A DNA stretch of 32,643 bases, from positions 1 to 32,643 of the forward strand of contig JAMPCE010000029.1 of NCBI GenBank assembly GCA_023666335.1, given 5' to 3'. This DNA comes from a bacterium (GTDB taxonomy: Bacteria; Bacillota; Clostridia; Lachnospirales; Lachnospiraceae). The position numbers and the translations under genes were made by a program. This document shows, one piece after another, positions 1-32,643 of the stretch; position 1 is the stretch's first letter, and every line of letters starts with the position of its first letter. Below the pieces are notes generated by a model. The model saw only the letters and a program-made list of their open reading frames with translations. It had not been told where the DNA came from and did not search any database.

Positions 1-47
1 AACAGGAAAAGCGCCGCGCTTGATTGAAAGCGAGGCGCTTTTCTGTT
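1..47. terminator. Intrinsic terminator hairpin of an upstream gene, possibly bidirectional
   Basis: AAAAGCGCC (7-15) pairs with GGCGCTTTT (34-42), and an inner CGCTT/AAGCG stem (17-21 with 28-32) continues the helix. Outer AACAG/CTGTT (1-5 with 43-47) extends it, with one bulged G. The U-rich 3' arm suits termination of a gene entering from the left, and the A-rich 5' arm would serve the other strand. A sigma-A promoter overlaps its 3' half. Confidence 0.8.
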
Positions 48-52
48 ATACT
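24..52 (+). promoter_or_regulatory. Sigma-A promoter inside the terminator, for the dCMP deaminase gene
   Basis: TTGAAA (24-29), a 17-bp spacer and TATACT (47-52) give a near-consensus promoter. The -35 box starts in the loop of the terminator hairpin. Transcription would start near 59, giving a leader of about 40 nt before the deaminase ATG at 102. Confidence 0.75.
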
Positions 53-101
53 GTTTATCGGTAACATTTTAGAGAATACGAAAGCGGATCGGAGGCGCGC
101 T

Positions 102-599
102 ATGGTCAAACCGTCGGGAAACAAGAGAATATCCAAAGAGGACACCTACTTAAACTGTGCGGAGGTCTTTGCCTACCGGAGTACCTGCCTGAAACGCAAG
201 TACGGCGCGGTGGTCGTCAAAAACGACGTCGTGCTCTCCACCGGATATAACGGTTCGCCGCGGGGATTTGAAAACTGCTGCGATATCGGCGAATGTCCGC
301 GCATCCGGAGGAACATGCATCAGGGAGAGGGCTATGCGATGTGCAGGGCGATCCACGCGGAGGCAAACGCCCTCTTAAACTGTTCCAGAGAGCAGACGCT
401 GGGGGCGGATTTATATCTGACGAGCATCAATCCCGAAGACTGCTCCCTGCATGAGGCGAAGCCCTGCCCGCTCTGTGCCAGACAGATCATTCAGGCGGGG
501 ATCGACCGCGTGATCCTGCGCACGGGAGAGGGCGCGGACAATTACCGGGTCATTGCGGCGAAAGACTTAGAATGGTATGTGCGGGAGGAATCGTTATGA
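102..599 (+). CDS. comEB: dCMP deaminase family protein (ComEB-like)
   Basis: This 165-residue protein is a zinc-dependent cytidine/deoxycytidylate deaminase, expected to convert dCMP to dUMP in the cytosol and so feed thymidylate synthesis. The zinc and catalytic signature is complete: His85-Ala86-Glu87 in RAIHAEANAL, then Cys122 and Cys125 in PCPLC. The GYNGSPRG segment (about residues 48-55) and the cysteine/histidine-rich region after it are typical of dCMP deaminases. A longer frame opens upstream at 24, but the ATG at 102 has GGAGG at 91-95 and gives the normal family length. The stop overlaps the next gene's start (ATGA at 596-599), so it is co-translated with yitT. In competent bacilli the homologue is comEB, but no competence genes are next to it here. 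Confidence 0.93.
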   Translation: MVKPSGNKRISKEDTYLNCAEVFAYRSTCLKRKYGAVVVKNDVVLSTGYNGSPRGFENCCDIGECPRIRRNMHQGEGYAMCRAIHAEANALLNCSREQTLGADLYLTSINPEDCSLHEAKPCPLCARQIIQAGIDRVILRTGEGADNYRVIAAKDLEWYVREESL

Positions 600-1456
600 C
601 GTTTGATCTGAAAAAGGACGGCAGGAGGATTATTTTGATCATTGCGGCGTCAGCGCTGCTTGCGGTCAATATCAAAACGTTTGTGAATACCGGGGGACTT
701 TATCCCGGCGGCGCGACGGGATTAACGATCCTGATCCAGAGCATCTGCAGGATGTTTTTCGGCATCCGGATTCCGTATACGCCGGTAAATCTCCTGCTCA
801 ATGCGGTGCCGATCTATATAGGGTTTCGCTTTATCGGCAAAAAGTTTACGATCTATTCCTGCCTTTCGATTCTGGTGACAAGTATTCTCACGGATGTGAT
901 TCCGGAGATCGCGGTGACGTACGACATCCTTCTGATCAGTATTTTCGGCGGTATCATTGGCGGCTTCGCGATCAGCCAGTGTCTGGCGGCGGACGCAACG
1001 ACCGGGGGAACGGACTTTATCTCCATCTATCTGTCGGAAAAAAAGGGTGTGGACGCCTGGAATTTTATTCTGGCATTCAACGTGGTGATCATCATGATCG
1101 CGGGGCTTTTGTTCGGTTTCGACAAGGCGCTCTACTCGATCATCTATCAGTATACTTCCACGCAGATCCTGCACATGCTCTACAAGCGTTACCAGAAGCA
1201 GACGCTTTTCATCGTGACCAACAAGGCGGATCTGGTCTGTCAGGCGATCAACACGGTCAGTATGCACGGCGCCACGATCTTAAGCGGCGAAGGCTCCTAT
1301 GAACATGAAAAGAGAAAGGTCGTCTATTCCGTAGTCTCCAAGGAGGAGAGCAAGAAAGTGATCGCGGCAGTCAGGGAAGCGGACGGGGCGGCTTTTGTGA
1401 ATGCGATCCGGACGGAGGAACTGTCCGGGCGGTTTTATTATCGGCCAAACGATTGA
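596..1456 (+). CDS. YitT family membrane protein (DUF161 + DUF2179)
   Basis: This 286-residue protein has a hydrophobic N-terminal part with about five to six predicted membrane segments (residues 10-195), including the family segment GGLYPGGATGL near residue 33 and DATTGGTDF near 137. A soluble C-terminal DUF2179 domain follows (about 205-280, starting TLFIVTNKAD). The fold is known from the YitT/YpjC family, which is abundant in Firmicutes, but no transport substrate or function is established. The start chosen is the ATG overlapping the deaminase stop, with GGGAGGAA at 583-590. A frame opening at 572 would add eight residues inside the upstream gene and lacks a ribosome site. No clear terminator follows, only a T-run near 1478-1486. 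Confidence 0.9.
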   Translation: MTFDLKKDGRRIILIIAASALLAVNIKTFVNTGGLYPGGATGLTILIQSICRMFFGIRIPYTPVNLLLNAVPIYIGFRFIGKKFTIYSCLSILVTSILTDVIPEIAVTYDILLISIFGGIIGGFAISQCLAADATTGGTDFISIYLSEKKGVDAWNFILAFNVVIIMIAGLLFGFDKALYSIIYQYTSTQILHMLYKRYQKQTLFIVTNKADLVCQAINTVSMHGATILSGEGSYEHEKRKVVYSVVSKEESKKVIAAVREADGAAFVNAIRTEELSGRFYYRPND

Positions 1457-1496
1457 TGGTTTCCAGTATTTACCGTTTCTTTTTTTCAAAAAAGGC

Positions 1497-1525
1497 TGGT
1501 CAGCGCGGACAATTCATGGTATAGT
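1497..1525 (+). promoter_or_regulatory. Possible promoter for the GH25 gene
   Basis: TATAGT (1520-1525) is a good -10 box. 17 bp upstream is TGGTCA (1497-1502), a weak -35 box. Transcription would start around 1532, just before the TGTTACAAA-type repeats, leaving a leader of about 130 nt. The weak -35 box suggests an activator or a different true start. Confidence 0.45.
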
Positions 1526-1535
1526 GAAACAAGAT

Positions 1536-1585
1536 TGTTACAAAATGTGACAAATTGTAATCATTTGTAACAGAAATGTTACAAA
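1536..1585 (+). promoter_or_regulatory. Cluster of TGTTACAAA operator-like half-sites with a perfect inverted repeat
   Basis: Four related 9-mers lie in 50 bp: TGTTACAAA (1536-1544), TGTGACAAA (1546-1554), TTTGTAACA (1564-1572) and TGTTACAAA (1577-1585). The last two form a perfect inverted repeat with 9-bp arms around GAAA. The first two are direct repeats with a 10-bp period. On the opposite strand they read TGTCAC and TGTAAC, and the + strand has TGTAAT-N4-TGTAAC at 1556-1571. This resembles the WalR/VicR box (TGTWAH-N5-TGTWAH) with one base less spacing. Confidence 0.6.
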
Positions 1586-1661
1586 GTCATGTTTCGTGAC
1601 GATCCTGACAAAAGAGGAAGACAAAAAGAAACGAAAGGGAAAATCCGGTCAAGGCGGACGG

Positions 1662-2807
1662 ATGAAAGTACAAATGATAAAACATCATACAGCGGCGGTA
1701 AGAAAGTTTTTGGCGCTCGGTCTTGCGGGCGTGCTTGCGCTTGCGCCGTCGATTCGGGTGCAGGCTGTCGGCGCGGGCAGCGCCATCGCCAGAGGCATCG
1801 ACGTTTCCAAACACAATCTCGGTATCGACTGGAGCCAGGTGCCCTCGTCGGGCGTCTCCTTTGTCTTTGTAAAAGCAGGCAGTACCAACTCCGGCGTCGA
1901 TCCCTATTTTGACGCCAACATGAACGGCGCGAACGCGGCGGGGCTGCGCACGGGCGTCTATCTGTATTCCTATGCGTCCACGGTGGAGCAGGCGCAGAAC
2001 GAGGCGAATCAGCTTTTACAGTGGATCGGCAATTACACGGTGAGCTATCCGGTGGTCTACGATGTGGAGGCGCCCTGCCACAAAACCATGTCGCAGGCGC
2101 AGCTGCAGGCGTTGATCAACGCTTTCTGCTCGATCATTGAGGCGAACGGTTATTATCCGGTGGTCTATTCCAGCCGCAATATGTTTCGGGATAAGATCGG
2201 CAATATCGGCTACGACAAATGGGTGGCGCAGTATGCGGATGCGCTGGATTATGACGGCGGCGCGGCTTTCTGGCAGAATACGTCCCACGGGAGCGTTGCG
2301 GGGATCCCCACCCGGGTGGATATGAACTATCAGTTTAAGGACTATTCCTCGATTATCGTAGCGGACGGTTTTGCCACGCGGGGAGATCAGACCGTGTTCT
2401 ATGCGGGCTATCGCATGCAGCGGAACTGCTGGGTTGGATGGGAGGATCGGAAGTATCATCTGGATGAGAACGGTTTCGTGCAGAAAGGCTGTTGGTTTGA
2501 CGATGAGACGGGGCGGTATTTCCTTGCCACGAAAGACGGCCACGCGCTGCGTGAGGACGTCACGATCCAGGGCGAGGATTACTACTTTGACGAAAATGCG
2601 GTGATGATGCGGGGGCTTGTCACAAGACCCGACGGCAATGTCTATTATTACGATCCGGAGACGGGCGCGTTGCAGCGGAATGTGACCGTGACGGTGGACG
2701 GCGTGAATTACGAGGTGAACGGAAAGGGCATCGCGGCAGCAGTCGAGCCGCCCGTACCGGCGGAGGCGCCTGCGGAAGCGCAGCCCGCGGAGGGGCAGGC
2801 GCAGTAG
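1662..2807 (+). CDS. Secreted GH25 muramidase with C-terminal choline/cell-wall-binding-type repeats
   Basis: This 381-residue protein is predicted to cleave peptidoglycan outside the cell. It has a basic N-terminus and hydrophobic core (residues 14-30), with signal cleavage probably after VQA (about residue 35). The GH25 domain runs from about 44 to 235. It has the opening RGIDVSKHN (Asp47) and the catalytic DVE triplet (Asp134, Glu136) in PVVYDVEAP. Residues 240-345 hold aromatic- and glycine-rich repeats (WVGWEDRKYHLDENG, GRYFLATKDG, DYYFDENAVMMRG, VYYYDPETG) of the cell-wall-binding type, and a Pro/Ala/Glu tail ends the protein. An in-frame GTG at 1596 would put 22 charged residues before the signal peptide, so the ATG at 1662 is preferred. 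Its ribosome site (AAGGCGG) is only moderate. The leader holds an operator-like repeat cluster, and a terminator follows. Confidence 0.93.
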   Translation: MKVQMIKHHTAAVRKFLALGLAGVLALAPSIRVQAVGAGSAIARGIDVSKHNLGIDWSQVPSSGVSFVFVKAGSTNSGVDPYFDANMNGANAAGLRTGVYLYSYASTVEQAQNEANQLLQWIGNYTVSYPVVYDVEAPCHKTMSQAQLQALINAFCSIIEANGYYPVVYSSRNMFRDKIGNIGYDKWVAQYADALDYDGGAAFWQNTSHGSVAGIPTRVDMNYQFKDYSSIIVADGFATRGDQTVFYAGYRMQRNCWVGWEDRKYHLDENGFVQKGCWFDDETGRYFLATKDGHALREDVTIQGEDYYFDENAVMMRGLVTRPDGNVYYYDPETGALQRNVTVTVDGVNYEVNGKGIAAAVEPPVPAEAPAEAQPAEGQAQ

Positions 2808-2841
2808 CGCAGGGAAATACAACAATAAATCAGATTGGGAA

Positions 2842-2868
2842 AGCGTCGGCGGAGCCCGGCGCTTTTTT
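2842..2868 (+). terminator. Intrinsic terminator of the GH25 gene
   Basis: AGCGTCGG (2842-2849) pairs with CCGGCGCT (2855-2862), including one G-T pair, around a short purine-rich loop. Six T residues follow. It lies 35 bp after the muramidase stop. Confidence 0.85.
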
Positions 2869-2882
2869 GCGCGCGTCTTGAG

Positions 2883-2904
2883 TCTGCTGATGCGCATCAG
2901 CAGA
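2883..2904. repeat. Perfect 22-bp palindrome without spacer
   Basis: TCTGCTGATGC (2883-2893) is followed directly by its exact reverse complement (2894-2904). It sits between the GH25 terminator and the promoter at 2925-2953. As RNA it could fold with a GCGC tetraloop, but no U-tract follows, so it is more likely a protein-binding site for a symmetric dimer. Confidence 0.6.
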
Positions 2905-2924
2905 AGGAAAACGGGACGCCTCTC

Positions 2925-2953
2925 TTGAAGAATGCGGGGTGTTATGATACAAT
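2925..2953 (+). promoter_or_regulatory. Sigma-A promoter for the anti-sigma-like gene
   Basis: TTGAAG (2925-2930), a 17-bp spacer and TACAAT (2948-2953). The expected start is near 2960, giving a leader of about 57 nt. The 22-bp palindrome ends 20 bp upstream of the -35 box, in a position suited to an activator or repressor. Confidence 0.7.
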
Positions 2954-3016
2954 AACTATGTATGTGCGGCATCTTCATCAGCTCATACAAAGTATCGGCA
3001 AATGCAAGAGGCAGTT

Positions 3017-3337
3017 ATGAATTGTAAAGAAGCGGAAAAAAAGATCCCTGCCTTTCTGAATGACGAGTTGGACGGGGACGATCTGGCGGAATTTGTAGAG
3101 CATATCGAGGCTTGTCCGGACTGCAAGGAGGAGCTTTCCATCCAGTTTCTGGTGTCCGAGGGCATGGAACAGCTGGAGAAAGGTAATAATTTTAATTTGC
3201 AGGAAGCGCTCCTTGCGACGCTTGACAGCGCGGATGACAGGATACGGGTCAACCGCCTCCTGCGGCGTGTCCTGTTCTGGCTGGAGATCGCGGTGGCGGC
3301 AGCGGTCGCGGTGACGGTACTTATCGTTATTATGTAA
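3017..3337 (+). CDS. Small membrane-anchored zinc-finger anti-sigma-like protein
   Basis: This 106-residue protein has the zf-HC2/ZAS pattern of anti-sigma factors: Cys3, then His29-x3-Cys33-x2-Cys36 (HIEACPDC). A charged linker follows, and one C-terminal membrane helix (about 86-106). Family members bind an ECF sigma factor with the N-terminal domain and hold it at the membrane. No sigma factor gene is adjacent, so the partner is unknown and the role is inferred from the motif only. The ATG at 3017 has AAGAGG five bases upstream. An ATG at 3002 would add five residues but has no ribosome site. It has its own promoter and may be co-transcribed with polA 67 bp downstream. Confidence 0.8.
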   Translation: MNCKEAEKKIPAFLNDELDGDDLAEFVEHIEACPDCKEELSIQFLVSEGMEQLEKGNNFNLQEALLATLDSADDRIRVNRLLRRVLFWLEIAVAAAVAVTVLIVIM

Positions 3338-3365
3338 ATATATAAACGCAAAAACAAAAAACGAG

Positions 3366-3392
3366 ATCGCAGTAAACTGCTCTGACATGGAG
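3366..3392 (+). repeat. Dispersed intergenic repeat, copy 1
   Basis: This stretch begins ATCGCAGTAAACTGCTCTGA. It matches 9962-9988 at 26 of 27 positions, with the first 22 identical. It contains the small inverted repeat GCAGT-AA-ACTGC and ends in GGAG, which here is part of the polA ribosome site. Both copies start 13-29 bases after a stop codon. Confidence 0.75.
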
Positions 3393-3404
3393 GATTAGAG
3401 ATAG

Positions 3405-6110
3405 ATGGCGGAAAAACTGGTTTTGATAGATGGGCACAGCATCTTGAACAGGGCGTTTTACGGCGTCCCCGACCTGACGAACGGGCAGGGGCTTCATACC
3501 AATGCGATATACGGTTTCCTGAATATCATGTTTAAGATCTTGGAGGAGGAGCAGGCGGACTATCTGACTGTGGCGTTCGATGTGCACGCGCCCACGTTCC
3601 GTCATGAGATCTATAAGGACTATAAGGGCACCAGAAAGCCGATGCCGACGGAGCTTCGCGAACAGGTGCCCGTCATGAAAGAACTGCTCTTAGCGATGGG
3701 GATCTGCGTGGTGGAGCAGGCGGGGCTGGAAGCGGACGACATTCTCGGCACGATCGCCAGACGCGGGGAGAAAGAGGGCATGGAAGTCTCTCTGGTCTCG
3801 GGCGACCGGGATCTTTTACAGATTGCGACGGACCATATCCGCATCCGCATTCCCAAGACCAAAGGCGGCCGCACGGAAGTGGAAGATTACTATGCAAAGG
3901 ACGTAGAGGCGGCTTATCAGGTGACGCCCGCACAGTTCATCGACTTAAAAGCGCTGATGGGCGATACGGCGGACAACATTCCCGGCGTGCCCAAAGTGGG
4001 AGAAAAGACAGCCACAGAGCTGATGACAACCTACGGTTCTCTGGAAAATATCTACGCGCATGTGGAAGAGATCTCCAAAAAGGCGATTCGGGAATCTTTG
4101 ATCGGGCACAGGGATCTCGCGGACTTGAGCAAGGTGCTTGCGACCATCAATGTGGAAGCGCCGATCGCCTTTTCCTTTGCGGATGCAAAGATCGGTAACT
4201 TTTATACAGAAGAAGCTTATGTGCTCTGCAAGCAGCTTGAATTTAAGAATATCCTCTCCCGTTTCAGTAAGGATGTGGAAGTCGTAAACGAGCAGGCGTC
4301 GCATTTTCGCACCGTGACGGACTTTTCCGAGGCGGAGGCGGTCTTTCAAGCCTGCGGAGAGCGGGAGAAGATCGGATTTTTTGCTTTTCTGGACGATGGA
4401 ACGCCGAAAAGCTGCATGGGGCTGGCGCTTGCCCTTTCGGAGGAGGAGACGGTGTTTCTGCCCTGTCAGGGCGGTGTGACCGCAGAGTGGCTTAAGGAGC
4501 GTTTGACAGCCCTGCATCGGAATAAGTTATGTAAACTAATAACGTTCAATCTCAAAGGACAGTACGGTATACTGGGGGAACCTGACGAGTGCCTGTGGCG
4601 GACGGCGGACGGCGGGCAGGATGTGATGCGTCCTTACAGAGAGCGGCGGTATTTTGATATTCTGGTGGCGGCATATCTTTTGAATCCCTTAAAGAGCGAC
4701 TACCTGCCGGAAGATATTGCGGGGGAGCGGCTTTCTTTGACGATCCCCGACCGCACGCAGGTATGCGGAAAGGCATCTTACAGCGAGGCGTATCAAAAGA
4801 CGCCTGCGGAGTTTGCGCAGTACGCCTGCTATCAGGCTTATGTGGCGTTTGCGGCGGCGCCCGTCCTGACAAAGATGCTGGAAGAGCAGGGGATGGAGAG
4901 CCTGTTTTATGACATTGAGATGCCCCTTACGAAAGTGCTGTATGATATGGAGCGCTACGGCGTTCTGGTGCAGCCGGAACAGTTGAAAGCCTACGGCGCG
5001 GCGCTGATCGGCAGGATCGCGGAGCTGATCGGGAAGATCTACGAGCAGGCAGGGTGCGAGTTCAACATCAACTCCCCCAAGCAGTTGGGCGAGATCCTCT
5101 TTGAGAAGATGGGAATACCGGGCGGCAAAAAGACAAAGACCGGGTATTCCACGGCGGCGGATGTGCTGGAAAAATTGGCGCCGGATCATCCGATCGTATC
5201 GGATATTTTGGAGTATCGGGGACTTGCTAAATTAAAGTCTACTTATGCGGAGGGGCTTTTTGCCTGCATCGCGGCGGACGGCAGGATTCATTCCACATTC
5301 AACCAGACGATCACGGCGACGGGGCGGATCAGTTCGACCGAGCCGAATCTGCAGAACATTCCCATGCGCATGGAGCTGGGGCGGCAGATCCGTAAGGTGT
5401 TTGTGCCAAAGGAAGGTTGTCTCTTCATGGACGCGGATTACTCCCAGATCGAGCTGCGCATCCTGGCGCATATGTCCGATGACAAACAGTTGATCGAGGC
5501 GTACCGGATGGAGGAGGACATCCACCGCATCACGGCGTCCAAGGTGTTTCATACGCCCTTTGCAGAAGTGACGGACTTGCAGCGGCGGAACGCGAAAGCG
5601 GTCAATTTCGGCATTGTTTACGGCATCAGTTCCTTTGGCTTAAGTCAGGACTTAAGTATCTCCAAGAAAGAGGCGGCGGATTATATCGAGCAGTATTTTG
5701 AGACCTATCCGGGGGTGAAGCGCTTTCTTGACCATATGGTGGAGACGGCGAAAACGCAGGGGTTTGTGACCACGATGTATTGCCGCAGACGCCCGATTCC
5801 GGAACTAAAGTCCAACAATTTCATGCAGCGCTCTTTCGGGGAACGGGTGGCTATGAATTCTCCCATTCAGGGAACGGCGGCGGATATCATGAAGATTGCC
5901 ATGATTCGGGTGTGGGAGAGGCTGCATCGGGAGAACTTGAAATCCCGCTTGATCTTACAGGTGCACGATGAACTGCTGATCGAGACGGAAAAGACGGAGG
6001 AAGAAGCGGTGCGCCGCATCCTGACCGAAGAGATGCAGCAGGCGGCGGACCTTTCCGTGCGGCTGGAGATCGATCTGCATACGGGCACGGACTGGTATGA
6101 GGCGAAATAA
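3405..6110 (+). CDS. polA: DNA polymerase I
   Basis: This 901-residue, full-length family A polymerase fills gaps during Okazaki fragment processing and DNA repair. The 5' nuclease domain (about 1-290) has the acidic motifs around VAFDVH, LEADDILGT, SGDRDLLQ and LMGDTADNIPGVPKVGEKTA. The middle 3'-5' exonuclease fold (about 310-490) appears degenerate: where proofreading enzymes have DTET, this protein reads FFAFLDDG. The polymerase domain has motif A at D676-A-D-Y-S-Q-I-E, motif B in RRNAKAVNFGIVYG and motif C at Q852-V-H-D-E, with Asp676 and Asp855 as metal ligands. The ATG at 3405 has GGAGG at 3389-3393. coaE starts two bases after the stop, so they are co-transcribed. Confidence 0.98.
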   Translation: MAEKLVLIDGHSILNRAFYGVPDLTNGQGLHTNAIYGFLNIMFKILEEEQADYLTVAFDVHAPTFRHEIYKDYKGTRKPMPTELREQVPVMKELLLAMGICVVEQAGLEADDILGTIARRGEKEGMEVSLVSGDRDLLQIATDHIRIRIPKTKGGRTEVEDYYAKDVEAAYQVTPAQFIDLKALMGDTADNIPGVPKVGEKTATELMTTYGSLENIYAHVEEISKKAIRESLIGHRDLADLSKVLATINVEAPIAFSFADAKIGNFYTEEAYVLCKQLEFKNILSRFSKDVEVVNEQASHFRTVTDFSEAEAVFQACGEREKIGFFAFLDDGTPKSCMGLALALSEEETVFLPCQGGVTAEWLKERLTALHRNKLCKLITFNLKGQYGILGEPDECLWRTADGGQDVMRPYRERRYFDILVAAYLLNPLKSDYLPEDIAGERLSLTIPDRTQVCGKASYSEAYQKTPAEFAQYACYQAYVAFAAAPVLTKMLEEQGMESLFYDIEMPLTKVLYDMERYGVLVQPEQLKAYGAALIGRIAELIGKIYEQAGCEFNINSPKQLGEILFEKMGIPGGKKTKTGYSTAADVLEKLAPDHPIVSDILEYRGLAKLKSTYAEGLFACIAADGRIHSTFNQTITATGRISSTEPNLQNIPMRMELGRQIRKVFVPKEGCLFMDADYSQIELRILAHMSDDKQLIEAYRMEEDIHRITASKVFHTPFAEVTDLQRRNAKAVNFGIVYGISSFGLSQDLSISKKEAADYIEQYFETYPGVKRFLDHMVETAKTQGFVTTMYCRRRPIPELKSNNFMQRSFGERVAMNSPIQGTAADIMKIAMIRVWERLHRENLKSRLILQVHDELLIETEKTEEEAVRRILTEEMQQAADLSVRLEIDLHTGTDWYEAK

Positions 6111-6112
6111 GG

Positions 6113-6709
6113 ATGAAAGTCATAGGTATCACGGGCGGCGTGGGCGCGGGAAAGTCGGAAGTGCTTGCGCATCTGGAAAAGACATATAACTGCCGCGTCA
6201 TCATGGCGGATCGGCTGGCGCACGAACTGGAAGAACCGGGCGGTATCTGTTATCAGCCGCTCATAAAGCTTTTGGGTGAGACGGTCCTTCGTGAAGACGG
6301 CAGGATCGACAGGCAGAAGATGGCGGCGGCGATCTTTGGACAGGAAGCGCTCCTGCAAAAGGTGAACGCCATCGTGCATCCGGCGGTCAGGGAGGCCATC
6401 ATGCACGAGATCGAAAAGGAGCGGGCGGCGGGAAAGCTGGATTATCTCTTTATCGAGGCGGCGCTTTTGATCGAAGAGGGGTATACACAGATCCTGGACG
6501 AGCTGTGGTACATTCATGCGGAGGAAGAAGTCAGGCGGAAACGGCTTCGCGAAAACCGGGGCTATTCGGAGGAGAAGATCGAATCCATCTTAAGAAGCCA
6601 GCTTTCGGAAGCGGAGTTTCGGCGGCACTCTGATGTGGTGATCGAGAACAACGGCGCGCTTTCGGGCGTCTATGAACAAATAGAGAAAGAATTGGGGGAA
6701 GACCAGTGA
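6113..6709 (+). CDS. coaE: Dephospho-CoA kinase
   Basis: This 198-residue cytosolic enzyme catalyses the last step of coenzyme A synthesis, ATP-dependent phosphorylation of dephospho-CoA at the ribose 3' hydroxyl. The P-loop is GGVGAGKS (residues 8-15). Asp32 in MADRLAHEL and the AIVHPAVRE segment (about 86-94) are typical of the family, and FIEAALLIEEGY (about 115) matches the CoA-site region. Length is normal. The start lies two bases after the polA stop with no strong ribosome site of its own, so translation is probably coupled. Its stop overlaps the next start (GTGA at 6706-6709). Neighbourhood with polA is common in Firmicutes. Confidence 0.97.
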   Translation: MKVIGITGGVGAGKSEVLAHLEKTYNCRVIMADRLAHELEEPGGICYQPLIKLLGETVLREDGRIDRQKMAAAIFGQEALLQKVNAIVHPAVREAIMHEIEKERAAGKLDYLFIEAALLIEEGYTQILDELWYIHAEEEVRRKRLRENRGYSEEKIESILRSQLSEAEFRRHSDVVIENNGALSGVYEQIEKELGEDQ

Positions 6710-9072
6710 CAGAAGCAAAGAAATTTCCGGGGAAAATAGTATTCGGTCTGGATATCGGAACCAGAAGCATCGTAGGGACTGTGGGCTACCGCACGGGCGG
6801 CAAGTTCCATGTGGTGACGCAGAGCATCAGGGAGCATCAGACAAGGGCGATGCTGGACGGGCAGATCCATGATATCTACAAGGTCGGCGAGACCATCAAG
6901 GAGGTCAAGGCGGAGCTTGAAGAGCGCATCGGCAGACCCTTAAAAGACGTCTGTATCGCGGCGGCTGGTCGTGTGCTGCAAACCGTGAACATTCGGGTGG
7001 ATCAGGAGCTTGAAAACGAGCGCGAGATCACGGGGGAGGATATCTATGCGCTGGATTCTACAGGCATCGAGAGAGCCTATCAGGAATTTCTGGAAAAGAA
7101 CGACATGGATATGAAATTCTACTGCGTCGGATATTCGGTTGTACGTTATTATATGAACGGTTATCAGATCGGAAATCTGGAGGGACATAAGGCGAAGACC
7201 ATCGGCGCCGATCTGATCGCCACGTTCCTGCCGGAGGATGTGGTGGACGGGCTTTACAAGGCGGTCGGCGTGGCAGGGCTTGACGTGGTGAATCTGACGC
7301 TGGAGCCGATCGCGGCGATCCAGGTCGCGATCCCCGAGATGTACCGCATGTTGAATATCGCGCTGGTGGATGTGGGCGCGGGCACTTCCGATATCTCCGT
7401 CACCAGAGACGGCAGCATCATCGCCTACGGCATGATTCCCATTGCGGGGGACTCCCTCACGGAGGTGGTCGCAAAGCACTGTCTGGTGGACTTTGCCACG
7501 GCGGAGCAGATCAAGCGGGAGACCGGTGTGAAAGATGTGATCGAGTATAAGGATATCATGGGGCTGACGCAGACCATCACCACCGAGGAAGTGGAGCGCG
7601 TGGCGTCCGACGTGATCGAGAATATGACCAGTCAGGTGGCGGATAAGATCAAATCGTTAAACGGCGACAAGTCCGTCAGTGCGGTCTTCGTGGTGGGCGG
7701 CGGCGGAAAACTGCCGGGCTATACGAAAGCGCTTGCGGAGAAACTGGACATTCAGAGCGAACGTGTGGCGGTCAGGGGCGAGGAGGTCATGCAGGGCATT
7801 GAGTTTTTGGAGGCGGATGCCAGAAAAGATTCCCTGATGGTGACGCCCATCGGCATCTGCTTAAGTTTCTACGAGCAGAGCAATAACTTTATCTTCGTCT
7901 ACTTTAACGACCAGCGCGTGAAGATCTACGACAACAATAAGGCTGCGGTGGTGGATGCAGCCATGCAGGCGGAATTTGCGAGCGACGGCCTGTTCCCGAA
8001 GCGCGGAAAAGAACTGAACTTTACGGTGAACGGGAAACTGCGCATCGCAAGGGGAGAGCCCGGTGAGGCGGCGCAGATCACCGTGAACGGCAACGAGGCG
8101 GACATTTATACGCTGATCCACGCAAACGATCAGATCCGCGTGACGGAGTCTACCGCCGGGGCGCCTGCGGCGATGACTTTGGGAGAGCTTCCTGAATTTG
8201 GCACGAAAATGTGGGTCGAGGTCAATGAAAAGAAAGTGGATCTGCCGAAGTTTGCCAGCGTGAACGGGGAATTGCAGTCCGAGTATTATGAGATTCAGGA
8301 AAACGATGAGATCGAGATCCTGGGATATTACACGGTGCGGCAGATCTCCGAATTTATGGATGTGGTCATTGACTGGAATATGAACATCTATGTGAACAAT
8401 AAACTGGCGGATATGGAGACGAAAGTATATGAAAACTTCTCCGTGATCTGGACGATGGAAGAACTGGCGCTCTCCGATGTGGAAGTGTATGAGCGGGCAA
8501 AGGAAGAGGAAGAGCGGGTGCGCGAGAACAGACCTGCGGGTACGGCAGGTTTCTCGGCGGCAGCGTCAGGAAAGGCCGGACAGCAGGAGAGCGCCGTTTC
8601 GGAAGATCGGACGGAAACGGATGAAGACGATGCGTCGTCAAAAGGCGATGCGCCTGTTTCAGGGGAAACGGCGGATACAGCCGATACAGGGAACGCAGCC
8701 GGGGAAGAAAACGCCAGAAAGGGCGCGAGGATCGTGATGGGCCCCGGCGTGAAGCGCGCCGAGGAGGAAGCGAAAGCCCGCGCGAAAGCAAAAGAGGAAG
8801 AAGCTGCCCGTGCGAAAGCGGAGGAAGAAAAACGGCGGGAAGAACTGTTGAATAAACATGTGCCTGTCTCCATTATCGTGACGGTGAACGGCGAGCAGAT
8901 CAAGCTGGAAGGCAAGAAAGCTTATGTGTTTGTGGATGTGTTTGAATACATTGACTTTGATCTCTCAAAGCCGGAGGGGAGCGGGATCGTCACCAACTTA
9001 AACGGCAGACCCGCGCAGTATATGGAGAATATCAAGAGCGGCGATACCATTGAAATTTATTGGAAGCCGTAA
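6706..9072 (+). CDS. Long FtsA-like ATPase (actin/Hsp70 superfamily)
   Basis: This 788-residue protein belongs to the FtsA/PilM branch of the actin-Hsp70 superfamily. Nucleotide-binding signatures are phosphate-1 FGLDIGTRS (13-21), phosphate-2 DVGAGTSD (222-229) and the adenosine motif VVGGGGKLPGY (329-339). After residue 390 it leaves the FtsA plan. Beta-rich segments follow (FTVNGKLRIARGE, VEVNEKKVDL, IYVNNKLADM), then a low-complexity acidic linker (about 610-680), an Ala/Glu/Arg/Lys coiled coil (about 685-715) and a final beta-rich domain starting SIIVTVNGEQ. It is much longer than classical FtsA (about 420 residues). A scaffold or cell-envelope role is inferred only. The GTG start overlaps the coaE stop and has GGGGGAAG upstream. 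Confidence 0.85.
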   Translation: MTEAKKFPGKIVFGLDIGTRSIVGTVGYRTGGKFHVVTQSIREHQTRAMLDGQIHDIYKVGETIKEVKAELEERIGRPLKDVCIAAAGRVLQTVNIRVDQELENEREITGEDIYALDSTGIERAYQEFLEKNDMDMKFYCVGYSVVRYYMNGYQIGNLEGHKAKTIGADLIATFLPEDVVDGLYKAVGVAGLDVVNLTLEPIAAIQVAIPEMYRMLNIALVDVGAGTSDISVTRDGSIIAYGMIPIAGDSLTEVVAKHCLVDFATAEQIKRETGVKDVIEYKDIMGLTQTITTEEVERVASDVIENMTSQVADKIKSLNGDKSVSAVFVVGGGGKLPGYTKALAEKLDIQSERVAVRGEEVMQGIEFLEADARKDSLMVTPIGICLSFYEQSNNFIFVYFNDQRVKIYDNNKAAVVDAAMQAEFASDGLFPKRGKELNFTVNGKLRIARGEPGEAAQITVNGNEADIYTLIHANDQIRVTESTAGAPAAMTLGELPEFGTKMWVEVNEKKVDLPKFASVNGELQSEYYEIQENDEIEILGYYTVRQISEFMDVVIDWNMNIYVNNKLADMETKVYENFSVIWTMEELALSDVEVYERAKEEEERVRENRPAGTAGFSAAASGKAGQQESAVSEDRTETDEDDASSKGDAPVSGETADTADTGNAAGEENARKGARIVMGPGVKRAEEEAKARAKAKEEEAARAKAEEEKRREELLNKHVPVSIIVTVNGEQIKLEGKKAYVFVDVFEYIDFDLSKPEGSGIVTNLNGRPAQYMENIKSGDTIEIYWKP

Positions 9073-9148
9073 TACGAATCATAAGAAAAACGAACGAAAA
9101 GGAAGAAACGCCGTCTGTGCGGATGGCGGCGAATTGGTTGACATAACT

Positions 9149-9949
9149 ATGAGACTTTGCAGCATTGCCAGCGGCAGCAGCGGAAACTGCGTCTATGTGG
9201 GAAGCGACGCCACCCATCTTCTGATGGATGTGGGAATCAGCGGGAAACGGACGGAGGAGGGACTGCACGAGCTTGGCTTATCCATGCGGGACATCGACGG
9301 CATTTGTATCACGCACGAGCACGCCGATCATATAAGCGGCTTGGGCGTGCTTTCAAGGAAATACGGCATTCCCATCTATGCAACGGCAGGGACGATCGAG
9401 GCGATTCAAAAGACCGCCTCTTTGGGGGAGATCGACACCTCGCTTTTTCAGGTCATCGTCCCTGACGAGAAACGGATTATCAAGGACATCGCCCTCTATC
9501 CCATGCGCACCTCCCACGACGCGGCAGATCCGGTAGCCTACCGCATCGGCCATGACGGAAAGCGGATCGGGATCATCACGGATCTGGGGTGCTACAACGA
9601 GTATACGGTGGAGTGCCTGAAACATCTCGATCTCTTGTATCTGGAAGCGAATCATGACGTACATATGCTGCAAGTGGGACCTTATCCCTATTATCTGAAA
9701 AAGAGGATCCTCGGCGAGAGGGGGCATCTGTCAAACGAGGCGGCAGGAAAGCTGTTGAGCAGGGTCTTGCATGACGATATGCAGGCTGTTGTTCTGGGGC
9801 ATTTGAGCAAGGAGAACAATCTGCCCGAACTTGCCTACGAATCGGTGCGGGTGGAGGTCACCATGTCCGATACGAAATATAACGGCAATGATTTTCCCGT
9901 GTATGTGGCGAAGCGGGATACGGTGTCCGAGATCATAGAGGTGCGGTAG
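9149..9949 (+). CDS. WalJ/YycJ-like metallo-beta-lactamase-fold hydrolase
   Basis: This 266-residue protein has the metallo-beta-lactamase core His56-x-His58-x-Asp60-His61 (THEHADH). The opening MRLCSIASGSSGN is characteristic of the WalJ/YycJ group, and a later histidine is in MRTSHDA. Homologues are linked to cell-wall and DNA metabolism and are reported to be DNA exonucleases. In bacilli the gene sits with walRK, but here it follows the FtsA-like gene. An in-frame ATG at 9050 overlaps the previous gene and adds residues absent from the family, so the ATG at 9149 is used although no good ribosome site precedes it. The third member of the dispersed repeat pair region begins 13 bases after its stop. 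Confidence 0.9.
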   Translation: MRLCSIASGSSGNCVYVGSDATHLLMDVGISGKRTEEGLHELGLSMRDIDGICITHEHADHISGLGVLSRKYGIPIYATAGTIEAIQKTASLGEIDTSLFQVIVPDEKRIIKDIALYPMRTSHDAADPVAYRIGHDGKRIGIITDLGCYNEYTVECLKHLDLLYLEANHDVHMLQVGPYPYYLKKRILGERGHLSNEAAGKLLSRVLHDDMQAVVLGHLSKENNLPELAYESVRVEVTMSDTKYNGNDFPVYVAKRDTVSEIIEVR

Positions 9950-9961
9950 AGCACTTGTGTT

Positions 9962-9988
9962 ATCGCAGTAAACTGCTCTGACACGGAG
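9962..9988 (+). repeat. Dispersed intergenic repeat, copy 2
   Basis: This copy matches 3366-3392 with one mismatch (C for T at base 23). It starts 13 bases after the walJ-like stop. Unlike copy 1, no start codon follows its GGAG at a useful distance, so the conserved sequence is not explained by a shared ribosome site. Confidence 0.75.
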
Positions 9989-10024
9989 AATAGGATAAAA
10001 GATAAGGGGCATACTACGAAGGTG

Positions 10025-10053
10025 TTGACGTACAGAAAACTGTACGTTATAAT
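10025..10053 (+). promoter_or_regulatory. Near-consensus promoter of the toxin-antitoxin operon
   Basis: TTGACG (10025-10030), a 17-bp spacer and a perfect TATAAT (10048-10053). An operator palindrome fills the spacer and a second one begins just after the -10 box, so repressor binding would block polymerase directly. Confidence 0.9.
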
Positions 10054-10074
10054 TTGGGTACAGGAAATTGTACA
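10029..10074. promoter_or_regulatory. Two-palindrome YefM-YoeB-type operator
   Basis: The first palindrome is perfect: GTACAG-AAAA-CTGTAC (10030-10045). The second is GTACAG-GAAA-TTGTAC (10058-10073), with one mismatched pair. The four hexamers CGTACA, TGTACG, GGTACA and TGTACA are related to TGTACA. Within each palindrome they lie 12 bp apart centre to centre, which is the spacing reported for the Escherichia coli yefM-yoeB operator. The antitoxin, alone or with toxin, is the expected binder. Confidence 0.85.
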
Positions 10075-10095
10075 TCACAACGAGGAGGTGCTTTT

Positions 10096-10362
10096 ATGCT
10101 GGCGGTGAATTATACAAACCTTCGGGATAACATGAAAATGTATATGGATAGAGTGACGGAGGATTATGAGACCATGATCGTTACAAGAAAGGATCATAAA
10201 AATGTCGTCATGATATCTGAGGAAGCCTATAACAATCTTATGGAAAACGTTTATGTGATGGGAAATAAAGAAAATTATGACTGGTTGATGAAAGGTAAGG
10301 CACAGTTGGAGAAGGGACAGTTTGCCGTTCATGAATTGATCGAGGCTGAAGATGATGAATAA
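10096..10362 (+). CDS. yefM: Phd/YefM family antitoxin
   Basis: This 88-residue protein starts MLAVNYTNLRDNMKMYMD, the N-terminal DNA-binding region of YefM antitoxins. The central part contains VTRKDHKNVVMISEEAYNNLMEN, typical of Phd/YefM. The C-terminal half is acidic (residues 60-88) and would wrap around and neutralise the toxin. It should repress its own promoter through the two palindromes upstream. The ATG at 10096 has GAGGAGG at 10082-10088. A frame opening at 10054 starts inside the -10 box and is rejected. It overlaps the toxin gene by 8 bases, as usual for such pairs. Confidence 0.93.
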   Translation: MLAVNYTNLRDNMKMYMDRVTEDYETMIVTRKDHKNVVMISEEAYNNLMENVYVMGNKENYDWLMKGKAQLEKGQFAVHELIEAEDDE

Positions 10363-10618
10363 GGTATTTGCGGACACCGGATGGGAAGATTACCTATACT
10401 GGCAGACAGAAGACAGGAAAACGTTGAAAAAGATCAATCAGTTGATTGGCGATATTGCTCGCAACGGAAACAGCGGGCTGGGTAAGCCGGAACCACTGGG
10501 CGGAAATTTGTCGGGCTTTTGGAGCCGGAGAATCAATGATAAGGATCGCTTGATCTACAGGATCGATGAAAATAATATTTATATTATCGCATGCAGATAT
10601 CATTATGGAGATAAATGA
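10355..10618 (+). CDS. yoeB: YoeB family mRNA interferase toxin
   Basis: This 87-residue toxin is closely YoeB-like. From the ATG at 10355 the catalytic residues fall at Glu46, Arg65, His83 and Tyr84, the same numbers as in E. coli YoeB. The segments WEDYLYWQ, GKPEPLGGNLSGFWSRRI and CRYHYGDK are hallmark. YoeB binds the ribosome A site and cleaves mRNA. An ATG one codon earlier (10352) is equally readable. The ribosome site GAGG (10342-10345) lies inside the antitoxin gene, so translation is coupled. No key residue is missing, so the toxin should be active. Confidence 0.95.
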   Translation: MNKVFADTGWEDYLYWQTEDRKTLKKINQLIGDIARNGNSGLGKPEPLGGNLSGFWSRRINDKDRLIYRIDENNIYIIACRYHYGDK

Positions 10619-10632
10619 GGAAATTGAGAGAA

Positions 10633-11256
10633 ATGAAATACATTTTTCTACACGGCTTGGGCCAGAAGCCGTCAGATTGGGAGGAGACCGTGAAAGCGGC
10701 AGATCCGGCGGGCGAAGTCATCTGTCCGGATCTGTTTGCGTGGCTTCACGGAAAGGAACCGGATTATGCCGTTTTGTACCACGCCTTTGAGGAATTTTGC
10801 GGACAGTATGATGAACCTTTGTGCCTGTGCGGTCTTTCGCTGGGCGGCATCTTAGCGTTGCAGTATGCGGCGTCTCATGGAGAGCGGGTCGGAGCGCTGA
10901 TCCTGGTCGGCGCGCAGTTTACCATGCCGCGCAGGCTCTTACAGGTTCAGAACCTGATTTTCAGTGTTTTGCCGGATGCGGCATTCACGGGGATGGGGCT
11001 TGCAAAAAAGAGTGTGATCGCGCTGTCAAAATCAATGATGAAGCTTGATTTTGCGCAGGAATTACAGAAGATCGACTGTCGGACGATGATCGTATGCGGC
11101 AAGAAAGACCGGGCAAACAGAAAGGCGGCTTTGCAGATGCGGGAGAAGATACCGAACGCGGAACTGCATATGGTTGTGGGCGCGGGGCATGAAGTGAACC
11201 GGGAGAAGCCGGAGGAGCTGGGGCGGATTCTCATTGCGGCGGCTGGGACATCGTGA
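10633..11256 (+). CDS. Alpha/beta hydrolase
   Basis: This 207-residue protein has an alpha/beta hydrolase fold with a complete putative triad: nucleophile Ser69 in CGLSLGG, Asp159 in CGKKDRANR and His186 in GAGHEV. The oxyanion region is HGLGQ (7-11). Substrate cannot be told from sequence, and a small-ester or thioester hydrolase is possible. Two starts are possible: the ATG at 10615, which overlaps the toxin stop, and the ATG at 10633, which gives the family-like opening MKYIFLHGLG and is preferred. It follows the toxin immediately and may be read from the toxin-antitoxin promoter. Confidence 0.85.
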   Translation: MKYIFLHGLGQKPSDWEETVKAADPAGEVICPDLFAWLHGKEPDYAVLYHAFEEFCGQYDEPLCLCGLSLGGILALQYAASHGERVGALILVGAQFTMPRRLLQVQNLIFSVLPDAAFTGMGLAKKSVIALSKSMMKLDFAQELQKIDCRTMIVCGKKDRANRKAALQMREKIPNAELHMVVGAGHEVNREKPEELGRILIAAAGTS

Positions 11257-11296
11257 TAGGATAAAGTGGAAAAGCATATTGGGTGAGGAGGAGCAT

Positions 11297-11569
11297 ATGA
11301 AAAAAACAATTATTACAGTGGTAGGAAAAGATACGGTGGGCATCATCGCAAAAGTCTGCACCTATCTTGCGGACAATCAGATCAATATTCTGGATATCTC
11401 GCAGACCATCGTGCAGGGGTTTTTCAACATGATGATGATCGTGGACATGAACCGGACGGATAAGGATTTCGGACAGGTGGTAGACGAGCTGGCGACGCTG
11501 GGGCAGGAGATCGGTGTGGACATCAAGTGCCAGAAAGAAGAAATTTTCGATCAGATGCACAGAATCTAA
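11297..11569 (+). CDS. ACT domain protein, UPF0237 family
   Basis: This 90-residue protein is a single ACT domain: beta strand [13 protein letters not shown], helix [14 protein letters not shown], and strands [19 protein letters not shown], followed by a second helix. ACT domains bind amino acids or other small ligands and regulate partner proteins. UPF0237 members are consistently next to UPF0210 genes, as here (gap 40 bases), so a functional pair is likely, but the ligand is unknown. The ATG at 11297 has GAGGAGGAG directly upstream. An earlier in-frame start at 11234 lies within the hydrolase gene and is rejected. Confidence 0.93.
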
Positions 11570-11609
11570 CCGTGCGGGTTTGCGGGTTGAAAAGAAAGGA
11601 ATTACGATT

Positions 11610-12974
11610 ATGATAAATCTATTCGAGGTGGCTGAGACCAACGAGATGATTGCGAAAGAAAACCTTGACGTGCGCACCATCACGCTGGGCATCAGCCTTT
11701 TGGATTGTATCGACGGCGAGATCAGAAAAGTCAACGACCGGGTCTACGAAAAAATCACCGCCACCGCCAAGGACCTTGTGAAAGCGGGTGAGGAGATTGA
11801 AAAGGAGTTTGGAATACCGATTGTAAATAAGCGTATTTCTGTAACACCGATAGCGCTTGTGGGCGGCGCGTCCTGCAAGAGCAGCGGGGATTTTGTAACG
11901 CTCGCGAAGACGATGGACCGGGCGGCGCGGGAAGTGGGCGTCAACCTGATCGGCGGTTATTCCGCCCTTGTCTCTAAGGGCATGACGAAAGCGGACGAGA
12001 TGCTGATCCGTTCGATCCCGGAGGCGCTGCATGCCACGGAGCGGGTCTGTAGTTCCGTGAATCTTGCATCTACAAAGACGGGCATCAATATGGATGCGGT
12101 GCGTCTGATGGGCGATATCATCAAGGAGACGGCGTTTGTCAGCAGAGAGCATGACAGCGCAGACTGCATGAAGCTGGTGGTGTTCTGCAATGCGCCGGAC
12201 GACAATCCGTTCATGGCGGGCGCATTCCACGGCGTGACGGAGGCGGACGCTGTGATCAATGTGGGCGTCAGCGGTCCCGGCGTGGTCAAGACTGCCTTGC
12301 AGAAAGTGCGGGGAGAGAACTTTGAAGTGCTCTGCGAGACCATTAAGAAAACTGCCTTTAAGGTGACGAGGGTGGGTCAGTTGGTGGCGCAGGAGGCGTC
12401 CCGGATGCTGGGGATCCCTTTCGGCATTGTCGATCTCTCCCTTGCACCCACGCCGGCGATCGGTGACAGCGTGGCGGATATTCTTTGCGAGATCGGTCTG
12501 GAATATGCGGGTGCGCCGGGAACGACGGCGGCGCTTGCGCTCCTAAACGATCAGGTAAAAAAAGGCGGCGTGATGGCTTCTTCCTATGTGGGAGGCTTAA
12601 GCGGCGCGTTTATTCCGGTCAGCGAGGATCAGGGGATGATTGACGCGGTGGCGGCGGGCGCGCTCACGATCGAGAAACTGGAGGCGATGACTTGCGTATG
12701 CTCCGTGGGGCTCGATATGCTGGCGGTTCCGGGCGATACGCCGAATACGACGATCGCGGGCATCATTGCGGATGAGATGGCGATCGGCATGGTGAACCAG
12801 AAGACCACGGCGGTGCGCATCATTCCGGCGATCGGCAAGGGCGTGGGCGACAAGGTAGAGTTTGGCGGACTGTTCGGCTATGCGCCCGTGATGCCGGTGA
12901 ACGGATTTTCCTGCGAGGCGTTTGTCAACCGCGGGGGGAGGATTCCCGCGCCGATCCATAGCTTTAAAAATTAG
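11610..12974 (+). CDS. UPF0210 (DUF711, PFL-like) family protein
   Basis: This 454-residue protein matches the UPF0210/DUF711 family in length and in segments such as [18 protein letters not shown] (residues 19-36), [47 protein letters not shown] and the C-terminal [14 protein letters not shown]. Structures of the family resemble the pyruvate-formate-lyase barrel without a glycyl radical, and no reaction is established. It is paired with the ACT protein upstream, which may act as its regulator. The ATG at 11610 has AAAGGA nine bases before it. The in-frame extension to 11514 overlaps the ACT gene and is not used. Confidence 0.93.
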
Positions 12975-13000
12975 AAAGCAAGCCGGCTGGAGTTGATCAT

Positions 13001-13747
13001 ATGCAATACTACCAATGTGAAAAATATCCGATCGAGTTTGTTGTATCAGAGAATATTGACAAGCATTTTGAGACGCATAACCATGTAAGCCATTACGTCA
13101 TATCCATGATTGCGCGGGGCGCGGTCACGCTTTACATGGAAAACAGGGAAACCGTGTGCCGCAGAGGAGATGTGTTTATTGTGCCGCCTTATACAGCGCA
13201 TTCCGTGCGGCAGGGAAAGGATGCGCGTCTTTTGTCTGTGTGTATCGGAACTGCCCTCATCGAAGCGGGTGATATAGAGACGGTAGAGAGAATTGTTCGG
13301 GTGTTTTTGGGGGATGTCGTGAAGCCGGGGATTTTCGGAAAGGGACAGAAAGAGAAAATGCTGACTTTTGTGCGGATGCTCTATGGGCTCAGGGAGAAAG
13401 GGCAGAAAAGCATGGATGCAGACGTCAGGTTTCTGGCTGATAAGATTACCGCGCATCCGGAACAGGAGCTGTCCATAGAAACATTGGCGGCGGATATTTT
13501 TGTCAGCAAATATCATCTCATAAGAAAATTTAAAAAGGGTACTGGCATGACGCCGCACCGCTTCTGCATCCAGAATCGTATACGGAGATCGCAGAGGCTG
13601 CTGGATGCAGAAAAGACAGTCGGTGAGATCTCGGCAGAGATGGGCTTTTATGACCAGAGCCATTTTAACAGGGCTTTCCGGCGGATCGTCGGGGTATCTC
13701 CGTCAGAATATATTCGTTCCAAAAAACAGATCGCGCAAGGGACATAG
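13001..13747 (+). CDS. AraC family transcriptional regulator with cupin sensor domain
   Basis: This 248-residue protein has an N-terminal cupin-type AraC binding domain (about 15-90, with ETHNHVSHYVISMI and RGDVFIVPPYTAHSV). A C-terminal double helix-turn-helix follows (about 145-242). The second HTH ends with the AraC signature GEISAEMGFYDQSHFNRAFRRIVGVSPSEYI. It is likely to bind a small ligand and activate a nearby promoter. The candidate target is the cupin-transcarbamylase pair 85 bp downstream, which lies on the same strand. It starts 26 bases after the UPF0210 gene, with CTGGAG upstream. No promoter of its own was seen. Confidence 0.93.
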   Translation: MQYYQCEKYPIEFVVSENIDKHFETHNHVSHYVISMIARGAVTLYMENRETVCRRGDVFIVPPYTAHSVRQGKDARLLSVCIGTALIEAGDIETVERIVRVFLGDVVKPGIFGKGQKEKMLTFVRMLYGLREKGQKSMDADVRFLADKITAHPEQELSIETLAADIFVSKYHLIRKFKKGTGMTPHRFCIQNRIRRSQRLLDAEKTVGEISAEMGFYDQSHFNRAFRRIVGVSPSEYIRSKKQIAQGT

Positions 13748-13760
13748 GGCAATTTTTTAC

Positions 13761-13789
13761 AAGACACGATGACCTCCGAAGAATATGAT
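13761..13789 (+). promoter_or_regulatory. Possible promoter for the cupin gene
   Basis: AAGACA (13761-13766), 17 bp and TATGAT (13784-13789). The -35 box is poor, as expected for an AraC-activated promoter. Transcripts starting near 13796 would lack the upstream arm of the inverted repeat at 13772-13826. Confidence 0.4.
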
Positions 13790-13826
13790 AGAAGCGTAAG
13801 ACAGATCACATATTTAATTCGGAGGT
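13772..13826 (+). promoter_or_regulatory. Inverted repeat masking the cupin ribosome binding site
   Basis: ACCTCCGAA (13772-13780) is a perfect complement of TTCGGAGGT (13818-13826), which contains the GGAGG of the cupin gene. In any transcript entering from AraC the site would be buried in a 9-bp stem with a 37-nt loop. Confidence 0.55.
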
Positions 13827-13831
13827 GCGGA

Positions 13832-14215
13832 ATGAATACATTTGAAGCGTTTGACAACGGAAGATTGATTTTGTCGGAAAAAGAAGTTGATTTTGCGAAG
13901 ATTGAGTGGTCGAAGCATCCGACCTTTCAGGGTGTCGAACTGAAACACATCATCACGGCAAAGGACACGGGCGGGAAGTTCAGCTATCATCTGGTGCGGA
14001 TCGCTCCCGATTGCAGGATCGGAAATCATATCCATGAGACGCAGTTGGAAACGCATGAGGTGATCAAGGGCAGCGGAATATGCGTAAATGCGGGCAGCAC
14101 GATTCCATATGAAGTCGGGACCATATCCATCATGCAGGCAGGCGTGCCGCATGAAGTCCATGCGGGCGCGGACGGTTTGTATCTTTTTGCAAAGTTTATG
14201 CCGTCGTTATGCTGA
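13832..14215 (+). CDS. Small cupin-domain protein
   Basis: This 127-residue single-domain cupin has a metal-site-like first motif in IGNHIHETQLETHEVIKGSG (about 67-86: two histidines, a glutamate-bearing stretch and a later His) and a second motif in MQAGVPHEVHAGADG (about 104-118). The function is unknown: small cupins include isomerases, ligand sensors and dioxygenases. It sits between an AraC regulator and a transcarbamylase-like gene, suggesting a shared pathway. The ATG at 13832 has GGAGG at 13821-13825, whose accessibility may be controlled by an upstream complementary segment. A frame opening at 13769 would remove that site and is rejected. Confidence 0.88.
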   Translation: MNTFEAFDNGRLILSEKEVDFAKIEWSKHPTFQGVELKHIITAKDTGGKFSYHLVRIAPDCRIGNHIHETQLETHEVIKGSGICVNAGSTIPYEVGTISIMQAGVPHEVHAGADGLYLFAKFMPSLC

Positions 14216-14251
14216 AACACGATTCCTCTCAAAGAGCGGAGGCGTTTGAAA

Positions 14252-15085
14252 TTGAGAAATTTAGTTACTTTATCGAGTCTTGAAAAAGAGGATGTTTTTG
14301 AAATTTTTCGCACAGCAGATGAATTGCAGGAGGGGAGATTTCAAAACTTTTTTCAGGGGAAAAGTATCGTTTTATTCTTTCCCAATACAAGCATAAGGAC
14401 CCGAGTGACATTTGAAAGAGGAATCTATCTGCTTGGCGGACAGCCAATCCTGTTTCCGCTGGAAACGCTGGACAAAAAGGAGAAACTGGAAGATGTTTGC
14501 GGATATTTGAACCTCTGGGCAGATGAAATCATTGTCAGGCATGGCAATATGGATGTGGTCAGGAAACTTGCACAATATTCGGACATCCCTGTCATCAATG
14601 CAATGACAGACAAAAATCATCCCTGTGAGATTCTTTCGGATCTGTATTCTTTATCGAAAATCAGAGCGGATTTTACAAAAGACAAATATCTTTTTTGCGG
14701 CAGATCTGGTAATATTGGACTTTCGTGGAAAGAGGCGGCAGATATTCTGGGATTTGAATTGTCGCAATGCTGTCCGACGGGATATGAAATGGAAAACATA
14801 CCTGTAGTCAGAGATATCAAAGAGGCTGTTAAGGGCAAAGACATTATCTGTACGGACTCATTGCCCGCGGATACACGAGGGGATTTTGAACAATATCAGA
14901 TTGCGAAAGAAATCATGGAGATGGCAAATGATAATGCCATTTTAAACCCCTGCCCGCCATTTTATCGTGGAGAGGAAGTATCAGAAGATGTCATTACTTC
15001 CGATTATTTTGTCGGTTATCAGTTTAAGAGATATTTGTTAGAGGTACAACAGGCTATTATGATCTATTGCTTAAAGAACGAGTGA
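14252..15085 (+). CDS. Divergent aspartate/ornithine transcarbamylase family protein
   Basis: This 277-residue protein keeps the transcarbamylase plan but with altered signatures. The carbamoyl-phosphate loop reads S47-I-R-T-R51 instead of STRTR. HPC at 123-125 is followed by Glu where ornithine and aspartate enzymes have Gln. The second-substrate loop reads N232-P-C-P-P instead of HCLP or HPLP. It is shorter than typical ornithine transcarbamylase (about 310-330), and no SMG loop is seen. It therefore probably uses another amine or amino acid substrate, or is not an active transcarbamylase. TTG at 14252 is chosen as start because GGAGG (14238-14242) lies nine bases upstream. TTG at 14246 would be too close. 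Its base composition is visibly AT-richer than the housekeeping genes around it. Confidence 0.85.
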   Translation: MRNLVTLSSLEKEDVFEIFRTADELQEGRFQNFFQGKSIVLFFPNTSIRTRVTFERGIYLLGGQPILFPLETLDKKEKLEDVCGYLNLWADEIIVRHGNMDVVRKLAQYSDIPVINAMTDKNHPCEILSDLYSLSKIRADFTKDKYLFCGRSGNIGLSWKEAADILGFELSQCCPTGYEMENIPVVRDIKEAVKGKDIICTDSLPADTRGDFEQYQIAKEIMEMANDNAILNPCPPFYRGEEVSEDVITSDYFVGYQFKRYLLEVQQAIMIYCLKNE

Positions 15086-15121
15086 ATGGTTGAAATGTCA
15101 CTATGCGGAAGAAGGTTGCAG

Positions 15122-15150
15122 TTGATAAAATTTTTGCTTTGATTTATAAT
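15122..15150 (+). promoter_or_regulatory. Strong promoter of the ADP-ribosyltransferase-like gene pair
   Basis: TTGATA (15122-15127), a 17-bp spacer and a perfect TATAAT (15145-15150). Transcription would start near 15157, about 34 nt before the ATG at 15191. This sets the two following genes apart as an independent unit. Confidence 0.8.
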
Positions 15151-15190
15151 CATATCATAAGAAAGATATGGGCACATAGGAATTGGCAGA

Positions 15191-15745
15191 ATGGAAAAAT
15201 TATATTTGTATCATGGGACCGATTTAAAAAACGCAAAAAAGATTCTCAATGGGAACTTTAAAATAAAGAAAAATGAAGAACATTGGCTTGGTAACGGCGT
15301 GTACTTTTTTGAAGACGATTCACTTGCAAAATGGTGGACAACAAAACCAACAGCTAAGTTTGGAACATCGCAAATTACAACACCGGCGGTTATAGAATGT
15401 CAGATAGAAATTGAGAAACAGGATATTTTGGATTTGAGATGTTTGGAAGATTATAAATTCTTTAGTGAAATATATAAAGATGTTTATTTGAAACAGATGC
15501 TATACAATGGTTCGGAAAAACCATTGGAGATCGCAAAGCTAAGATGTGCATTTTGTGATTTTATGCAGGAAAGATATCAGTATAAAATGATAATTGGCAC
15601 ATTCTATCAACCTAAGCAGCCTTATCTGCCGACAAAATATGGGAAGTACTTTAAGAAATTTAAACTGCCTTATGTGGAGATTCAATATAGCGTTTTTGAT
15701 AAGTCTGTTATTGTAAAAAAGGAAATATTAAAAATGGAGGAATAA
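15191..15745 (+). CDS. Predicted ADP-ribosyltransferase-fold protein, uncharacterised
   Basis: This 184-residue soluble protein is not recognised by name. The opening LYLYHGTD (His8) and the segment HWLGNGVYFFEDDSLAKWW (31-49, Tyr38) match the pattern of H-Y-[EQ] ADP-ribosyltransferases, where His sits in the first strand and Tyr precedes an alanine/tryptophan helix. Glu163 or Gln165 in PYVEIQYSV could be the third residue. IEIEKQDILDLRC (72-84) resembles the mid-domain strand of such proteins. Function as an intracellular toxin, modifier or phage-defence effector is an inference. It has no signal peptide. A basic 96-residue partner starts five bases after the stop. AT-rich codon use (AAA, ATA, TTT) suggests acquisition by transfer. 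The ATG has TAGGA about ten bases upstream. Confidence 0.65.
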   Translation: MEKLYLYHGTDLKNAKKILNGNFKIKKNEEHWLGNGVYFFEDDSLAKWWTTKPTAKFGTSQITTPAVIECQIEIEKQDILDLRCLEDYKFFSEIYKDVYLKQMLYNGSEKPLEIAKLRCAFCDFMQERYQYKMIIGTFYQPKQPYLPTKYGKYFKKFKLPYVEIQYSVFDKSVIVKKEILKMEE

Positions 15746-15750
15746 TATTT

Positions 15751-16041
15751 ATGGCGATCAAACAACCTGTACGAACAATAGAAGACGCTTTTGCTAGTTC
15801 CTGTAAAAAAAATGGTATAGGTGTTCAAAGGAGAAAACATAGTAGAGTAAGTATGCCTATAAGAGATGAAAACGGTGACGTGCTGATTCTTTCAGGAGAT
15901 TTATCCATTAAGAAAAAGGAGCCCATAAAGTCGACTCTCCAAAAAGAGCATACATCAAAAATTTTTTCGCCGCATATATCCGAAGATAAGAAAAAGATCG
16001 GTAAGAAAAAGACCAGAGCAAAGGTACTTGTAAAAGCATAG
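15751..16041 (+). CDS. Small basic protein of unknown function, partner of the ADP-ribosyltransferase-like gene
   Basis: This 96-residue protein is not recognised. The N-terminal part (1-52) looks folded, with VRTIEDAFASSCKKNGIGV and a beta-like PIRDENGDVLILSGDL. The C-terminal half is very rich in lysine (KKKEPIKS, EDKKKIGKKKTRAK) and probably disordered or nucleic-acid binding. GGAGG at 15736-15740 precedes the ATG by ten bases and lies at the end of the previous gene, so the two are co-translated. Gene order and size allow an antitoxin or immunity role, but this is unproven. The AT-rich composition matches its neighbour. A new promoter follows at 16069. Confidence 0.65.
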   Translation: MAIKQPVRTIEDAFASSCKKNGIGVQRRKHSRVSMPIRDENGDVLILSGDLSIKKKEPIKSTLQKEHTSKIFSPHISEDKKKIGKKKTRAKVLVKA

Positions 16042-16068
16042 GATAATAATCGTCATAAAGACCCGCAG

Positions 16069-16098
16069 TTGACACAACGGGCACTGACAGACTATAAT
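16069..16098 (+). promoter_or_regulatory. Consensus promoter of the ECF transporter operon
   Basis: A perfect TTGACA (16069-16074), an 18-bp spacer and a perfect TATAAT (16093-16098). It drives the S, A-A' and T genes and probably the epimerase. Confidence 0.88.
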
Positions 16099-16102
16099 AA
16101 GG

Positions 16103-16121
16103 ATGGTTTTCCTAAAACCAT
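16103..16121 (+). promoter_or_regulatory. Hairpin or operator at the start of the ECF leader
   Basis: ATGGTTTT (16103-16110) and AAAACCAT (16114-16121) form a perfect inverted repeat with a 3-base centre, starting five bases after the -10 box. It could be a repressor site across the transcription start or a 5' stem in the mRNA. The leader (about 45 nt) is too short for a known riboswitch. Confidence 0.5.
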
Positions 16122-16151
16122 AAAAAGATATCATTGAGGGAGGGCATTCCA

Positions 16152-16697
16152 ATGAAAAAACTGTCAGTAAAAAGCGTTGTTGCGATCGGTATCGGCGCGG
16201 CATTATTCTTTGTGCTGGGTAAAGTGGCGATTCCGTCGCCTGTGCCAAACACGAACATCAGTTTGCAGTATGCGGTGGAGGCGGTGTTCGCGACACTGTT
16301 TGGTCCCATTGCAGGCGTCCTGATTGGCTTTATCGGTCATACGCTGATCGATGCGACAAGCTACGGCCCCTGGTGGAGCTGGATCATTGCTTCCGCTTTC
16401 GTGGGTCTGGCGATTGGTCTTCTGACCATGAAGTTGAATGTGGAAGAAGGCATTGACAGCAAGAAGCTGATCCGCTTCAATGTGGCGCAGGTCATCGCTC
16501 ATGTTCTCGCGTGGGGACTGATAGCGCCCGTGCTGGATATTTTGATCTATGCGGAGCCAATCGAGAAGCTGTTTGCACAGGGTCTTATGGCGGCTGTGGC
16601 AAATATCATCACCACCGGCGTTGTGGGAACCTTACTGCTCTTCGGTTATGCGAAGACCGTGGTGAAAAAAGGATCTCTGGAAAAAGAAGAGGACTAA
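16152..16697 (+). CDS. ECF transporter substrate-binding (S) component, UPF0397 family
   Basis: This 181-residue integral membrane protein has about five to six helices and the UPF0397/ECF-ribofla_trS signatures: MKKLSVKSVVAIGIGAALFFVLGK, PVPNTNISLQYAVEAVFATLFGPIAGVLIGFIGHTLID and GPWWSWIIASAFVGLAIGL. It binds the vitamin-like substrate in an energy-coupling-factor importer. The exact substrate is not set by sequence: riboflavin is only the family label. The ATG at 16152 has GGGAGGG about seven bases upstream. The dedicated ATPase and T genes follow on the same transcript, so this is a group I (self-contained) ECF system. Confidence 0.92.
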   Translation: MKKLSVKSVVAIGIGAALFFVLGKVAIPSPVPNTNISLQYAVEAVFATLFGPIAGVLIGFIGHTLIDATSYGPWWSWIIASAFVGLAIGLLTMKLNVEEGIDSKKLIRFNVAQVIAHVLAWGLIAPVLDILIYAEPIEKLFAQGLMAAVANIITTGVVGTLLLFGYAKTVVKKGSLEKEED

Positions 16698-16784
16698 GGG
16701 AAAATACAGACAGATTCGGGAGAGTTGTTCTTCCGGATCTGTTTCTGCGTTATGCGCACTAAAAATACAGTGAGGAGAAACGAT

Positions 16785-18518
16785 ATGGCGGAGCCCATCA
16801 TTTCTTTTAAGGACTACGGATTTCAATATATGGCGCAGGCAAGTCCGACCCTGCATCATATCAACTTAGACATCTATCCGGGCGAGAAAGTGCTGATCGC
16901 GGGTGCTTCCGGCAGCGGCAAGAGTACGATCGGAAGCTGCATCAACGGTCTGATTCCCTATGCTTATCCGGGTGAGAGCACGGGAGAACTGTTGGTGGGA
17001 GGAAAGGATCCGAAAAAGGAGAGCATCTTTGCCTTAAGCCAGATCGTGGGGACGGTCTTGCAGGATACGGACGGGCAGTTCATCGGACTGACGGTGGGAG
17101 AGGACATTGCCTTTTCTCTGGAGAACGACTGCGTACCGCAGGATGAAATGAAACGGATCGTGGACAAGACGGCAAAGTTAGTCGATATCGACCATCATCT
17201 GGAGTATGCGCCGCATGAACTTTCCGGCGGACAGAAGCAGCGAGTCAGTCTGGCGGGAGTCATGGTAGAAAATGTGAAGGTACTGCTCTTTGACGAGCCG
17301 CTGGCAAACCTCGATCCGGCGGCGGGCAGGGTGACGATCGAGCTGATCGACGAAGTGCAGAAGCGTACCGACGCGGCAGTCCTTATCATCGAGCACCGTC
17401 TGGAGGATGTGCTATGGCGTCATGTAGACAGGATCGTGCTGATGGACGAGGGCAGGATTATCGCGGATCTGCCGACGAAGACTTTTCTGTCGGGGGAACT
17501 GTTGATAGAACATGGCATCAGAGAACCTTTGTATCTGACTGCCCTGCGATATGCGGGGATTCCCATCACGGAGGCATTGGAGCCGCAGCATGTAGACAGC
17601 CTGCGGCTTTCCGAAGAGCAGAAAGAACAGGTGCGGGCATGGTATCGGGACAGTGAGACGGCGGCGGAGCAGAAAACGGCGGCAAAAGAACTGCTGCGGG
17701 TGGAGAACTTAAGTTTCGGCTACACACCGGAAGTGCAGAATCTGCGGGATGTGAGCTTTTTCATCAGGGAGGGCGAAATGGTCAGCATCGTGGGAAAGAA
17801 CGGCGCGGGCAAGAGCACGCTGGCGAAGCTGATCTGCGGTTTTGAAAAACCGACCGCCGGTCGAATTTCCTTAGAAGGAAGAGACATTTCCGGAGACACC
17901 ATCAAGGAGCGGGCACAGAGGATCGGCTATGTGATGCAGAACCCCAACCAGATGATCTCGAAGCCGCTGATCTGGGACGAGGTGGAGATGGCGCTTCTGG
18001 CAGGTACGATGAACGAGGCGGAGCGGAAAGAACGGGTGGAGGAGACTTTGAAGATCTGCGGTCTTTATCCGTTCCGCAAATGGCCCGTATCGGCGCTTTC
18101 CTACGGGCAGAAGAAGCGGGTGACGATCGCGAGCGTCTTGGTGCAGCGTCCGCAGATGATCATTCTGGACGAGCCGACGGCGGGGCAGGATTATCATCAT
18201 TACACGGAGATCATGGAATTTTTAAAGGAATTGAATGCGCAGGGCTTTACGATCGTGATGATCACGCACGATATGCACCTGATGCTGGAATACACGCCGC
18301 GGGCAATCGTGTTCTGCGAAGGGGAACTGTTGGCGGATACGACGGCAGCCCATGTCTTGAACGATCCGGCGCTGGTGGAGAGGGCGAACCTGAAAGAAAC
18401 GAGCCTCTATACGCTCAGTATACAGTGCGGGATCGAGGATCCAAGGCAGTTTACGGAGCGGTTTGTCGCCTATGAGGAGGCGCGCAGAGAGAAAAGCGAA
18501 AGACAGGAGCGGAGGTAA
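16785..18518 (+). CDS. ECF transporter ATPase, two ABC domains fused (YkoD-like)
   Basis: This 577-residue protein carries two ATP-binding cassettes in tandem. Domain 1 has Walker A GASGSGKST (40-48), signature LSGGQKQR and Walker B VLLFDEPLANLD. Domain 2 has Walker A GKNGAGKST (337-345), Walker B MIILDEPTAGQD and the variant signature LSYGQKKR. The linker (about 275-300) corresponds to the DUF3744 region found in such fusions. It powers the ECF importer by pairing with the T protein at the membrane. The ATG at 16785 has GAGGAG upstream, and an upstream in-frame ATG at 16725 is rejected. It is followed after two bases by the T gene. Confidence 0.95.
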   Translation: MAEPIISFKDYGFQYMAQASPTLHHINLDIYPGEKVLIAGASGSGKSTIGSCINGLIPYAYPGESTGELLVGGKDPKKESIFALSQIVGTVLQDTDGQFIGLTVGEDIAFSLENDCVPQDEMKRIVDKTAKLVDIDHHLEYAPHELSGGQKQRVSLAGVMVENVKVLLFDEPLANLDPAAGRVTIELIDEVQKRTDAAVLIIEHRLEDVLWRHVDRIVLMDEGRIIADLPTKTFLSGELLIEHGIREPLYLTALRYAGIPITEALEPQHVDSLRLSEEQKEQVRAWYRDSETAAEQKTAAKELLRVENLSFGYTPEVQNLRDVSFFIREGEMVSIVGKNGAGKSTLAKLICGFEKPTAGRISLEGRDISGDTIKERAQRIGYVMQNPNQMISKPLIWDEVEMALLAGTMNEAERKERVEETLKICGLYPFRKWPVSALSYGQKKRVTIASVLVQRPQMIILDEPTAGQDYHHYTEIMEFLKELNAQGFTIVMITHDMHLMLEYTPRAIVFCEGELLADTTAAHVLNDPALVERANLKETSLYTLSIQCGIEDPRQFTERFVAYEEARREKSERQERR

Positions 18519-18520
18519 CG

Positions 18521-19354
18521 ATGGCAAAGGTTGCAATCTTAAACTATATCAAACGGCAAAGCCCGGTACACGAGTTGACGGGAACCACGAAGCTGATCTT
18601 CTTTCTGGCATGGAGCGTGGCTTCTATGGTGACGTATGATACCAGAGTGCTGATCTGTATGCTGCTTGTCGGGGCGGTGATCTTTAAGATCAGCCGGATC
18701 AAAATAAGGGATATCAGCGTGGTGCTGGGGCTGGCGGCGGTCTTTTTGCTGCTCAATAACCTGTTTGTCTATCTGTTCGCGCCGGAGTACGGCGTGGAAC
18801 TGTATGAGAGCCGGAATGTGCTTCTTGCGATCGCGGGACCTTACACAATTACATCACAACAGTTATTTTATCATCTGAATATGACGATGAAAGTCATCTG
18901 CGTGGTGCCGATCGCCCTGCTCTTTATCGCCTGCACGGATCCCAGTGAGTTTGCGGCGTCCCTGTCAAAGATCGGGGTGAGTTACCGGGCGGGCTACGCG
19001 GTGAGTCTGGCGCTCCGTTACATACCCGATGTGCAGAGAGAGTATCGCAATATCAGCCAGGCGCAGCAGGCGAGGGGCATCGACCTCTCGGGCAAGGACA
19101 AACTGTTTACGCGGCTGAAAAACTCGGTGGCGATTCTGCTGCCGCTCATCATGTCGAGCTTGAACCGCATCGAGACGGTCAGCAACGCTATGGAGCTTAG
19201 AGGATTTGGCAAGGAGAAGAAGCGCACCTGGTATACCCAGCGCAGATTACAGAAAAAGGACTGGGCGGCAATCGCGCTGGCGGTGGCGGTGCTTGCGATC
19301 GATCTGGTTGTGACTTTCTGGGACGGCAGCCGGTATTTTAATCCGTTCCTCTAG
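18521..19354 (+). CDS. ECF transporter transmembrane (T) component
   Basis: This 277-residue membrane protein has about five helices. It has the two coupling motifs that plug into the ATPases: Ala184-Arg185-Gly186 in AQQARGID, and a second near MELRGFG. It joins the S component to the ATPase subunits. The start is two bases after the ATPase stop, with GGAGG at 18511-18515. The family is CbiQ/EcfT. The epimerase gene follows after 13 bases and may be translated from the same message. Confidence 0.94.
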   Translation: MAKVAILNYIKRQSPVHELTGTTKLIFFLAWSVASMVTYDTRVLICMLLVGAVIFKISRIKIRDISVVLGLAAVFLLLNNLFVYLFAPEYGVELYESRNVLLAIAGPYTITSQQLFYHLNMTMKVICVVPIALLFIACTDPSEFAASLSKIGVSYRAGYAVSLALRYIPDVQREYRNISQAQQARGIDLSGKDKLFTRLKNSVAILLPLIMSSLNRIETVSNAMELRGFGKEKKRTWYTQRRLQKKDWAAIALAVAVLAIDLVVTFWDGSRYFNPFL

Positions 19355-19367
19355 AAGGAGTCGTTTT

Positions 19368-20285
19368 ATGAAGATTTTAGTAATCGGCGGCAGTTACTTT
19401 TACGGCAGGGTCTTCGTGATGGAGGCGGCAAAAGAGCACGAGATCACGGTCTGGAACCGCGGCACCTATTCGATGGCGGACTTCGGCGTCCGGCAGATCG
19501 TGGGCGATCGGCATGAGAAAACGGAAGTCTGCGGCGAGGACTTTGATGCGGTGATTGATTTCTGCGCCTATGCGCCGGGAGATATACGAAAAACCGTTAA
19601 TTACATGACGGGGCACATCGGGCAGTATTTTCTGATCAGCACGGTGGACGTGTATGAGCGGGATGCGGCGCACGTCAAGACGGAGGAGACGCCTTTCGAG
19701 CGGCGAAAACTCCCCGGCGGGGCGGGCGCTTATATTGCCGGAAAGGTGGCGGCGGAGGAGGAACTGCGGGAAGTCTGCGGGGCGCGGGGGATCCCCTTTA
19801 CGGTACTTCGTCCGGCGATCCTTTACGGACCGTACAACTATGCGCCCAGAGAGTCCGTCTACATTCAAATGCTTTTGCAAAATCACGCCCTGCCGCAGTT
19901 TACCGATGCGGACGGCAGGTTTCAGTTTGTCTATGTAAAGGATGCGGCACAGGCGGTTCTAAAATGTCTCGGCAATCAGAACGCTTTCGGGCAGGCATAC
20001 AATCTCTGTCAGGACGAGATCCTCACCTACGACAGTTTCTTTGCGATGCTGCGCCGGGTGGCATGGGAAGAGGATGGGGCGGAGGCGGCGGAAGTGCCGC
20101 TTACATTGGAACAGGCTGTTTCACAGGGGGTGCCGACGCCTTTTCCGGCGACTGCGGCGGAGACGCATCTGTGCGATAACGGAAAAGGAAAGACGGAGCT
20201 GGAGCTGCGCTATACGGATTTTGCGGAGGGTATGCGCAGGACTTACAGAGCATTTCGGCAGGTATATCTGCCTGAGAAGGCATAG
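19368..20285 (+). CDS. NAD-dependent epimerase/dehydratase (extended SDR)
   Basis: This 305-residue protein has a Rossmann start (ILVIGGSYFYGR, residues 3-14), an ILYGPYNYAPRE segment and the SDR active pair Tyr122-x3-Lys126 (AYIAGK). A sugar-nucleotide epimerase, dehydratase or reductase is the family norm, but the substrate is not evident. It lies 13 bases after the ECF T gene with AAGGAG upstream, so it may be part of that operon, either by function or by read-through. A weak hairpin (AGCGCA/TGCGCT, 20284-20300) without U-tract overlaps the stop. Confidence 0.88.
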   Translation: MKILVIGGSYFYGRVFVMEAAKEHEITVWNRGTYSMADFGVRQIVGDRHEKTEVCGEDFDAVIDFCAYAPGDIRKTVNYMTGHIGQYFLISTVDVYERDAAHVKTEETPFERRKLPGGAGAYIAGKVAAEEELREVCGARGIPFTVLRPAILYGPYNYAPRESVYIQMLLQNHALPQFTDADGRFQFVYVKDAAQAVLKCLGNQNAFGQAYNLCQDEILTYDSFFAMLRRVAWEEDGAEAAEVPLTLEQAVSQGVPTPFPATAAETHLCDNGKGKTELELRYTDFAEGMRRTYRAFRQVYLPEKA

Positions 20286-20351
20286 CGCATGTACTGCGCT
20301 GCGGCATTTGCGCTTTCCGGGAGAGCGGGATGGAGAAAAACGGAAAAGCAC

Positions 20352-20402
20352 TTGCATTTTACGGGAAAAGGTAGTACGATGACAGTATCGGAAAACGTTT
20401 TC
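20352..20402 (+). promoter_or_regulatory. Weak promoter and LacI/CcpA-type operator of the GH13 gene
   Basis: TTGCAT (20352-20357), 17 bp and TACGAT (20375-20380) form a weak promoter. GAAAACGTTTTC (20391-20402) is a perfect palindrome with a central CG, as in cre and MalR-type sites, and covers the region just after the expected start. This fits repression by a LacI-family protein. Confidence 0.6.
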
Positions 20403-20442
20403 TTTGCAGCGAAGGCAAAAACGCCTTGAAAGGAAGGAGTCT

Positions 20443-22200
20443 ATGGATTTTAACGCGGTATATCACAGGGCGAACGATAATTACTGCTATCCGCTCGACG
20501 AGGAGCAGCTTGTCATCAACATCAGGACAGGGTACGACGTAAAGTATGTGAACCTGATCCACGGCGATCCTTTTAAGTCCGGCATCCTCGGCGGCGGCGA
20601 GGGCTGGGACGGGGATGCGCTCAATATCCCGTTTAAGAAGCGCTTGAAGAACCAGCTCTGGTGGACGACGACCATCAGACCGGAATTTAAGCGCCTGAAA
20701 TATTATTTTGAATTGCAGACCGAGGATGAGAAATGGTTTTATTTTGAGGACGGTTTTGTCTCGGAGGCGCAGATGGCGCTTGCGGGCAGGAGCAGACAGT
20801 GCTTCATCTTCCCGTGGATGAATCCGGCGGACATTCCCGTGACGCCCGCTTGGGTGAACGATACGATCTGGTATCAGATCTTTCCGGAACGGTTTTGCAA
20901 CGGCGATCCGTCCAACGATCCGGAGGGGACGCTCCCGTGGCGGACGAAAGGTTCCGTCACCAATCAGGAATTTTTCGGCGGCGATTTGCAGGGGATCGTC
21001 AACAAGCTGGATTATATCAGGGATCTTGGAGTGTCGGGGCTGTATCTGACGCCGCTCAACGAAGCGCCCAGCTCCCATAAGTACGACACGACGGATTATA
21101 CAAAGATCGATCCGCATTTCGGCTCCGAGGAGACCATGAAAACGCTTGTAAAGGAGGCGCATGCCAGAGGGATCCGCGTGATGCTCGACGGAGTGTTCAA
21201 CCATTCCGGGAGGTATTTTGCGCCCTGGCTTGACGTGAAAGAAAAAGGACCGCAGTCGGAATACTTTGACTGGTTCATGATAAACGAGTGGCCTTTTAAG
21301 GACAGCGGCTGCGCCCGGGCGAAACAGTATTATACTTTCGCCTTTTTCGATAATATGCCGAAGCTCAATACGAATCATCCCAAGGTGCGGGATTACCTGA
21401 TCGGCGTCTGCGAGAACTGGGTCAGAAATTACGACGTGGACGGCATTCGGCTGGATGTGGCGAACGAAGTTTCCCACGCTTTCTGCAAGGAGCTGCGGAA
21501 CCGCTTGAAAGCGATCAAGCCCGACCTCTATATCCTGGGCGAGATCTGGCACGACGCGATGCCGTGGCTGAGAGGAGACGAGTTTGACTCGGTCATGAAT
21601 TATCCGCTGGGAGAGAGCATCAAGGATTTCTGGATCGACAAGAGTCTCACCAACGAAGATTTTGAGTATACGATCAACCGCTGTTACACACGGTATATGC
21701 AGCAGACGAACGACGTGCTCTTTAATCTCTTGGATTCCCATGACACGAAGCGGCTTCGGAGCGACGTAAAGAACCTGGACGAATATTTCCAGCAGCTGGC
21801 GGTGCTCTTTGCCATGCCGGGATCGCCCTGCATCTATTACGGCACGGAGATCGCGATGGAGGGCGGACACGATCCGGACTGCCGCCGCTGTATGCCGTGG
21901 GAGGAGATCGACGCAGGCGCTTACAGCGAGCGCATCGACATTATCCGGAATCTCCTGCATCTGCGGCAGGAGGAGCCGCTTCTTAAAAACCGCGACTTCC
22001 ATTTTCCGAATAAGATCAACCGCCCCAGAGTCATCGAGTTTAATAAGATGGGCTGGGTGGACAACTATGTGGAAGTCATCATCAACTGCGAGGAGGAAGA
22101 TATCGAGATCCCCAGAGAGGGCGAGATCCTTTTCTCCAGACATTACATCGACAATACCCTGCTGCGCAACGGCATCCTGATCCGGCGGCAGAAACAGTAG
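20443..22200 (+). CDS. GH13 alpha-glucan hydrolase (neopullulanase/cyclomaltodextrinase type)
   Basis: This 585-residue protein has no signal peptide, so it acts in the cytosol on imported malto- or cyclo-oligosaccharides. The N-terminal beta domain (1-125) resembles the CBM34 domain of neopullulanases. The barrel has WVNDTIWYQIFPERF (136-150) and LDGVFNHSG. The catalytic residues are Asp338 (DGIRLDVAN), Glu367 (LGEIWH) and Asp434 (LDSHDTKR). The ATG at 20443 has GGAAGGAG just upstream, and an earlier in-frame ATG at 20404 has none. An operator-like palindrome precedes it. The glycerol-1-phosphate-dehydrogenase-like gene starts 19 bases after its stop. Confidence 0.94.
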   Translation: MDFNAVYHRANDNYCYPLDEEQLVINIRTGYDVKYVNLIHGDPFKSGILGGGEGWDGDALNIPFKKRLKNQLWWTTTIRPEFKRLKYYFELQTEDEKWFYFEDGFVSEAQMALAGRSRQCFIFPWMNPADIPVTPAWVNDTIWYQIFPERFCNGDPSNDPEGTLPWRTKGSVTNQEFFGGDLQGIVNKLDYIRDLGVSGLYLTPLNEAPSSHKYDTTDYTKIDPHFGSEETMKTLVKEAHARGIRVMLDGVFNHSGRYFAPWLDVKEKGPQSEYFDWFMINEWPFKDSGCARAKQYYTFAFFDNMPKLNTNHPKVRDYLIGVCENWVRNYDVDGIRLDVANEVSHAFCKELRNRLKAIKPDLYILGEIWHDAMPWLRGDEFDSVMNYPLGESIKDFWIDKSLTNEDFEYTINRCYTRYMQQTNDVLFNLLDSHDTKRLRSDVKNLDEYFQQLAVLFAMPGSPCIYYGTEIAMEGGHDPDCRRCMPWEEIDAGAYSERIDIIRNLLHLRQEEPLLKNRDFHFPNKINRPRVIEFNKMGWVDNYVEVIINCEEEDIEIPREGEILFSRHYIDNTLLRNGILIRRQKQ

Positions 22201-22219
22201 AGAACAAACGGAGGAGACC

Positions 22220-23296
22220 ATGAACCGATTTCAACTGCCCGGCTGTCTGATCATAGAGGAGGGCGCCTGTGAACGCCTAAACGAGATCCTTGCGGACTGT
22301 GTCCCGGGAATCGAAGGAAAGCGCGTGATCATCGCAACGGAAGAAGCGCTCATCCCGATCATGCAGTCCTGTCTTGACGAGATGCAGCGCGACCTGCCAA
22401 AGAGCGAACTGTATCTCATCGGGGAGAACAGTTTCGACGAAGCCATGAAGCTGGCGAAGCGGATCTGCATGGCGGATGTGGAAGTCATCATCGGCGTGGG
22501 CGGCGGCAAAGTGCTGGATGTGGCAAAGTACGCGGGCTTTGTGGGGAAGATTCCCTATATCTGTGTGCCCACGACCCTGAGTAACGACAGCCTGTCTTCG
22601 CCTGTGGCGGTGCTGGGAACGGAGGGGGACGCCAGAAAGACGCTCAAATGTGCGATCCCCGCGGCGATCGTGGTGGACGTGGATGTGGTGATGGGCGCGC
22701 CGCTTTCGCAGTTACAGTCCGGGATCGGCGATACCATCAGCAAGTACACGGCGCTCTATGACTGGAAGCTGGATGCCGCTTACCGAAAGGAGCGGGTGGA
22801 CGACTTTTCCTATCTGCTCTCCGATATGGCGTTTTCTTCCCTGTGCTACAACGAAGAAAAATCGCTAAAAAGTAAAGAATTTATCAAAATATTGACACAA
22901 TCGCTGGTGCTCGGCGGGCTGGCGATGGAGATCGCGGGCAATTCCAGACCTTGCAGCGGTTCGGAGCATTTATTCTGCCACTCGCTGGAGGAAAACCACA
23001 AAGAGATCCAAATTTCCCACGGGATGGCGGTCGCGCTGGGGAGCCTTGTGAGCTGCCGCCTGCAGGGACGTGACGGAAAGCTGCTCAGGTCGGTCCTGCG
23101 CGCCTATCACATGGACATGGATCCCATGAACTGGGGCATCACGGAGGAGATCTTTGCGGATGCGTGGCTGAGAGCGGCGGATACCAGAAAGGACAGGCAT
23201 ACGATACTCAATGAAGTCACGCTGACAGAAGCGCTTCTCCATGAGATCTACGAGAGCCTGCGGGCGGAGAAAGAAATGTCAGAGAATCCCTCTTGA
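22220..23296 (+). CDS. Iron-containing alcohol dehydrogenase family, glycerol-1-phosphate dehydrogenase-like (AraM/EgsA)
   Basis: This 358-residue protein has the family nucleotide site GVGGGKVLDVAKY (about 92-104), the PTTLSNDSLSSPVAVLG segment (about 117-133) and metal ligands in SGIGDTISKY, CSGSEHLFCHSLE and QISHGMAVALG. Relatives (AraM/EgsA) reduce dihydroxyacetone phosphate to sn-glycerol-1-phosphate. Exact substrate here is uncertain, since the group also includes polyol dehydrogenases and DOIS-like enzymes. The ATG has GGAGGAG directly upstream. It is in the same direction as the amylase, 19 bases apart. The stop lies within the -35 box of the next promoter. Confidence 0.88.
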   Translation: MNRFQLPGCLIIEEGACERLNEILADCVPGIEGKRVIIATEEALIPIMQSCLDEMQRDLPKSELYLIGENSFDEAMKLAKRICMADVEVIIGVGGGKVLDVAKYAGFVGKIPYICVPTTLSNDSLSSPVAVLGTEGDARKTLKCAIPAAIVVDVDVVMGAPLSQLQSGIGDTISKYTALYDWKLDAAYRKERVDDFSYLLSDMAFSSLCYNEEKSLKSKEFIKILTQSLVLGGLAMEIAGNSRPCSGSEHLFCHSLEENHKEIQISHGMAVALGSLVSCRLQGRDGKLLRSVLRAYHMDMDPMNWGITEEIFADAWLRAADTRKDRHTILNEVTLTEALLHEIYESLRAEKEMSENPS

Positions 23297-23321
23297 AAAA
23301 TGATTGTCATTCCAGTATGAT
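23293..23321 (+). promoter_or_regulatory. Promoter of the HPr-like gene
   Basis: TTGAAA (23293-23298), a 17-bp spacer and TATGAT (23316-23321). The leader is about 90 nt long before the ATG at 23420. The -35 box overlaps the TGA of the preceding gene. Confidence 0.75.
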
Positions 23322-23419
23322 GATAGTAACGACCGGAAGGGGAACGGCTGTATGGCGGCCGGAACGTGATTCATGCCGGATACGAAACAGACAGTCTGAC
23401 GAAAAGGGGAGGTGTGAAT

Positions 23420-23656
23420 ATGAAAAGCTATGAGTTGGATCTGAACTCTATCGACAGGGTGAAAGGGTTTGTCAGCGCGATCGAGAAATTTGACGGCTAT
23501 TTTGACATCGCTACGGGCAGATATGTGGTGGATGCCAAGTCCATCATGGGGATCTTCTCGATGGATCTGTCCAGAAAGATCGAATTCCGCATTTTAGAGA
23601 CAAACGCGCAGATCTCCGAGATCGAGGAAGCCATCGCACCCTATCTTGTTCACTGA
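23420..23656 (+). CDS. HPr/Crh-like small protein lacking the phosphorylatable histidine
   Basis: This 78-residue protein has the HPr fold pattern. The most conserved part is VVDAKSIMGIFSMDLS (37-52), which matches HPr around regulatory Ser46, so Ser41 is the equivalent. The region of the active-site GLHARPA motif reads LNSIDRVKG and has no histidine. It therefore cannot carry phosphate from enzyme I, but could still be modified by HPr kinase, like Crh of Bacillus. Whether that happens is an inference. The ATG at 23420 has GGGAGGT about nine bases upstream. It ends 14 bases before convergent rmuC and no terminator is visible between them. Confidence 0.82.
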   Translation: MKSYELDLNSIDRVKGFVSAIEKFDGYFDIATGRYVVDAKSIMGIFSMDLSRKIEFRILETNAQISEIEEAIAPYLVH

Positions 23657-23670
23657 ATCAAAAATTGCAG

Positions 23671-24945
23671 TCATTCATCGGCGGCGTCTTCCAGCGCGAT
23701 CAGCGAAGGAGTACCTGCTTCTGTCAGTTCTTCTACACCGCGCAGCGTGCGGTTGATCGCTCTGGTACGTCTGCCGACGATGTCGGCAAGTGTCTTATCC
23801 GCAGTCTGGATCTGTTTCTGCGCTTTGTCAAGCATATCCCCGAATTTTACGAATTCTGACTTTACGGCGCGCAGCGTATCCCACACTTCCTGCGACCGCT
23901 GTTCGATCGCCAGGGTCTTAAAGCCCATCTGTAACGAGGAGAGAAACGCCGAGAGCGTTGTCGCGCCGACTGCCGTGATCTTGTATTTGTCCCGCAATTC
24001 CTCAAACAGAGCCGCATTTTGCACGACTTCCGCGTACAGTCCCTCCGTGGGCAGAAACATCAGTGCGAAGTCCGTCGTTTTCGGCGGAACGATATATTTG
24101 TCGTGAATATCTTTTGCAAAGGCGCGGATCTTCAAGGTGAGGGAGTGTCTTGCCTCGTCGATCGCCTGTTTGTCCTCCGCGTCGAGCAGACGGTTATAAT
24201 CCTCGATCGGGAATTTGCTGTCGATCGGCAAAAGTAAGGGCGTATCGCCGTTTCCGGGGAGTTTTACGGCAAACTCGACACGCTTGCCGTCCGTGATCTC
24301 CACATTGGTCTCATATTGATTCGGCGCCAGAATGTCGGAGAGCAGCATCTCAAGGCGGACTTCGCCGTAGGTGCCGCGTTCCTTGACGTTGGTAAGGGCG
24401 TTCTTTAAGGACTTCGCATCTGCCGCGAGCGCTTTCATCTCACCCAGCCCCTGCCCGACGCTCTCAAGCTGCCTGCTGACCAGTTCAAAAGACTGTGTAA
24501 GGCGGGTTTCCAGTGTTTTCTGCAATTTTTCATCCACCACACCCTGAATCTGTTCCAGCCGTTTTTCATTGCTTTCCTGCAGCACTTTCATGCGATTTTC
24601 GAGCGTCGTGTTGATCTTTTCGATGTTTTCCGTATTGGCGCGCTGGATCGAGGAAAGGCGGCTGTCCACCTGTTCGCTGAATGTGTGCAGCTGATGGTTT
24701 AATTCTTTGCGGTTTTCCGAAAGCGTGCCCTGAATGCTGCTCTGTATCATGCCAAACCGTTCAAATTGTTCCGTTGTGCCGTGTGCGATCTGTTTCTGCA
24801 CGTCGTCGCGCTGTTCTTCGGCGTTGTGCTTTAACAGCGCCGTGATCTTATTGAGATCGGATCTTTTGCTGCCCGCAGCCAGCAGGATGATGACTGCAAA
24901 GAGCAGGACAATGATCACGATATTGGTAATTTCTAAAAATCCCAT
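23671..24945 (-). CDS. rmuC: RmuC family DNA recombination protein
   Basis: This 424-residue protein starts with one membrane helix (about 6-25, ITNIVIIVLLFAVIILLAAG). A long coiled-coil region follows (about 30-175, rich in Glu, Gln, Asn and Arg heptads). The RmuC domain (about 180-385) includes TYGEVRLEMLLSDILAPNQYETNVEI, PIDSKFPIEDYNRL and FALMFLPTEGLYAEV. RmuC limits recombination at short inverted repeats, and its fold suggests a nuclease. Translation starts at 24945 with GGAGAG upstream on this strand. It is read divergently from the SufC-like gene and convergently with the HPr-like gene. Confidence 0.94.
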   Translation of the reverse strand: MGFLEITNIVIIVLLFAVIILLAAGSKRSDLNKITALLKHNAEEQRDDVQKQIAHGTTEQFERFGMIQSSIQGTLSENRKELNHQLHTFSEQVDSRLSSIQRANTENIEKINTTLENRMKVLQESNEKRLEQIQGVVDEKLQKTLETRLTQSFELVSRQLESVGQGLGEMKALAADAKSLKNALTNVKERGTYGEVRLEMLLSDILAPNQYETNVEITDGKRVEFAVKLPGNGDTPLLLPIDSKFPIEDYNRLLDAEDKQAIDEARHSLTLKIRAFAKDIHDKYIVPPKTTDFALMFLPTEGLYAEVVQNAALFEELRDKYKITAVGATTLSAFLSSLQMGFKTLAIEQRSQEVWDTLRAVKSEFVKFGDMLDKAQKQIQTADKTLADIVGRRTRAINRTLRGVEELTEAGTPSLIALEDAADE

Positions 24946-24986
24946 CGTTTCAGACTCTCCTTCGGATTTTATTCATAATCGTACTC

Positions 24987-25015
24987 ATTGTACTATACCC
25001 GGCTGTTTATTTCAA
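24987..25015 (-). promoter_or_regulatory. rmuC promoter (minus strand)
   Basis: Read on the minus strand: TTGAAA (25015-25010), a 17-bp spacer and TACAAT (24992-24987). Its -35 box lies only three bases from the -35 box of the divergent SufC-like promoter, so the two genes share one small control region. Confidence 0.8.
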
Positions 25016-25018
25016 CGT

Positions 25019-25047
25019 TTGCCCAACAAACATTTTTGTGCTATCAT
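25019..25047 (+). promoter_or_regulatory. Promoter of the SufC-like/SufBD-like/cls unit
   Basis: TTGCCC (25019-25024), a 17-bp spacer and TATCAT (25042-25047). The leader to the ATG at 25103 is about 50 nt. The -35 box is weak, so an activator or the overlapping divergent promoter may affect it. No known iron-sulfur regulator box was recognised. Confidence 0.6.
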
Positions 25048-25102
25048 ATACCCGATGGCACTCGATATGCGGACAGAGCAGCCATATCATGGAGGTTTTA
25101 AG

Positions 25103-25825
25103 ATGCTGGAATTAAGACACATCTCTTTTCAGGCGGAGGATGAGGGAAAAGAGATCGAGATCCTGCGGGACGTCAATCTGACGCTGGGAGATCAGTTTAT
25201 AGCGGTTACGGGACCGAACGGCAGCGGCAAGTCTACGCTGGCAAAGATCGTGGCGGGGATCCTTAAGCCCACGGAGGGGCAGATCCTCTTAGACGGCGTG
25301 GATATCACGGATATGTCCATCACGGAGCGGGCAAAGCTGGGGATCGGATTTGCCTTTCAGCAGCCGGTTCGGTTCAAGGGGATCACGGTGAAAGATATAC
25401 TCTCCATTGCGGCGGGCAGAGAGACGGACGTTTCGGAAGTCTGCTCCATGCTCTCGGAAGTGGGGCTTTGTGCAAGAGATTATGTAAACCGAGAAGTGAA
25501 CGCCAGCCTTTCCGGCGGCGAGTTGAAGCGGATCGAGATCGCCATGATTATGGCGCGAAAGGCGAAAGTTTCCATCTTTGACGAGCCGGAGGCGGGGATC
25601 GACCTCTGGAGTTTTCAGAATCTGATCCGGGTATTTGAAAAGATGCACGCGGAGACGAAAGGCATGATCCTCATCATTTCCCATCAGGAAAGGATCTTGA
25701 ACATTGCGGATCAGATCATACTCCTTACGGACGGCCGCGTCGAGAAAGTGGGAAGCCGCGAGGAGATCATGCCAGCGCTTCTGGGCGCGGGACAGCCGTG
25801 TAATGCGCTGACGGAAAAATTATAA
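25103..25825 (+). CDS. sufC: SufC-like ABC ATPase of a minimal SUF (SMS) system
   Basis: This 240-residue ATPase has Walker A GPNGSGKST (37-45), signature LSGGELKRIEIA, Walker B VSIFDEPEAGID and the switch histidine in IISHQER. GELKRIEIAMIMARKAK and DEPEAGID are SufC-like. With the SufB/D-like protein downstream it would form a two-component iron-sulfur scaffold. No SufS, SufU or separate SufB and SufD gene is nearby, which matches the two-gene SMS arrangement described for Clostridia and archaea. The ATG at 25103 has GGAGG at 25091-25095, and a long upstream in-frame extension antisense to rmuC is rejected. Confidence 0.9.
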   Translation: MLELRHISFQAEDEGKEIEILRDVNLTLGDQFIAVTGPNGSGKSTLAKIVAGILKPTEGQILLDGVDITDMSITERAKLGIGFAFQQPVRFKGITVKDILSIAAGRETDVSEVCSMLSEVGLCARDYVNREVNASLSGGELKRIEIAMIMARKAKVSIFDEPEAGIDLWSFQNLIRVFEKMHAETKGMILIISHQERILNIADQIILLTDGRVEKVGSREEIMPALLGAGQPCNALTEKL

Positions 25826-25876
25826 AAGCGTGTGTTTGCAAGTGCGATGTAAAGTGGGAATAGAGGGAGTTAATAG

Positions 25877-26794
25877 ATGGACGCGATACAGCAGGAATTA
25901 CTCGAGCAGGTAGCGGGCTTGCATGAAGTGCCGGAGGGCGCGTACAATATCCGCACAAACGGCGAGCTGGCGGGAAGAAATACCACCGCCAATATCGATA
26001 TCATTACAAAGACGGACCGTCCGGGGATCGATGTCCGGATCAGGCGGGGGACGAAGTCGGAGAGCGTGCATATTCCGGTGGTCTTAAGCCGGAGCGGTTT
26101 GCAGGAGAGCGTGTACAACGACTTTTTTGTGGAGGAAGACTGCGACATCACGATCGTAGCCGGATGCGGCATCCACAACGGCGGCTCTGCGGCGTCCGCC
26201 CATTCCGGAATACATCGGTTTTTCGTAGAAAAGAATGCGAAAGTGCGATACATTGAAAAGCATTACGGCAGCGGAGACGGTAGCGGAGAGCGGATCATGA
26301 ACCCGACGACCGAGATCCATCTGGCGGAGGGAGCTTCTCTGGAAATGGAGACGGTGCAGATCAAAGGCATCGATTCCACGGTGCGCACGACGACCGCTAA
26401 GGTGGCGGAACGGGCAAGCCTTGTCATCAAGGAAAAGATCATGACGCACGGAAAGCAGAGCGCCGAGACGGATTTTACGGTGGATATGGCAGGAGCCGGT
26501 TCGAGCGTGAACCTGATCTCCCGGTCGGTGGCAAAGGAAACTTCCAGACAGCTTTTTCGCAGCCGGATCATCGGGAATGCGAGCTGTCAGGGGCACAGTG
26601 AATGCGACGCCATCATCATGGATGGCGCCAGCGTCAGCGCGATTCCGGAACTGACGGCAAACCACATTGACGCGAACCTGATCCACGAGGCGGCGATCGG
26701 AAAGATCGCGGGAGAACAGCTGATAAAGCTCATGACGCTCGGTCTTACGGAAAAAGAGGCGGAAGAGCAGATCGTAAAGGGGTTTTTGAAATGA
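25877..26794 (+). CDS. SufB/SufD family scaffold (SmsB-like)
   Basis: This 305-residue protein has the SufB/SufD beta-helix region with NDFFVEEDCDITIVAGCGIHN, ASCQGHSECDAIIMDGA (C237, H240, E242, C243, D244) and the C-terminal IHEAAIGKIAGEQLIKLMTLGLTEKEAEEQIVKGFLK. It is shorter than SufB (about 470-495) and stands alone with one SufC, fitting SmsB of the minimal SUF system. It should assemble Fe-S clusters in the cytosol. Cys237 or Cys243 could be cluster ligands, but this needs testing. It starts 51 bases after the ATPase gene. The stop overlaps cls by four bases (ATGA). Confidence 0.9.
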   Translation: MDAIQQELLEQVAGLHEVPEGAYNIRTNGELAGRNTTANIDIITKTDRPGIDVRIRRGTKSESVHIPVVLSRSGLQESVYNDFFVEEDCDITIVAGCGIHNGGSAASAHSGIHRFFVEKNAKVRYIEKHYGSGDGSGERIMNPTTEIHLAEGASLEMETVQIKGIDSTVRTTTAKVAERASLVIKEKIMTHGKQSAETDFTVDMAGAGSSVNLISRSVAKETSRQLFRSRIIGNASCQGHSECDAIIMDGASVSAIPELTANHIDANLIHEAAIGKIAGEQLIKLMTLGLTEKEAEEQIVKGFLK

Positions 26795-28323
26795 GAAAAT
26801 TTTTGCAGCGTGCCTTAAACAGAGTGGTGATCACGGCGCTTCTGGTGCTGTTGCAGATCGGTTTTTTCCTCGTGGCGCTTTTGAGTCTGGGAAGTTACTA
26901 TGTGTGGGCAGCGATGGCGCTGCGCTTTCTTACCTTTTGGGCAGTGATCTATATCATATGGAAACCGAACAATCCTGCCGTGAAGCTGGCGTGGGTGGTG
27001 CCGATCCTGATTTTTCCGCTGTTTGGCGGAATGCTCTATCTGCTCTACGGTCATGTGGTCGTGCCGAGAAAGCTGCGCGACAGCGTGGAGCGGACGGACA
27101 AGCTGGTCAGAAAAAGTCTGGTGCAGGACGAAGAGATCCTGGCGGAATTGAAGCAGGAAGATCAGGCGGCGGCGAACCAGAGCAGTTATATCTATTCTTA
27201 TGGCGCTACGCCTGTGTGGAATGAGACCGCTTCCACATTTTTTGCGGACGGGCTGCCCTGGTGGGAGAGCCTGCTTGCCGATCTGGAAAAAGCGGAGCGT
27301 TTTATCTTTCTGGAATTTTTCATCATCAAAGAGGGAAAGATGTGGGATGCGATCCTTTCCGTGCTGGAGAAAAAGGCGGCGGCAGGCGTGGAAGTCAGGC
27401 TGATCTATGACGATGTGGGAAGCGTTTTTCTTCTGCCGAAAGACTATGACAAGATCATGGAAAAGAAAGGGATCAAGTGCGTTGCGTTTAACAGGCTGGT
27501 GCCTTTTCTGTATCTTGTGCTGAATAACAGGGATCACAGGAAGATCGTGGTGATCGACGGCAAAACGGCTTATACGGGCGGCATCAATCTGTCGGACGAG
27601 TATATCAATTTCGACCATCCTTACGGGGATCACTGGAAAGACACGGGAATCCGCATTGAAGGAAAGGCTGTCTGCAATTTTACGGCGATGTTTTTGCAGA
27701 TGTGGAATATGTCCCGCTTTACGGAGGAGGACTACAGTAGATTTTTTGTTTCGCAGAAAGAAGTGCCGGCGGCGGATGGCTTCGTGCAGCCCTATATGGA
27801 TACGCCCCTTGACGATGAGACGCTGGGTGAGAATGTCTACCTCAATATGATCGGCGAGACAAAACATTATATCTGGATCTACACACCCTATCTGGTCACG
27901 GACAATGAAATGATCACGGCGCTGAAACTGGCGGCAAAGCGGGGCGTGGATGTCCGCATTGTGACGCCCGGGGTGCCGGATAAGAAATTCGTTTACTGGC
28001 TGACGCAGTCCAATTACCAGAATCTGATCGGAGCCGGCGTCAGGATCTATCAGTACAGTCCGGGTTTCATTCATGCCAAGTGCGTGCTTTCGGACGATCG
28101 GCACGCAACGGTTGGCACGATCAATTTTGATTACAGGAGTTTCTATCATCATTTTGAATGCGGCGTGTACCTTTATCGGGCGCAGGCTGTCCATGAGTTG
28201 AAAAAGGATATGGAGGAGACCTTTTCGCTCTGCGAGGAGATCACGATGGAATGGTGCAATAAGAAGTTTGTGAAGAGCAATGTGATCGGACCGATCTTAA
28301 AACTGTTGTCGCCGCTCATGTAA
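26791..28323 (+). CDS. cls: Cardiolipin synthase (PLD family)
   Basis: This 510-residue membrane enzyme joins two phosphatidylglycerol molecules into cardiolipin. It has two N-terminal helices (about 12-34 and 40-60, plus a further hydrophobic stretch near 67-85) and two HKD motifs: H249-x-K251-x4-D256 in HRKIVVIDG and H428-x-K430-x4-D435 in HAKCVLSDD. Both catalytic sites are intact. The start overlaps the SufB/D-like stop, so translation is coupled, although the two products have no known joint role. The acyltransferase gene follows 39 bases downstream. Confidence 0.95.
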   Translation: MRKFLQRALNRVVITALLVLLQIGFFLVALLSLGSYYVWAAMALRFLTFWAVIYIIWKPNNPAVKLAWVVPILIFPLFGGMLYLLYGHVVVPRKLRDSVERTDKLVRKSLVQDEEILAELKQEDQAAANQSSYIYSYGATPVWNETASTFFADGLPWWESLLADLEKAERFIFLEFFIIKEGKMWDAILSVLEKKAAAGVEVRLIYDDVGSVFLLPKDYDKIMEKKGIKCVAFNRLVPFLYLVLNNRDHRKIVVIDGKTAYTGGINLSDEYINFDHPYGDHWKDTGIRIEGKAVCNFTAMFLQMWNMSRFTEEDYSRFFVSQKEVPAADGFVQPYMDTPLDDETLGENVYLNMIGETKHYIWIYTPYLVTDNEMITALKLAAKRGVDVRIVTPGVPDKKFVYWLTQSNYQNLIGAGVRIYQYSPGFIHAKCVLSDDRHATVGTINFDYRSFYHHFECGVYLYRAQAVHELKKDMEETFSLCEEITMEWCNKKFVKSNVIGPILKLLSPLM

Positions 28324-28362
28324 GCGGAAGTAAGGCTGTTTGAGTTTGTGGTGGAGGAAAGT

Positions 28363-29079
28363 ATGATACGGTTTTTTAAGGTGATCGTGTGGAATCTTCC
28401 CAGAATTTACATGATACCCAGAATGGAATACAAGGCGCGGCATACGGAGCGTTACGGGGAAGAGGCGCGCTATGCCTATGCGCGGCTTGCGATCAGGCGC
28501 ATGATGCGGGCGGGGCATATCTATACGAAGTGCTACGGGACGGAGAACCTGCCGAAAGAGGGCGGTTATCTGTTGTGCCCGAATCATCAGGGAAAATACG
28601 ACGCGCTGGGGATCATGATCTCGCATGACGCGCCCTGCTCGGTGGTGATCGACGACGCCAGATCCCACGGTCTTTTGGTAAAGCAGTTCATCGATCTGGT
28701 ACAGGGGAAGCGTTTGAAAAAGGGCGACGCCAGACAGTCCATGAAGATCATCAAGGAACTGGCGGAGGATATCAAAAACGGCAGACGGTTCATCATCTTT
28801 CCGGAGGGCGGCTATTACCACAACCATAACACGGTGGGAGAGTTTAAGCCAGGATGCTTTAAGAGTGCGGTGCGGGCGAAAGTTCCCATCGTTCCGGTGG
28901 CGCTCATTGATTCTTACCGCGTGTTTGAAGAATGGTCGCTGAAACGGGTGGAGACGCAGGTGCATTTTCTGCGTGCGATCCCCTACGAGGAATATCGGGG
29001 CATGACGACCGCAGAGATCGCCGCATTGGTGAAAGAGCGGATCGTCGGCAGGATCGACGAGGCATTGTGCCCCACATAA
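28363..29079 (+). CDS. 1-acylglycerol-3-phosphate acyltransferase-like (PlsC family)
   Basis: This 238-residue protein has the acyltransferase motif His75-x4-Asp80 (NHQGKYD) and IIFPEGGYY, equivalent to FPEGTR. A third conserved segment is VPIVPVALIDSY. The N-terminal IRFFKVIVWNLPRIYM is a hydrophobic membrane-associating stretch. It probably transfers an acyl chain to lysophosphatidic acid or a related glycerolipid. It follows cls on the same strand with GGAGG at 28353-28357, so a lipid module is likely. The GTG at 28348 lies too far upstream of that site to be used. The stop is only 6 bases from convergent tmcAL. Confidence 0.9.
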   Translation: MIRFFKVIVWNLPRIYMIPRMEYKARHTERYGEEARYAYARLAIRRMMRAGHIYTKCYGTENLPKEGGYLLCPNHQGKYDALGIMISHDAPCSVVIDDARSHGLLVKQFIDLVQGKRLKKGDARQSMKIIKELAEDIKNGRRFIIFPEGGYYHNHNTVGEFKPGCFKSAVRAKVPIVPVALIDSYRVFEEWSLKRVETQVHFLRAIPYEEYRGMTTAEIAALVKERIVGRIDEALCPT

Positions 29080-29085
29080 ACGGAT

Positions 29086-30333
29086 TTACATTTTGATGAT
29101 CTGCCGCTTCTGTTCGCAGATCTCCGGAAAAGGCGTGGTATCCGGAAATTTATGGCGGACGATGCTCTGATACACATGGCTTGCATAGATATCCTTTTCC
29201 AGCATGGAGAGGGCTGTCGGTGCAAGCTGTTTTTCTGCATCTGCCAGTTTGGAGAGCAGCGGGATCTGTGACTTTTCCTTGAGGGCTGAAAGCAGCGGGG
29301 CGGCGTTTTCACGAAAACCGAGGATGCGCGCATAAAAGACAGGTCCCTCTGTCTGATAGCGGTCAAAGTCTTCTTTTCGTATGTCGAGCAGAATGTGCAG
29401 CAGACTGCGGGAGATGCGAACATACGTTCTGTTTTTTGATTTCAGAAGTTCACAGAAAGACTCAAAATCATGATATTTCGGCAGTTTTTTGCGAATGCGG
29501 TCCGACAGTTCTTTGTCAATATCGGGATAGCCCGTAAAACCTGCGGCTTCTCCGGATAACAGACTGTAATGGACGAGCGGAGAAATGTCATTCGCAAAAA
29601 TCGGATAGGATTTCATATAAGCCTGCGCGGCAATCTTATTTGCGGAGGCGGGCACCTGCCGGATCACGCTGTCAGGGATCTTTGGCTGCTGCAGGGATTC
29701 CCGAATGGCCTGCGCCGAGCAGAAATCGCTCTCCAGACTGTTGTCATGGTAGGAGCCGCCTGCGCGTTTTATCGTGCAGGGCGCGATGCGGCTCTCTGCG
29801 GACAGGATCGCTTTGCAGTATTCGATGCCCAGGATATTGTTAGGGGTCGAAAGCGCGTTGAGATGAGCCGTCAGATGGGGCGCGGAGGCTTCCAGAGCGG
29901 CGTTTCTGGCTTGCGGATAGGAATGCCCCATCCGCAGGCTGCGGGACAGCTCCCGCTTGAAAACAGGCGTTTCGTGCAGGAGTTCTTTCGCAAACTGCAT
30001 CAGGATGTCGATATCGCCGCATTCGCTGCCAAAGCAGAGAGAATCGACGACGCCCAGCCGGTCGAGGAGCGCCGCCGCGCCGCGGGCAAAATATTCGGCG
30101 CTGCTTACCGCGTAGCAGACAGGCAGTTCCAGCACCAGATCTGCGCCGTTTGCCAGCGCGCAGGAGGTGCGCAGGTGCTTGTCCATCAGCGCAGGCGTGC
30201 CGCGCTGCACAAAGTCGCCGCTCATGACGACAATGCAGTAGTCCGCGCCGGTCAGTTCCTTTGCTTTTCTGATGTGATAGGCGTGACCGTTGTGAAACGG
30301 ATTGTATTCCGCGATGATTCCGACTGTTTTCAT
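29086..30333 (-). CDS. tmcAL: tRNA(Met) cytidine acetate ligase TmcAL
   Basis: This 415-residue protein has the nucleotidyltransferase HNGH motif in AEYNPFHNGHAYHI (residues 9-22), plus MSGDFVQRG and LPVCYAVSSAEYFARG. TmcAL uses ATP and acetate to make N4-acetylcytidine at the wobble base of elongator tRNA(Met), as described for the Bacillus enzyme (formerly DUF795). The ATG at 30333 has AGGTGG seven bases upstream, and a GTG at 30345 lies within that site and is rejected. It is convergent with the acyltransferase gene and divergent from pta. No strong promoter was clear on this strand. Confidence 0.93.
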   Translation of the reverse strand: MKTVGIIAEYNPFHNGHAYHIRKAKELTGADYCIVVMSGDFVQRGTPALMDKHLRTSCALANGADLVLELPVCYAVSSAEYFARGAAALLDRLGVVDSLCFGSECGDIDILMQFAKELLHETPVFKRELSRSLRMGHSYPQARNAALEASAPHLTAHLNALSTPNNILGIEYCKAILSAESRIAPCTIKRAGGSYHDNSLESDFCSAQAIRESLQQPKIPDSVIRQVPASANKIAAQAYMKSYPIFANDISPLVHYSLLSGEAAGFTGYPDIDKELSDRIRKKLPKYHDFESFCELLKSKNRTYVRISRSLLHILLDIRKEDFDRYQTEGPVFYARILGFRENAAPLLSALKEKSQIPLLSKLADAEKQLAPTALSMLEKDIYASHVYQSIVRHKFPDTTPFPEICEQKRQIIKM

Positions 30334-30453
30334 GCTCGTTTCCACCTTTTCCGTTTTCCCGCTTTTTCGAAAGAAGATAAATCTACTGTTTATAGTGTAT
30401 CATAAGACGACCGATTTGTATTGTTTTTTTCTAAAAAAAAGGAAGAAAATCCC

Positions 30454-30482
30454 TTGTATCTGTACCCTGTTTTTCTTATAAT
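30454..30482 (+). promoter_or_regulatory. pta promoter
   Basis: TTGTAT (30454-30459), a 17-bp spacer and a perfect TATAAT (30477-30482). The leader is about 45 nt. An A-rich stretch upstream (30430-30450) may act as an UP element. Confidence 0.82.
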
Positions 30483-30533
30483 GGACATAGGCGCCGGGAA
30501 GCGACAGGCGACTGCGAGAAGGAGGGTATAGCT

Positions 30534-31535
30534 ATGTCTTATATTGATCTGATGAAAGAAAAGGCAAGGAGCGATAAAAAGACGATCGTTCTGCCGGAGA
30601 CCAACGATAAGAGGACGCTGATCGCGGCGGCAAGCATCCTGAAAGAGGGAATCGCCGACATCATCATGGTAGGGAATGAGGAGAAGATCATGGACGGCGC
30701 CGGCTGGCTGGAGGTCGAGCTTGACGGGGTCAAGATCATCGATCCCGAGCGGACGGAAAAACTGGACGAGTATGTGGATCTTCTGTTTGAGATCAGAAAG
30801 AATAAGGGCATGACGCCGGAGAAAGCGCGGGAGATCCTGTTAAAGGACTATCTCACGTTCGGCGTGGTGATGGTAAAGGCAAACGATGCGGACGGTATGG
30901 TGGCGGGCGCCTGCCACGCGACGGCGGACACGCTCCGTCCCGCCTTGCAGATCTTAAAGACCGCGCCGGGCGTGAAGCTGGTTTCCGGTTTCTTTATTCT
31001 GGATGTGCCGGACTGCGAGTTCGGGGAGAACGGCACCTTTCTCTTTGCGGACTGCGGCCTGAATCAGGACCCGACGGCGGAAGAACTGGCGGCGATCGCG
31101 GACACTTCCGCAAAGAGCTTTAAGAGCCTTGTGGGCGCAAAACCGATCATCGCCATGCTGTCCCATTCCACGAAAGGCAGCGCCAAGCACCCGTTAGTGG
31201 ACAAGATGGTGGAGGCGACCCGGATTGCCCACGAACAGTATCCGCACCTGACGATCGACGGGGAATTGCAGTCGGACGCAGCGCTGGTGCCTCAAGTAGC
31301 GAAGTCCAAGGCGCCCGGAAGCGAGGTGGCGGGCAAGGCAAACGTCCTGATCTTCCCGAACCTTGACTGCGGCAATATCGGCTATAAGCTGGTGCAGAGA
31401 CTCGGCAAGGCGGAAGCCTACGGTCCCATGTTACAGGGCATCGCGAAACCCGTAAACGACCTCTCCCGCGGCTGCTCATGGCAGGATATCGTGGGTGTGG
31501 TGGCGTTAACGGCGGTTCAGGCTCAACTTGCGTGA
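30534..31535 (+). CDS. pta: Phosphate acetyltransferase
   Basis: This 333-residue cytosolic enzyme converts acetyl-CoA and phosphate to acetyl phosphate. It is the short, single-domain form usual in Firmicutes. Recognisable segments are TIVLPETNDKRTL (residues 18-30), GMVAGACHATADTLRPALQI (about 122-141), MLSHSTKGSAKHP and FPNLDCGNIGYKLVQRLG. The ATG at 30534 has AAGGAGGG at 30519-30526. It pairs with ackA, 163 bases downstream, with a highly structured spacer that starts at its stop codon. Confidence 0.97.
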   Translation: MSYIDLMKEKARSDKKTIVLPETNDKRTLIAAASILKEGIADIIMVGNEEKIMDGAGWLEVELDGVKIIDPERTEKLDEYVDLLFEIRKNKGMTPEKAREILLKDYLTFGVVMVKANDADGMVAGACHATADTLRPALQILKTAPGVKLVSGFFILDVPDCEFGENGTFLFADCGLNQDPTAEELAAIADTSAKSFKSLVGAKPIIAMLSHSTKGSAKHPLVDKMVEATRIAHEQYPHLTIDGELQSDAALVPQVAKSKAPGSEVAGKANVLIFPNLDCGNIGYKLVQRLGKAEAYGPMLQGIAKPVNDLSRGCSWQDIVGVVALTAVQAQLA

Positions 31536-31665
31536 TAAGCTGACACGGCGCGCGAAGGGAAAAGGCACGGAGCATGTTTACATGCGCACGGGACTTTTCA
31601 TCTGAGCATGGCGTGTTGCAACACGACCGAGAGAACGAAGTTCTCGAGGAGCGTGTCAGCTTATC
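31534..31665 (+). ncRNA. Strongly folded 132-nt element between pta and ackA
   Basis: A perfect 14-bp closing stem pairs GATAAGCTGACACG (31534-31547) with CGTGTCAGCTTATC (31652-31665). Inside are GAAAAG/CTTTTC (31559-31564 with 31594-31599), GCATG-TTTA-CATGC (31572-31585), the palindrome CGTGTTGCAACACG (31612-31625) and GAGAAC-GAA-GTTCTC (31631-31645). The left arm overlaps the pta stop codon. It may be an mRNA processing or attenuation structure, or a MITE-like repeat with terminal inverted repeats. No U-tract follows, so plain termination is unlikely. Confidence 0.55.
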
Positions 31666-31698
31666 AATACAGAAAATAGAAAGGATGGTTAACATAAC

Positions 31699-32643
31699 AT
31701 GAATATATTGGTTATCAACTGCGGAAGTTCTTCTCTTAAATTCCAGCTCATCGACTCCGAGACGGAGAAACAGATCGCGAAAGGCTTATGCGAGCGCATC
31801 GGCATCGACGGCAGCCAGCTTGTCTACCAGCCCGCAGGCGGCGAAAAGGAGGAGACCGTAACACCCATGCCCGATCACACCAAAGCGATCGAGCTGGTAC
31901 TGGACGCGCTGATGAATGAAAAGACAGGCGTGGTGAAATCCTTAAGCGAGATTGGCGCGGTCGGACACCGCATCGTGCACGGCGGCGAAAAATTTGCCTC
32001 CTCCACCCTCATTACCGACGAGGTGATCGAGGCGATCAAAGCCTGTAACGATCTGGCGCCGCTGCACAATCCGGCGAACCTCATCGGCATCGACGCCTGC
32101 AAAAAACTGATGTCCTCCACGCCGATGGTGGGTGTGTTTGATACGGCGTTCCATCAGACTATGCCGAAAGAGGCGTATCTGTACGGTCTGCCCTATGAAT
32201 ATTATGAAAAATATCAGGTGAGGCGCTACGGCTTCCACGGCACCAGCCATTCTTATGTGTCGAAGCGGGCAGCCGAGCTTCTTGTCAGAGACTATGAGAA
32301 TATGAAGATCATCGTCTGCCATCTGGGCAACGGGGCGAGCATTTCTGCGGTGGAGAACGGTAAGTGTGTCGATACGTCTATGGGTCTTACGCCGCTGGAA
32401 GGGTTGATCATGGGCACCCGATCCGGCGATATCGATCCGGCGATCATCGAGTTTCTGGCGCATAAAGAAGAGAAGTCCATCGACGAGATCATGACGGTGC
32501 TCAATAAGAAATCCGGCGTTTTGGGGCTTTCCGATAATTTATCATCGGATTTCCGCGATTTGGAAAAATCCTATGTCGCGGGGGAGGACAGGGGACAGCG
32601 CACGATCCGCACCTTTGCGTACCGGGTGGCGAAGTATATTGGC
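31699..32643 (+). CDS. ackA: Acetate kinase (partial, runs off the window)
   Basis: 315 codons are present without a stop; the family is about 400 residues, so roughly 80-85 residues lie beyond the window. It makes ATP and acetate from acetyl phosphate. Conserved parts are NCGSSSLKFQL (residues 7-17), VGHRIVHGGEKF, RRYGFHGTSHSYVS, VCHLGNGASISA and MGTRSGDIDPAI. The ATG at 31699 has AAAGGATGG about 11-18 bases upstream, a rather distant site. It probably shares the pta promoter, with output set by the folded spacer in between. Confidence 0.97.
   Translation, partial: MNILVINCGSSSLKFQLIDSETEKQIAKGLCERIGIDGSQLVYQPAGGEKEETVTPMPDHTKAIELVLDALMNEKTGVVKSLSEIGAVGHRIVHGGEKFASSTLITDEVIEAIKACNDLAPLHNPANLIGIDACKKLMSSTPMVGVFDTAFHQTMPKEAYLYGLPYEYYEKYQVRRYGFHGTSHSYVSKRAAELLVRDYENMKIIVCHLGNGASISAVENGKCVDTSMGLTPLEGLIMGTRSGDIDPAIIEFLAHKEEKSIDEIMTVLNKKSGVLGLSDNLSSDFRDLEKSYVAGEDRGQRTIRTFAYRVAKYIG

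Follow-up and report, generated by a model that had tools for sequence, protein, structure and literature searches.

A two-gene ADP-ribosyltransferase unit from the Lachnospiraceae as a probable chaperone-free branch of the CmdTAC family

What could an ADP-ribosyltransferase (ART) and a small lysine-rich protein, encoded by adjacent genes, be doing together in a genome of the Lachnospiraceae? The pair lies in a stretch of 32,643 nucleotides, analysed as a whole and called the window here (contig JAMPCE010000029.1 of assembly GCA_023666335.1). A preliminary description, made from the sequence alone, had presented it as an uncharacterised unit with its own promoter, for which a toxin-antitoxin or defence role would fit. 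The pair and the nearby features that matter to this question are:

10054-10618: YefM-YoeB type II toxin-antitoxin pair (Pfam PhdYeFM_antitox and YoeB_toxin; GC3 0.46/0.52)
14246-15085: carbamoyltransferase-like gene (aspartate/ornithine), 279 aa, GC3 0.41; its same-genus matches, where listed, lie off the contigs with the transporter operon
15122-15150, plus strand: sigma-70-type promoter suggested for the ORF1-ORF2 pair, TTGATA-17-TATAAT, from a consensus scan (11/12 bases)
15191-15745, plus strand: ORF1, ART gene, 184 aa
15751-16041, plus strand: ORF2, basic partner gene, 96 aa, starting five bases past ORF1

The two reading frames on one strand, the five-base gap and the small basic second protein are exactly as first described. 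The AT-rich codon use stands in part: GC3 is 0.33 in ORF1 and 0.31 in ORF2, below the 0.56-0.76 of most other window genes measured and the 0.62-0.72 of the transporter operon downstream, but a few nearby genes, namely the carbamoyltransferase-like gene and the YefM-YoeB pair, are low as well. The promoter had been called near-perfect and indeed departs from the consensus at a single base; its assignment to the pair is suggestive only, since the scan of 1351 bases gave 8 promoter-like sites against a mean of 5.2 in shuffled sequence. A perfect (12/12) promoter-like site of the same type, TTGACA-18-TATAAT, lies ahead of the transporter operon at 16069-16098, near the point where same-genus similarity starts. 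A search for a conserved palindrome that could serve autoregulation found weak repeats only.

Chance reading frames can be dismissed for both genes, with 63 database proteins, counting its own record, matching ORF1 at E<=1e-3 and 22 matching ORF2 by profile search (its own included; 3 with the single sequence as query). The preliminary description had proposed to look for the pair in other genomes, and the two genes do occur together: a small ORF follows the ORF1 homologue in all 16 close loci with readable downstream sequence, a count that leaves aside three loci ending before the partner position (L015, L017, L019). The layout at these 16 loci, a two-gene operon with a small partner, is that of type II toxin-antitoxin systems.

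The enzyme and its relatives

By its predicted fold and its triad, ORF1 is an ADP-ribosyltransferase. Its AF2 model has a pLDDT of 91.1, and Foldseek/VIA structure matches of this model are exotoxin A, PARP, diphtheria toxin and RES-type toxins, which together rule out a non-ART fold; the ART reading thus passed the structural comparison that had been named beforehand as a way in which it could fail. In sequence searches, ORF1 matches Pfam PARP above the cut-off (E 1.1e-6), NCBIfam gives one match far under the cut-off, and the best match in the PDB is PARP16 (E 0.15). The H-Y-[EQ] motif that was first suspected is recovered as H8, Y38 and Q165, invariant over the 56 rows of alignment A1, with E163 in at least 90% of them. 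In a wider ART set, Q165 is found in 52 and E163 in 36 of the 57 rows bearing a letter.

Profile searches relate ORF1 to CmdT, the mRNA-modifying toxin of CmdTAC, so that "uncharacterised" has to be qualified. The best PADLOC family for ORF1 is PD-T4-9_A (CmdT), at E 1.8e-5, in a match spanning residues 5-98, roughly half of the ART, and PD-T4-9_A is also the best family for all seven further two-gene ARTs tested out of 15. The second PADLOC family is PDC-M42, on which no papers were found. PD-T4-9 is identical to CmdTAC (PMC9519451, PMC11618068). The second of these reports describes CmdT as ADP-ribosylating mRNA at GA dinucleotides, CmdA as neutralising CmdT and aiding its folding, for which CmdT needs it, and CmdC as a SecB-like chaperone that guards CmdA until a phage capsid protein draws CmdC off (PMC11618068).

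A fold does not reveal a substrate, and the Pfam PARP match, together with the PARP, diphtheria-toxin and RES-type hits of the structure search, could mean that the target is protein or DNA and not mRNA, as in PARP-, DarT- or ParT/NatT-like enzymes. Such a target would be compatible with a toxin-antitoxin pair, and I consider it somewhat unlikely, as among the defence ARTs the sequence profiles point to CmdT.

Other toxin-antitoxin systems built on an ART show a more limited likeness. RES-Xre, ParST and NatRT also combine an ART-fold toxin with a protein antitoxin and are among the structural matches of ORF1, but they are absent from its PDB sequence matches up to E 10. DarTG resembles the pair as an ART toxin-antitoxin system used against phages, and its antitoxin DarG is a macrodomain protein. 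In contrast to these systems, ORF2 matched no family in PADLOC, Pfam (up to E 10), NCBIfam or PHROGs, and thus neither an HTH nor a macrodomain was detected by Pfam.

The chaperone and the basic partner

In many of the more distant ART relatives, the operon consists of the ART, a small and mostly acidic protein, and a SecB-like chaperone; the third ORF matches Pfam SecB in 8/8 cases tested (7 above the cut-off) and PD-T4-9_C in 4/4. The chaperone-coupled relatives of Firmicutes and satellite phages (L022, L023, L025, L031, L039-L047, L097, L098) belong to the same ART family as ORF1, with the small gene between the ART and the SecB-like gene, and unlike the window pair they have kept the latter. 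Together with 15 further close loci, the window pair makes up a two-gene branch. No SecB-like frame lies near the ART at any of these 16 loci (at L016 within only 411 bases downstream), and the whole-genome search of the window's own genome did not find SecB either. SecB was found in 0/16 two-gene genomes versus 16/16 comparison genomes (two under the curated cut-off), completeness being stated for two of the two-gene genomes (100 and 97) and not for the other 14. The idea of a SecB gene hidden elsewhere in the genome was rejected on these searches. In one comparison genome, Streptococcus sp. 121, SecB lies apart from its two SecB-less ART loci, and other, still more distant ARTs (mostly below 55 bits) have no SecB-like gene nearby.

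The 18 two-gene rows (the 16 loci and two cut ones) fall into one group with support 92/74 when 71 ARTs are placed in a tree; the chaperone-bearing L018 joins this group next (97/84), followed by further chaperone-bearing groups (97/88, 96/82). The tree is midpoint-rooted, and some of its long branches meet. A previous, smaller tree (58 rows) gave 100/94 for the two-gene group with L018 and 42/29 without it. Because the two-gene branch nests among chaperone-bearing lineages, the chaperone was probably lost.

The reading I favour, and hold to be fairly probable, is that the window pair represents a branch of the CmdTAC family without the chaperone and forms a "CmdTA" toxin-antitoxin unit, whose basic partner directly restrains the ART. 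It shares with CmdTAC of E. coli ECOR22 the ART toxin with an H-Y-[E/D/Q] triad, the small partner gene directly downstream, and a partner with a structured N-terminus and an unstructured C-terminus, as reported for CmdA (PMC11618068). It differs in having no SecB-like CmdC in operon or genome and a basic partner without an LAA-type end. The published calling rule places a SecB-like CmdC within two proteins of CmdT (PMC11618068) and does not call the window pair. Since the survey required CmdT and CmdC both, two-gene pairs went uncounted and the chaperone-free branch fell outside it; any calling rule that demands a SecB gene, the published one included, will overlook this branch. The literature searched (open-access, mostly at the level of listings) yielded no description of a natural chaperone-free CmdTA, and the CmdTA-HigC of PMC12671086 is an artificial hybrid, distinct from a natural chaperone-free pair.

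ORF2 has a pI of 10.3, contains 19% Lys and ends with LVKA, which is not of the LAA type recognised by ClpXP. A low-confidence model (pLDDT 68.8) places a helix at 10-20 and strands at 35-38, 44-47 and 53-55, and leaves the Lys-rich tail behind the strands without predicted structure. The partner is basic (pI 9.3-10.5) at 16/16 two-gene loci, unlike the partners of the chaperone-coupled relatives, which are mostly acidic and end with AA/AC/AS or similar. The N-terminal part of ORF2 resembles the partners of mostly chaperone-coupled relatives: with hhalign, this region of the two-gene partners aligns to an alignment of 13 such partners over 40 columns with 46% probability. For eleven of the 13, the locus either has a SecB-like gene or breaks off too early to judge, and two were SecB-less (L027, L030). 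None of 150 column shuffles scored as high, the best reaching 0.83% against a real value of 30% on the same well-filled columns.

A basic partner at every one of the 16 loci would also be expected of a cofactor that binds nucleic acid and recruits the ART to RNA or DNA, the two proteins forming a two-part effector held off by low expression or a host factor. The need of CmdT for CmdA in folding (PMC11618068) fits such a cofactor. Nor is the tail a simple counterpart to an acidic toxin, as ART charge is alike in both groups (median net +0.5 in two-gene versus +1 in chaperone-coupled loci); the idea that the basic partner pairs electrostatically with a more acidic toxin was rejected on the same figures. 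However, ORF2 occupies the operon position of CmdA, its N-terminal profile is similar to that of partners in chaperone-coupled relatives, and none of the other neighbours in the contexts compared recurs in a way that would suit an inhibitor. I regard the cofactor as improbable, and return to ORF2 as the presumed antitoxin.

Both the C-terminus and the charge of the partner differ between loci with and without the chaperone. In the first 41 rows, the partner ends with AA, AC, AS, VA, LC or GA in 23/23 SecB-coupled versus 0/18 SecB-less cases, a pattern composed after viewing these rows, which held two repeated partners (L025/L036, L029/L087). Used unchanged on loci fetched later, the pattern was present in 15/17 SecB-coupled (missing in L110 and L115) and 0/2 SecB-less loci; inclusion of L102, dropped because its downstream ORF looks mis-called (SecB present, no C-terminal pattern), would make this 15/18. 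The later count dropped repeats or near repeats (L037, L064, L099, L126, L124, L122, L125, L128, L120, L087, L034, L036), a broken copy (L026), rows below 50 bits or lacking a partner ORF, ART frames shorter than 140 aa, partners longer than 170 aa and loci truncated ahead of the partner or chaperone, while the near copies L113, L114, L115 and L118 were retained. Over all 60 judged rows, a degron-like C-terminus is seen in 37/39 SecB-coupled versus 0/21 SecB-less cases. Basic partners number 2/39 (L025, L129) versus 17/21, the acidic ones at SecB-less rows being L027, L030, L063 and L077, the last a doubtful partner counted among the SecB-less. For the C-terminus, all three independent contrasts on supported tree branches agree in direction (sign test p 0.25), and as related rows give no more contrasts than these three, the correlation with the chaperone cannot reach significance.

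Among the SecB-less loci, L104, from a genome of the same class, has a basic partner, and its sister in the tree, L063, an acidic one. A small mobilizable Priestia plasmid carries a distant ART with a basic 93-aa partner and no SecB in the stretch read (L096, 1989-2838), possibly an independent chaperone-free case.

A possible mode of action

As a chaperone-free CmdTA, ORF1 would be an ADP-ribosyltransferase toxin and ORF2 the antitoxin that restrains it and probably also helps it fold. The basic tail of ORF2 occupies the place of the degron-like C-terminus of its relatives; the difference is seen in the sequences, and its consequence may be that an ORF2 without a degron needs no chaperone. 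The absence of a degron would explain a pair without CmdC, because CmdA ends with LAA and, when CmdC is missing, is degraded by ClpP, which renders E. coli CmdTA toxic (PMC11618068). A TAC antitoxin without its chaperone-addiction sequence is chaperone-independent (PMC5105189). The two-gene branch can be seen as a natural experiment on chaperone addiction, in which the antitoxin C-terminus differs where the chaperone is gone.

During infection, ORF2 may be lost or displaced, which would free ORF1 to modify nucleic acid by ADP-ribosylation. The most likely target would be mRNA, as for CmdT, and the outcome a halt of translation that aborts the phage. The pair is most likely an abortive-infection toxin-antitoxin system, to judge from sequence, with target and trigger inferred; toxicity, neutralisation, substrate, trigger and phage protection are all putative. 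With CmdC absent and the partner changed, infection sensing must differ from that of CmdTAC, which senses through the chaperone, and the likeliest sensor would be the tail or the turnover of the antitoxin. One specific version, which I put forward as unlikely but worth stating, is that the Lys-rich tail is the sensor of a chaperone-less CmdT-type mRNA ART system, holding on to nucleic acid or to a phage protein until it is pulled off or degraded on infection; if so, the basic partners of L096 and L104 would be further arrivals at the same solution. The chaperone-free branch in any case poses a testable question, namely how an mRNA-directed ART stays off, and is switched on, without a chaperone.

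Distribution and neighbouring genes

Among 77 genomes of the same genus, any relative at E<=1e-3 is present in 9 and the close two-gene type in 2, the window's and G370. Relatives of any kind occur in 26/397 genomes of the family, 18/392 of the order, 10/391 of the class and 16/398 of the phylum, samples that overlap in part and include the window's own genome. The copy in G370, the closest in the genus, has GC3 values of 0.27/0.25 and lies at another site, after a gene that is ClpB-like by eye. The best same-genus matches of the transporter operon start at about window position 16084; the listed matches of the two genes that precede the pair lie on other contigs (of draft assemblies). Distribution and composition give the picture of a mobile cassette.

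A sporadic, AT-rich pair at unrelated chromosomal sites could also be an ordinary addiction or stress toxin-antitoxin pair, maintaining itself without an anti-phage role. The window neighbours would agree with this, being by eye ordinary chromosomal genes, none for defence but YefM-YoeB 5 kb off. However, the closest relative that has been characterised acts against phages, Streptococcus satellite phages carry chaperone-coupled relatives, and one two-gene locus (L014) adjoins defence-like genes; I consider a pure addiction module rather improbable. The defence role offered in the preliminary description draws its support from homology, and the search for defence genes nearby that it had proposed came out divided, with nothing beyond YefM-YoeB in the window and L014 as the one positive case in a neighbour scan of 4/15 further two-gene loci.

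At L014 (2245-4563), the two-gene unit has as neighbours a ThsB-like TIR gene and one of DUF4062 / PDC-S60-like type, together likely a small defence island. A third conserved gene within 6 kb was sought and rejected, as only five groups matched between loci in different contexts, several loci having less than 6 kb on a side. By eye these are ABC-type ATPases, a pair including the window gene 11514-12974, a membrane-protein group of L002/L008/L010, a pair of L008/L014, and the partner.

The Streptococcus satellite phages Javan245 (L097, 4969-6218) and Javan248 (L098, 3004-4279) each carry a chaperone-coupled unit of ART, acidic small protein ending with AA and SecB-like protein, the ART being unannotated in Javan245. 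In the family sample, L056, L057, L060 and L061 have a different, distant group of ARTs followed by a protein of 139-141 aa, similar by eye among them, and no SecB, which looks like another two-gene ART unit; the ORF after the ART of L083 has the same length as these proteins.
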